Assembly (NCBI GenBank): GCA_021811565.1
Contig: JAJZOL010000058.1
Coordinates: 1 to 48,531, forward strand
From: a bacterium
Lineage (GTDB): Bacteria; Armatimonadota; Chthonomonadetes; Chthonomonadales; CAJBBX01
DNA: 48,531 bases
Direction: 5' to 3'
Positions 1-48,531 of this stretch are shown here, one piece after another (position 1 is the stretch's first letter; each line of letters starts with the position of its first letter). The notes beneath the pieces are model-generated. The model was not told the origin of the DNA. It saw nothing but the letters and a program-made list of their open reading frames with translations, and searched no databases. The translations under genes were made by a program, and so were the position numbers.

Positions 1-202
1 TAATATAACATACCTTAACCAAGCAAAAGATTTCAAAATCACCATGAGATGGTTGATTAAGCAGGGATTCAATAAATCCAGATGTTTATTGGCATAGGCA
101 GACACGCGTTAATACGTTCCATCCACCCCGTGAAGGATTTTTCCCTCTCTCCATAGCATAATAATACAAAGGAAAAATGCATTTTCAGGCTTCTAAAAGA
201 AC

Positions 203-1630
203 ATGGGGGGGGGGGCTGTGCTGAACCTATTGGAAAAAATCAGTCGTTATATCCAATCGGGGAACCTTCTTAACAAAGGGGATTCCGTTCTGATCGCCGT
301 TTCAGGCGGTCGGGATTCCTGCACTCTCTTGCATTCGATGCATATGCTGCGGGAGGAATTCCATTTGCAAATCGCAGTGGCGCATTTTAATCACGGTTTT
401 CGAGGGGAGGAATCCGACGGGGATGAAGAGTTTGTCCGTCGTTTGTGTGACCAACTCGGGGTTCCATGCCACTCTCAAAAATGCAATCTTCCTGAAAGAA
501 TGAGGTTGACACATTTAAGCGCCCAAGAAGCTTCAAGGATTGAGCGTTATGAATATCTTTCTCACACTGCGCGAACAATTGGAGCTTCGAAGATACTCTT
601 GGGGCATACGCTTGACGATCAAACCGAAACCATATTGTTGAATATCATCCGAGGTACCGGAGTGGATGGGCTGAAAGGGATTCTTCCATTCAAAAATGAC
701 TTGGTGCGTCCGCTGCTCTGTCTCACTCGGGAAGAGACCGGGAAATATTGCGAAGACGCCGGCATCGCATATCGTACGGATCGCTCCAACGAGTCCGTGA
801 AGTATTTAAGGAACCGCATTCGTTTGGAGCTGTTACCACTGTTACGAAAAGAATATAACCCTAGTATAGATCGATCTCTCCGAAGATTGGGGGATATAGC
901 ATATGAGGAATCCAATTACATGGATGACCATGTGAGCGAATTGGCTTCACGAATTCTTCACTCCGTCTCGGATGGCGTCGTTTTCAGGGCTGAGGACCTA
1001 CTGTCGCAGCCTCTTGCGCTACGACGCCGCCTTATACGGCACGCCATCGAGATGATTCAAGGGTCCGAAGAGAACATCACCTATGACCAGGTTCAATCAT
1101 TTCTCAATGCAATTACAATAAGCCGAACTGGAGTGACATGGGAGGAGACCCTGCAGGGAGAGAGAGTGCGACTGAGGCTGAGTAAGGGCAAAGGAAGCAT
1201 TCTCCATTTATCCCCTCAGGTATCAGTGCTTCCTTTTGAATATCCACTGAATATCCCTGGTATTACCCCGATACCCGCAGTGAATGCAGAGGTGGAATGC
1301 CGATATTCTAACCAATTTGAAATGATACGATTCGCCAATCCGTATATGGCATGGATGGATGTTGATAAGCTATCCTTTCCGCTCATACTCCGAAACCGTC
1401 GCTCCGGGGATCGGTTCAAACCATTGGGGATGCAGGAACCCGTGAAGTTGAAAGATTACCTCATCGGGAAAAAAGTTCCTAAGGGGCAAAAGGATCTCAT
1501 CACAATTATCTCTGATGCGAACGCGATCGTATGGGTTGCCGGTTATACGATCGACGATCGTGTGAAAATAACGGATACCACGCGAACTTGCATGTTATGT
1601 GAAATGAGATTTCTCGTGAAATCCATGTGA
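203..1630 (+). CDS. tilS: tRNA(Ile)-lysidine synthetase TilS
   Basis: Cytoplasmic ATP-dependent enzyme that converts C34 of tRNA-Ile(CAU) to lysidine, so the tRNA reads AUA and is charged with isoleucine. The N-terminal PP-loop ATPase shows SGGRDS at residues 34-39, then an HFNHGFRGEE block and a GHTLDDQTET block near residues 135-145. The C-terminal third has the features of a TilS C-terminal domain (RNRRSGDRFKPLGM, KLKDYL). The 475-residue length is normal for the long form. The start is unsettled. ATG203 has no SD and is followed at once by eleven Gs. GTG218 (then LNLLEKI) is where homologues usually begin. An SD-equipped ATG at 177 is in another frame (see findings). ftsH follows, an arrangement common in several phyla. 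Confidence 0.93.
   Translation: MGGGAVLNLLEKISRYIQSGNLLNKGDSVLIAVSGGRDSCTLLHSMHMLREEFHLQIAVAHFNHGFRGEESDGDEEFVRRLCDQLGVPCHSQKCNLPERMRLTHLSAQEASRIERYEYLSHTARTIGASKILLGHTLDDQTETILLNIIRGTGVDGLKGILPFKNDLVRPLLCLTREETGKYCEDAGIAYRTDRSNESVKYLRNRIRLELLPLLRKEYNPSIDRSLRRLGDIAYEESNYMDDHVSELASRILHSVSDGVVFRAEDLLSQPLALRRRLIRHAIEMIQGSEENITYDQVQSFLNAITISRTGVTWEETLQGERVRLRLSKGKGSILHLSPQVSVLPFEYPLNIPGITPIPAVNAEVECRYSNQFEMIRFANPYMAWMDVDKLSFPLILRNRRSGDRFKPLGMQEPVKLKDYLIGKKVPKGQKDLITIISDANAIVWVAGYTIDDRVKITDTTRTCMLCEMRFLVKSM
205..215 (+). repeat. poly-G tract (11 G) at tilS start
   Basis: Eleven consecutive G residues lie directly after the ATG at 203. Tracts of this length are slippage-prone in replication and are also common sequencing or assembly errors. 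A tract of 12 or 9 G would place the upstream ATG177, which has AAAGGA at 168-173, in frame with tilS. Confidence 0.85.
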
Positions 1631-1715
1631 TTTGGTCAATTTAAATATCCGCAAGGTTATATGCAAATGATGGCGCCCTCCGACGTGTGTAATGATAAAT
1701 CAGCAAGTCGGAATA

Positions 1716-1724
1716 TGTTATAAT
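1716..1724 (+). promoter_or_regulatory. extended -10 promoter upstream of ftsH
   Basis: TGTTATAAT contains a perfect TATAAT (1719-1724) preceded by TG plus one base, the extended -10 form that needs little -35 contact. No convincing -35 hexamer is visible 16-18 bases upstream. It lies about 130 bases before the chosen ftsH start, so the transcript would carry the inverted repeat at 1729-1816 in its leader. Confidence 0.5.
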
Positions 1725-1728
1725 ATAG

Positions 1729-1816
1729 GGTAGTTGTAAAATTCCTCCGAACATATCTCCGCAAGCGAAATCCAGATTTATGCATGGAGCTTGCATACAG
1801 GTATTTTACAATTGCC
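1729..1816. repeat. degenerate terminal inverted repeat element upstream of ftsH
   Basis: GGTAGTTGTAAAATTC at 1729-1744 and GTATTTTACAATTGCC at 1801-1816 are inverted copies matching at 13 of 16 bases. Each resembles the arms of the perfect inverted repeat at 21865-21950 (14 of 16 and 13 of 16). An inner GCAAGC/GCTTGC pair adds a second stem. It sits in the presumed 5' untranslated region of ftsH. It may be an old copy of a small palindromic element or a leader RNA structure. Confidence 0.4.
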
Positions 1817-1854
1817 GATTGTTTGAGATTAAAGAGCTCAGCCGGGAGGTTATT

Positions 1855-3822
1855 TTGGGTAACAGAGGTGTTCGGTGGCTTATCACCATTGCGATGATCG
1901 TTTTGGTGATTTTCGCCCTGCAACAGAAAAATTTCGGGAAATGGGGGGAGGCTCCTCAAACCCTTAGCTATTATCAATTTCTGAATGAGGTGAATTCAGG
2001 CAACGTTAAGAGTGGGGAGATTGAAAACAACCAGTTTACTGGAACATATTTGAAGCCGCCGGACGGGGTTAAGACCGACCAGTTTAATGTGGACCTCAAC
2101 CCATCCCAGGAATCACGATATAAGCTTGAGAAACTGCTTTATCAGCATCATGTGGATTTCAAATTCTCATTCCCATTCATTTCAGGCGCAATTGGGAGTT
2201 TTCTTGTATACGGTCTTCTATCGTTTTTGATCATGGGCGGGCTTCTGTACTTCTTCATGCGCCAAGCGCAATCCGGCGGCAATCAAGCCCTGTCCTTTGG
2301 CCGTTCGCGCGCCAAACGGCTTGGTGAAAATGTGCCTAAGATCACTTTCGACGATGTGGCGGGGGTGGAGGAGGCGAAAACGGAGCTTGAGGAGATTGTC
2401 GAATTCCTTAAAAACTCCAAGAAGTTTCAAGCCTTGGGCGCGAAGATTCCTAAAGGCGTACTGCTCCTCGGACCTCCTGGATGCGGCAAGACCATGCTCG
2501 CGCGCGCAATCGCCGGAGAGGCGGGAGTACCATTCTTTCATATTTCCGGATCGGATTTCGTCGAAATGTTCGTGGGTGTCGGAGCAAGTCGAGTGCGTGA
2601 CCTTTTCGATACCGCGAAAAGCAATCGACCGTCGCTGATATTTATCGACGAAATTGACGCCGTTGGACGCCAGCGCGGTGCGGGACTAGGTGGCGGTCAT
2701 GACGAACGAGAGCAAACATTGAATCAGTTGCTCGTCGAGATGGATGGATTTGATGCGAATTCCGGCGTGATCATGATCGCAGCGACAAACCGCCCGGACG
2801 TGTTAGATCCTGCCCTTTTGCGACCGGGTCGCTTTGACCGTAGAATCGTGGTGGACGCCCCCGACGCGAGAGGGCGCAAGGCGATTTTCAAAGTCCATTT
2901 GCGCGGTAAGCCGCTTTCATTTGATACGAACGAGGAAGAGCGAGAGAAGGTGCTGGATAATCTCTCCAAGCGCACCCCCGGATTCACTGGCGCGGATATC
3001 GCCAACTTGGTGAACGAAGCCGCTTTGCTCGCAGCGCGACATGACAAGACTAAGATTACAATGGAGGAGTTCGAGCTATCCATTGATAGAGTTATTGCCG
3101 GTCCTGAACGCAAGAGCCGAGTTCTCAATGACGCCACTCGCAAGCGAACCGCCTATCATGAAGCTGGACATGCCATCGTTGGGGAGTTGCTTCCAAATGC
3201 GGATCCGGTCCATAAGGTCAGCATCCTTCCTCGAGGCATGGCGCTCGGCATCACGATCAGCCTGCCCGTGGAGGATCGGTACAATGTGACCAAATCCGAA
3301 ATGGAGGATATGATCTGCATGGCTCTGAGCGGAAGAGTCGCTGAGGAGTTAGTCTTTGGGGATATCGATACAGGCGCGGCGAATGACTTGGACAAGGCGA
3401 CAGACATGGCGCGAGCCATGGTGTGCGAATACGGGATGAGTGAAAGACTTGGCCCGTTGCGTTTGGGAAGACGACATGGGAATCCGTTCCTTGGGCGTGA
3501 CCTTATGGAGGATCGTGATTATTCAGAGGATGTCGCAAAGGCGATTGATGAGGAGGTGCGTTCCATTATTGAGCGCAACTATTCCAGGAGCAAGGAACTT
3601 CTCTTGCAATACAGGGAAAAACTTGAGCTGATTACAGACAACCTCATAAAAAACGAGACGCTCGACAGAGAGGTTTTCCTTGCGCTGATGAATGGTGAAA
3701 CGCCAGCATCGCTTTCACAGGATACCATTCCTCCTTCGGAGAACCAAAATACGCCCGAGCTCGGCGATCAAAGCTCCACTTCACTGGATACGCATTTTTA
3801 TCCGGAGCCTGGTCCGGCGTAA
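1855..3822 (+). CDS. ftsH: ATP-dependent zinc metalloprotease FtsH
   Basis: Membrane-anchored AAA+ protease that extracts and degrades misfolded membrane proteins and selected cytoplasmic regulators. I start it at TTG1855 because GGGAGG lies 5 nt upstream (1844-1849). The longer frame from ATG1780 has no SD and runs through a repeat. This gives 655 residues. Visible parts are a membrane helix near residues 6-22, a periplasmic segment, a second helix near 115-137, Walker A GPPGCGKT near 205-212, Walker B with FIDEIDAVG, the second region of homology ([19 protein letters not shown]), and the zinc site HEAGH at 435-439. The likely third ligand is an Asp in NDLDKA near 511-513. The acidic Ser/Pro-rich tail is typical. 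All catalytic parts are present. Confidence 0.97.
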
Positions 3823-3850
3823 CCGGTCATTCTCTAAAGTGTACGACTAT

Positions 3851-3878
3851 CAAGCAGGCGTGAGGATACGCCTGCTTG
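3851..3878 (+). terminator. hairpin after ftsH
   Basis: CAAGCAGGCGT (3851-3861) pairs perfectly with ACGCCTGCTTG (3868-3878) around a 6-nt loop, starting 28 bases after the ftsH stop. The following bases (AATTGTGC) lack a strong U-run, so termination may be partial or the hairpin may stabilise the 3' end. Confidence 0.5.
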
Positions 3879-3905
3879 AATTGTGCAAAATGGACTTAAC
3901 GGAAC

Positions 3906-3921
3906 AGGTTATTGCAAAATT
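3906..3921 (+). repeat. single copy of the GGTWATTGCAAAATT repeat arm
   Basis: AGGTTATTGCAAAATT differs at one base from the arm at 21865-21880. No clear inverted partner follows. GATTTTACATACAC near 3956-3969 is too weak to count. It lies in the ftsH-typA intergenic region. Confidence 0.4.
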
Positions 3922-3997
3922 GGTGTTTCTGCATTTTCACCGAGTGTGATTTGCTGATTTTACATACACATCCGGTTGTTAGGAAAGAGGATATTTA

Positions 3998-5860
3998 TTG
4001 GAACGTCATATACGTAATATCGCTATCATAGCGCACGTGGATCATGGGAAGACCACCCTTGTGGATGGTATGTTGCGTCAAGGGAATGTTTTTCGCTCCA
4101 ACCAGAACATAGCCGAAAGGGTTATGGATTCGATGGATCAGGAGCGAGAGCGAGGCATCACAATAGTGAGCAAGAACACGGCGATACTCTATCATCCGGT
4201 GGATGCTCATCCCAACGACCCGGCGATAAAAATAAACATCGTGGATACTCCCGGTCACGCCGATTTCGGCGGAGAGGTGGAGCGAGTAATGAGCATGGTG
4301 GACGGCGCACTGCTGCTGGTGGATGCCGTCGAGGGACCGATGCCGCAAACACGTTTCGTGCTAAGAAAGGCGTTGCAAGCGGGATTAAGGGTTATTGTCG
4401 TCGTGAATAAAATAGATCGGCATGAAGCCCGCCCGGATTATGTCATTGATACGACCTTTGATCTTTTCGCCCAGTTAGGCGCCAATGATGAACAACTAGA
4501 TTTCCCCATTATCTACGCCAATGCACTATCAGGTCTGGCTACTTATGATCCTGCAGAAGAGGGAGTGGATCTTCGACCGCTTTTCGAGACCGTTGTGAAA
4601 CATATTCCCGCTCCAAAAGGTGATGCGGACGCGCCGCTAGCAATGCTTGTCAGTTCCCTTGATTACGACGATTATCGCGGGCGTATCGCCATTGGAAAGC
4701 TCTACTCAGGGTCGGTGGAAACGAACAAGCTGGTGATCTACGCAGGTCCGGATGGAGTGCAGAAACAGGGCAAGGTGGTTACGGTGTTTGTGTTTGAAGG
4801 ATTGAAGCGACGCGAGGTGGATGTCGCCTACGCCGGAGAGATCGTCGCCATTACCGGCATAGCCGATGTGAATATAGGAGAGACCATCACTGACAGGAAC
4901 AATCCCGTTCTCCTACCGATGACGCCTGTGGATGAGCCTACAATGCGGATGACCTTTGCAGTCAATACGTCACCATTCGCTGGGCGTGAAGGGACATACT
5001 CCACGTCTCGTAAATTACGGGAGCGATTGTTCCGGGAATTGGAAACCAATGTCTCTCTCAGGGTTGATGAAACGGATAGCCCTGACTCTTTTCTAGTGTC
5101 CGGAAGAGGGGAACTGCATCTGGCGGTTCTGATTGAATCTATGCGAAGGGAGGGGTATGAGTTGCAGGTATCCCAACCCGAGGTGATTTACAAAGACATC
5201 CACGGGGTGTTGTGCGAACCGATGGAAGAGGTGACCATTGATGTGAGCGAGGAGTTCCAAGGAGCGGTGATAGAACAGTTGGGGCGAAGAAAAGGGGAAC
5301 TGGTGGACATGAATGCGCCAGGCGATGGTCATGTTCAGATGACTTACCATGTTCCCACTAGGGGATTACTTGGATTTCGTTCCGATTTTATCACCCTTAC
5401 GAGAGGCAACGGAATTTTGAATACGCTTTTCGCCGGATACGAGCCGCTTGTCGGGGAACTCGGCGTGGAGAAAAGTGGCTCTCTGTTGGCATCGGAAACC
5501 GGATTGACCACATCCTTTGGATTGCATAATGCCGAATCACGGGGAACGCTGTTTATCGGACCTAACACCGAGGTTTACAGGGGAATGATCGTTGGTAAGC
5601 ACATACGGGAAACGGACCTGGAGGTAAATGTATGCAAAACCAAGCACCTTACTAACATGAGATCCTCCACAAGCGATGTCGCCGTTCGACTGACTCCCCC
5701 TGTGGTGATGACGCTTGACAGAGCGATAGAATATATCGGTCCCGACGAACTCGTGGAGGTGACTCCCAAATCCATCCGAATGCGCAAGAGAATCCTCGAC
5801 ACCACGCAGCGTCGTCGAGAGGAGAGAAAAATGGAGACAACCGGAAAGCCCATGCACTAA
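3998..5860 (+). CDS. typA: ribosome-associated GTPase TypA/BipA
   Basis: Translational GTPase of the EF-G superfamily that binds the ribosome and supports 50S assembly and growth under stress or cold. The start is TTG3998 with AGGAAAGAGG ending 8 nt upstream, giving [20 protein letters not shown]. The G1 loop AHVDHGKT is at residues 12-19, the switch I region contains RERGITI, G3 is [11 protein letters not shown] from residue 83, and G4 is NKID at 137-140. The EF-G-like beta-barrel and the BipA C-terminal domain follow ([37 protein letters not shown]). At 620 residues it is full length. Its stop overlaps the stop of the convergent ligase gene by three bases within CTAA. Confidence 0.97.
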
Positions 5861-8271
5861 TTCACGGGAGTGAGCTTTTTGAGTGTTTCGGGCAATTCGG
5901 ATTGCACCTGCTGCTCCAGTGAAGTGAGGGCGTTCGCCTCCTGCACTCTGCCCTCCTTCACACGAATTTCGACGAGACGGGTCAACCCCCATTCATAGCG
6001 AGTGACGAATTCATGCAGCACAACGGGGTTGATGCTTATCTGAAATATCTGCTGGTTCCGCACATGCCAAAACTGTTTGCAAAGCTTTAATCCCGTTTCT
6101 AAATCCTTCTCCGCCTGTGCTTTTTTCCCGTTAGTGAATTCGCATTGCGCCAATCCAAGAAATCCAACCGGGTATTGCCAGTCCGGTAACTCCGGTATCG
6201 CTTTGATTTGCCCTACGGGGCTGTAGTAGAGTTGTGTTAATTGCCGATAGGTTTTCTCCGCCGCGATCGTGTCCCCGATGGATGTTTGCGCCTCCGCAAG
6301 CGCCACCAAGTTCTCCAAATTGTGGGGGTCTTTTGCTTGCGCCAACGTATATTCTCTTATTGCGTCTTGATATCTTCCATGGCGCTGATAAAATTGCCCC
6401 GCTAAATAATACACTTTCGCGATTGGAATGGATCGTGCGAGTTTTGCATAGGTTTGATTGGCGGCTTCCGTCTGTCCCATGGCATCCTCCAACGCCGCAA
6501 TGCGAAGTCCGTATCTTGAATCCAATGGGTTCACCGCTTCCGCTTTCTCATAGCTCGAAAGCGCGTCGGGATAATCCTGTTGCATCAACTCTGTCTCCCC
6601 CTGATATCCATCCAGACGCGATATCAGGTTCGACCCGCTAAAAAGCACGATAATAACCGCCGCAATCCCTATGACACCCGCCAGGATTAGACCGGAAGTG
6701 TGAATAATGCCTTTATTGGGTTCCTTGTCCGTGGTTTCCAAGGATTTTTTTGCAACGGTGTCCAACGAAAGAGCCAATCCGAACAGCGTTCCCATCACGA
6801 GGCAACTTACGGGAACGTAAAGATCCGAATCGACCAAGTTATGGAGGAACGCCCCAACCAATGCTGCGGATATTCCGGACCGCAGCAAATCCGTGCGGTA
6901 CCAGCCTGCCGAATCCAAATCGCCAGTCGCGTTCCTAGTTGAAGAACGAAACGCTTGTGTATAAATGAAAGCGAATAGTAATAATCCCACAATCCCGCTC
7001 TCCGCAAGCAGCTGGAGGAACCCGCCATGGGCGTGCTGGGTGTATCCCACATACGCGAAACGCTGATATTTGTCATCAAAGGAACCGAGACCGAACCCGT
7101 TCAGAAGCTTGGCCTCAGCCATATTTAGAGCACCTCGCCAAGTGTAGATTCTAAAATCCAGGGAGTACGCTTCGCTCTTGGCGTTACGTAATCTCAGCCA
7201 TACCGGGCCGGCAGCGATGATGCCCAAAATCGCCACAACGATGGCGATGCGAATGGCTCTTTGAATCGATTCCCCTCGTAATTGTCTTCGCCAAATAAGG
7301 ATAACCGCAAAAAATGCAATCTCCATCAGAAACGCAGCCAAGCCAAATCTTGACTGCGTTAAAATCAGACAAACGGATTGAAGAATCAACGAGAGGATGC
7401 ACCAGAGGCGTACTATGCGAGCGGTGAATAGAGGTAAGTTACGCTCTTTGATGCCCTGCAGAATAAATACGGCTATGGATATGGTGATGATGGTGAGGGT
7501 GATAGCGAATAGTATTTGACCGGCATGCAGGAAATAGAGTATCGAACCCGTTCCGAATGCAAGAAAAACGATACCGCCGATGTTCAAACCCGTCAAAACG
7601 ATCAAATATCCCCAAGGTTTAGGGTGGGTTTCCGCGAAACGATGAAAGTCAAAACCAAGATGCATCGCGAGGGTTACGGGGATACTCATCAGCAGAAAAC
7701 CCGCGAGAAAATCCGGATTGACGAAATTTCCGAATACCCTCCAGTTTTTATTGCCCGCCGCGAAATGGCTGAGATATTCATTGACGCCGAACAATGCCAC
7801 GAAAGTGGACGCCAATAGGATCAAAAGAATGATTGGCTCGATTTTTCTGATATCCGTTCGGTTGCGGTAAATGATCCAAGCGATCATAAGGGCGCATGCG
7901 AATTGGCTCCAGACGGTTAGTCCGATGAAACGGTTCGATTCCGGATAGATGAATATGCCCGTCCAGAGAATAAACACGCTTAATACAGCGATAACCGAGT
8001 GATCCAATCTAAAACGGTCTTCATTGCGAAAAAGGGTGATCAATGCGGAGATTGAGACTAGAAGATAGATGACGGGCAAGATGAGATGATAGAGCAGAGA
8101 TACGGGGTCGGAAACGTTGCCGGCCCGATCGTACAACATCCCTCCGCCAAAACCCATCAAAATCATGGAGATGTAGATAAGCCATAAAGGATGAAAAATC
8201 CCGGACTTTTTTGGATTTGACGCGAAGGGTGGATGATCCTTTTCCGGGCGGCTGGGTCTTCGTTTACTCAT
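5857..8271 (-). CDS. O-antigen ligase/polymerase-like membrane protein with C-terminal TPR repeats
   Basis: The N-terminal two-thirds of this 804-residue protein is a polytopic membrane domain of roughly 12 or more hydrophobic segments. It contains the Wzy_C/O-antigen-ligase signature: a loop with QSRFGLAAF, then [15 protein letters not shown] and [20 protein letters not shown]. This family joins lipid-linked glycan to an acceptor in the periplasm (WaaL-like) or polymerises repeat units (Wzy-like). After about residue 540 it becomes soluble TPR-type repeats ([48 protein letters not shown]). Ligase-TPR fusions occur in several phyla and may recruit partners. It is the last gene of the HAD-GT2-GT2 operon, and the gap to the upstream GT2 is 2 nt. 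Ligase, polymerase or protein glycosylase cannot be told apart here. Confidence 0.85.
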
Positions 8272-8273
8272 TC

Positions 8274-9149
8274 CTATTTGAGCCTTTTACGCAAATTTCT
8301 CCACTTATACCGTATTAATTGTCCGCTTGCGCGTGCGATCAATCCCGGTATAATGAATGGGCGTATCAAAATGAATGTGCTGCGAGCATAATGCTTTTTG
8401 TAAAACAGATACATGCTTTGATGGAAAAACCATGTCATGCGGGTTGGCACCTTGTCACTGCTTCTTCCAATTCGATGATATATTTTGGCATACGGATAGT
8501 AAGTCACTCGCCAACCCTGCTGGTGGGTGCGATAACACAAATCCACATCCTCGCAATACATGTAGAACCGCTCATCAAACCCACCAAGCGTTTTTAGAAG
8601 TTCCCTGCGAATCATCAACGCAGCTCCGGACAGCCAATCCACATCCCTCTCGGATTCATGATCCCAATCGTTCATAAGGTAATCACGAGTGTATCGGTTA
8701 TGCGGAAATAGCCGTCCCAATGGGGTGTTACGGAAAAATCCGGCTGCGAGATTTGGAAATCGGCGGCAGGAATACTGCAAAGACCCGTCGGAGTTGAGTA
8801 GTCTTGGACCTATCACGCCGATATCCGAATGCTGTTTTGCAAAATCCACAATGCCATCCAGCGCACCTTCGGTTATGAGGGTATCCGAGTTAAGAAAGAG
8901 AATGAACTCCCCTCCGGCCGCTGGTATGCCGCGATTGTTACCTGCACCAAAGCCCATGTTCTTAGGATTTACAATGATTTTCACCCAGGGGCATCGCTCC
9001 GTGATCCGCTCCCTGCTTCCGTCCGATGAGGCGTTATCAACCACAATCACCTCAGTTTCGTATTTTGACGGATGCTCTTGAATGGATAGGAGGCATTTAA
9101 TCGTATCCTCCTTGGTATTCCAATTCAATATGATGATGGATAGAACCAA
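8274..9149 (-). CDS. family 2 glycosyltransferase, rhamnosyltransferase-like
   Basis: GT-A fold glycosyltransferase, 291 residues from TTG9149. I chose this start because GAGGAGGGG sits about 9 nt upstream and the previous gene stops at 9154. The longer frame would run deep into that gene. Visible parts are the N-terminal LSIIILNWN strand, VVDNASSDGS (nucleotide-sugar binding), NPKNMGFGAGNNRG, the metal-binding-type LFLNSDT, and a C-terminal GGFDERFYMYCEDVDLCYR (acceptor-site acidic motif). The pattern matches WbbL-like rhamnosyl or glycosyl transferases acting at the cytoplasmic face on lipid-linked sugars. The donor sugar is not determined. Confidence 0.88.
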   Translation of the reverse strand: MVLSIIILNWNTKEDTIKCLLSIQEHPSKYETEVIVVDNASSDGSRERITERCPWVKIIVNPKNMGFGAGNNRGIPAAGGEFILFLNSDTLITEGALDGIVDFAKQHSDIGVIGPRLLNSDGSLQYSCRRFPNLAAGFFRNTPLGRLFPHNRYTRDYLMNDWDHESERDVDWLSGAALMIRRELLKTLGGFDERFYMYCEDVDLCYRTHQQGWRVTYYPYAKIYHRIGRSSDKVPTRMTWFFHQSMYLFYKKHYARSTFILIRPFIIPGLIARASGQLIRYKWRNLRKRLK

Positions 9150-9153
9150 ACGT

Positions 9154-10074
9154 TCAAACCCCTCCTCGCTTAGACTTGAACACTCTTTTGTGTGTGACGA
9201 ACCATGCCTGAAGATACGATGAGCCAAAAATAAACGGATAGAGAGGGGAATAAAATGAAGCGGGATGATGTTTGCGATAATATCTCAAAAGACCTTTGCG
9301 CGATTCCCACGCCATCTTACTTGGAAGCAACCGTGTGCTTCCGCCGCCGTAATGAATGATTTCGGGCTTCGGGGAAAACCAGATCGACCAGCCTTTTCTT
9401 TTCGCCCGACGACACCAGTCAACTTCATTGAAAAATATGGGGAAGTTCGTGTCCATATCCCCGACATCCCTCCACGCCTCCATTGAGAGAAGTAGAAAAG
9501 ATCCCATGGGTTGATCCACCTCAATCAATCTATCGTACTCGAACCATGTCATACGATAGTGTCCGAAATATCGGTTTCGCGGCATCAGCAGACTCATTCC
9601 CATAATCTCCCACAAAATTGAAAGAGGATATGGAAAGCCTCTTACGGACCTTTGCAATGTTCCATCGGGGTGAATGAGCCGCACCCCCATGGCTCCGGCA
9701 TGTTTCAGTGAGGAGAATACTTCCACACTGATTTGCAATGCATCGTCGGGAAGGAGAACGTCCGGATTTAAGAGCAGAAGATAAGTTCCCTTGGCTATTC
9801 TTGCGCCTTGATTGTTGCCTTCCGCATACCCCATGTTAACTCGGTTTCGAACAAGAGTCACATCGGGATATGTTTCGAAAACTCTATCGGCGCTGCCATC
9901 TTCCGAGGCGTTATCCACCACGATCACCTCGTATGGGAATTGGGTTCGGCTGGAAAAAATGGATTTTAATGCGGATAAAAGATATTCGCTCGTGTTCCAG
10001 TTCACTATGATTATGGAAAGCGTGGGAACCTCGCTTCGCGGATTCAGGGATGAGTTTGAAATCACCTGTTCCAA
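9154..10074 (-). CDS. family 2 glycosyltransferase
   Basis: 306-residue GT-A glycosyltransferase, paralogous in layout to the next gene. It shows LSIIIVNWNTSEYLLSALK, VVDNASEDGSADRVF, RNRVNMGYAEGNNQGAR, LLLNPDVLLPDDAL, then DMDTNFPIFFNEVDWCRR and a basic C-terminus. The start is TTG10074 with GAGGGA about 5-10 nt upstream. This places the first 13 bases inside the end of the HAD gene and implies translational coupling. It probably adds a second sugar in the same glycan pathway. The two transferases are clearly diverged, so they likely have different donors or acceptors. Confidence 0.87.
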   Translation of the reverse strand: MEQVISNSSLNPRSEVPTLSIIIVNWNTSEYLLSALKSIFSSRTQFPYEVIVVDNASEDGSADRVFETYPDVTLVRNRVNMGYAEGNNQGARIAKGTYLLLLNPDVLLPDDALQISVEVFSSLKHAGAMGVRLIHPDGTLQRSVRGFPYPLSILWEIMGMSLLMPRNRYFGHYRMTWFEYDRLIEVDQPMGSFLLLSMEAWRDVGDMDTNFPIFFNEVDWCRRAKRKGWSIWFSPKPEIIHYGGGSTRLLPSKMAWESRKGLLRYYRKHHPASFYSPLYPFIFGSSYLQAWFVTHKRVFKSKRGGV

Positions 10075-10739
10075 TCCAATCCCTCGAACAACGCTTGAAT
10101 GTCTTCGACGAAGTAATGGGGCGCTTCAGGTTGGAAATATGATTTGGGACGCCCTTTAAGCAATCCCACCGTGGAAATTCCAGCTTTTTTGCCGGCGCTG
10201 ATATCCATCCAATGATCGCCCACCATGCACGACGAAGCTGGCTCCCCGCCGGATAGATGGATTCCGCGCAGCAGATGATCCGGATGAGGTTTTGGATGAG
10301 GAATATCCTCGCGAGCGAGCAACAAGTCGTATGGAAGATTGCATTGCGCCATCAACTTGAGCGCCACGTTCCGATTATTTCGGGTAACCACGCAAACGTT
10401 TACTCTCCTCGATTTTAATTCCATGAGAAGCTCTCTGGCTAACGGAATGTTTGTCGGATGTGCGCACTGAGAGTTTTCCATTTTTTCCATCAAACCGTCA
10501 GCCTCTTTTTTCAAGGATACGGCCGCGTGATGCTCGCCCCGACTTTCAAGGTAGTCGCAGGCGGATACAATGGCTTGGAGAATATCCATATCCTCACGTA
10601 TGCTATCTTCCTCCTCAATGTATCGCGAGATGATGCCCCTTACTCCACGTCGCATCTCCGAGAAATCGATATGCGTCTCGACCAAAGTGCCGTCAAGATC
10701 GAATAAAACCGTTCTGAATTGTGCCAAATTGACCTTCAC
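10062..10739 (-). CDS. HAD-superfamily phosphatase, first gene of glycan operon
   Basis: Haloacid dehalogenase-type hydrolase of the phosphoglycolate or beta-phosphoglucomutase-like class. Motif I FDLDGTLVET has nucleophile Asp14 and acid/base Asp16, motif II is VVTRNN, motif III is the Lys in HPKPHPDH, and motif IV is MVGDHWMDISAGKKAG. A helical cap lies between motifs I and II. I place the start at GTG10739 (MKVNLAQF, 225 residues) because a near-consensus promoter ends 6 bases before it. The longer frame from 10793 would begin upstream of that promoter. Its position at the head of a glycosyltransferase operon suggests a sugar-phosphate substrate, but none can be named. Confidence 0.83.
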   Translation of the reverse strand: MKVNLAQFRTVLFDLDGTLVETHIDFSEMRRGVRGIISRYIEEEDSIREDMDILQAIVSACDYLESRGEHHAAVSLKKEADGLMEKMENSQCAHPTNIPLARELLMELKSRRVNVCVVTRNNRNVALKLMAQCNLPYDLLLAREDIPHPKPHPDHLLRGIHLSGGEPASSCMVGDHWMDISAGKKAGISTVGLLKGRPKSYFQPEAPHYFVEDIQALFEGLDWNR

Positions 10740-10745
10740 GGCATC

Positions 10746-10775
10746 ATTATAACGTAGAGGACGTTCAGGCGTCAA
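10746..10775 (-). promoter_or_regulatory. near-consensus sigma-70 promoter of the HAD-GT2-GT2-ligase operon
   Basis: Read on the minus strand, TTGACG (10775-10770), an 18-nt spacer and TATAAT (10751-10746). Expected initiation 6-8 nt downstream falls at 10740-10738, on the GTG at 10739, so the mRNA would be leaderless. It is among the best promoter matches seen in the window. Confidence 0.65.
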
Positions 10776-10837
10776 TGAACGTAAAACAAGCATTCCGTTC
10801 AGGCACCCCTGTGACTAGTTGATGGAAAGAATTCCAT

Positions 10838-10859
10838 ACATGCGAACATGTGCGCATGT
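10838..10859. promoter_or_regulatory. palindrome in divergent HAD / LPP20-like promoter region
   Basis: ACATGCG (10838-10844) and CGCATGT (10853-10859) flank the 8-nt AACATGTG, itself containing ACATGT. It lies about 60 bases upstream of the HAD -35 and 160 bases before the LPP20-like gene. It may be a regulator-binding site or chance. The rest of 10794-11017 shows no gene. Confidence 0.25.
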
Positions 10860-11017
10860 ACTTGTCGATGTGGCTGAGCCTTCTAATTGCAGGTATCAAA
10901 TGCCAAAAATCACCGCCAAGATGCGTATCGGGATCTATCACATTTGAAATTTGCCAATCCCAAAAGTCGCTTCGCGTCTACCAGTGATGATTCATGTAGC
11001 CGTAGGGGAGGAAAAAA

Positions 11018-11698
11018 ATGAAGAAGGAATTGTTGACGCTCCTCGCTCCGCTGTCAATGATATTTACACTCTCTCCATTCCCTTGCAACGCCATGGGAAA
11101 AGTGGGATATCTCTCCATCGCGACGATGTTCTCCACCTCCTTGATATATGCGGGGGTGTCCAATGGCGTGGATAAATCATCCTCGCCTAACAAGAAACCC
11201 AAGACCAAGGTTTCATCAAAATCAACGGCGAAACCATCCGGAACGAAGCCTGATGGTCCCGCACCGGGCAAACCGGCGGTGATATGCCCCGGCAGCGAGG
11301 GAAATGTATTGACGCCAAAACCGTTGAGCGCCGCAAATGATAAAGTCGGATGCGATTATACCGGCTTGATCATCGACGCCACCGGGTTGAAAATAGATCG
11401 TTCGATGAGCCCCAAAATCCGGCGTGCGGATGGAAGCGTGATATGGGCGGGTGATGACGCCAACCCCGATTTTGTCATAGATAAAGGCATCGTTGGTTAC
11501 GCCATCAGTATGTCCGTTGCGAAAAGTAACCCGAGAGCCGGGACCAATCCTCTCATCATTCGTGCGGTTGCAAGATATAACGGGGATAATTTTCACAGTG
11601 ATCCGGAAATCTCCATGAAAGATTCAAACCTGCTCATTCAAGCGGCTTCAAAAGACGGATTCCTGAAGAAATTCGACGTGATTTTTCTCATCAATTAA
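11018..11698 (+). CDS. secreted LPP20/FlgT-like protein of unknown function
   Basis: 226 residues from ATG11018, with GGGGAGG 6 nt upstream. The N-terminus is a signal peptide (MKKELL, hydrophobic core, possible cleavage after CNA near residue 25). A Lys/Ser/Pro-rich linker (about 51-88) follows. The C-terminal domain has the pattern YTGLIIDATGLKIDRSMSPK then ADGSVIWAG, as seen in LPP20-type lipoproteins and some flagellar outer-membrane accessory proteins, and a GTNPLIIRAVARYNGDN segment. No lipobox Cys is obvious at the cleavage site. It is transcribed alone, divergent from the glycan operon, and ends just before a strong hairpin. The family assignment is from motif recall only. Confidence 0.55.
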   Translation: MKKELLTLLAPLSMIFTLSPFPCNAMGKVGYLSIATMFSTSLIYAGVSNGVDKSSSPNKKPKTKVSSKSTAKPSGTKPDGPAPGKPAVICPGSEGNVLTPKPLSAANDKVGCDYTGLIIDATGLKIDRSMSPKIRRADGSVIWAGDDANPDFVIDKGIVGYAISMSVAKSNPRAGTNPLIIRAVARYNGDNFHSDPEISMKDSNLLIQAASKDGFLKKFDVIFLIN

Positions 11699-11745
11699 GG
11701 GGTATGGTCCATCGGGTGATAAAACCGAAAGGGGTATATAACTCC

Positions 11746-11776
11746 GTGAAGAGGGGGAAGGATTCCCCCTCTTCAC
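11746..11776. terminator. bidirectional hairpin between LPP20-like gene and sigma factor
   Basis: GTGAAGAGGGGGAA (11746-11759) pairs perfectly with TTCCCCCTCTTCAC (11763-11776) around a 3-nt loop. It lies 47 bases after the plus-strand stop and 6 bases beyond the minus-strand sigma stop, so it probably ends both transcripts. No U-run of more than 3 follows on the plus strand. Confidence 0.7.
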
Positions 11777-11782
11777 CGTTTC

Positions 11783-12391
11783 TCATATGACGGACGGGGA
11801 AGCGTTCAGTTTCGCTCTGCGTTTGGAGATGGTTCTTCCCGCCATTGTCGCTCGCATCATCAGTCTCGCTCTGTGCAGTCTGGAGCGAACCGTTCCCACT
11901 GCGCAACCTAGTATTTTTGATGCTTCATCATAGGACATCCCTTCCACATCGGTGAGGATGACGGTTTTCCGAAACGCGGGTGGCAATGCATTCAACGCAC
12001 CCTGTATCCTCTCATCCATCACCTCTTTCAGCACCTGATTTGCGGGATCGGAATCCACGTCGGGGATTTCGCTGAACATGGTATCCCCGTCATTTCCCTC
12101 GATTGGGGTGTCCAAGGAAAGGGGAGCTATCTTCGGACGGGCGCGTAAAGTGTCCACAAAAAGATTGGAGATGATTCGAAACAACCATCTGTCGAACGGT
12201 CTGGTGGAATCATAATGCTGGAATGAGCGATAAACTCGTAGGAACGCCTCCTGAGTGAGGTCCTCGGCATCCTCCTGATTTCCCGCAAGGCGGTATGCGA
12301 AGGAGTACGCTTTGCGGTAATGGCTCTTCATTAACTCTTCGAAACTCGGCGCTGGTGACGGCTTGGTGTTTTCAATGGAATAGCTGTTCAT
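11783..12391 (-). CDS. ECF-family RNA polymerase sigma factor
   Basis: 202 residues from ATG12391, chosen because AAAGGA lies 8 nt upstream. Region 2 spans about residues 17-85 (FEELMKSHYRKAYSFAYRLAG, AEDLTQEAFLRVYRSF, RPFDRWLFRIISNLFVDTLR), with the core-binding and -10 recognition segments. A linker with acidic residues follows. Region 4 spans about 130-182 (LPPAFRKTVILTDVEGMSYDEASKILGCAVGTVRSRLHRAR), a complete -35 helix-turn-helix. The tail is basic. No anti-sigma gene adjoins. The upstream neighbour on the same strand is the histidine-kinase-like gene. Confidence 0.92.
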   Translation of the reverse strand: MNSYSIENTKPSPAPSFEELMKSHYRKAYSFAYRLAGNQEDAEDLTQEAFLRVYRSFQHYDSTRPFDRWLFRIISNLFVDTLRARPKIAPLSLDTPIEGNDGDTMFSEIPDVDSDPANQVLKEVMDERIQGALNALPPAFRKTVILTDVEGMSYDEASKILGCAVGTVRSRLHRARLMMRATMAGRTISKRRAKLNASPSVI

Positions 12392-12478
12392 TTGTTCTAT
12401 CCTTTCGCGGATATTGTACGGAACGAACTTATGGTGATATGTTGTCAATCCTTAGCTTCATTAAATATCATCAATTAA

Positions 12479-12507
12479 ATATTAATCCAAAATAATATCA
12501 TTGTCAA
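12479..12507 (-). promoter_or_regulatory. promoter of the ECF sigma factor gene
   Basis: On the minus strand TTGACA (12507-12502), a 17-nt spacer and TAATAT (12484-12479). The region is very AT-rich. It lies about 90 bases upstream of the sigma ATG. The perfect housekeeping-type -35 argues against pure autoregulation. Confidence 0.5.
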
Positions 12508-12634
12508 GGGCTAAGATAAAATATTTTTTGGTTTTTTTTCTTGGAGATGTCAAGAGGCGCGAATTAGGTTGCTTTTGGAGAGCTGCACACGGGTAAAGGA
12601 TACAGGGAGAATGCAATGAGTGAGACGAAGAAGT

Positions 12635-13429
12635 TTATTGCGAAGCTTCCAAATCCAACATCGATAGCCCGCCCGCATAGTCCGTGGTCACGATTCTTCT
12701 GATCTCGGAGAGTTGCTTTACGGCGGAGGAGACACGCGTCACCGCTTCGAGGGAGGCGTGAATTCGTCGCTGAACATCCGTATCCTCCGTTTCGGCGAGG
12801 ATATCTTCCAAAGTCATGCTGATAATGAATAAGGGGTTGTTGATTTCATGGTTTAAGGTTACAGCGAGTTGTTTCACCGCATCCAGTTTCGCCTCGTCTG
12901 CTTTTTGCTGAACGCCTGTTTCAGTGAATGTGGCGGAGGCGACCGGGAGGCAGTAGTACAAGAAACAGCTCTCGTTCCTTGAACCGAGTTGAAGGGGAGT
13001 GGCGTTCAAATGATATTTCAGCGCTACGCTGTATTCCTGGTTGGGATAATAGATCGCCTGGATAGCAGAACATCTGTTTCGCAGAATTTTTTCATGAACC
13101 TGATCGAATGTGGGTTTAGCGGATTGCCAGATGTGATCGGTTAATTTTTCGCCTTGAATATTCGGGCATTTCATACAGGCGTCATCATGAAGGCTCACCA
13201 AGCTTCCGAATGCGGTGTTCAAAAAGATAACTTTCATTTCCTCGCTGACGGCGCATATTGGGATCGGCAAAAGCGATACAATGCGCGTCATCATAATGGA
13301 AATAGGGTCGTCCGAGTTTGTTTCTTGTGGAATTGGCATATTATCGGTCACTTGAATTGTTTTGTATGAGCTTGTGTTTAAAGAATGTACATTATAGTTC
13401 ATGTCTCTACGTATATGTGCGTCAAGCAA
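12635..13429 (-). CDS. histidine-kinase-like protein: PAS-like and DHp domains, no ATPase domain
   Basis: Up to 264 residues. The N-terminal half looks PAS-like (ISIMMTRIVSLLPIPICAVSEEMKVIFLNTAFGSLV) with CMKCPN and an ESCFLYYCLPV strand. The C-terminal 80 residues match a HisKA dimerisation and phosphoacceptor helix pair (VKQLAVTLNHEINNPLFIIS, with the H-box His). The protein ends soon after (LDLEASQ), where the HATPase domain with N and G boxes should begin. The 240 bases downstream contain no remnant of one. The start is uncertain: TTG13429, ATG13402 or ATG13339, none with a clear SD. It may take phosphate from another kinase or act as a phosphatase or scaffold. Confidence 0.7.
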   Translation of the reverse strand: MLDAHIRRDMNYNVHSLNTSSYKTIQVTDNMPIPQETNSDDPISIMMTRIVSLLPIPICAVSEEMKVIFLNTAFGSLVSLHDDACMKCPNIQGEKLTDHIWQSAKPTFDQVHEKILRNRCSAIQAIYYPNQEYSVALKYHLNATPLQLGSRNESCFLYYCLPVASATFTETGVQQKADEAKLDAVKQLAVTLNHEINNPLFIISMTLEDILAETEDTDVQRRIHASLEAVTRVSSAVKQLSEIRRIVTTDYAGGLSMLDLEASQ

Positions 13430-13591
13430 GATATGAAAAAGGATTTTTAAGATAAACTATCTTGGCTCATAATCCTTAAGGCAACATTAGTTATACTTTA
13501 TCATAAAAAACCCGATTTCTGATATCCAAACCAACCGAAAAACGCATATCGTGTTTCAGAATTATCGCTTTGTTTGATAACCAATGTTTTT

Positions 13592-13662
13592 ATAGCTGGG
13601 CGGGAGTGGTTCAAAAAGTCTTACAAGAGGAAAACAAGAAACAACCACCACCGCCCAGCTAT
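13592..13662. repeat. large imperfect hairpin element
   Basis: ATAGCTGGGCGG (13592-13603) pairs with CCGCCCAGCTAT (13651-13662). After a 2x2 mismatch, GTGGTT (13606-13611) pairs with AACCAC (13643-13648), leaving a purine-rich 31-nt loop. It lies 43 bases beyond the stop of the secreted protein at 13705. No U-run follows on either strand, so it is not a standard terminator. It could be a structured RNA or a small palindromic repeat. Confidence 0.6.
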
Positions 13663-13704
13663 CCTTCCGATGCTTAAATCTGTACGGAACCGGAGCGAAT
13701 TGTA

Positions 13705-14361
13705 TTATATTGGCGAGATGACTTTCGTCTGATATCCATTCACGTACTTCACTACCACCTCGTAATACGCGGTGGCGTTTGTGACTGTAAGCTCCACCTC
13801 CGGATTTTGATTGGTGATGGTTTTCTCCAACAAGGCGTTCTGCTTGTTATCCAGTAACGCGAACGTGATGGATTCCACATCCTTCCTGTTTCCGTCCCAT
13901 TTAACCACCAGCTTGCTGCTTGAATTATAATGTGCGCTAATCGTATCTCCGATTCGCCCTGGGTTAGTCGGTTTCGGTGTGGCGGCTGTTGGTTCTCCCG
14001 GTGCGGGGTTCACCGGTGATTGCGGGTTCATATTCGGCCGCTGCATATAGGCATTCGGACCGCCGTATGGATACCCCCCCATAGTCTGCGGCGGTAGTGG
14101 GTAGGGAACCGCCTCATATCCGCCGGGAGTGGGAACATACGTCACTCCATATCCGCCATATGGGTTATAAAACATATTGTATGGGTTGTATGGGTACAGG
14201 GATGGTCCGAGAGTGGATACGATCGGGGCGCCGCCGAAATGCGCGCCACCAAATCGAAAGCCGCTGTTCAATCCAAACCCGAATTGAGCTGCGGCGGGCT
14301 TGACGCCAATAAGCAATCCCATGATCAAAAGAGAGATGGTGACAATCCAGAATTTTTTCAT
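13705..14361 (-). CDS. secreted Gly/Pro/Tyr-rich hypothetical protein
   Basis: I start this at ATG14361 (MKKFWIVTISLLIM), which has GGAGGTG 5 nt upstream, giving 218 residues. A signal peptide ends near PAAAQ at residue 26. Residues 27-130 are low complexity: FGFGLNSGFRFGGAHFGGAP, then Tyr/Pro/Gly-rich stretches (YNPYNMFYNPYGGYG, PGGYEAVPYPLPP) and an Asn/Pro-rich linker. The last 80 residues look like a beta-rich domain (KLVVKWDGNRKDVESITFAL, VELTVTNATAYYEVVVKYVNG), perhaps Ig-like. No family is recognised. It is probably extracellular or envelope-associated. Confidence 0.75.
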   Translation of the reverse strand: MKKFWIVTISLLIMGLLIGVKPAAAQFGFGLNSGFRFGGAHFGGAPIVSTLGPSLYPYNPYNMFYNPYGGYGVTYVPTPGGYEAVPYPLPPQTMGGYPYGGPNAYMQRPNMNPQSPVNPAPGEPTAATPKPTNPGRIGDTISAHYNSSSKLVVKWDGNRKDVESITFALLDNKQNALLEKTITNQNPEVELTVTNATAYYEVVVKYVNGYQTKVISPI

Positions 14362-14467
14362 TTTACACCTCCGTAAGGCGCTTCTTTCCAATACCAAGAC
14401 TTTCATGCAATCGCTTGTGTTCCTCAATGGAGCGATAGTTGTCTGAAAATCGTAACTCTCTAGGTAT

Positions 14468-14543
14468 TAGCGAAATTCAGGATATCATGCTACTGTTATG
14501 CTATCAGGACGGCTACGCATCAGACTGAGTGAATTTACCGCTA
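14468..14543. repeat. imperfect inverted repeat in the 390-500 bp gap before pdxS
   Basis: TAGCGAAATTCA (14468-14479) and TGAATTTACCGCTA (14530-14543) are inverted with a 2-nt bulge and about 50 bases between. The size resembles the other intergenic inverted repeats here. The gap 14362-14847 otherwise holds a weak promoter, a possible 14-codon leader ORF and a short GTATA/TATAC stem near 14736-14750. Confidence 0.3.
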
Positions 14544-14618
14544 TTTGCCTATTCTAATTATCAATACCATTGCTTTTTGTTGGAAGTTTCACTTCATTTT
14601 TGTGCACTCACATTGGGT

Positions 14619-14646
14619 TTGACAGCCTGTGTATATGGAAGTTAAT
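14619..14646 (+). promoter_or_regulatory. candidate promoter upstream of pdxS
   Basis: Perfect TTGACA (14619-14624), 16-nt spacer, GTTAAT (14641-14646; 4 of 6 to consensus). Initiation would be near 14653, about 35 bases before the possible leader ORF and 195 bases before pdxS. Confidence 0.35.
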
Positions 14647-14687
14647 CGTTTCTTATCATAAGCACAAATCATGGGCGGAGGGTTGAA

Positions 14688-14732
14688 ATGCGCAGCCTCG
14701 ATTTGAAAATATGGGGCTTAAACGGGGTGTAG
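14688..14732 (+). CDS. possible 14-codon leader peptide upstream of pdxS
   Basis: ATG14688 has GGAGGG (14677-14682) at 5-nt spacing, one of the better ribosome-binding sites in the window, and encodes MRSLDLKIWGLNGV then TAG. It ends 115 bases before pdxS. The peptide has no run of a single amino acid, so classical attenuation is not evident. It may be an upstream ORF affecting mRNA stability, or chance. Confidence 0.3.
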   Translation: MRSLDLKIWGLNGV

Positions 14733-14847
14733 CGGGTATACTCCATTATACGAATATTAAGACATCGATTTACTGAGGCGTTAGGCTACTTCGTGCCGAC
14801 AAAAGGAATGCAGGCTTTTGGAAATCGAGAATACAATGAGGCGTAAA

Positions 14848-15744
14848 ATGATTGATTTAGAGGCTCGCAAATCCACATGGCGCACCAAGGTGGGTTTGGC
14901 TGAGATGTTGAAGGGCGGAGTGATCATGGATGTCGTCACTCCGGAACACGCGAAAATCGCCGAGGATGCAGGCGCGGTGGCGGTTATGGCGTTGGAAAGA
15001 GTTCCGGCGGATATACGCGCTCATGGCGGCGTTGCGAGAATGTCCGATCCAAGGATGATAAAGGAGATAATGGCGACGGTATCCATACCGGTGATGGCAA
15101 AGGCTCGCATCGGTCACATCGCTGAGGCGCAGGTTCTTGAGGCTCTTGGAGTGGATTTCGTGGATGAAAGCGAAGTTCTCACCCCTGCGGATGAGCAATA
15201 TCACATCAATAAGCATGCTTTCAAAGTGCCTTTTGTTTGCGGGTGCAGAGACCTTGCAGAGGCGTTACGCCGTATTGGCGAGGGCGCCGCGATGATACGC
15301 ACCAAGGGAGAAGCAGGCACCGGCGATGTCGTTGAGGCTGTGAGGCATATGCGTGCCGTGATAGGCGGAATTCGCCGTCTTCAGGGACTTGCCGAAGAGG
15401 AGTTGATGACCGCTGCAAAGGAGATGGGGGCGCCATACGAGTTGGTGCTTGAGGTTCATCAGACCGGTAAATTGCCCGTTCCTAACTTCTCCGCAGGCGG
15501 TATCGCCACTCCCGCCGACGCGGCTTTGATGCGACAGCTTGGCGCCGAGGCGCTCTTTGTGGGATCGGGTATTTTCAAATCCTCCGATCCAATTGCACGT
15601 GCCAAGGCGATTGTTACGGCATGCACCTATTTCGACCAGCCCGCCAAAATCGCCGAGGTGTCCGAGGGATTGGGTGAGCCAATGACCTCTATCGACTTGA
15701 GGCAATTGGACGAGAAGGAGTTGCTTGCCAGGAGAGGTTGGTAG
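14848..15744 (+). CDS. pdxS: pyridoxal 5'-phosphate synthase lyase subunit PdxS
   Basis: (beta/alpha)8 barrel subunit of the ribose-5-phosphate-dependent PLP synthase. It condenses ribose 5-phosphate, glyceraldehyde 3-phosphate and ammonia to PLP, with ammonia supplied by the PdxT glutaminase. I start at ATG14848 (TGAGG 6 nt upstream), giving 298 residues, the normal family length. A TTG at 14818 would add 10 residues. Conserved parts are GGVIMDVV (Asp28), [20 protein letters not shown], the Schiff-base Lys85 in MAKARIGH, Lys153 in [11 protein letters not shown], and [12 protein letters not shown] with GSGIFKS for phosphate binding. pdxT is not adjacent; the next gene is unrelated. Confidence 0.96.
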
Positions 15745-15758
15745 CCTCATCTCTGGAA

Positions 15759-15780
15759 GCATGGGGGAATTCCTCCATGC
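15759..15780 (+). terminator. hairpin after pdxS
   Basis: GCATGGGGGAATTCCTCCATGC folds on itself with one G-T pair, 14 bases after the pdxS stop. No U-run follows, so termination may be weak. Confidence 0.4.
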
Positions 15781-15916
15781 GCCATTCATTTCAACCGGAT
15801 AGCGCACATTCTTTTCGGAGGAAATGAAGGTTTTGCATGACAGCGGGAACGATTTTACCAGCCCGTTGATATAACTATCATCGAACGTCACTACGCCATT
15901 AAGGAGAGGGATAGCC

Positions 15917-16639
15917 ATGCCAATTGTGACAATAAGCGTGGACTGCGAGTCCGCCGTATCGGGGAAATGTTACGCCAAGGAGTTGGTTCGTGTCGCCGAG
16001 GAATACACCGTACCGCTCACTTGGCTTATTTATGTGTCTGAAAAAGACCCCATGTCCAATGTCAATCTCTATCATACCGAATATTATCACCGAATTCCGG
16101 CTTGGCATGAGATCGGGTTGTTGTTGGAGTTCCAAAACAGCGCGGGGTACATTGCCGATCCGGAGGAAAGAGCCAAGGCCATTCGGATGGGAAAGGATGT
16201 GCTGAAACAGTGCCACGTCAAACCCACCAGTTTCCGTGCGCATAATTTCGATCTTTTGCCGGATGACATCAAAGCGCTGGAGGATATCGGTATTCTCGTG
16301 GATGCTTCCGCATGCCCCGGCGCGGAGGATAAACACGCAGTGGCTTGGCCTGAGGGACCGGTTCAACCCTATCATCCCTCATGCAAAAACCTAAGCGAAA
16401 TTGGAGACGCCTCCATTCTTATGGTTCCACTTGCCACATGCAAAGGCAAGGCTGGATATCTGGACATGGGGTGGGAGAAGCTTCAGCCGATTGTGGAGCA
16501 TAACCTAGCGAATAATGAAGTCACGCATCTGGCCCTTTCGGACAATGTGGACAATGCTGAAACGCTGAAAAAAACGCTGCAATTCTGCAAGAGCAAAGGC
16601 GCCTCATTTGTGAGCCTTACCTATTTGTACAATCGATAA
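15917..16639 (+). CDS. polysaccharide-deacetylase-like (NodB-type) protein
   Basis: 240 residues from ATG15917, with AAGGAGAGGG upstream. The opening ISVDCESAVSGKCY places a D-x-E where NodB-type deacetylases have their first acidic pair. WHEIGLLLE, a SFRAHNFDLLPDDIKALEDIG block (R-x-H, then the dying-barrel alpha/beta pattern) and a C-terminal THLALSDNVDNAETLKKTL strand-helix follow. The canonical H-x3-H zinc pair is not obvious, since AWHEIGLLLEFQ retains one His. The activity may therefore be altered or absent. There is no signal peptide, so it looks cytoplasmic. It lies 15 nt before a YgfZ-like gene and is probably co-transcribed with it. Confidence 0.6.
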   Translation: MPIVTISVDCESAVSGKCYAKELVRVAEEYTVPLTWLIYVSEKDPMSNVNLYHTEYYHRIPAWHEIGLLLEFQNSAGYIADPEERAKAIRMGKDVLKQCHVKPTSFRAHNFDLLPDDIKALEDIGILVDASACPGAEDKHAVAWPEGPVQPYHPSCKNLSEIGDASILMVPLATCKGKAGYLDMGWEKLQPIVEHNLANNEVTHLALSDNVDNAETLKKTLQFCKSKGASFVSLTYLYNR

Positions 16640-16654
16640 TCGCCTTATTGGAAG

Positions 16655-17638
16655 ATGAGTGGAGGGATGAGATTAAACAATTCCGTTTTGGCGGAATATG
16701 AAGCCGTCAAAACCGGTTGCGCATGGATTGAGCGAAGGGACAGAGGCGTACTCGTCGTTACCGGGGAGGATCGCCTCTCTTGGCTTCAATCGCTATTAAG
16801 CAATGACATTCGTTCGCGAAACACCTCTTGTGATGCGATCCCTGCGTTCCTATTGAATCCCTCCGGTCATATTTTAGCGGACATCAATGTTGTGTTGCGC
16901 ACGGATGATGCGATTCTAGATATTCCGCGCATCGTCCTGGATCGCACTCTTAAATATCTGAATCGATACATTATAGAGGAGCGCGTTCAGGTAACCGATC
17001 AAAGTGGCAACCTTTTTGTTTTCACTCTTTTAGGCGCCTCGACGTGTGAGAAAATCACCTCTCAATGCACCATGGGGAATTCATGCATCGTGTCTTCGGA
17101 TCATACAGGATATGGCCAGTATGATATTTACATTCCGGCAGATCTGACGCTAAATTGTTTTCAACTCTTGGAGAAAGCCAATATACGGCAAGTCTCGGAC
17201 CAAGCGGCGGATATTTTGCGAATCGAAGCGGGTTTGCCGAAATACGGTGTGGATATGGATGAATACACTCTCGCTCCTGAATGTGACACTATCAATCGGA
17301 GAATCTCCCTGACAAAGGGATGCTACCCCGGACAGGAAGTGGTGGCGCGGATTGTTTCCAGGGGGCATGTGAACCGATCTCTCTGCGGATTCCGGATCGA
17401 TTCCCCTTCAATCCCTTCTTCTCGCACGAAACTTTATTTTAGAGAGGGGGATTCCACGGTGGAAGCCGGATGGATAACAAGTGCGGTTTATTCTCCGTCG
17501 ATGGATTCGATGATCGCTTTGGGATATGTTCGCAGGGAATATTTCTCTGAAGGGTTGCGTCTGGTCTCCTCCGATGAAGAGCTGAGCGTCGAAGCCACCG
17601 TCGCTCGACTTCCATTTCTCGTCTCGAACGCGCAATAA
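16655..17638 (+). CDS. ygfZ: YgfZ/GcvT-family folate-binding protein
   Basis: 327 residues with the tripartite aminomethyltransferase fold used by YgfZ/IBA57, which helps maintain certain Fe-S enzymes through tetrahydrofolate. The signature KGCYPGQEVVARIVSRGHVNR begins near residue 221 and carries the conserved Cys. The N-terminus has the GcvT-type GEDRLSWLQSLLSNDI and LNPSGHILADINVV. Alternative starts are ATG16655 and ATG16667; GGAGGG lies immediately before 16667, too close for it, so I keep 16655. The stop is 76 bases before the Fe-S enzyme IlvD, which could be a client, though ilvD has its own promoter. Confidence 0.85.
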   Translation: MSGGMRLNNSVLAEYEAVKTGCAWIERRDRGVLVVTGEDRLSWLQSLLSNDIRSRNTSCDAIPAFLLNPSGHILADINVVLRTDDAILDIPRIVLDRTLKYLNRYIIEERVQVTDQSGNLFVFTLLGASTCEKITSQCTMGNSCIVSSDHTGYGQYDIYIPADLTLNCFQLLEKANIRQVSDQAADILRIEAGLPKYGVDMDEYTLAPECDTINRRISLTKGCYPGQEVVARIVSRGHVNRSLCGFRIDSPSIPSSRTKLYFREGDSTVEAGWITSAVYSPSMDSMIALGYVRREYFSEGLRLVSSDEELSVEATVARLPFLVSNAQ

Positions 17639-17660
17639 ACGTTCATCCGCAATTCGAACC

Positions 17661-17669
17661 TGATATAAT
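17661..17669 (+). promoter_or_regulatory. extended -10 promoter of ilvD
   Basis: TGATATAAT: perfect TATAAT at 17664-17669 with an upstream TG plus one base. No good -35 is visible. It is 46 bases before the ilvD ATG and just after the ygfZ stop. Confidence 0.5.
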
Positions 17670-17714
17670 TAAAAGAATAGATGCAGTTCGATACTATCAT
17701 AGGAGGTGGTTTCA

Positions 17715-19382
17715 ATGCGTTCCGATACCATTAAGAAGGGATACGATCGCGCAGGGCACCGAGGATTGCTGAAAGCGACCGGAGTGACCGATGCGGATAT
17801 GAAAAAGCCGTTTATTGGCATAGCAAACTCTTATACGGATATCGTCCCCGGACATATCCATTTGAACAAGTTCGCCGAGGTGGTGAAAGCCGCCGTCAGG
17901 GAGGCGGGTGGAGTTCCATTCGAATTCAACACCATCGCGGTGGATGATGGCATTGCCATGGGGCATCTGGGGATGCGCTATTCATTGCCAAGTCGGGAGC
18001 TAATAGCGGACGCCGTGGAGACCATGGCGACGGCGCACTGCTTTGACGCTCTTATCTGCATTCCCAACTGCGATAAAATCACTCCCGGCATGCTTATGGC
18101 GGCGGTGAGAGTGAACATCCCAACCATTTTCATCAGTGGCGGCCCTATGCGTGCAGGCGTTCTGCCGGATGGCACGAAAACAGATCTCATCACAATATTT
18201 GAGGGAGTGGGCAAACTCCAATCCGGCGAGATAACCCCCGAGCAATTAAAAGCCTTGGAGGATATCTCCTGCCCGGGATGCGGTTCTTGCTCAGGCATGT
18301 TCACAGCCAATTCCATGAACTGTCTCATGGAGGCTATCGGCTTGGCGTTACCCGGCAACGGAACCACGCTCGCAGCCGACCCGGCGAGAAAAGAGTTGGC
18401 GCGTGCGGCTGCGCGGCAGATAATGGTTCTTCTTGAAAAGGATATCAAGCCTCGCGACATCGTCACACCCGAAGCGATAGATAACGCTTTTGCGCTGGAT
18501 ATGGCGATGGGGGGCTCCACGAACACTGTCTTGCACACGTTCGCCTTGGCGAAGGAGGCTGGAATTGATTATCCGCTCGCTCGTTTGAACGAAGTGTCCG
18601 CTCGGGTGCCGTGCATATGCAAGGTGGCTCCGTCACGATCGGATGTGCACATTGAGGATGTACACACTGCAGGGGGAGTGAGCGCCATTCTGAAAGAGCT
18701 TTCAAAGAAAGCCGGAGTACTGCATACGAAAACGATCACGGTTACAGGGAAAACCTTGGGAGAGAACGTGATGGATGCGAAAGCGCCGGACGGTAACGTC
18801 ATCCGAACGGTGGAGGACCCCTTTACGACGGATGGAGGTTTGGCGGTGCTATTCGGCAATTTGGCGCCTGATGGATCCATCGTCAAATCTGCGGGGGTCG
18901 CACCGGAGTGTTTCACCTTCGAGGGAGAAGCCGTTGTCTACGAATCGCAGGATGAATGTCTCGCCGCATTGGATCGTCGCGAAGTGAAGCCTGGGCATGT
19001 GGTTGTGATTCGGTACGAAGGACCCAGAGGCGGTCCTGGCATGCCTGAAATGCTCTCCCCGACCTCCATGATCAAAGGACAAGGGCTTGGAACCAAGGTG
19101 GCTTTGATAACGGATGGTCGTTTCAGCGGGGGCACAGCAGGTACCTGCATCGGGCATATCAGCCCTGAGGCAGCTGAAGGCGGGCCGATCGCGTTGGTGC
19201 GCAATGGTGACCGCATCCTCATAGACATACCCAATCGCACGATTACACTGAAAGTTCCAGATGAGGAGTTGGAGCGTCGTCGCAAGGAATGGGTCAAACC
19301 GGCGCTTAAAATAACCACGGGATGGTTGGGCCGCTATAGCCGAATGGTGACCAGCGCCAATAAAGGCGCGGTTCTCGAATGA
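17715..19382 (+). CDS. ilvD: dihydroxy-acid dehydratase
   Basis: Cytoplasmic Fe-S enzyme that dehydrates 2,3-dihydroxy-isovalerate and -methylvalerate to the 2-keto acids, the third common step of valine and isoleucine synthesis. It starts at ATG17715 with AGGAGGT at 17701-17707, giving 555 residues, the usual length. Cluster and active-site motifs are [10 protein letters not shown] (Cys119) and [11 protein letters not shown] (Cys186, 189, 192), then [20 protein letters not shown] and [21 protein letters not shown]. The [14 protein letters not shown] block lacks the extra Cys of the [2Fe-2S] type, so the oxygen-sensitive [4Fe-4S]-like class is more likely. No other ilv gene is nearby. Confidence 0.96.
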
Positions 19383-19389
19383 CTGAGAG

Positions 19390-19430
19390 ATGCGGAGGGA
19401 TATATACTAAAGGATGTATCCCTCCCGCAT
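19390..19430 (+). terminator. hairpin after ilvD
   Basis: ATGCGGAGGGATA (from 19390) pairs with TATCCCTCCCGCAT (19417-19430) with a single bulged G and a 14-nt loop. It begins 7 bases after the ilvD stop and ends 29 bases before the rhamnosidase ATG. The U-run is weak. Confidence 0.5.
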
Positions 19431-19459
19431 TTAACAACATGGCTTAAGAGGAGGCTGGA

Positions 19460-21862
19460 ATGCGCTTACAGTTGTCAGATGACCCATATGAAAAGGGACC
19501 TGAACCCAACTGGGGGAAAAGAGGGGTATGGAGAGCGCGATGGGTGGCTCACCCGAATCTTCCCGAAACGCCTTTCGTGACGGCGTATCGCCTGAAATTT
19601 TATTTGCCTCAAGACGAAACAATTCGTTTTCACGTTACCGCTGACGAGCGGTACCTGCTTTTTCTGGATGGCGATCAAATCGGACGCGGAAGCGAACGCG
19701 GCGACGCGCTTCATTGGTTTTACGAAACCTATGAAGCGCCACTGAAAGCGGGGGATCATCTCATACTCGCCAAGGTTTGGTCCTTGGGGGAAGGAGCCGC
19801 GTTCGCCCAGATGTCTCTTTTCCCCGGTTTTCTTCTTTCACCTCAGGAGGCGCAATTCTTCCCGCTTCTAGCCACCGGCGAGGCTCCGTGGGAGGCGATT
19901 ATTCTTTCCGGGTATGAATTCATTGACCCCATTTCAGCGTGGGGAACCGGAAAGAACCTGTTTCTTCGCGGTGAATCCATGAATTGGGATGCGGAAAAAG
20001 GGTTGGGAGAAGGATGGCTGCCCGTGAAGCTTTTGGATTATGGGGCGAACGCCAATACACGGAATGAAACCGCTCCCACACACATGTTGTTGCCTGGCAT
20101 CCTGCCTCCAATGCTGGAAAGGGATATCCTTACCGGTATAATACGCCATGTTTCAAAACTGGATTCGTTCGAAACACACGCCATACCCGTCCGTTCAACG
20201 GATAATATCGCAGCAGAGGTGGAAGCCTGGGGAAATCTGATTATAGGGAACTCTCCTCTTGTTATTCCCCCTCATACAAAACGCCGAGTGATCTGGGATC
20301 TACAAAACTATTACTGCGCCTACCCCGATATCGTCGTGTCGAGAGGTGCTGGCGCGACCGTGCGAATTCACTGGCAGGAATCCCTTTATGAAAAGCACGG
20401 AGAGCCTCACAAGGGCGACAGGGATGAAATCGAAGGGAAATATTTCCTCACCGTGTGGCACTATACGGATGGCGTGGGGGATACCTTCAGACCGGATGGT
20501 GGTGCAAACCGGTGTTTCACAACTCTGTGGTGGCAGGCGGGCAGGTATGTCGAGATATGCGTCGAGACGAAATCCCAGGAGTTGTGCTTCGAATCATTGA
20601 AGTTGAGGGAAACGAGATATCCTTTGGAATTGGAGAGCCGATTCGATTCCTCCGACCCCGAATTAGGGGATATCACTCCAATTGCGTTTCGCGCCCTGCA
20701 GATGTGCAGCCATGAAACCTACATGGATTGTCCCTTTTACGAACAACTGATGTATGTCGGCGACACTCGTTTGGAGGCGTTGACCACCTATATGGTCACG
20801 CATGACAGTCGACTTCCTCGCAAGGCTTTGAGGATGTTTGATGCGTCCCGTTTACTCTCCGGGCTCACGCAATCCCGATATCCATCCCGTGTTCGACAGA
20901 TCATTCCGCCGTTTTCGCTTTGGTGGGTGGCGATGGTTAAGGATTATCTCCTGTATCGAGGCGAACCGGATTTTATCGCCACGTTGATGCCAGGCGTTCG
21001 AGGCGTGATGGACTATTTTCTCTCACTGAGAAATACCGAGGGTTTGGTGAAGGCCCCGAACGGCTGGAATTACATGGATTGGGCTCCCGAGTGGAACTCC
21101 GGAGTGCCGCCGGACGGACTTGATGGGGTAAGCGGAGTGATCAACTGGCAGTTCGCGTATGTTTTGCGAATGGTTTCCGAATTGGAGGGTTGGTTTGGCG
21201 AAAGGGAGTTGCAGCAACGCGCTGTTCGACTATCCAAAGAAATTGCATCCGCCATTCACTCGGCTTTTTGGGATGAGCGCCGGGGGATGTATGCGGATGA
21301 TCAGGGGAAGAATCATTTTTCCGAGCATACACAGTGCCTCGCAATTTTGAGTGATTTGCCGGATGCTAAAACATTGGAAAGAGTGACACAGGGGCTTCTT
21401 ACAGCCCAGGATTTAACGCGAACCACCATTTACTTCAGTCACTATCTTCTCGAAGCGTTTTACGCCATAAATCGACCGGATAGGCTGCTCAATCGTTTGG
21501 ATCAGTGGAAGGCATTGAAGCGATTCGGATTGAAAACCACCATCGAACATCCCGAACCATCTCGTTCGGACTGTCATGCCTGGGGGGCGCACCCGATATT
21601 TCATTTTCATAGTTCATTGCTCGGAGTTCGTCCGGAATCTCCCGGATTCGCAAGAGTGCGCGTCGCCCCGCAAATGGGCTCTCTTGAATGTTTGAGCGGC
21701 TCGATCCCACATCCCAAAGGGGAGATAAATGTGGATTTACGTAAGCAAGAGAATGTATTGAATGCGAACATCACCCTGCCGAAAGAGGTTACGGGGGTAT
21801 TCATATATAACGGAAAGATGTATGATCTATCGGATGGTCTTACAAAATTATGTGTTTTATAA
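19460..21862 (+). CDS. GH78-type alpha-L-rhamnosidase
   Basis: 800 residues from ATG19460, with AGAGGAGG 5 nt upstream. The N-terminal region is beta-rich (YRLKFYLPQDETIRFHVTAD, then ERYLLFLDGDQIGRGSERGD, the carbohydrate-binding-like domain of this family). The central (alpha/alpha)6 barrel includes MDCPFYEQLMYVGDTRLEAL and APNGWNYMDWAPEWNSG, which carry the acidic residues expected for inverting hydrolysis, and ends with SDCHAWGAHPIFHFHSSLLG. A C-terminal beta domain follows. No signal peptide is visible, so it may act in the cytoplasm on imported rhamnosides. The exact substrate is not determined. It appears to be a single-gene unit between two hairpins. Confidence 0.85.
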   Translation: MRLQLSDDPYEKGPEPNWGKRGVWRARWVAHPNLPETPFVTAYRLKFYLPQDETIRFHVTADERYLLFLDGDQIGRGSERGDALHWFYETYEAPLKAGDHLILAKVWSLGEGAAFAQMSLFPGFLLSPQEAQFFPLLATGEAPWEAIILSGYEFIDPISAWGTGKNLFLRGESMNWDAEKGLGEGWLPVKLLDYGANANTRNETAPTHMLLPGILPPMLERDILTGIIRHVSKLDSFETHAIPVRSTDNIAAEVEAWGNLIIGNSPLVIPPHTKRRVIWDLQNYYCAYPDIVVSRGAGATVRIHWQESLYEKHGEPHKGDRDEIEGKYFLTVWHYTDGVGDTFRPDGGANRCFTTLWWQAGRYVEICVETKSQELCFESLKLRETRYPLELESRFDSSDPELGDITPIAFRALQMCSHETYMDCPFYEQLMYVGDTRLEALTTYMVTHDSRLPRKALRMFDASRLLSGLTQSRYPSRVRQIIPPFSLWWVAMVKDYLLYRGEPDFIATLMPGVRGVMDYFLSLRNTEGLVKAPNGWNYMDWAPEWNSGVPPDGLDGVSGVINWQFAYVLRMVSELEGWFGERELQQRAVRLSKEIASAIHSAFWDERRGMYADDQGKNHFSEHTQCLAILSDLPDAKTLERVTQGLLTAQDLTRTTIYFSHYLLEAFYAINRPDRLLNRLDQWKALKRFGLKTTIEHPEPSRSDCHAWGAHPIFHFHSSLLGVRPESPGFARVRVAPQMGSLECLSGSIPHPKGEINVDLRKQENVLNANITLPKEVTGVFIYNGKMYDLSDGLTKLCVL

Positions 21863-21864
21863 AG

Positions 21865-21950
21865 AGGTAATTGCAAAATTCAGAAAATGAGGCTATTATC
21901 GCTCATTTCACGCTCGGCTAAATACCTTCAAACGAATTTTGCAATTACCT
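21865..21950. repeat. perfect 17-bp inverted repeat element after the rhamnosidase gene
   Basis: AGGTAATTGCAAAATTC (21865-21881) is inverted perfectly as GAATTTTGCAATTACCT (21934-21950). A second stem inside is formed by AAATGAG near 21885 and CTCATTT near 21902. It starts 2 bases after the stop codon. It lacks a U-run. Related arms occur at 1729-1816 and 3906-3921. It could be a miniature palindromic element that doubles as a transcript end. Confidence 0.65.
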
Positions 21951-22034
21951 GTAAATAATACATGAGGATGCGGTTGGGAAATTGGCGTCATTCCAGTGAT
22001 GCGAAAACTGGTTTCACATAAAAGGAGATGAAAG

Positions 22035-22646
22035 ATGGAGACGAAGATTTACACGCTGCCTGAACTCCCTTATTCTTATGAGGCGTTAGCACCGTTTCTT
22101 ACGGAGAACCAACTACGCTTACACCATGACAAGCATCATTCCGCTTATGTCAATGGCGCGAACGCAATCCTTCAAAGGATGGATAAAGCCAACAAAGAGA
22201 ACTCCGACCTTGATATGAAGGCCACATTGAAGGAACTCTCCTTTAACGTTGGGGGGCATCTGTTGCATTCGTTGTTCTGGGAGAACCTTGCGCCGACCGG
22301 GGAGTCTGGCGCACCGGAGGGGCTGATCGCAAGAACGATAGATGAGGAGTTCGGTTCGTTGGAGAGGTTAAAAAAACTTTTCACTCAGACCGCAGTGAGC
22401 GCTGAGGGGTCCGGATGGGCGGCTTTGACGTTTTGCAAAGCCACCAAGCGTCCTCTCATCATGCAGGTTGAAAAGCACAACGTCAATGTTTATCCGATGT
22501 TTCGAATATTGATGGTGTTGGATGTATGGGAGCACGCCTATTACGTCGATTATCGAAATGAGCGCGCGAAGTATGTGGAAGCTTTCTGGGGCAATGTGAA
22601 CTGGCGGGAGGTGAACCGACGACTTGAGGATGCCCTCGCCCATTGA
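22035..22646 (+). CDS. sod: Fe/Mn superoxide dismutase
   Basis: Converts superoxide to hydrogen peroxide and oxygen. There is no signal peptide, so it is cytoplasmic. It starts at ATG22035 with AAAGGAG 7 nt upstream and has 203 residues, normal length. Metal ligands are His30 ([13 protein letters not shown]), His78 ([13 protein letters not shown]), Asp163 and His167 ([12 protein letters not shown]). Fe versus Mn preference cannot be read safely; the [10 protein letters not shown] block recalls archaeal or tetrameric forms. It is convergent with the nitric oxide reductase gene, consistent with a shared reactive-species theme but not co-transcription. Confidence 0.96.
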
Positions 22647-22655
22647 TTGAAAACC

Positions 22656-22690
22656 TCGGACGGATCTGGCATGGCGCGAGATCCGTCCGA
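22656..22690. terminator. bidirectional terminator between sod and qNOR
   Basis: TCGGACGGATCT (22656-22667) pairs perfectly with AGATCCGTCCGA (22679-22690), loop 11 nt. On the plus strand TTTGCTTTT follows, giving a good intrinsic terminator for sod. On the minus strand GGTTTTC follows, so it can also end the qNOR transcript. Confidence 0.8.
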
Positions 22691-22697
22691 TTTGCTT

Positions 22698-24998
22698 TTA
22701 ATCCGCAGGGGACGCCTTTACCTCGGCGGGTACGTCACGATGAAAATATGCAAGTGCCACCGCAATAAAGATTGGCAACGCACCTGCGATAATAAAGGTT
22801 AAATCTCCGATAATGCGCAGCCACTCAAGTGAGTGAAAGGTTCCGGACATAAGGTAAGTGATTTGCCGTGCATACCAGTAGCCATGAGTCATCGACGCCT
22901 TGAGTTGCAAGACTCCCGCCGGGAAGAGATCGAGCAGCACCATCAGGATCAGCCCAATGTTAGACCCCCAGAATCCGAGCCTGACGTATTTTTGCGAGCG
23001 TTCCCACGCTTTGTCACTTTGCATCGCTCTCATGCAAAACACCATGACCGCGATCGCCAATTCCCCGAAAACCCCGAATAGCGCCGCATGCGCGTGATTG
23101 GGCGTGAGATTGGTTCCGATCTCGAAATAGGAGATGATGGGAAGATTGATCAGGAACCCGAATATCCCGGCGCCCACAAAATTCCAGAACCCCACCGCCA
23201 TCAGGAAATAGATCGCCCACTTTTGCGATGCGGCGACGGGATTGATGAACTTGAAATTATCATCGCGCGAGAGGCGGATAAAATCCGATGCGTCAAGGGT
23301 GAGTAGGGTCAACGGTATGATCTCCATGGCGGAAAAACAGGCGGCGAGCCCCATGTTGAATGTGCTTTGACCGGTGAAATACCAGTGATGCCCCGTTCCG
23401 ACGATACCCGCTCCGAGGTAGAGAATCGCATCCAGGTAGACCACTCGGGTCGCCGTAAGGGTGCTGATTAATCCTAACTGGTTGAAGATGATCGCCACTA
23501 GAACCGTAGCGAACAGTTCAAAGAAACCTTCCACCCAAAGATGAATGATCCAGAAACGCCAGTTGTCTATCACGGCGTAATTCGTATGCGTTCCGTAAAA
23601 CATAGCGGGCAGGTAAAAAATCGGAATGGCAACCGCAGTGTAGAGAAACAGAGAGGCGAGTTCGCTTTTTTCAGGGTTTTTTATCGCTGGACGGAGGGCA
23701 CGAAACATGAGAAATATCCATCCTATTAAACCGACCGCCAGTAAAATCTGCCACAGCCTGCCTAATTCCAAGTATTCGGACCCCTGATCTCCCAACCAGA
23801 ACCATAAATGGCCTAACAGGTTGTTGATTCCTAAATACTCGCCGAGAAAACTGCCCAAAACCACGATAAGCAGGGCGGCGAATAATATATTGACTCCCAG
23901 TTTCTGTTTAGGCGGATCGCCGCCTCCCACTCGCGCCGCAAGAAACAATCCTCCCGCCACCCACGCCGTTGCGATCCAAAAAATCGCCATCTGCAAATGC
24001 CAAGTGCGAAGAATCGTCCATGGGAGTAATTTAGCCAGATCAAATCCGTAAAAACTGCCCGATTCCACTCTGAAATGAGCCAATGCCCCACCGAGAAACA
24101 CTTGAACCAGGAACAGAGCGGCGACAATCAGGAAATATTTGCCTGTCGCTCGTTGACTTGGAGTGAGTTTCCACGGCTCCGCTCTCTCCGGATGCGTGAG
24201 TGTGGAATGATCCCCCTTCCAGCCCAGATAATCGAACTTTCCCACCGCGAAAAGAACGCCACCCAGCCCTACCAGAAAAGTAATAAGGCTTAATGCGCTC
24301 CACAGATAGGTTGAAACGTTCGGAGTGTTGTCGACCAGCGGTTCATAGGGCCAGTTGTTGGTGTACGAGTAATCCTCTCCAGGTCGATTTGCAACCGTCG
24401 CCCACGCCGCCCAAGCGAAAAAGGATACAAGGTCTTGTACATCGAGATCGTTGGGGATATACTTGGGCGCCAATCCCGGAGCCGGCTGAGAGCCATCAAA
24501 AAAACGCCGCCATTTGACCTGCTCGAACTGATACGCGGTAACTTCCGGCGCAGTGAAGGTAAGTTGATGAAGAGTTGCATCGTATCGGTTTCGCTTGATG
24601 GAACTCTTCAATGTTCCGTCAACCCCGGCAAGTTCCAAGGGGGTAAGGGTATCGAGCGGCTTTCCGTAATCGCTCTGAGCGAGTGCGTCTTGATAGATCA
24701 AGGCTTCATCATGCAAGTAGGCTGCGGAGAAATCAGGGCCAAGATACGCTCCGTGTCCCCAAAGGGTGCCGTAATCCATCAGGTCGTATTTGAAGAAAAC
24801 GCTCTCTCCATGCAATATTTGCGCTTTTGTAAAGAGAACCTTGCCGCTTTGGTCCACGACGGAATCCGGGATTGGGGGGGCATTGGTGTATGTGAGGATC
24901 GTGACAGCGATTAGCAGTGAAAAACCGATGATCATTACGAGTATGATGGAATGACGCCACCATGGGGAAAGTCGAGGATGCGAGGTTTGCACCGCCAT
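22698..24998 (-). CDS. norZ: quinol-dependent nitric oxide reductase (qNOR)
   Basis: Single-subunit membrane enzyme that reduces NO to N2O with quinol electrons. It starts at ATG24998 with GGAGGTG just upstream and has 766 residues. After a first helix, the extra N-terminal domain typical of qNOR appears (GKVLFTKAQILHGESVFFKY, DYGTLWGHGAYLGPDFSAAYLH). About 13 further helices carry the haem-copper core: HLWVEGFFELFATV near 485, VGTGHHWYFTG, and NHAHAALFGVFGELAIAV near 634. The Glu in WVEGFFE is consistent with the NOR-specific non-haem iron site. It functions in detoxification or denitrification. It is divergent from the nuo operon. Confidence 0.95.
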   Translation of the reverse strand: MAVQTSHPRLSPWWRHSIILVMIIGFSLLIAVTILTYTNAPPIPDSVVDQSGKVLFTKAQILHGESVFFKYDLMDYGTLWGHGAYLGPDFSAAYLHDEALIYQDALAQSDYGKPLDTLTPLELAGVDGTLKSSIKRNRYDATLHQLTFTAPEVTAYQFEQVKWRRFFDGSQPAPGLAPKYIPNDLDVQDLVSFFAWAAWATVANRPGEDYSYTNNWPYEPLVDNTPNVSTYLWSALSLITFLVGLGGVLFAVGKFDYLGWKGDHSTLTHPERAEPWKLTPSQRATGKYFLIVAALFLVQVFLGGALAHFRVESGSFYGFDLAKLLPWTILRTWHLQMAIFWIATAWVAGGLFLAARVGGGDPPKQKLGVNILFAALLIVVLGSFLGEYLGINNLLGHLWFWLGDQGSEYLELGRLWQILLAVGLIGWIFLMFRALRPAIKNPEKSELASLFLYTAVAIPIFYLPAMFYGTHTNYAVIDNWRFWIIHLWVEGFFELFATVLVAIIFNQLGLISTLTATRVVYLDAILYLGAGIVGTGHHWYFTGQSTFNMGLAACFSAMEIIPLTLLTLDASDFIRLSRDDNFKFINPVAASQKWAIYFLMAVGFWNFVGAGIFGFLINLPIISYFEIGTNLTPNHAHAALFGVFGELAIAVMVFCMRAMQSDKAWERSQKYVRLGFWGSNIGLILMVLLDLFPAGVLQLKASMTHGYWYARQITYLMSGTFHSLEWLRIIGDLTFIIAGALPIFIAVALAYFHRDVPAEVKASPAD

Positions 24999-25029
24999 AA
25001 TTCACCTCCATTGGCTTATATGATAGTTG

Positions 25030-25042
25030 ATGCAATGTGCAT
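25030..25042. promoter_or_regulatory. ATGCA-N3-TGCAT palindrome upstream of qNOR
   Basis: A perfect 5+5 bp dyad 32-44 bases upstream of the qNOR ATG, next to a possible -10 (TATCAT on the minus strand). The half-sites recall NsrR-type NO sensors but the spacing differs from their usual long site. The rest of the 25000-25397 gap is AT-rich with no gene; TATACT at 25288-25293 is a weak candidate nuo -10. Confidence 0.3.
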
Positions 25043-25397
25043 TTTGGATACGGGAATGGATCGCATTGATACAGACAGGCATAACGCCGCCCTAATCACT
25101 ACGACAGGATGATGTCAGTAATCGTGATATACATTTGTTTTCATTGTACAAGCATATTAAGAAAATAGCAACATTAAATAACTCGTTTCGCCCTTGCATT
25201 GGCTCGTAAAGTGCGATGTTGGCACCAATTGCTTCTCCGTAAGTGAAATCCATTCCGAAGATGGTAATGAGAGAAAAAAAAGTTTCGTATACTTAAAAAG
25301 TTGGATGTAGGATTTTTTGGGGTACCATATATACAACTTGATCGTTTAAGAGCCTGCGATTGTGATAAACTTCACAACCGCATTTTTCGGAGATGAA

Positions 25398-25925
25398 ATG
25401 CTAGGGTCATATATTCCTCTGCTTGTCATGCTCATTGTGGCGTCTTTGCTCGGCATAGGTATGGTGGGAGCCTCGTTTTTTCTCGGTCCAAAAAGAGCCA
25501 CCACATATAAATCCTCTCCCTATGAATGCGGGATGACTCCCGTTGGGGATGCCAGAGAGCGTTTTCCCGTTCAATTTTATCTGATCGCCATGCTCTTCAT
25601 CATATTTGATATCGAAACCATCTTTCTCTATCCCTGGGCGGTTACTTTCCGAATGCCGGGTAACACACAGGCTTATAAGTTTTTTCTGTTAGGAGAGATG
25701 GGCGTTTTCGTGCTGATCCTGTTTGTCGGCTACTTTTACATCATCGGCAAGAAGGTGCTTGATTGGAGCGCGGATCAGGAGAAGATCATCGAGAGCGAGG
25801 ACCTGTCCATTCTAAAGCCCAGACCCTCAATTCGATTTGGCAACGAGGATAGCGGTCCCGTTCAACTCTCCGCGAAGGTTACTGAGAAAGATAAGGTAAC
25901 CGCTTTTTCCGGCGGTAACAAATAG
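25398..25925 (+). CDS. nuoA: NADH-quinone oxidoreductase subunit A
   Basis: Three-helix membrane subunit of complex I that helps shape the quinone entry region. I start at ATG25398, which has GGAG 5 nt upstream, giving 175 residues. The upstream in-frame GTG has no SD. The core is intact: helix 1, the matrix loop YKSSPYECGMTPVGDARERF with the conserved Cys, and FYLIAMLFIIFDIETIFLYPWAV with the conserved acidic residues in helix 2. The protein then has about 50 extra hydrophilic residues (WSADQEKIIESEDL to FSGGNK), beyond the usual 120-140 length. The next gene is nuoC, 11 nt away; nuoB is absent from its canonical place. Confidence 0.93.
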   Translation: MLGSYIPLLVMLIVASLLGIGMVGASFFLGPKRATTYKSSPYECGMTPVGDARERFPVQFYLIAMLFIIFDIETIFLYPWAVTFRMPGNTQAYKFFLLGEMGVFVLILFVGYFYIIGKKVLDWSADQEKIIESEDLSILKPRPSIRFGNEDSGPVQLSAKVTEKDKVTAFSGGNK

Positions 25926-25936
25926 GAGCTTTAGTG

Positions 25937-26590
25937 ATGACGGAATCGACTCCAAACGACACGAACGATACCAAGCCTAAGGAGTGTATCGAGGTGCGGA
26001 AAATCCGCGAGACGTATCCTGATGCCATTCTGGAAGTCAATGAATTTCGCGGCGATACGCGTATCACCATCAATAAGGAATATGTTCACGATGTAATCCG
26101 TTTGATGCGGGATGATCAGGAACTGGATTTCAATTTCTTCTCCGAGTGCCTAGGTGTTGATTATCTGAATACACAAGAGGGTGGGTATGCCCTAGGAAAA
26201 GACCATCGGTTTGAGGTGGTTTACAACCTCTACTCTTTACCGGATAAGAGGACTGGAAGAGGACGAAACAGACGCATCTTTATTAAGGCGGCTATCCCGG
26301 AGGATGATTGCAGCGTTACGTCTGTCACCGATATCTATCCTGGAGCGAATTTCCCGGAGCGTGAAATCTATGATATGTTTGGTATCACTTTCACAGGACA
26401 TCCGGATTTGAGAAGGATATTGATGTCGGATGACTGGATTGGTCATCCTCAGCGCAAGGATTATCCTTTGGGCGGGGAGCGCGTGCAGTTCCCTGATGGC
26501 AAGTTTGGCCCATCCGTTGGCGAAGGGGTTGTTCAACACCCTGGTGAGAGCTTTTTCGGTAAAACAGCAAGCGTTATTGAAAAAAACTGA
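25937..26590 (+). CDS. nuoC: NADH-quinone oxidoreductase subunit C
   Basis: 30-kDa peripheral-arm subunit that binds NuoD and NuoB in the connecting domain. It starts at ATG25937 (AGGAG at 25924-25928, 8 nt) or GTG25934; 217 residues. It has a short hydrophilic N-terminus, then the 30-kDa fold with HRFEVVYNLYS, IFIKAAIPEDDCSVTSVTD, and the family signature FPEREIYDMFGITFTGHPDLRRIL followed by RKDYPLGG. It is not fused to NuoB or NuoD. Confidence 0.95.
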   Translation: MTESTPNDTNDTKPKECIEVRKIRETYPDAILEVNEFRGDTRITINKEYVHDVIRLMRDDQELDFNFFSECLGVDYLNTQEGGYALGKDHRFEVVYNLYSLPDKRTGRGRNRRIFIKAAIPEDDCSVTSVTDIYPGANFPEREIYDMFGITFTGHPDLRRILMSDDWIGHPQRKDYPLGGERVQFPDGKFGPSVGEGVVQHPGESFFGKTASVIEKN

Positions 26591-26623
26591 TTTTTTTGAA
26601 TCCATTGGATGCCGGAGATATAA

Positions 26624-27859
26624 ATGGCTTTGAACTCCGATCAACTGAATACCCCTTCCTTGAACGCAGAAGGAATACAAATCGATCCCATAGAAGATAC
26701 CAAAATGGTCATCAATATGGGACCGCATCATCCTTCCACTCATGGCGTGCTTCGCATTGTGCTTGAACTTGATGGCGAGGTTATCATCAAAGCCACGCCA
26801 CACATGGGGTTCGTGCATACCGGCATAGAAAAAGAGGGGGAGTATCAGACCTATCTCAAGGCGGTCACCCTGACGGATCGCATGGATTATGTTTCGGCAT
26901 CCCTCAATAACATGGCTTACACGATGGCGGTCGAGAAGCTGTTGGGAGTGGAGCCGCCACCGAGAGGTCAGTATCTGCGCGTGATCATGTGCGAGTTGCA
27001 GCGTATCGCAAGCCATATGGTATGGTTGGGCACCCATGCGCTCGATATCGGTGCGATGACGATGTTTTTCTTTACTTTCCGGGATCGGGAGAAGTTGCTG
27101 GACCTCACCGAAATGATGTCAGGGGTACGCATGATGCCTTCTTGGATTGTGCCCGGGGGTTTGAGAGGGGATGCACCCGAAGGGTATGTGGAGCGGGTCA
27201 AAAAAGTGATTGATGAGCTTCCGCGACGTTTCGACGAGTACGAAATTTTGATCGACCAGAATCCCATATGGCGGGAGCGAACGCAGGGAATCGGGATGAT
27301 TACTCCTGAAGAGTGTTATTCTCTTGGAGTGAGCGGTCCTACGTTGCGTGGATCGGGGGTGCCGCACGATCTGAGAAAGGCGGTTCCCTATTCCAGCTAT
27401 GATCAATTCAAATTCGAAATCCCGGTCGGCGAATACGGGGATGTGTACGATCGTTATCGCGTGCGCATGGCGGAGATGAGGCAGAGCCGCGAGATCGTCA
27501 AGCAGGCTTTGGAGAATCTTCCAGATGGACCCATAAACGTGGATGACCGTAAAATCGTACCACCACCGCGAGAGGAGCTTGATCACTCCATGGAGGCGGT
27601 GATCCATCATTTTAAAATTTGGACGGAGGGGATACATCCGCCTGTCGGAGAGGCTTACGTGCCCATAGAGGGGCCTAAGGGGGAGTTGGGATTCTATTTG
27701 GTGTCCAATGGTTCCTCCTATCCATGGAGGATGCATGAGCGACCGCCCAGTTTCATGAACCTGCAAGCCCTTTCGAAAATGTGCGAGGGCAGGTTGATCG
27801 CCGACGTTGTGGCGATTATTGGCAGTATCGATATCATTTTAGGAGAGATAGACCGTTAA
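26624..27859 (+). CDS. nuoD: NADH-quinone oxidoreductase subunit D
   Basis: 49-kDa subunit that forms most of the quinone site with NuoB. 411 residues from ATG26624 (GGAG 9 nt upstream). An N-terminal extension of about 25 residues precedes MGPHHPSTHGVLRI, the quinone-pocket loop with the conserved His. MGFVHTGIEK, LTDRMDYVS, RVIMCELQRIASH, and the C-terminal HERPPSFMNLQAL and IIGSIDIILGEIDR follow. All landmarks of a functional 49-kDa subunit are present although its N2-bearing partner NuoB is not encoded here. Confidence 0.96.
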   Translation: MALNSDQLNTPSLNAEGIQIDPIEDTKMVINMGPHHPSTHGVLRIVLELDGEVIIKATPHMGFVHTGIEKEGEYQTYLKAVTLTDRMDYVSASLNNMAYTMAVEKLLGVEPPPRGQYLRVIMCELQRIASHMVWLGTHALDIGAMTMFFFTFRDREKLLDLTEMMSGVRMMPSWIVPGGLRGDAPEGYVERVKKVIDELPRRFDEYEILIDQNPIWRERTQGIGMITPEECYSLGVSGPTLRGSGVPHDLRKAVPYSSYDQFKFEIPVGEYGDVYDRYRVRMAEMRQSREIVKQALENLPDGPINVDDRKIVPPPREELDHSMEAVIHHFKIWTEGIHPPVGEAYVPIEGPKGELGFYLVSNGSSYPWRMHERPPSFMNLQALSKMCEGRLIADVVAIIGSIDIILGEIDR

Positions 27860-27883
27860 GCGCTTGTGCGCTTGGAGTTACGC

Positions 27884-28507
27884 ATGGACAAAGAAAATTC
27901 CAATTCCATAACCCCGGAGACCGATGAGCGAACCCATTGCAAGAAGGAAGGTCGCTTTTCATCGAATGCAGTTGCCGAGCTCGAGGAGATTATCACCCAT
28001 TATCCGAACAAAAAGGCGGCAATGCTTCCAGCGTTGTGGATCGCTCAGAGAGAGTATGGAGGATACATCACCCCCGAGGCGATAAGGGAGGTTGCTCGTC
28101 TTCTGGGAAGGTCTAAGGCGGAAGTGGAAGGGGTTGCGACTTTCTATTCCATGTATAATTTCAAGCCCAAAGGGAAGCATCATCTGGAAGTCTGCACATG
28201 TCTCACCTGTGGATGCGTAGGGGCTTATGGCGTTGTGCATAAATTGGAGGAGATGCTGGGAATCCATCTTGGGGAGACCACGCCCGATGGGGAGTTCACG
28301 CTTTCCGAAGTGGAGTGCTTGGATTGGTGCGAAGCGGGGACGGTAATTCAGGTGGGCAATAAATATTTCGGGCATGTAACGAAGGATAACGTCGAGATGG
28401 TTCTGGAACAGTTGCGCGAATCGGATGACCATACTCCAACCTCTCTTGCGGATGATATTGTAAAAATACTGTTGCCCGAGGGCGAACCTAAATCCAAGGT
28501 CGAATGA
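27884..28507 (+). CDS. nuoE: NADH-quinone oxidoreductase subunit E
   Basis: 24-kDa subunit of the NADH dehydrogenase module, with a thioredoxin-like fold holding [2Fe-2S] cluster N1a. I start at ATG27884 (GGAG 7 nt upstream), 207 residues. The first 30 residues are hydrophilic. The helical bundle follows (AMLPALWIAQREYGGYITPE, VEGVATFYSMYNFKP). Expected ligands are Cys104 and Cys109, and Cys145 and Cys149 (CLDWC). Two further Cys, 106 and 111, crowd the first loop (CTCLTCGC), which is unusual. A 121-bp inverted-repeat insertion follows the gene. Confidence 0.95.
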   Translation: MDKENSNSITPETDERTHCKKEGRFSSNAVAELEEIITHYPNKKAAMLPALWIAQREYGGYITPEAIREVARLLGRSKAEVEGVATFYSMYNFKPKGKHHLEVCTCLTCGCVGAYGVVHKLEEMLGIHLGETTPDGEFTLSEVECLDWCEAGTVIQVGNKYFGHVTKDNVEMVLEQLRESDDHTPTSLADDIVKILLPEGEPKSKVE

Positions 28508-28551
28508 TTCATGTTCGGGGGTCTCTTTCAATCACCTTTTGCGAGCATGTA

Positions 28552-28672
28552 TGAGTGTGTTGCACAAATGTATTTGAACCTCAAACTGATACAATATATG
28601 CATATTCAAGCCATTATATATCCAATATATTGTATGCGCACTGATTCTGATTATATTTATGCAACACACTCG
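28552..28672. mobile_element. 121-bp MITE-like palindromic element flanked by TA, between nuoE and nuoF
   Basis: The ends are inverted copies: TGAGTGTGTTGCACAAAT at 28552-28569 against the complement of the 3' end at 28655-28672, 16 of 18 matching. TA dinucleotides flank both sides (28550-28551 and 28673-28674). Inside, ATACAATATAT (28589-28599) pairs perfectly with ATATATTGTAT (28625-28635). It is more AT-rich than the flanking genes and has no ORF. TA duplication is the habit of IS630/Tc1-mariner-type elements, so a non-autonomous derivative is plausible. No transposase is in the window. Confidence 0.6.
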
Positions 28673-28701
28673 TATTTTAACGAAAATCGGAATTTGAAAA
28701 T

Positions 28702-30033
28702 ATGGCGGAATTAAAACTGCTTTTAAAATATCGTGATGTTCCCGGTATCGAGAATATTGATGTCTGGGAAAGTTGTGGCGGCTATGAGGGCTTGAAAAAA
28801 GCCCTGACCATGGAGCGTTCGGCGGTTATAGATGAGATGAAGATATCCGCAGTGCGCGGACGCGGCGGTGCGGGATTTCCCGCTTGGATAAAGTGGAGCG
28901 GAGTGTTAAAACATACCGACGCACCGCATTATCTGATATGCAACGGAGACGAAGGGGAGCCTGGAACCTTCAAGGACCGCGAACTTATGTTAAAGCTGGC
29001 GCATCAGTTAGTCGAAGGGATGATCATCGCCGCCTACGCCACAAACACCGACAAAGGTTATGTCTATATTCGCGGTGAATTTGTCGAACCCGCCAAATCC
29101 GTCCGAAAAGCGATTGATCAGGCGTACGCCAAGGGGTATTTGGGTCGTGGCATCCTCGGCAGGGAGGATTTTAATTTCGATCTCTACATCCACATGGGGG
29201 CGGGCAGCTATGAGTGTGGAGAGGAGACCGCTTTGATGAGCAGCTTGATGGGGGAGAGAGGCCAGCCTAGATTAAAATTCCCTCACGGAGCGCTTCCTGT
29301 CGACGCTGGCGTATGGGAATCTCCGACACTAATCAATAACGTGGAAACCTATTCTTGTGCGCCTCACATCCTGCGCAACGGAGGGGCTTGGTACGCCTCG
29401 ATGGGGACGGAGAGAAGCAAAGGCACCAAGATCATCTCCGTTAGCGGGCATGTGAAAAAGCCGGGAAACTACGAAATCGAGCTTGGAACCCCCCTCATGG
29501 AGATGTTGGACCTCGCAGGCGGGGTGATTGGCGGGAAGCTGAAAGCGATTATCCCAGGTGGATCTTCCGTGCCTATCCTCCCAGCTGAAAAATGCGTTGG
29601 AGTCAATATGGATTACGAATCCTGTCAGGCGGCGGGCACGATGCTAGGCTCGGGTGGGTTCATGGTGTTCAATGAAAAAACCGATATCGTGATTCTCATG
29701 CGCAGAACCGCTGAATTTTACGCTCATGAATCCTGCGGCAAGTGCACCCCATGTAGGGAAGGCACCCGGTGGATGTTCAAGATATTGGATCGCATCGTTA
29801 GCGGGGCGGGGCAACCGAGTGATATCGATTTGTTGCTGAATGTTTGCGATCAGATTGACGGCCGTTCCTATTGCCCGTTAGGAGATGCCGCCGCATGGCC
29901 GATCAGGGCGGGAATTAAGAATTTCCGCGAAGAGTTCGAGTATTGGATCACGCATAAGAAATCACCGATTGGTGATGATTGCGTTCCACCTGTGCCTTAC
30001 CGAATCAACCCGGCTTTGATACCTTTATCATAA
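28702..30033 (+). CDS. nuoF: NADH-quinone oxidoreductase subunit F
   Basis: 51-kDa NADH-binding subunit holding FMN and [4Fe-4S] cluster N3. 443 residues from ATG28702; the SD is weak (CGGA about 14 nt upstream), so translation or transcript arrangement may be affected by the insertion just before it. Landmarks are RGRGGAGFPAW (residues 52-62), CNGDEGEPGTFKDR from residue 80 (FMN/NADH), GAGSYECGEETALMSSLMG, and cluster ligands Cys345, 348, 351 (SCGKCTPCREG) and Cys391 (SYCPLGD). Complete. Confidence 0.97.
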   Translation: MAELKLLLKYRDVPGIENIDVWESCGGYEGLKKALTMERSAVIDEMKISAVRGRGGAGFPAWIKWSGVLKHTDAPHYLICNGDEGEPGTFKDRELMLKLAHQLVEGMIIAAYATNTDKGYVYIRGEFVEPAKSVRKAIDQAYAKGYLGRGILGREDFNFDLYIHMGAGSYECGEETALMSSLMGERGQPRLKFPHGALPVDAGVWESPTLINNVETYSCAPHILRNGGAWYASMGTERSKGTKIISVSGHVKKPGNYEIELGTPLMEMLDLAGGVIGGKLKAIIPGGSSVPILPAEKCVGVNMDYESCQAAGTMLGSGGFMVFNEKTDIVILMRRTAEFYAHESCGKCTPCREGTRWMFKILDRIVSGAGQPSDIDLLLNVCDQIDGRSYCPLGDAAAWPIRAGIKNFREEFEYWITHKKSPIGDDCVPPVPYRINPALIPLS

Positions 30034-30066
30034 TTTATTGATGAAAACGAATAGCGTGAGTGGAAT

Positions 30067-32262
30067 ATGCCAGAAACAGAATTGGTTAATATAAAAATCA
30101 ACGGGATTGCCCTGAAGGTGCCGAAAGGGGAAATGATCATCGAATCCGCCAAACGGATCGGGGTTGAGATTCCCTTTTTCTGCTATCATCCACGTCTCTC
30201 CATGAAGGAGGGGGGCGCAAATTGCAGGATGTGCCTGGTTGAGGTGGCGAGTAGAATGCCGGATGGAAGTCTGCGCAAAATGCCGAAACCTCAAACCTCC
30301 TGCAGTCTTCCCGCCGCCGAGGGGATGGAGATTGAAACCGAAACTGAAGCGTTGAATGCGGACAGACGGGGAGTATTGGAGTTTCTCCTAATCAACCACC
30401 CCTTGGATTGTCCGATTTGCGATCGCGGGGGGGAATGTCCGCTTCAGAACAACACATTGCATTACGGTCCGCCAACCACACGATTCATCGAGGAGAAGAG
30501 GCATTTTCCAAAAGCCTATCCTCTTTCCCAGTATGTTGTTTTCGATCGAGAGCGCTGCATCCATTGCGCGCGTTGCACCCGTTTTACTCGTGATATCTCC
30601 GGAGACGAGGAGTTGAATTTCCTGTGGCGCGGCGCGGACATGGAAGTGGCTACTTTCGATCATACGGAATATAATTCCCGATTTTCCGGCAACGTGATTG
30701 AGCTATGCCCGGTCGGCGCTCTTCTTTCCAGACCTTACCGATTTAAGGCGAGACCATGGGATTTGCAAAGTGTCAAATCCATCTGTACGCAATGCTCCAA
30801 TGGTTGCAATATAAAGCTGGATTATCGCTTGGATAGGGTGCTTCGTGTTAACGCGCGTTTGAACGAGGATGTGAACGAGGAGTGGACTTGCGACAAAGGC
30901 AAATTCGGAATGGACTACATATCCGACGAATCCCGATTGAGAACCCCCATGATTCGCCGAAATGGGGAGTTGTCGCCAGCTTCCTGGGAAGAGGCGCTAT
31001 ATCTCATCGCTTCCGAGTTGAAAAATGTTGAAGGTAAAGTCGCAGGCGTTGGCGGAGCCTATTCATCCAACGAGGATATATACGTTTTCCAGAAATTCAT
31101 ACGAGAAATGCTTGGCTCCAAACATATAGATCACCGCATGGGCCCCAATTTCCATTCATACAACTCAGGCTTGCTGAAAAGGTTCGGCTACCCCGCAATG
31201 GGCAACACCATCGCGGAGCTTGAAGACATGAAATCCACCCTCATTTTCGGATCGGATTTTGTCGACGAGCAACCCATCCTGTATCTGAGGGTCCGCAAGG
31301 GGTGGAGATTCAAGAGAAACAAGGTTGTGGAAGCGGCGCCTCAGGGGTTGATTTCCGAGGATGTTCGTCATGTAACTCAGTTTGCGGAAGTATCGCTGAA
31401 CTACAAAAACGGAACAGAACTACCTCTCGCCCAGGGGTTGCTCGCCGCGCTTTTGGAGGACAAAGGGTGGCCTTTGGAGGAACAAAAGCTCTTGAGCAAT
31501 ATCTCCGGTAAAACCGTCGCGCAATGTGCCTTGGAAACCGGCGTGGATGAAAAAGATATCCGCAAGGCTTCGGAATTACTCGCCACCGATAAAATGTGCA
31601 TCTTTGCGGGCGAATACGTAACACATAGCCCGGACGCTGCCGCAATTCTTGAAGCCCTTGGAGATATCGCGGTTTTGACCGGCAATGCGGGCAATTTGAA
31701 CGTGCCGGTAACGCGCAATAACGAGCAGGGAGCGATGGAACTAGGCATTCTACCGAACATGCTTCCTGGATACGTGCCGGAACAAAACCCGGGTATGAAT
31801 ACCGAGGAGATTCTGAACGCTTGCGTAAAAGGGGATTTGAAGGTTCTGTGGATAATGAACACCGACTTGGTGAAAGAGTATCATAACGCCGATTTGGCGA
31901 ATTCCGCTTTGGATGCGTGCCGCTTTGTGGTGGTTACCTCCCACTCTCTTACGGAAACCGCTGCGAAAGCGAGTGTGGTTCTACCGGTTCATAGTGTCGC
32001 CGAACAATGGGGCACCTTCACCAACGTCGAACGCAGAGTGCAGGCTTACCGCAAGGCATTTGAGATTTCTCCGGACATACACGCGGAATGGAAGGTGTTT
32101 TCCGATCTCTCCTCCATGCTCGGTTCGCCGATGTCCTACTCTGATGGGAAAGATATTCTCGTTGAGATAGTGAAATCCGTTCCTACTTTCGCCAAATGCG
32201 GTCCGAATACATTAGGGGATGAGGGAGTCATCTTGAACCCCGTTGCAGGAGGGAAGGAATGA
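30067..32262 (+). CDS. nuoG: NADH-quinone oxidoreductase subunit G
   Basis: 75-kDa subunit, 731 residues. N1b [2Fe-2S] ligands are Cys39, 53, 56 and 79. The N5 site has His111, Cys115, 118 and 124. N4 has Cys164, 167, 170 and 214. An additional C-x2-C-x3-C-x27-C set (Cys240, 243, 247, 275) marks the off-pathway N7 cluster kept in some bacteria. The rest is the molybdopterin-oxidoreductase-like fold (RMGPNFHSYN, LTGNAGNLNVPVTRNNEQG, VVLPVHSVAEQWGTFTNVERRVQ). Its stop overlaps the nuoH start in ATGA (32259-32262), so the two are translationally coupled. Confidence 0.96.
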   Translation: MPETELVNIKINGIALKVPKGEMIIESAKRIGVEIPFFCYHPRLSMKEGGANCRMCLVEVASRMPDGSLRKMPKPQTSCSLPAAEGMEIETETEALNADRRGVLEFLLINHPLDCPICDRGGECPLQNNTLHYGPPTTRFIEEKRHFPKAYPLSQYVVFDRERCIHCARCTRFTRDISGDEELNFLWRGADMEVATFDHTEYNSRFSGNVIELCPVGALLSRPYRFKARPWDLQSVKSICTQCSNGCNIKLDYRLDRVLRVNARLNEDVNEEWTCDKGKFGMDYISDESRLRTPMIRRNGELSPASWEEALYLIASELKNVEGKVAGVGGAYSSNEDIYVFQKFIREMLGSKHIDHRMGPNFHSYNSGLLKRFGYPAMGNTIAELEDMKSTLIFGSDFVDEQPILYLRVRKGWRFKRNKVVEAAPQGLISEDVRHVTQFAEVSLNYKNGTELPLAQGLLAALLEDKGWPLEEQKLLSNISGKTVAQCALETGVDEKDIRKASELLATDKMCIFAGEYVTHSPDAAAILEALGDIAVLTGNAGNLNVPVTRNNEQGAMELGILPNMLPGYVPEQNPGMNTEEILNACVKGDLKVLWIMNTDLVKEYHNADLANSALDACRFVVVTSHSLTETAAKASVVLPVHSVAEQWGTFTNVERRVQAYRKAFEISPDIHAEWKVFSDLSSMLGSPMSYSDGKDILVEIVKSVPTFAKCGPNTLGDEGVILNPVAGGKE

Positions 32263-33404
32263 TCATCCCGCAACATTTGGGTCCCATTGATATGGTGGCG
32301 GTTATCCCATACATTGCGATCATTTGCGTTTTGGCTTTTGTGTTGTTGCTGGTTCCCGGGCTGGTTTGGATAGAGAGAGTGGTTATGGCGCTCATGCAGG
32401 ATCGTCTCGGTCCCAACCGAGTGGGTCCCAGAGGGTTGTTGCAGTCCATTGCCGATGGCGTGAAACTCTTCTTCAAAGAGGATATTCTGCCCGCGAATGT
32501 GGATAAGATGGTTTATTATCTCGCGCCGATTTTGGTGATCGTTCCCGCTTTGGCGGCGGGCGCCGCAATTCCCTTCAGTATTGTGAAAATACGATTGGAT
32601 TCCGGCGCGGTGGAGCCAATTCCGATGGTGGTGGGAAACGTCAATGTCGGTATCCTCTTCATTCTGGCTCTCACGTCGTTGCAGGTTTACGGGATCGTCC
32701 TGGCGGGATGGGCATCCAATAATAAGTATTCCCTGATCGGCGGTCTACGGTCCTCCGCGCAGGTGATTAGCTACGAACTCGCTATGAGCCTTGCCATTTT
32801 GTGCGGGGTGTTTATTTGCCATTCGCTTAATTTGGTGGATATTGTCAATCATCAGGGCGGATATTGGTTCGGCTTTATTCCTAAATGGAACGTGTTCCAA
32901 TTTTACGGGCTTGGGGCCGTCGCCACGATCATCTACCTCATCGCCATGACGGCGGAGACGAACCGCGCACCGTTCGATCTTCCCGAGGCGGAATCGGAAT
33001 TGGTGGCGGGGTTCCATACCGAATACTCCTCCATGAAATTCGCCATTTTCTTCATGGGGGAATACGCCAGCATGTTGGTGGTTTCAGGAATCGCGACTGC
33101 GTTGTGGTTCGGGGGTTGGCAACCGCTATTCCCGTTTTTAGCCTTTATCCCGGGTTGGATATGGTTTATCGGCAAGTTGATGACGTTCATAATGATTTAT
33201 ATTTGGGTGCGCACAACGTTGCCGCGTTTGCGTTATGATGCGCTTATGTCATTGGGATGGAAAAAACTTCTCCCGATTGCTTTGGTGGTGCTGTTCCTGG
33301 TGGCGCTGGTGGATACCTTGCAAACCCCCAGCCAGCCAGTTGGTTCGCACATTGCTCAAGGGCATCTCGCCGCAAGTATGGTTATTGGCGAGTCGCAAAG
33401 ATAA
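32259..33404 (+). CDS. nuoH: NADH-quinone oxidoreductase subunit H
   Basis: Polytopic membrane subunit next to the quinone chamber, linking the peripheral arm to the proton pumps. 381 residues, start ATG32259 with GGAGGGAAGGA upstream. Landmarks are RVVMALMQDRLGPNRVGPRG in loop 1, an IADGVKLFFKED segment, the acidic loop TNRAPFDLPEAESELVAGFHTEYSSM, and IWVRTTLPRLRYDALMSLGWK. About eight helices. The next gene is nuoJ; the nuoI slot between them is only 62-83 nt of non-coding sequence. Confidence 0.96.
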   Translation: MIIPQHLGPIDMVAVIPYIAIICVLAFVLLLVPGLVWIERVVMALMQDRLGPNRVGPRGLLQSIADGVKLFFKEDILPANVDKMVYYLAPILVIVPALAAGAAIPFSIVKIRLDSGAVEPIPMVVGNVNVGILFILALTSLQVYGIVLAGWASNNKYSLIGGLRSSAQVISYELAMSLAILCGVFICHSLNLVDIVNHQGGYWFGFIPKWNVFQFYGLGAVATIIYLIAMTAETNRAPFDLPEAESELVAGFHTEYSSMKFAIFFMGEYASMLVVSGIATALWFGGWQPLFPFLAFIPGWIWFIGKLMTFIMIYIWVRTTLPRLRYDALMSLGWKKLLPIALVVLFLVALVDTLQTPSQPVGSHIAQGHLAASMVIGESQR

Positions 33405-33466
33405 ATTAATCATTTTTTAGCTTCCAAGGTTAGATTTTCACCGTTCTTCACGAACGAAACGCCTTT

Positions 33467-34009
33467 ATGGGGAGGGGACTTGCGATCTTGAACTGGTCAT
33501 TGATTGGCTTTTGGATCATGGCGATAATCTCCGTCTGCTCAGCGGTCCTTATGATCGCAAATAAAAATCCGGTCAGAAGCGCACTTTTTCTAGTGCTAGG
33601 ATTTATGATGCAGGCATTACTTTATCTCAGTATGTCCGCGCAATTCATCGCTGCGGTGCAGATCATCGTCTACGCCGGTGCAATCATGGTTCTGTTTCTT
33701 TTCGTCATCATGTTGCTGAACATAGGCTCTCCGGAGGCTTTGAAGGAACGCGGAGGTCTACAGGCTCCGGCGGCGGTTGTCCTCGCCATCGTTTTTTTGC
33801 TTCTTCTTGCCGGAGTGGGTGCGTTGGGAGGAAGTCAGATTAATCATCTGATGAACCCAAGTGTCATACCCAATTACGGTACAGTTGATGCGATAGGAAA
33901 GACGATTTTCGATCCGTCGAAACCTTGGTTGTTCCCTTTTGAGGCAACATCCATCCTGCTTTTGATTGGCGTGGTCGGTGCGATTACTCTTGCTAAGAGG
34001 AGACTGTAA
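33467..34009 (+). CDS. nuoJ: NADH-quinone oxidoreductase subunit J
   Basis: Five-helix membrane subunit. The family core [14 protein letters not shown] and [22 protein letters not shown], with the pi-bulge helix 3, is clear, with a further helix and a short tail. The frame opens at ATG33467 without an SD. TTG33488 has GGGGAGGGG 11-12 nt upstream and may be the true start (173 residues). Confidence 0.93.
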
Positions 34010-34010
34010 A

Positions 34011-34319
34011 ATGCCTGCGGTTCCCACATCCTATTATCTCGGTCTTTCAGGCGTGCTATTCACCATCGGCATGATCGGGGTGTTGATAAAGCGAAACCCC
34101 ATTGTGATCTTTATGTGCATCGAGTTAATGTTGAACGCCGTGAACCTGTCATTTATCGCATTAGGCAGGCATTTTGGTCATATGGCCGGCCAGATGATGG
34201 TGATTTTTGTCATGGCTATCGCTGCCGCCGAAGTTGCGATAGGGCTTGGCATTATCATTGCCATTTTTCGCACCAAGGAAACCATCAACATTGATGAAAT
34301 CAACCTTTTGAAATATTAG
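34011..34319 (+). CDS. nuoK: NADH-quinone oxidoreductase subunit K
   Basis: MrpC-like antiporter subunit of 102 residues and three helices. I start at ATG34011 (GAGGAG 8 nt upstream), 1 nt after the nuoJ stop, rather than at an earlier in-frame ATG inside nuoJ. Landmarks are [22 protein letters not shown], the conserved Glu in [15 protein letters not shown], and the second Glu in [17 protein letters not shown]. Both helix Glu residues used in proton transfer are present. Confidence 0.95.
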
Positions 34320-34328
34320 GAGATCTCC

Positions 34329-36371
34329 ATGAGTTTGGTCTGGCTAATACCCGGGCTGCCTTTGATCGGTTTTTTGTTTCACGCCTTTCTTGGAAAGTCC
34401 ATTGTAAAGAGCATGGGTGATGCGAATGGGAAGAAGACCATTGGCGCCATCGCAACGGGTCTTGTGTTCGCCTCGCTACTAATAAGCGTGATGGTCTTCA
34501 TGGACTTGATGAAGCTTGCTCCCGCGGATCAACGCCAATATGTCAGCCTGCTGCCTGGCGGCTCTCGAATTCCCTGGATTAGCATCGGATCCCTGCATGT
34601 TTATTACATGGGTATTATCGATCCCCTTTCGTTGTTAATGTGCTTCATCGTAACCGGTGTGGGCGGTGTCATACACCTATACGCCACGGGGTATATGGCT
34701 GACGACAAGGATTACCCGCGCTTCTTCACCTATTTTAATCTCTTCATCTTTTTTATGCTCATGCTTGTCCTGAGCGAGAACATCCTGCTGATGTTTGTGG
34801 GATGGGAGGGGGTTGGGCTTTGCTCCTATCTGCTCATCTCCTTTTGGTTTGAGGATGTCGAGAACTCCAAGGCGGGCAACAAGGCGTTCATCGTCAACAG
34901 AATCGGTGATTTGGGATTTTCCATTGGGGTGATGACGATTTTCGCTGTGTTTGGCACGCTCTCCTTTTACACACCGCAAGGAACCGGTTTTCTGGATATG
35001 GCAGCGAAAGGGATCACCCCTCACGGGATGCTTTCCGTCGGCGCCGCGACATTGATCGCGTTGTTGTTATTCATGGGGGCTTGCGGCAAGTCCGCGCAGT
35101 TTCCGCTCTACGTATGGCTGCCCGACGCCATGGCGGGCCCGACGCCGGTCTCCGCGCTCATCCATGCGGCGACGATGGTTACCGCAGGCGTGGTGATGAT
35201 CACAAGAGTGTCCCCGTTGATCGTGCATTCCCCGATTGCAATGATGGTTATCGCATGCGTTGGCGTGTTCACCGCTTTTTACGCGGCAACCATAGCCATG
35301 ACCCAAAACGATATCAAGAAGGTGCTTGCATACTCCACCGTTTCGCAACTCGGATATATGTTCCTCGGTTGCGGCGTGGGGGCTTTTGCGGCGGGAATGT
35401 TTCACGTGACCACTCACGCATTTTTCAAGGGGTTGCTCTTTCTCGGAGCCGGTTCCGTGATTCATGCGATGTCCGGTGAGCAGGATATGCGTAAAATGGG
35501 CGGATTGAAGGACCGTATTCCCGTAACCTTTTGGACGATGGTTTGCGCATGGCTTGCGATCTCAGGCATTCCCCCTTTCGCCGGATTTTGGAGCAAGGAT
35601 GAGATTTTAGGCAGCGCCACAGGGTTCCCGCAGTACGGGATGGCGCTTTATGCAGTCGGTCTGTTCACCGCTCTTATGACAGCGTTCTACATGACGCGTC
35701 TCATGATGAAAACATTTTGGACCAAGCCGCGCTACAAGGATGAGGAGTTGGGTGCACACTCATCACATGGTTCGGATGATTCCCATTCCCACGATGCTAA
35801 GCACCATGGGGTTCATGAATCGCCGCCTTCCATGCTGATATCTTTGGTGATCCTGGCCATTCTTTCCGTAATCGGAGGTCTTGTAGGAATTCCCGGACAT
35901 AATCTGTTTGATAAGTTTCTTGCGCCTTCCGTTGCGCCTTATCCGCTGAAAGACGGAATGCCTGTTCCGATAGGCATGTTGTTGGGCACGGCGTTTGGCG
36001 CGGTGGGCATTGCGGTTTGTGTCGTCATGTATAATCGCCGACAGGAAACTGGGGATTTGCTCTCCCCCAAGGAGAAAGCTTCCAATGCGCTCTACAAAGG
36101 ATCCCTTAACTTATGGTATGTGGATTCCGCCTATTATAAGTTGTTTGTAACGGAGGGGGGCAAGGTGGCGGAGTTCATCTGGCAAGGGATCGATCGTGCA
36201 TTGATTGACGGTATCGTGAACTTCGTAGCGGGTTTGCTGGGTTTTTTGAGCGAACTCTTCCGTCGATTCCAAACAGGCTATATTCGAGCATACGCTTTTG
36301 TGATGCTTGCAGGCGTAGTTGCTGTGGTGATCAGCGTTTTATGGCCCTTTCTTAGGCATTTGCATATTTAA
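34329..36371 (+). CDS. nuoL: NADH-quinone oxidoreductase subunit L
   Basis: Distal antiporter-like proton-pumping subunit, 680 residues and about 16 helices. It starts at ATG34329, with the SD overlapping the nuoK stop (TAGGAG). Landmarks are LLMFVGWEGVGLCSYLLISFWF (helix-5 Glu), NKAFIVNRIGDLGF, FPLYVWLPDAMAGPTPVSAL (Lys/His channel region), YSTVSQLGYMFLGCGVG, and GIPPFAGFWSKDEIL. A His-rich cytoplasmic loop (SSHGSDDSHSHDAKHHGVH, near residues 476-495) could bind metal. The C-terminal lateral helix region is present. The 110-nt gap to nuoM contains an 8-bp inverted pair (36387-36394 and 36451-36458). Confidence 0.96.
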   Translation: MSLVWLIPGLPLIGFLFHAFLGKSIVKSMGDANGKKTIGAIATGLVFASLLISVMVFMDLMKLAPADQRQYVSLLPGGSRIPWISIGSLHVYYMGIIDPLSLLMCFIVTGVGGVIHLYATGYMADDKDYPRFFTYFNLFIFFMLMLVLSENILLMFVGWEGVGLCSYLLISFWFEDVENSKAGNKAFIVNRIGDLGFSIGVMTIFAVFGTLSFYTPQGTGFLDMAAKGITPHGMLSVGAATLIALLLFMGACGKSAQFPLYVWLPDAMAGPTPVSALIHAATMVTAGVVMITRVSPLIVHSPIAMMVIACVGVFTAFYAATIAMTQNDIKKVLAYSTVSQLGYMFLGCGVGAFAAGMFHVTTHAFFKGLLFLGAGSVIHAMSGEQDMRKMGGLKDRIPVTFWTMVCAWLAISGIPPFAGFWSKDEILGSATGFPQYGMALYAVGLFTALMTAFYMTRLMMKTFWTKPRYKDEELGAHSSHGSDDSHSHDAKHHGVHESPPSMLISLVILAILSVIGGLVGIPGHNLFDKFLAPSVAPYPLKDGMPVPIGMLLGTAFGAVGIAVCVVMYNRRQETGDLLSPKEKASNALYKGSLNLWYVDSAYYKLFVTEGGKVAEFIWQGIDRALIDGIVNFVAGLLGFLSELFRRFQTGYIRAYAFVMLAGVVAVVISVLWPFLRHLHI

Positions 36372-36481
36372 CATGGCATCTTAGGCGACTGCATGTGGGG
36401 CGATACGGTTTCCATTTGAAACAGGCTTCCGGAGACAGCCATCTCGGGAAATGCAGTCCGACCATATGATAGAGGAGATTA

Positions 36482-38068
36482 ATGCGGGATATCCTTACAA
36501 ATCATCTATTAAGCGTAGTTATATTCGTACCGCTCATCGGGGCGATCATTATTGCTTTGCTGCCTCTTCGCAACAAGGACAACGGCGAGCTTGATTCGTC
36601 AGGCGCCACCGTGGTGAAAGCCGTCGCTATGATATTCGCGGTTTTGGATTTCCTCTTATCGCTGCTGCTAATCCCTGCGTTTCAATCGGGAAAAGCAGGG
36701 TTCCAACTTCAAGAAGGTCCTTATCTGTGGATAAGTCGGTTTAATGTGCACTATCATTTGGGAATCGACGGAATTAGTCTTCTCCTTATATTGCTCACGA
36801 CCTTTTTGTGCCTCCTGTCCGTCATATACTCCTTCAATATCAAAACCAGATTGAAGGAGTACATGGTGTTCATCATGATCCTCGAAACCGCCATGTTGGG
36901 TGTTTTCTGCGCCCTTGACTTGGTTCTTTTCTATGTGTTCTGGGAATCTGTACTCATCCCCATGTATTTCCTTATAGGCATATGGGGGCATGAGAGACGA
37001 ATTTACGCCGCCATTAAGTTCTTCCTATATACCTTCGCGGGCAGTGTGCTGATGTTATTGGGCATCGTGTTTCTGTATGTGCACACACATACCTTCAACC
37101 TGATTGAACTGACTGATCCGCGCTTTATGCCTTATCATTTGCTCATGGGGTTGCCCGCGCGAACGCTTTTATATCTATACTCGGCATTCGCTCTCGCTTT
37201 TATGATCAAGGTGCCAATGTTTCCATTCCACACGTGGTTGCCTGATGCGCACGTGGAGGCTCCTACCGCAGGATCAGTCATTTTGGCCGGCGTGATGTTA
37301 AAAATGGGCGTCTATGGCTTTTTGAGATTTTGCATTCCGCTGTTTCCCGAACAAGCCAGGAACAGCGCCCCGTTATTCATCACCCTCGCAATTATTGGAA
37401 TTATATATGGCGCTATCGTTGCCGCTGTTCAGCCGGATATGAAGAAGCTGGTTGCGTATTCCTCCGTTAGCCACTTGGGATTTGTGATGCTTGGCATATT
37501 CAGCTTCACAACCATTGGTATGACCGGCGCGGTGCTGCAAAGCGTAAACCATGGGGTCTCCACCGGCATGCTCTTTTTTATGGTCGGGATGATGTACGAT
37601 AGGAAACACACCCGTGAAATTAAGGCGTATGGGGGATTGAAGCGTTCCGTGCCAATTCTTGCGGCGTTTTTCATGATTGCCTTGTTCTCATCCATCGGGT
37701 TGCCTTTGACGAATGGGTTTATCGGCGAGTTCACGATTATGCTGGGAAGCTATCTTTCGCCATTCGCAGGCATCAATGTGACCGCCCTCGCCTGCACCGG
37801 TATCATTCTCTCAGCCATATATATGCTATGGTTGTTTCAGCGAGTATTTACGGGTCCATTGGACAAAGAGGAAAACAAGAAGCTACATGACCTCAATTGG
37901 AGGGAAAAGTGGGTTCTTGCCCCGTTGGTGGTGATGATTTTTTGGTTCGGTTGTTACGTAACCACATGGACGAATTTCCTACATACCCCTGTGAACACGA
38001 TTATGCGAAGCAGCGGTATGTCCGAGGCAAGCAATAGTATATCTCAACGAGTCGCTAAATTGCCCTGA
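36482..38068 (+). CDS. nuoM: NADH-quinone oxidoreductase subunit M
   Basis: Antiporter-like proton-pumping subunit of complex I, 528 residues and about 14 helices. It starts at ATG36482, with GAGGAG just upstream. Landmarks are LGIDGISLLLILLTTFLCLL, FYVFWESVLIPMYFLIGIWG (helix-5 Glu), KVPMFPFHTWLPDAHVEAPT, MKKLVAYSSVSHLGFVMLG and GLPLTNGFIGEFTIM. All expected features are present. Its stop is 62 nt before the uroporphyrinogen-decarboxylase-family gene that separates it from nuoN. Confidence 0.96.
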   Translation: MRDILTNHLLSVVIFVPLIGAIIIALLPLRNKDNGELDSSGATVVKAVAMIFAVLDFLLSLLLIPAFQSGKAGFQLQEGPYLWISRFNVHYHLGIDGISLLLILLTTFLCLLSVIYSFNIKTRLKEYMVFIMILETAMLGVFCALDLVLFYVFWESVLIPMYFLIGIWGHERRIYAAIKFFLYTFAGSVLMLLGIVFLYVHTHTFNLIELTDPRFMPYHLLMGLPARTLLYLYSAFALAFMIKVPMFPFHTWLPDAHVEAPTAGSVILAGVMLKMGVYGFLRFCIPLFPEQARNSAPLFITLAIIGIIYGAIVAAVQPDMKKLVAYSSVSHLGFVMLGIFSFTTIGMTGAVLQSVNHGVSTGMLFFMVGMMYDRKHTREIKAYGGLKRSVPILAAFFMIALFSSIGLPLTNGFIGEFTIMLGSYLSPFAGINVTALACTGIILSAIYMLWLFQRVFTGPLDKEENKKLHDLNWREKWVLAPLVVMIFWFGCYVTTWTNFLHTPVNTIMRSSGMSEASNSISQRVAKLP

Positions 38069-38130
38069 TCGAATACGTTACGGCAAACGGAGCGATTGCC
38101 TTATTTCATAGGAAGGAGCGAGTTGTAAAA

Positions 38131-39066
38131 ATGACAAAACGCGAAAGAATCATGGCTGCGATCGAAGGACGTCCGTTTGATCGCATTCCCTATAGTCTTT
38201 GGTATCACTTCAGATTGGATCCGCCCGCCGGCCCAAACATGGCTAAGGCGGAACTGGATTTCTATCATAAATACGACCCTGACCTTCTTAAGGTGATGCA
38301 CGACATACCGTACGAAATGCCGAAAGACACCCCTTTGGTGCGAAGTATCGAGGATTGGGGCAAACTTAACGTGCTGGACGGGGTGAGCGGTAACTTCGGC
38401 AAGCAATTGGATACTCTGAAAATGATTATGGCCGAAAAAGGTGATGATGGTCCGGTTATCGACACGGTGTTTAGCATTTTCTCCACGGCTGAAAAAGTTT
38501 GCGGTAAACGCACCCTTGAGTTTCTGCGCCAGGACAAGGCGGCGGTTCACGCGGGGTTGGAGAAGATCACCAAGTCTCTGGCGAATTACGCCAAAGCTCT
38601 CGTCGAGGCGGGCGTGGATGGCATATACTTGGCTGTGTCCGGTGCCGCCACGGATACGATGCCGCTGGATGAGTATCGTGAAAACTTCATGGAATACGAC
38701 CAACGAATTTTGAACGCCGCCAAGGACGCCAAGGTCAATGTGCTGCACCATCATGGTTCCGGAATATATCCGGAAGTATCCTTGCAACTCACAGGTTATC
38801 ATATTCTATGCTGGAGTGATCGATTGCCGGATAACTTGGATATCAAGGAGATGCGCCTGAAGACAACGCATTGTTTGATGGGAGGCGTGAATGAGACCAC
38901 ATTCGGCTCCGACACGCCGGAAAGCATTTTGTCGCAAATCAAAGACGCGATAATTGCGACAAACGGACAAAAATTCATAGTGGGACCCGGGTGTGCGGTG
39001 CCTACGCCCCCGGATTCTCCTGATGAGAATTTGCGGACTTTTCGGAAGGGCGTTTTAACCGCTTGA
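38131..39066 (+). CDS. uroporphyrinogen decarboxylase (URO-D) family protein inside the nuo operon
   Basis: 311-residue TIM-barrel protein with the family start MTKRERIMAAIEGRPFDRIP, a LDEYRENFMEYDQRIL helix, VLHHHGSGIY, and YHILCWSDRLPDNLDIKEMR followed by LMGGVNE. The C-terminus is FIVGPGCAVPTPPDSPDENL. True HemE enzymes carry an N-terminal RQAGRYLPEY motif that is missing here. This places it among the paralogues that include corrinoid or coenzyme M methyltransferases (MtaA/MtbA-like) and uncharacterised groups. GGAAGGAG precedes the start. It is co-oriented, 62 nt after nuoM and 36 nt before nuoN, so probably in the same transcript. Its function is unknown. Confidence 0.8.
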   Translation: MTKRERIMAAIEGRPFDRIPYSLWYHFRLDPPAGPNMAKAELDFYHKYDPDLLKVMHDIPYEMPKDTPLVRSIEDWGKLNVLDGVSGNFGKQLDTLKMIMAEKGDDGPVIDTVFSIFSTAEKVCGKRTLEFLRQDKAAVHAGLEKITKSLANYAKALVEAGVDGIYLAVSGAATDTMPLDEYRENFMEYDQRILNAAKDAKVNVLHHHGSGIYPEVSLQLTGYHILCWSDRLPDNLDIKEMRLKTTHCLMGGVNETTFGSDTPESILSQIKDAIIATNGQKFIVGPGCAVPTPPDSPDENLRTFRKGVLTA

Positions 39067-39102
39067 TTCAGTCACCGTATCCATCGCAAATCGGGGGGTA
39101 AA

Positions 39103-40569
39103 TTGAACGGAGTGAATATATCTGGGGATCTGTACCAGATCCTGCCGCTAATTGTGTTGTGGGGCGCTGCATGCGTTATTCTAATGGGAGATGTCCTTTT
39201 ATGGAAGCGCAGCAGGGGCATTACCGCATTTCTGTCATTGGCGTCGTGTCTTGTCGCCATGTGGCTCGTGTTGCAACGCGTTGTATCGGGTGATAACATG
39301 AGCGCATTTCATGATTCCATTTCGAACGACTCGTTAGCGCTTATCACCACTATCGCTTTGCTCGTAACCGCCTCCCTTTCGATTCTGCTCGCATGGTCCT
39401 ACCTGAAAAATAGGGGGATGAATCATGGAGAGTATTACGTCTTGCTGATCCTGTCCGTGACCGGAGCCATGCTAATGGCGTCCGCAAATGATTTGATCAT
39501 TCTTTTCATAGGGCTCGAAATTCTCTCTTTCAGCCTCTACATTCTCGCGGGATTTTCCCGGCACGAGGTGAAAAGCCAGGAATCCTCTCTCAAGTATTTT
39601 CTACTCGGAGCTTTCGCTTCGGCATTTTTACTTTACGGCATTGCGATGATCTATGGCGGAACCGGGTCGATCAATTTCGATGTCATTGCAAAGGAAATTC
39701 AGGGGGCGACAGCTCCCAATTCGATGTTAATGATCGGGATCGCTCTGCTCCTGGTAGGGTTGGGCTTCAAGGCTGCGGTGATCCCATTTCATCAATGGAC
39801 TCCGGATGTTTACGAAGGCGCTCCAACCAGCGTTACCGCATATATGGCGGGGGCGGCAAAAATCGGGGCATTCGCCGCGATCTTGCGTGTTTTCAATACG
39901 CTCATGCCATTCCATGAGTTCTGGGTTCCGGCGATATACATTATCGCCGTGCTGACAATGGTATTCGGAAACCTTCTCGCCATCACTCAGACCAACGTGA
40001 AACGCATGTTGGCATATTCAAGCATCGCGCATGCGGGTTATTTGCTTGTCGCGGTTGTGTCGATGGTAACTTCCAATGTGACCGCTCATGATCAAGCCAT
40101 TGAAGGGGCGCTGTTTTACCTTTTCGCCTATATCTTCATGACCATCGGCGCATTTGGAGTTTTGGTTTATCTTAGCAGCCATGACAAGGATTATCAAACC
40201 TTTGACGACATTCGAGGATTGGCGAGACGCCACCCTCTCCCCGCATATCTCATGATGTTCTTCATGTTATCGCTTGGCGGCATTCCTCCAACAATGGGAT
40301 TCGTAGGAAAATGGTTGATTTTCATTGCCGCGATACACTCAGGACAGGTTGGCTTGGCTATCGTGATGGCTCTCGTCAGTGTCGCGGCGGTGTATTATTA
40401 CCTGAAGGTAGTCTGGATGATGTGTTTCGAAGCTCCCACGAAAGCTCCTTCGGAAATTCCGGCAAACGGTTTTCCCGCACTGCTTTCCGTTACGTTCTGC
40501 GCTATCGCCACAGTTATTTTCGGGGTGCTACCGGATTTGATGATCAATATCACAGGATTGATCCGGTGA
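39103..40569 (+). CDS. nuoN: NADH-quinone oxidoreductase subunit N
   Basis: Third antiporter-like proton-pumping subunit, 488 residues and about 14 helices. It starts at TTG39103 with a GGGGGG-type SD (39094-39099). Landmarks are [21 protein letters not shown] (helix-5 Glu), [58 protein letters not shown], and [17 protein letters not shown]. asnS follows 19 nt later. Confidence 0.96.
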
Positions 40570-40588
40570 CCCTCTCGGAAGATATCTT

Positions 40589-41989
40589 ATGATCAAACCA
40601 GGTGAATATATCAAGGATATTCTTGCGATGAAACCCGGCGCGGGCATTAACGCACGCGGATGGGTTAAAACACGCCGCGATAGCAAGGGTATTCATTTCC
40701 TGCAAGTGAATGATGGCAGCTGTTTTCAGGATCTACAGGTGGTCGTGGAGGATGGCGTTCTTCCCGAGGAGATACTGGCCCGTATCACCACGGGGGCGTG
40801 CATCAAAGCGGCGGGTGACCTAATCGAATCGCCCGCCGCAGGACAGGCGGTGGAGCTGAGGGCAAGCGACATCATTTTGATTGGCGATGCTGATCCCGCA
40901 TTCTATCCCCTGCAGAAAAAGGGGCACTCCATGGAGTTTTTGCGTGAAATCGCCCATCTTCGTGCACGATCCAATACCTTCGGCGCGGTTTGCCGCGTTC
41001 GCAACGCTCTCTCGGATGCGATACATAGGTTTTTCCAAGATCGCGGTTTTCAATATATCCACACCCCATTACTCACTGCGTCGGATTGCGAGGGGGCGGG
41101 TGCGATGTTTAGGGTCACCACTTTGCCGCTCAACGGACCACCGCCCAATGATGATTCCAAAGGTTCGGACGCCGACTCCGCCGAGGATTTCTTTGGCAAG
41201 CCCGCCTATTTAACTGTCAGCGGACAATTGGAGGCGGAGTGCCTCGCCCTCGCATTGGGAAATGTCTACACCTTCGGTCCCACATTCCGCGCAGAAAACT
41301 CAAACACACCTCGACATTTGGCGGAGTTTTGGATGGTGGAACCTGAAATGGCGTTTTGTGATTTGGATGATGATATGGAGTTGGCGGAGGAGTTTCTGAA
41401 ATTCATTATCCGATACGTCAGAGGGAGGCGAGAGGATGACCTCCAATTCTTCAACAAGCGCATCGATTCCACCATCCTTGCAAATCTGGATAATGTCTGC
41501 GAAGCTCCGTTTGGAAAAATCACCTATACCGAAGCCATCGAATGGCTTCAAAAAGCGGATCGCAAGTGGGATTATCCTCCTTTCTGGGGTGCGGATTTGC
41601 AAAGCGAGCACGAGAGGTATTTGACGGAGGAGCTATTTAAAAAACCGATTATCGTTACCGATTACCCGAAGGAGATTAAGGCGTTTTATATGCGACTGAA
41701 TGACGATGGCAAGACCGTCCGCGCAATGGATGTATTGGTTCCGCGCATCGGGGAGATTATTGGCGGCAGCCAACGTGAAGAGCGATTCAATGAGTTGTCA
41801 TCCGCGATGCGGTTGCAGGGGTTGGACGTTGAAAGCTATTCCTGGTATCTGGATTTGCGCAGATACGGTTCGGTGCCGCATGCCGGTTTTGGGCTAGGCT
41901 TGGAGAGGATGCTCATGTATCTCACGGGTATGAAGAACATACGCGACGTGATTCCTTTCCCACGCACTCCAGGATCGATAGAGTTTTAA
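40589..41989 (+). CDS. asnS: asparaginyl-tRNA synthetase
   Basis: Class IIb synthetase charging tRNA-Asn. The N-terminal OB anticodon-binding domain ([29 protein letters not shown]) is followed by the class II core. Motif 2 is [20 protein letters not shown] and motif 3 is [20 protein letters not shown], ending IPFPRTPG. 466 residues from ATG40589, full length for the bacterial AsnRS. The SD is weak (GGAAG). It closes the nuo transcript, 19 nt after nuoN, an unusual partner. A strong terminator follows. Confidence 0.96.
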
Positions 41990-41991
41990 GG

Positions 41992-42025
41992 AAAAGGTCG
42001 AACGGCACATGCCGTTCGACCTTTT
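41992..42025. terminator. intrinsic terminator of the nuo-asnS operon
   Basis: AAAAGGTCGAACGGC (41992-42006) pairs perfectly over 15 bp with GCCGTTCGACCTTTT (42011-42025), 4-nt loop, and a T-rich tract follows. It begins 2 bases after asnS. On the minus strand it also lies 30 bases beyond the rhodanese stop and may serve both. Confidence 0.9.
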
Positions 42026-42055
42026 TGCTATTTCTATTTCAACAAGAGTTGAGAG

Positions 42056-42370
42056 TCACTCTTTTTCAATCAGCATTCCTTCAACTCTTAACCATGCGCG
42101 TATTCCGCCTTTAAGGTTCTTGACCCGATTGAACCCTCTGGATTCAAGAAAATGCATCGCTTGTGCTGAACGATGCCCGGACCGGCAGTAAATGATAATC
42201 TCTTGTTCGGGATCGAGGTCATGCAATCGATGAGGAATCTGTCCGAGAGGAATATGAATTGTTCCTGGAATATGCTCCGAATCCCATTCCACCTTTTCTC
42301 TTACATCCACCACAATAGGCTTTTTTCCGCTTTTGATAAGCAGTAAAAGCTCATGAGGGGTAATATCCAT
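42056..42370 (-). CDS. single-domain rhodanese-like protein
   Basis: 104 residues from ATG42370 (MDITPHELLLLI); an in-frame start at 42424 would add 18 residues with less support. It is a complete rhodanese fold (VVDVREKVEWDSEHIPGTIHIP) with active-site Cys62 in the loop YCRSGHRS. The six-residue loop fits a sulfurtransferase (GlpE/PspE type) rather than a phosphatase. Cytoplasmic. It may move persulfide sulfur for cofactor or tRNA thiolation; the partner is unknown. It lies 130 nt after the cyclophilin gene, same strand. Confidence 0.88.
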   Translation of the reverse strand: MDITPHELLLLIKSGKKPIVVDVREKVEWDSEHIPGTIHIPLGQIPHRLHDLDPEQEIIIYCRSGHRSAQAMHFLESRGFNRVKNLKGGIRAWLRVEGMLIEKE

Positions 42371-42500
42371 ATTTCCAGCTGTCCTTTCACTAATGTCCCA
42401 GTTTTTTAAGGATCGAACCGTCATTAAATTCGCGCGACGTTTTCAACGCTTTATTATTTTTCTTGTTTGCTATGTATATATTACTCAAAGTGAAATGAAT

Positions 42501-42941
42501 TTATTCGCGCGTAATTCGGATTTTAACGATTTTGTCGTTTTTTCGCAGAGTATCCAAGACATTCAGTCCCTCGCAAATTTTGCCGAAAGCGGCGTATGAT
42601 CCATCCAAATGGGGAGCGGGCCCCAATGTGAAGTAAAATTGACTGGACGCACTATCGGGATCCTGACTTCGCGCCATTGCGATGGTTCCGGCGGAATCGT
42701 GCTTGAAGATGGATGTGGTTTCCAAGGGAATGGTTTTCCCCGACCCCCCAAATCCCGTGCCTTTGGGATCACCTCCCTGTATGACGAAACCAGGTACGTA
42801 ACGGTGAAAGATTAATCCGTCATAGAACCCCTTCTCAGAAAGTCCGATGAAATTCCCGCACGTGGTTGGTGCGTGCTCCTCGTCCAATTCTATTTTAATA
42901 CTCCCCTTGTTGGTTTCCATTAGAGCGTAGCAAGTTGCCAA
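42501..42941 (-). CDS. cyclophilin-type peptidyl-prolyl cis-trans isomerase
   Basis: 146 residues from TTG42941, chosen because AAGGAG lies 6 nt upstream and the protein then begins like others of the family (ATCYALMETNKGSIKIEL). The cyclophilin core has the catalytic Arg in FHRYVPGFVIQGGDPKGTGFGG, GTIAMARSQDPDSASSQFYF and LDGSYAAFGKICEG. No signal peptide, so it is a cytoplasmic folding helper. It starts 17 nt after the DUF1854 stop, likely co-transcribed. Confidence 0.92.
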   Translation of the reverse strand: MATCYALMETNKGSIKIELDEEHAPTTCGNFIGLSEKGFYDGLIFHRYVPGFVIQGGDPKGTGFGGSGKTIPLETTSIFKHDSAGTIAMARSQDPDSASSQFYFTLGPAPHLDGSYAAFGKICEGLNVLDTLRKNDKIVKIRITRE

Positions 42942-42958
42942 TGTTTTCTCCTTGTTTC

Positions 42959-43504
42959 TCAAACCACCGAATAGAGAATCATCTTACTTCGATTGTCCAA
43001 ATTCTCGATATCGCTAAGTTCAAAACGGTTGCCATCCACATCCACAAGCATTAGATGGTTTTCATCAAGCCACATGGCGTTTTCTTGGAGGTTTTGTGTT
43101 ACGAAATCCCTTGTTCCCTTGTCGGTGCTCACTCGCCAATATGTGGAACCGTACTCCACCTTAGCGGAGATAATCTCATGCACCTCCGCTGTCATGTCTC
43201 TTCTTCGCAACTCCTCCATCACCGTATCATATGATTCCTTGTCAAGGAGTGACGCATCCGGAATCATCAGTATCTCATCTCCTTTGGCGTCCAACAGAGC
43301 CAAATATCGGCCAGGATGAGATAACGGAGCCGCCCAAACGGGTTTCACCGTGTGCCAGGAACGATCCTCGGCGGTCATGCGCAATCTATCCGCAGGTTGA
43401 TAAAACAGTCTGATGGCGGACAAGTTGTGGAGATTATCGGTATCGGGCATATTGGGAAGAACCAAACTTACTTTGGCTTCAATTAATCGAATGATTAATA
43501 TCAT
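42959..43504 (-). CDS. DUF1854-family protein
   Basis: Up to 181 residues. ATG43450 (MPDTDNLHN, 163 residues) is an alternative, and a TATGAT -10-like box overlaps ATG43504, favouring the shorter form; no SD is seen for either. The family pattern is RYLALLDAKGDEILMIPDAS, LDKESYDTVMEELRRRDM, and near the end FVTQNLQENAMWLDENHLMLVDVDGNRFEL then LDNRSKM. DUF1854 proteins are soluble and functionally unknown, elsewhere often beside ABC exporters or cyanophycin genes, none of which is here. Confidence 0.75.
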   Translation of the reverse strand: MILIIRLIEAKVSLVLPNMPDTDNLHNLSAIRLFYQPADRLRMTAEDRSWHTVKPVWAAPLSHPGRYLALLDAKGDEILMIPDASLLDKESYDTVMEELRRRDMTAEVHEIISAKVEYGSTYWRVSTDKGTRDFVTQNLQENAMWLDENHLMLVDVDGNRFELSDIENLDNRSKMILYSVV

Positions 43505-43565
43505 AGCATCAAAACAGAGGATCTGTCAGCAGGGAGGAGAATGATGCATGGTGTCTAAATGGAGA

Positions 43566-44630
43566 TTAACGGCGTTGATAGCGTTTGTTAATTCTGTAAA
43601 CGTATGCAAGCACCTCCGCGACAGCCGCGTAAAGATCCGAAGGGATTTCTCGTCCGATATCAACCGTCTTCCATATCGTTCTTGCGAGTGTGGGATTTTG
43701 GACGATAGGCACGTGATTCTCCTCGGCGATCTCTCGTATGCGTTTCGCGATCAAATCCGCACCTTTCGCGCTTACGATCGGAGCCTTCATGCTTTCCGAC
43801 TTATATTCCAGAGCCACCGCGAAATGCGTGGGGTTTGTAATCACCACATCGGCCTTTGGCACGGATTCCATCATCCTTCTTCGGGCGATTTGCCTCATTT
43901 TAGCGCGTATTCGTGCGCGGACTTGCGGATTTCCCTCGGATTGCTTTAATTCCTGTTTCACCTCCTCCTTCGTCATCCGTATGGATTTTTCGAAGCTGTA
44001 GCGCTGCCAGGCGTAATCCGCCGCAGCCAGAATGAACAGATACAACCCCACTTTCAACGCTATTTGATAGACCAGGTTCCCGATGAAACTGAGCAGAGTG
44101 GGGATATCCATGCGTATGACGCTAAGCATTGTGGGATAATTTTGGTAAATGGAGTTCCATGCGATATAGCCAATCAGAAATAGCTTGAGAACCGCTTTTA
44201 GCGTTTCAACCAAACCACGTGCGGAGAGGAACCTCTGAACTCCCTTAAGAGGGTTCAGTTTGTTGAAATCGGGGGCGAGCGCTTGCATTGAAAATAGGAA
44301 TCCGGTCTGGGTCATGTTCACGATGATGCCAATGATGATAGCCCCAATGAATAGCGGACCAACGACTTGGAAGAGCAGAATCAAAAAACGCATGGCGATA
44401 TGATACACTTCCGGAATATCCAAGGGGGTTAAATGAGGGATACCCAATCCAAAACTCATATATTCCATCAAATACTTGGCGCTGGAGGCCATCGTCATGT
44501 GCAATACAAAAACCACTCCGAGAAACACCAGGCTGGAGGATAACTCCATGCTTTTTGCCACCTGGCCGCGCTTGCGAGCCTCTTCGCGCTTTTTGGGGGT
44601 GGCTGATTCGGTGCGATCCTGATCAGCCAT
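43566..44630 (-). CDS. flhB: flagellar export switch protein FlhB
   Basis: Membrane component of the flagellar type III export gate that switches substrate class from rod/hook to filament proteins. 354 residues, start ATG44630. It has the typical opening DRTESATPKKREEARKRGQVAKS, four helices, the cytoplasmic stalk MTKEEVKQELKQSEGNPQVR, and the autocleavage site NPTH at 266-269 (cleaved after Asn266). The C-terminal domain is complete. It starts 3 nt after fliR. flhA, which often follows, is not adjacent. Confidence 0.97.
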   Translation of the reverse strand: MADQDRTESATPKKREEARKRGQVAKSMELSSSLVFLGVVFVLHMTMASSAKYLMEYMSFGLGIPHLTPLDIPEVYHIAMRFLILLFQVVGPLFIGAIIIGIIVNMTQTGFLFSMQALAPDFNKLNPLKGVQRFLSARGLVETLKAVLKLFLIGYIAWNSIYQNYPTMLSVIRMDIPTLLSFIGNLVYQIALKVGLYLFILAAADYAWQRYSFEKSIRMTKEEVKQELKQSEGNPQVRARIRAKMRQIARRRMMESVPKADVVITNPTHFAVALEYKSESMKAPIVSAKGADLIAKRIREIAEENHVPIVQNPTLARTIWKTVDIGREIPSDLYAAVAEVLAYVYRINKRYQRR

Positions 44631-44633
44631 GGC

Positions 44634-45404
44634 TTACCTCATCGCTCGAATTAATGCATTCGTTTGGGCGCCGATTATGGGTATGTATTGGCCCACCACC
44701 AAGGCGATAGCGGGCATAATAAAGGCGATGGTGAGAAATCCAACGAGGATTTTCAGAGGCATTCCCACAAGAAAAACGTTCATTTGAGGGATGGTTCGAG
44801 CCACGATGGCGAACGCCACATCAATTACGAGAAGGATTCCGGCTATGGGAGCGACAATACGCAGTGATAAAACAAACATCTCCCCGATCATCGCCAGTAG
44901 GGATCCGTTCATGTCGCCGGAAAAATGCGCACCGCCAGGAGCGATCACTCGATAACTGTCAGCCAGAGAGGCGAGCATCCAGAGGTGCCCCCCCAACAAG
45001 AGGAAAATGGTGATTCCGAATTGGAAAAGAAACTGCCCGGTAGGCGATGTCTGCTCCTGCGTGAAGGGATTCAAGAGGTTGATCATTCCCAGCCCCATCT
45101 GGGTGTCTGCGTATCCCCCGGCGATCTGCAAGGATACGAAGATCAGTTGTGCGAACAGACCGATCAACAATCCCACCGCCGTCTCTGCGAAAATGGTCCC
45201 CATCAAGGCATATATGTCTGAGGGGATGTGATGCATCATGGGTTCGACAAAGGGACGGAGGATAAGCGCAAACAAGCCGCCTAACGCGATCTTTGCGGTG
45301 GCAGGGATGTTTGATCCGCTAAGCACCGGCATCGTCAGCAGCATTGCCGTCACGCGGAAAAAAACCAATATGAATGTCCAAAAATCCAAGACACCGATAA
45401 TCAT
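44634..45404 (-). CDS. fliR: flagellar export gate protein FliR
   Basis: 256-residue inner-membrane protein of the FliPQR export channel with six or more hydrophobic helices. The FliR pattern is VFFRVTAMLLTMPVLSGSNI, ETAVGLLIGLFAQLIFVSLQ, GYADTQMGLGMINLLNP, and MPLKILVGFLTIAFIMPAI near the C-terminus. It starts at ATG45404, 6 nt after fliQ, and ends 3 nt before flhB. Confidence 0.96.
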   Translation of the reverse strand: MIIGVLDFWTFILVFFRVTAMLLTMPVLSGSNIPATAKIALGGLFALILRPFVEPMMHHIPSDIYALMGTIFAETAVGLLIGLFAQLIFVSLQIAGGYADTQMGLGMINLLNPFTQEQTSPTGQFLFQFGITIFLLLGGHLWMLASLADSYRVIAPGGAHFSGDMNGSLLAMIGEMFVLSLRIVAPIAGILLVIDVAFAIVARTIPQMNVFLVGMPLKILVGFLTIAFIMPAIALVVGQYIPIIGAQTNALIRAMR

Positions 45405-45410
45405 ATCGCC

Positions 45411-45680
45411 TCAATGTGTGATGGGAGGCATGTGCTGGTAAGTGGTTACCATGAAGTTCACAAGGGTTGTGAGCATCCATGATCCGAAAATCATTAGCGC
45501 CAACACCACGGCAAGTAGTTTCGGCACAAAAGTTAAAGTGAACTCCTGGATGGACGTGACGGCTTGAAAGATGCTTACCAGCACTCCCGCCACTAATCCG
45601 AATAGGAGAATAGGCAGGGAGAGTTCCAATGTGACAAGAATCACTTCTCTTGATACGGTTAATACGTCGCTCTGAGACAT
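45411..45680 (-). CDS. fliQ: flagellar export gate protein FliQ
   Basis: 89 residues, two helices: REVILVTLELSLPILLFGLVA and FVPKLLAVVLALMIFGSWML, with the conserved VSIFQAVTSIQEFTLTFVPK loop between. Four copies wrap the FliP5-FliR1 channel in the known structure. The start is 1 nt after the fliP stop. Confidence 0.96.
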   Translation of the reverse strand: MSQSDVLTVSREVILVTLELSLPILLFGLVAGVLVSIFQAVTSIQEFTLTFVPKLLAVVLALMIFGSWMLTTLVNFMVTTYQHMPPITH

Positions 45681-45681
45681 C

Positions 45682-46563
45682 TTATCGGAATCCTTTCGCT
45701 AAAGAACCTAAAAGTAAATTCCACCCGTTAGCGAGGACGAATAACAACAACTTCGCCGGCAGGGAGATGACGGTGGGGGGTAGCATCATCATTCCCATGC
45801 TCATAAGCGTTGATGCCACCACCATGTCGATTATCAAAAAGGGGAGATATATGTAGAAACCGATGATGAAAGCGGTCTTCAGTTCGCTTGTGATGAAAGC
45901 GGGGATAATGACGGTTGTGGGAATGTCGTTTAATGTTTGAGGCGGCTTGGTCAGATGAGCCAGATTTACGAAAAGCTGCAGATCCTTGGTGTAGGTTTGT
46001 CGAATCATGAAGGATCGCATCGGCAGTTGCGCCCGATTCAAAGCCGACTGAAAAGTGATCTTATTGTTGAAATAAGGCTGGAGCGCGTTGTCATTGATCT
46101 GCGTAAATGTGGGACGCATAATGAAAAATGTCATAAAAAGGGCGAGGCTGATAAGCACTTGGTTTGGCGGAATGGTTGGAACCCCCAACGCGCTACGCAT
46201 GATGCTAAGAACAATGATGATCCTCGTGAACGAGGTGGTCATGATAAGAATGGAGGGGGCGAGCGTCAGGATGGTGAGAAGGAATAAGATTTGCAGGGTG
46301 ACCGCCACATCCTTAGGATTATTGCTTCCGCCAACCCCGATGCTAATTCGAGGGATGGCGATATTGGGATTCGCCGCTTTCTGAGCCATAACGGAACTCG
46401 CAGCCAATGCCACGAGAAGTATCGTCAACATCCATAAAAGGGTTTTATTGCTTAATGTCCCGCAGAGAATTTTCCTTGTATTGGATAGGAAAACCTCCTT
46501 TTGGCGCGTTTTATTATTATCGTTAATAGGAGATGAGCAATCGGGGGGACTTGTAACACTCAT
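45682..46563 (-). CDS. fliP: flagellar export gate protein FliP
   Basis: 293 residues from ATG46563, which overlaps the fliO stop as ATGA and has AAAGG 7 nt upstream. An unusual hydrophilic 40-residue leader precedes the normal signal-peptide helix (LLWMLTILLVALAASSVMAQ). The core is standard: ILFLLTILTLAPSILIMTTS, FTRIIIVLSIMRSALG, PPNQVLISLALFMTFFIMRP, AFITSELKTAFIIGFYIYLP, and VASTLMSMGMMMLPP with the Met gate. FliP builds the export pore with FliQ and FliR. An AAGGAGG inside the leader is not followed by a start codon at usable spacing. Confidence 0.95.
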   Translation of the reverse strand: MSVTSPPDCSSPINDNNKTRQKEVFLSNTRKILCGTLSNKTLLWMLTILLVALAASSVMAQKAANPNIAIPRISIGVGGSNNPKDVAVTLQILFLLTILTLAPSILIMTTSFTRIIIVLSIMRSALGVPTIPPNQVLISLALFMTFFIMRPTFTQINDNALQPYFNNKITFQSALNRAQLPMRSFMIRQTYTKDLQLFVNLAHLTKPPQTLNDIPTTVIIPAFITSELKTAFIIGFYIYLPFLIIDMVVASTLMSMGMMMLPPTVISLPAKLLLFVLANGWNLLLGSLAKGFR

Positions 46564-47528
46564 TTGGCATCCTTTCCGCCTCTTAAGGAGGATATCGAGT
46601 TTCGTGCGTCCTTGATTGTTTCGTCCAGCTCTCCGATGATATCGGCGATGGCGTTTTCTGAATTCACCGTCTCCATCTCCGTGTTGTTGAGTAATGTTTG
46701 AAAATCCTTGTTCTCATTGGTCTCTTCATCTGTGAGGTCTTTGATAAGTGTGGCTCCGGATACGCCCGAACTTATGAGCAACAATCGCCCCCTCACTTCG
46801 ACAAGGTGCAATCCGATAGATCCAAGCGGAAGCGATTCCACTACGCGTATGTTGCTTCCACCGTTTTGACGCGCATTGATCAGGTTCCAGCTTCCAAGGA
46901 TGCTTGTTTTTAGATTTGGGAAACCGCCTGTTCTTTCGTAATAGGCTTTAAGGAATCTCAGCGCGAGGACAATCAAAATAAGTATGGGTATGAGATATAG
47001 CATCATCTTTATCGCATCCCATAAAGTTGCCCCCGGTGAAGCCATGGGCTGAGCATTTGTATCTGAACGAGTTTGGGTATAGATCGAGTTCGTATTTGAC
47101 TTGGCAGGAGCATTTGGAACGGTTTTAGTCGACGGCGGGGCGATCACGGATTTATTTGCAATAGTCTTTGGGGAGGGTTTCCTTGCCGCTAAGACGGCTT
47201 TTGCGGACGCTTTGTCCGTTTTTTTCCAATTCGGAGGGGCGTTGAGAAGGCGTATGAAACCACCCTCGCACCATACGATCTTTCCGTTAGGAGTTCGCAC
47301 CTCCAGCCAGCCGTTTTTACGATCCAATATCGCAACGCCCACACCTGAGTCCAGTTTCTCGGCGGTCCGATAATCCGTGCCCGGACCGATGCGAAATCGA
47401 ACATGATGCCCTTTTACAACTCCTCTGATCTCCCCTCTTGCAGGGGAGCTTATCATCCCGAAAAGGAGAGGCGGGAATAGGAGTGTGAAAATGGCAAATA
47501 CGCCGTTTAAGCGCTTACGTGATTTCAT
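46560..47528 (-). CDS. fliO: FliO with an N-terminal SH3b domain
   Basis: 322 residues, start ATG47528 with AGGA about 10 nt upstream. A signal-like helix (12-28) is followed by a bacterial SH3 domain at about 35-96 (VRFRIGPGTDYRTAEKLDSG, NGWLEVRTPNGKIVWCEGGF), a Lys/Pro/Ala/Ser-rich linker (97-165), a second helix (173-193), and the FliO domain (INARQNGGSNIRVVESLPLG, LHLVEVRGRLLLISSGVSG). An acidic tail follows. FliO stabilises FliP during gate assembly. SH3b domains commonly bind peptidoglycan or peptides, so the N-terminal half is predicted to sit outside the inner membrane. It is the first gene of fliOPQR-flhB. Confidence 0.88.
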   Translation of the reverse strand: MKSRKRLNGVFAIFTLLFPPLLFGMISSPARGEIRGVVKGHHVRFRIGPGTDYRTAEKLDSGVGVAILDRKNGWLEVRTPNGKIVWCEGGFIRLLNAPPNWKKTDKASAKAVLAARKPSPKTIANKSVIAPPSTKTVPNAPAKSNTNSIYTQTRSDTNAQPMASPGATLWDAIKMMLYLIPILILIVLALRFLKAYYERTGGFPNLKTSILGSWNLINARQNGGSNIRVVESLPLGSIGLHLVEVRGRLLLISSGVSGATLIKDLTDEETNENKDFQTLLNNTEMETVNSENAIADIIGELDETIKDARNSISSLRGGKDAK

Positions 47529-47554
47529 GGGCGATATTCCTGTTCGATGAGAAA

Positions 47555-47629
47555 ATGCAAGTTCAACCTTACAGGGGTGTGTTCACGCCAAGTAGCATTC
47601 ATTTTGATTGCTGAGGTTGGAACTTGCAT
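47555..47629. repeat. large inverted repeat between hisG and fliO
   Basis: ATGCAAGTTCAACCT (47555-47569) is inverted as AGGTTGGAACTTGCAT (47614-47629) with one bulged base. A GGGGTG/CACGCC stem with one mismatch lies inside (near 47574-47589). On the minus strand it is 55 bases after the hisG stop and 26 bases before the fliO ATG. No U-run follows. It could separate the two transcripts or structure the fliO leader. Confidence 0.55.
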
Positions 47630-47684
47630 CTCCTCCAATGATCGATTTACCGTTAGAAGCGCCGAGCATGTATATCCGGAATGG

Positions 47685-48531
47685 TTAAAAGATAACCTTG
47701 TTCAACGGATATTCCACTAATCCTTCGGCTCCTGCGCGTTTGAGAGCGGGCGCCAATTCGCGAACCGTTTTTTCCTCCACGATAATCTCCAGCGCCACCC
47801 ATTCGGGATCGGAAAGCGGAGAGATCGTGGGACGTTTCAATGCGGGGAGGATTTGCAGGATTTTCTCGATTGCCTTCTTCTCCACGTTCATCTTTAATCC
47901 CACGAAAGTCTCCGCATTCAAGGCTCCTTTGAGAAGCATCGCGATATTTTCCGTCTTGGCGCGTTTTTCCGGATCCGCCCAAGCGGTTTTATTTGCGATT
48001 AATCGGGTGGTGGATACGAGCAATGTGTCCACGATTTTCAAATTATGCGCACGCAGAGAGCTGCCTGTTTCCGTATTCACCACGATGGCGTCCACCAAAT
48101 CAGGAACCTTCACCTCGCACGCGCCCCACGAAAACTCCACGGAGGCGTGAATCTTGTTATCCGCAAGATACCTTTCCGTCAAACGCACATACTCCGTGGC
48201 GATCCTTTTCCCTTCCAAGTCGTTCGGAGAATTGATATCCCCGTCATTGGGCGCCGCCAAAACAACACGAATTGGGTTAAGCGTGGCTTTGGAATAGGTG
48301 AAATCCGCAACCTCTATTACATCCGAACCGTTATCCTCAATCCAATCCTTCCCCGTTAATCCTATATCCAGTATTTCGCTCTCCACATAACGGGGAATCT
48401 CCTGCGGACGAATGAGAAGCGGGGAGATTTCCGGGTCATCCACTGAAGGATGATATGACCTTCCGCTACTAGTCCGAAATTCAAAACCCGCTTTTTTGAA
48501 TAGCTCGAAAGTGGATTCCTGCAGACTTCCT
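47685..48531 (-). CDS. hisG: ATP phosphoribosyltransferase HisG (5' end outside window)
   Basis: First enzyme of histidine synthesis, joining ATP and PRPP. The frame is open to the window edge: upstream of ATG48443 it reads [16 protein letters not shown] and [12 protein letters not shown], the family N-terminus, so the true start lies beyond 48531. Landmarks are [45 protein letters not shown], and the PRPP-loop-like region [20 protein letters not shown]. The C-terminal ACT-like regulatory domain ([17 protein letters not shown]) marks the long, histidine-feedback type. About 281 residues are in the window. Confidence 0.95.

Follow-up and report, generated by a model that had tools for sequence, protein, structure and literature searches.

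Within the stretch of bacterial DNA analysed here (the window; 48,531 nt, contig C180 of a 4.0-Mb genome in 248 contigs), a short palindromic element lies between nuoE and nuoF. Its position raises two questions: is it a mobile element or a regulatory part of the nuo operon, and, if mobile, what moved it? A preliminary description of the locus had read it as a MITE, and its edges can be set by comparison with G001, a sister species and the closest relative compared (a member of the same genus, with 99% identity in NuoF and ∼92% in the DNA around the element).

At its nuoE–nuoF junction, G001 has a single GTAT and an exact empty site. The junction there reads GCGAGCATGTATTTTAAC, whereas the window reads GCGAGCAT-GTAT-[119 bp]-GTAT-TTTAAC, the single G001 GTAT overlapping the last bases shown. 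The element between nuoE and nuoF is 119 bp long (Table 1). On this comparison, which had been suggested as a check and confirmed an insertion, the MITE entered GTAT in the 71-bp nuoE–nuoF gap after the split from G001, with duplication of 4 bp, and the gap is now 194 bp.

The preliminary description had placed a palindromic element of 121 bp at 28552–28672. The element is there, but each edge had been set one base too far out, because one base of the duplicated GTAT was taken in on either side. Its terminal inverted repeats, counted as 16 of 18, are also present, and with the corrected edges 18 of the 20 outer bases pair (all except positions 13 and 18). The TA reported on both sides is literally present at the nuo copy, as the middle of GTAT, but does not characterise the family. 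The perfect inner 11-bp stem was described correctly, as was an AT-rich, ORF-free composition: the family consensus is ∼34% GC versus 50% for the window, and the element contains no gene, nuoE and nuoF both lying outside it. As RNA (+ strand) it is predicted to fold at -35.6 kcal/mol (z = -5.6), a value reached by none of 200 shuffles.

Table 1. Coordinates of the element, the neighbouring nuo genes (window positions) and the termini of the proposed mobilising insertion sequence (contig positions)
Feature	Position	Strand	Remarks
nuoE, 24-kDa 2Fe-2S subunit	27866..28507	+	PF01257, 1.2e-46; intact, ends 41 bp before left duplication
Left target site duplication GTAT	28549..28552	.	4 bp
MITE	28553..28671	.	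at least 23 copies in genome; ends from G001 empty site
Left terminal inverted repeat GAGTGTGTTGCACAAATGTA	28553..28572	+	pairs 18/20 with right end
Inner stem, left arm ATACAATATAT	28589..28599	+	perfect 11-bp
Inner stem, right arm ATATATTGTAT	28625..28635	+	perfect 11-bp
Right terminal inverted repeat, - strand reading GAGTGTGTTGCATAAATATA	28652..28671	-	
Right target site duplication GTAT	28672..28675	.	4 bp
nuoF, 51-kDa subunit	28702..30033	+	PF01512, PF10589; intact, starts 30 bp after element
IS right-end termini	C145:1-126, C95:4318-4415, C5:1-97		all at contig ends
IS left-end termini	C144:3283-3408, C235:1-126		all at contig ends

A dispersed family with 4-bp target duplications

A search of the genome itself returned 23 essentially full-length copies, 92–100% identical to the nuo copy. 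All are 119 bp and share the ends GAGTGTGTTGCACAAATGTA / GAGTGTGTTGCATAAATATA, with single-base end differences in a few. A perfect 4-bp target duplication flanks 19 of the 23 (chance P ∼2e-42), and in three further copies 3 of the 4 duplicated bases match. The duplicated sequence varies, with ATAT, TTAT, GAGA, TTCA, AGAG, ATCA, CATG, CTAA, CTCA, AAAG and others found at the other copies; one (L012) has an 8-bp flanking repeat, GTATGTTG, in place of 4 bp. Copies differ pairwise by 5.7% on average. Variation is ∼4-fold lower in the outer 16 bp at either end than in the interior, which fits a requirement for the ends in transposition. Most copies sit outside long open frames, like ordinary MITEs. 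Copy L019 breaks a long open frame in a membrane-protein-like gene, 606 codons once the flanks are joined.

These features agree with the published definition of prokaryotic MITEs (PMC10969869). The element is non-coding and well below the ∼500-bp limit, its terminal inverted repeats (18/20 bp) fall within the ∼4–30 bp range, it is flanked by direct repeats that were checked against empty sites, and it is dispersed, multicopy and AT-rich with a stem-loop transcript. The preliminary description had advised looking for other genomic copies and empty sites; besides the 23 copies, G001 has empty sites spanning the junction for ten MITE copies other than that in nuo. The number of copies, their exact ends, the duplications and the empty sites strongly support the MITE reading, and we regard it as practically certain that 28553–28671 is a MITE with a 4-bp target duplication.

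Full scoring of 40 relatives, ranging from the same genus to the same phylum, detected no copy, nor did a shallower survey of 290 genomes from the phylum (the top two candidates scored in each) or searches among plasmids and phages. The family spread in this lineage after the split from G001 and, as far as these searches reach, appears so far only in this species. The locus provides a recently active MITE family with no match in the collections searched, a probable mobilising insertion sequence (IS) and exact before/after sites, and the host lineage is one represented mostly by draft genomes. It offers a clear case of a common type of mobile element that can aid annotation, and it leaves the general picture unchanged.

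Candidate mobilising elements

The 119-bp MITE is non-autonomous, comprising no more than the ends recognised by a transposase (GAGTGTGTTGCAYAAAT) and an AT-rich palindromic interior. Besides the MITE copies, a search of the genome with its end sequence recovered one terminus, GAGTGTGTTGCGCAATTGC..., in identical form on C5, C95 and C145, and a related terminus, GAGCCTGTTGCATAAAT...ATGTCCTACAATTTCATTGA, likewise without differences on C144 and C235. All five lie at contig ends, where a collapsed repeat would be expected. In contig C4 of G001, the sequences flanking the C144 and C145 termini meet with a 4-bp overlap (...GACCATAGGATACC...), giving the duplication ATAG. C144 carries the left end (GAGCCTGTTGCATAAAT) and C145 the right end (GAGTGTGTTGCGCAATTG) of a single insertion sequence, at which contigs break, presumably because the element is multicopy. 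One IS of this type has entered a prepilin-like gene at its start (KGFTLIELLVVIAIIAILAA; C95:4318, the end of L152) and another just 5′ of a gene starting like enolase (C5:97, the start of L151).

The MITE ends match those of the C144/C145 IS at 13–14 of the first 16 bases and diverge after that. Nothing obvious is shared past ∼17 bp, so the MITE is not a simple internal deletion of this IS. A match at the ends followed by divergence accords with published comparisons of MITEs and their partners, in which the likeness between MITE and parent IS was confined to the end repeats, generally < 20 nt (PMC3852290). The C144/C145 IS combines the properties looked for in the source of an IS-derived MITE, namely matching ends, equal duplication length and residence in the same genome. 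We consider it probable that this IS or close kin mobilised the MITE, the transposase of the multicopy IS most likely acting in trans.

The reading frame of the C144/C145 IS begins MSYNFI; only these six codons were assembled, the transposase core being absent from the assembly. In G001, a truncated/degenerate element matching the NCBIfam IS1182 model starts MSRNFIPYEQ, 80 bp after the end GAGCCTGTCCGAAAA. The similarity of MSYNFI to this start, together with the shape of the ends, is why we call the C144/C145 IS IS1182-like. Our confidence in the call is only moderate because of the missing core, and membership of the IS1182 family is somewhat less secure than the role of this IS as mobiliser, though still likely. 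A full IS1182 match was not found in this draft assembly, and searches of the order, the phylum (best two candidates per genome) and virus contigs gave no match to the C144/C145 IS outside this genome. A precedent is provided by the MITEs of ISMac2, an IS1182-family element of Methanosarcina acetivorans (160 bp, 14 copies, 4-bp duplications; PMC3852290). By description these resemble the present family in being short, multicopy and without a gene and in their 4-bp duplications, but they differ in host domain and in having 26-bp terminal inverted repeats (PMC3852290).

A different IS group that also makes 4-bp duplications could instead have moved the MITE, the likeness to the C144/C145 ends being superficial. 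The genome does hold other DDE transposase genes (C119, C214, C211), and the C211 element has ends (AGGTAATTGCAAAATT) shared with a second MITE family that likewise has 4-bp duplications. The C211 ends, however, share with those of the focal MITE no more than a short core resembling TTGCA, compared with 13–14 of 16 bases and equal duplication length for the C144/C145 IS, and we judge this alternative unlikely, if still a serious one. The DDE_Tnp_1 transposases on C119 and C214, which we take to be IS1634-like, were rejected as MITE parents, as neither is surrounded by GAGTGTGTTGC-like ends; a MITE copy on C119 is merely near the transposase there. Another candidate IS end, GAGTGTATTGCATGA (4 matches in the genome), proved to be a conserved coding motif of prepilin-like genes, and a scan of species genomes for GAGTGTGTTGCAYAAA gave, among the matches listed, none in which an element had both paired ends and a duplication.

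MITEs of the IS630/Tc1-mariner group are small palindromic elements with terminal inverted repeats, and the preliminary description had suggested a transposase of this group, which would insert at TA and duplicate it. The TA either side of the nuo copy fits, but it belongs to the GTAT duplication established by the G001 empty site, the duplications of this family are 4 bp and variable, many (GAGA, TTCA, AGAG, ATCA, CATG, CTCA, AAAG) without TA, and a multicopy IS with matching ends and the same duplication length is present in the genome; the attribution is unsupported and its probability negligible. The case shows that TA next to a single copy is not proof that TA was duplicated.

Consequences for the nuo operon

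The insertion lies between nuoE and nuoF, as had been reported, and leaves both genes intact. The 30-bp nuoF leader, including a weak SD, is also intact, with one base different from G001. The weak SD noted in the preliminary description is real but is not a result of the insertion, because it is the same in G001, which lacks the element. An effect on nuo expression through a promoter had also been raised, but no promoter was predicted within the 119 bp, the sole promoter-like match lying outside the element on the opposite strand. Terminator prediction likewise returned nothing in the element. The nuo transcript would gain a long hairpin of ∼-36 kcal/mol between the two intact cistrons, and the predicted fold persists in the mRNA context; of the features of the insertion, only this strong hairpin might matter for nuo expression, and nothing observed here supports such an effect.

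The insertion could have been co-opted, altering the nuoE:nuoF ratio either because the mRNA is cut at the hairpin or because the hairpin shields the mRNA upstream of it. The persistence of the fold in mRNA is compatible with this, and so is a precedent in Neisseria, where, in the account given by one review, Correia element hairpins can alter mRNA decay, processing or expression, and an RNase cleaves a Correia MITE in the mtrCDE mRNA (PMC10969869). As portrayed there, Correia elements are, like the focal MITE, small palindromic MITEs in transcribed intergenic regions, but differ in the RNase, IHF or promoter functions ascribed to them (PMC10969869). Against co-option, the sequence carries no evidence of selection, and most copies lie, like ordinary MITEs, away from long open frames. 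We consider co-option improbable, as we do any functional effect of the insertion on nuo, and it is a shade more doubtful that the hairpin serves this species as a functional mRNA processing or stabilising element setting the NuoE to NuoF ratio.

A role as a conserved regulatory RNA or attenuator in nuo is scarcely credible for the element: a stable hairpin does stand between two stoichiometric subunit genes, but the G001 junction lacks it, 22 other copies lie elsewhere in the genome, neither a terminator-like site nor a promoter-like match on the nuo strand accompanies it, and its Rfam matches are only to plant miRNA models, far below gathering scores, as any long palindrome can produce. The preliminary description had named conservation of one lone copy at this position in distant relatives as the mark of a regulatory RNA, and this is not what the comparisons returned.

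By default, the insertion in nuo is probably tolerated rather than selected. The Chunjie MITE of Geobacter uraniireducens (178–235 bp; Chen et al. 2008, cited in PMC10969869) is similar by the review's description: it too was recently active, with one copy inside an operon whose structure is not disturbed, but it is longer than the 119 bp found here (PMC10969869). As a whole, the account of a recent MITE insertion at nuoE–nuoF, most likely mobilised in trans by the C144/C145 IS, itself probably of the IS1182 family, and probably tolerated, is in our view very likely correct.

A second MITE family and nested insertions

The window also contains a copy of the second MITE family (21864–21951), with ends [G/C]AGGTAATTGCAAAATTC, a length of ∼88–89 bp and TAAA on both sides. 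There are many copies of this family in G001 and several in the present genome, and G001 has no copy at the 21864–21951 site. The C211 element (L174:39-1434; G000 C211) is a 1.4-kb IS-like element in which a DUF772/DDE_Tnp_1 transposase is interrupted by TAG. Its ends are those of the second family, of which, judged by these ends, it is likely the parent or kin. Four focal MITE copies (L009, L010, L011 and L015) lie in or directly beside second-family copies, forming nested insertions.
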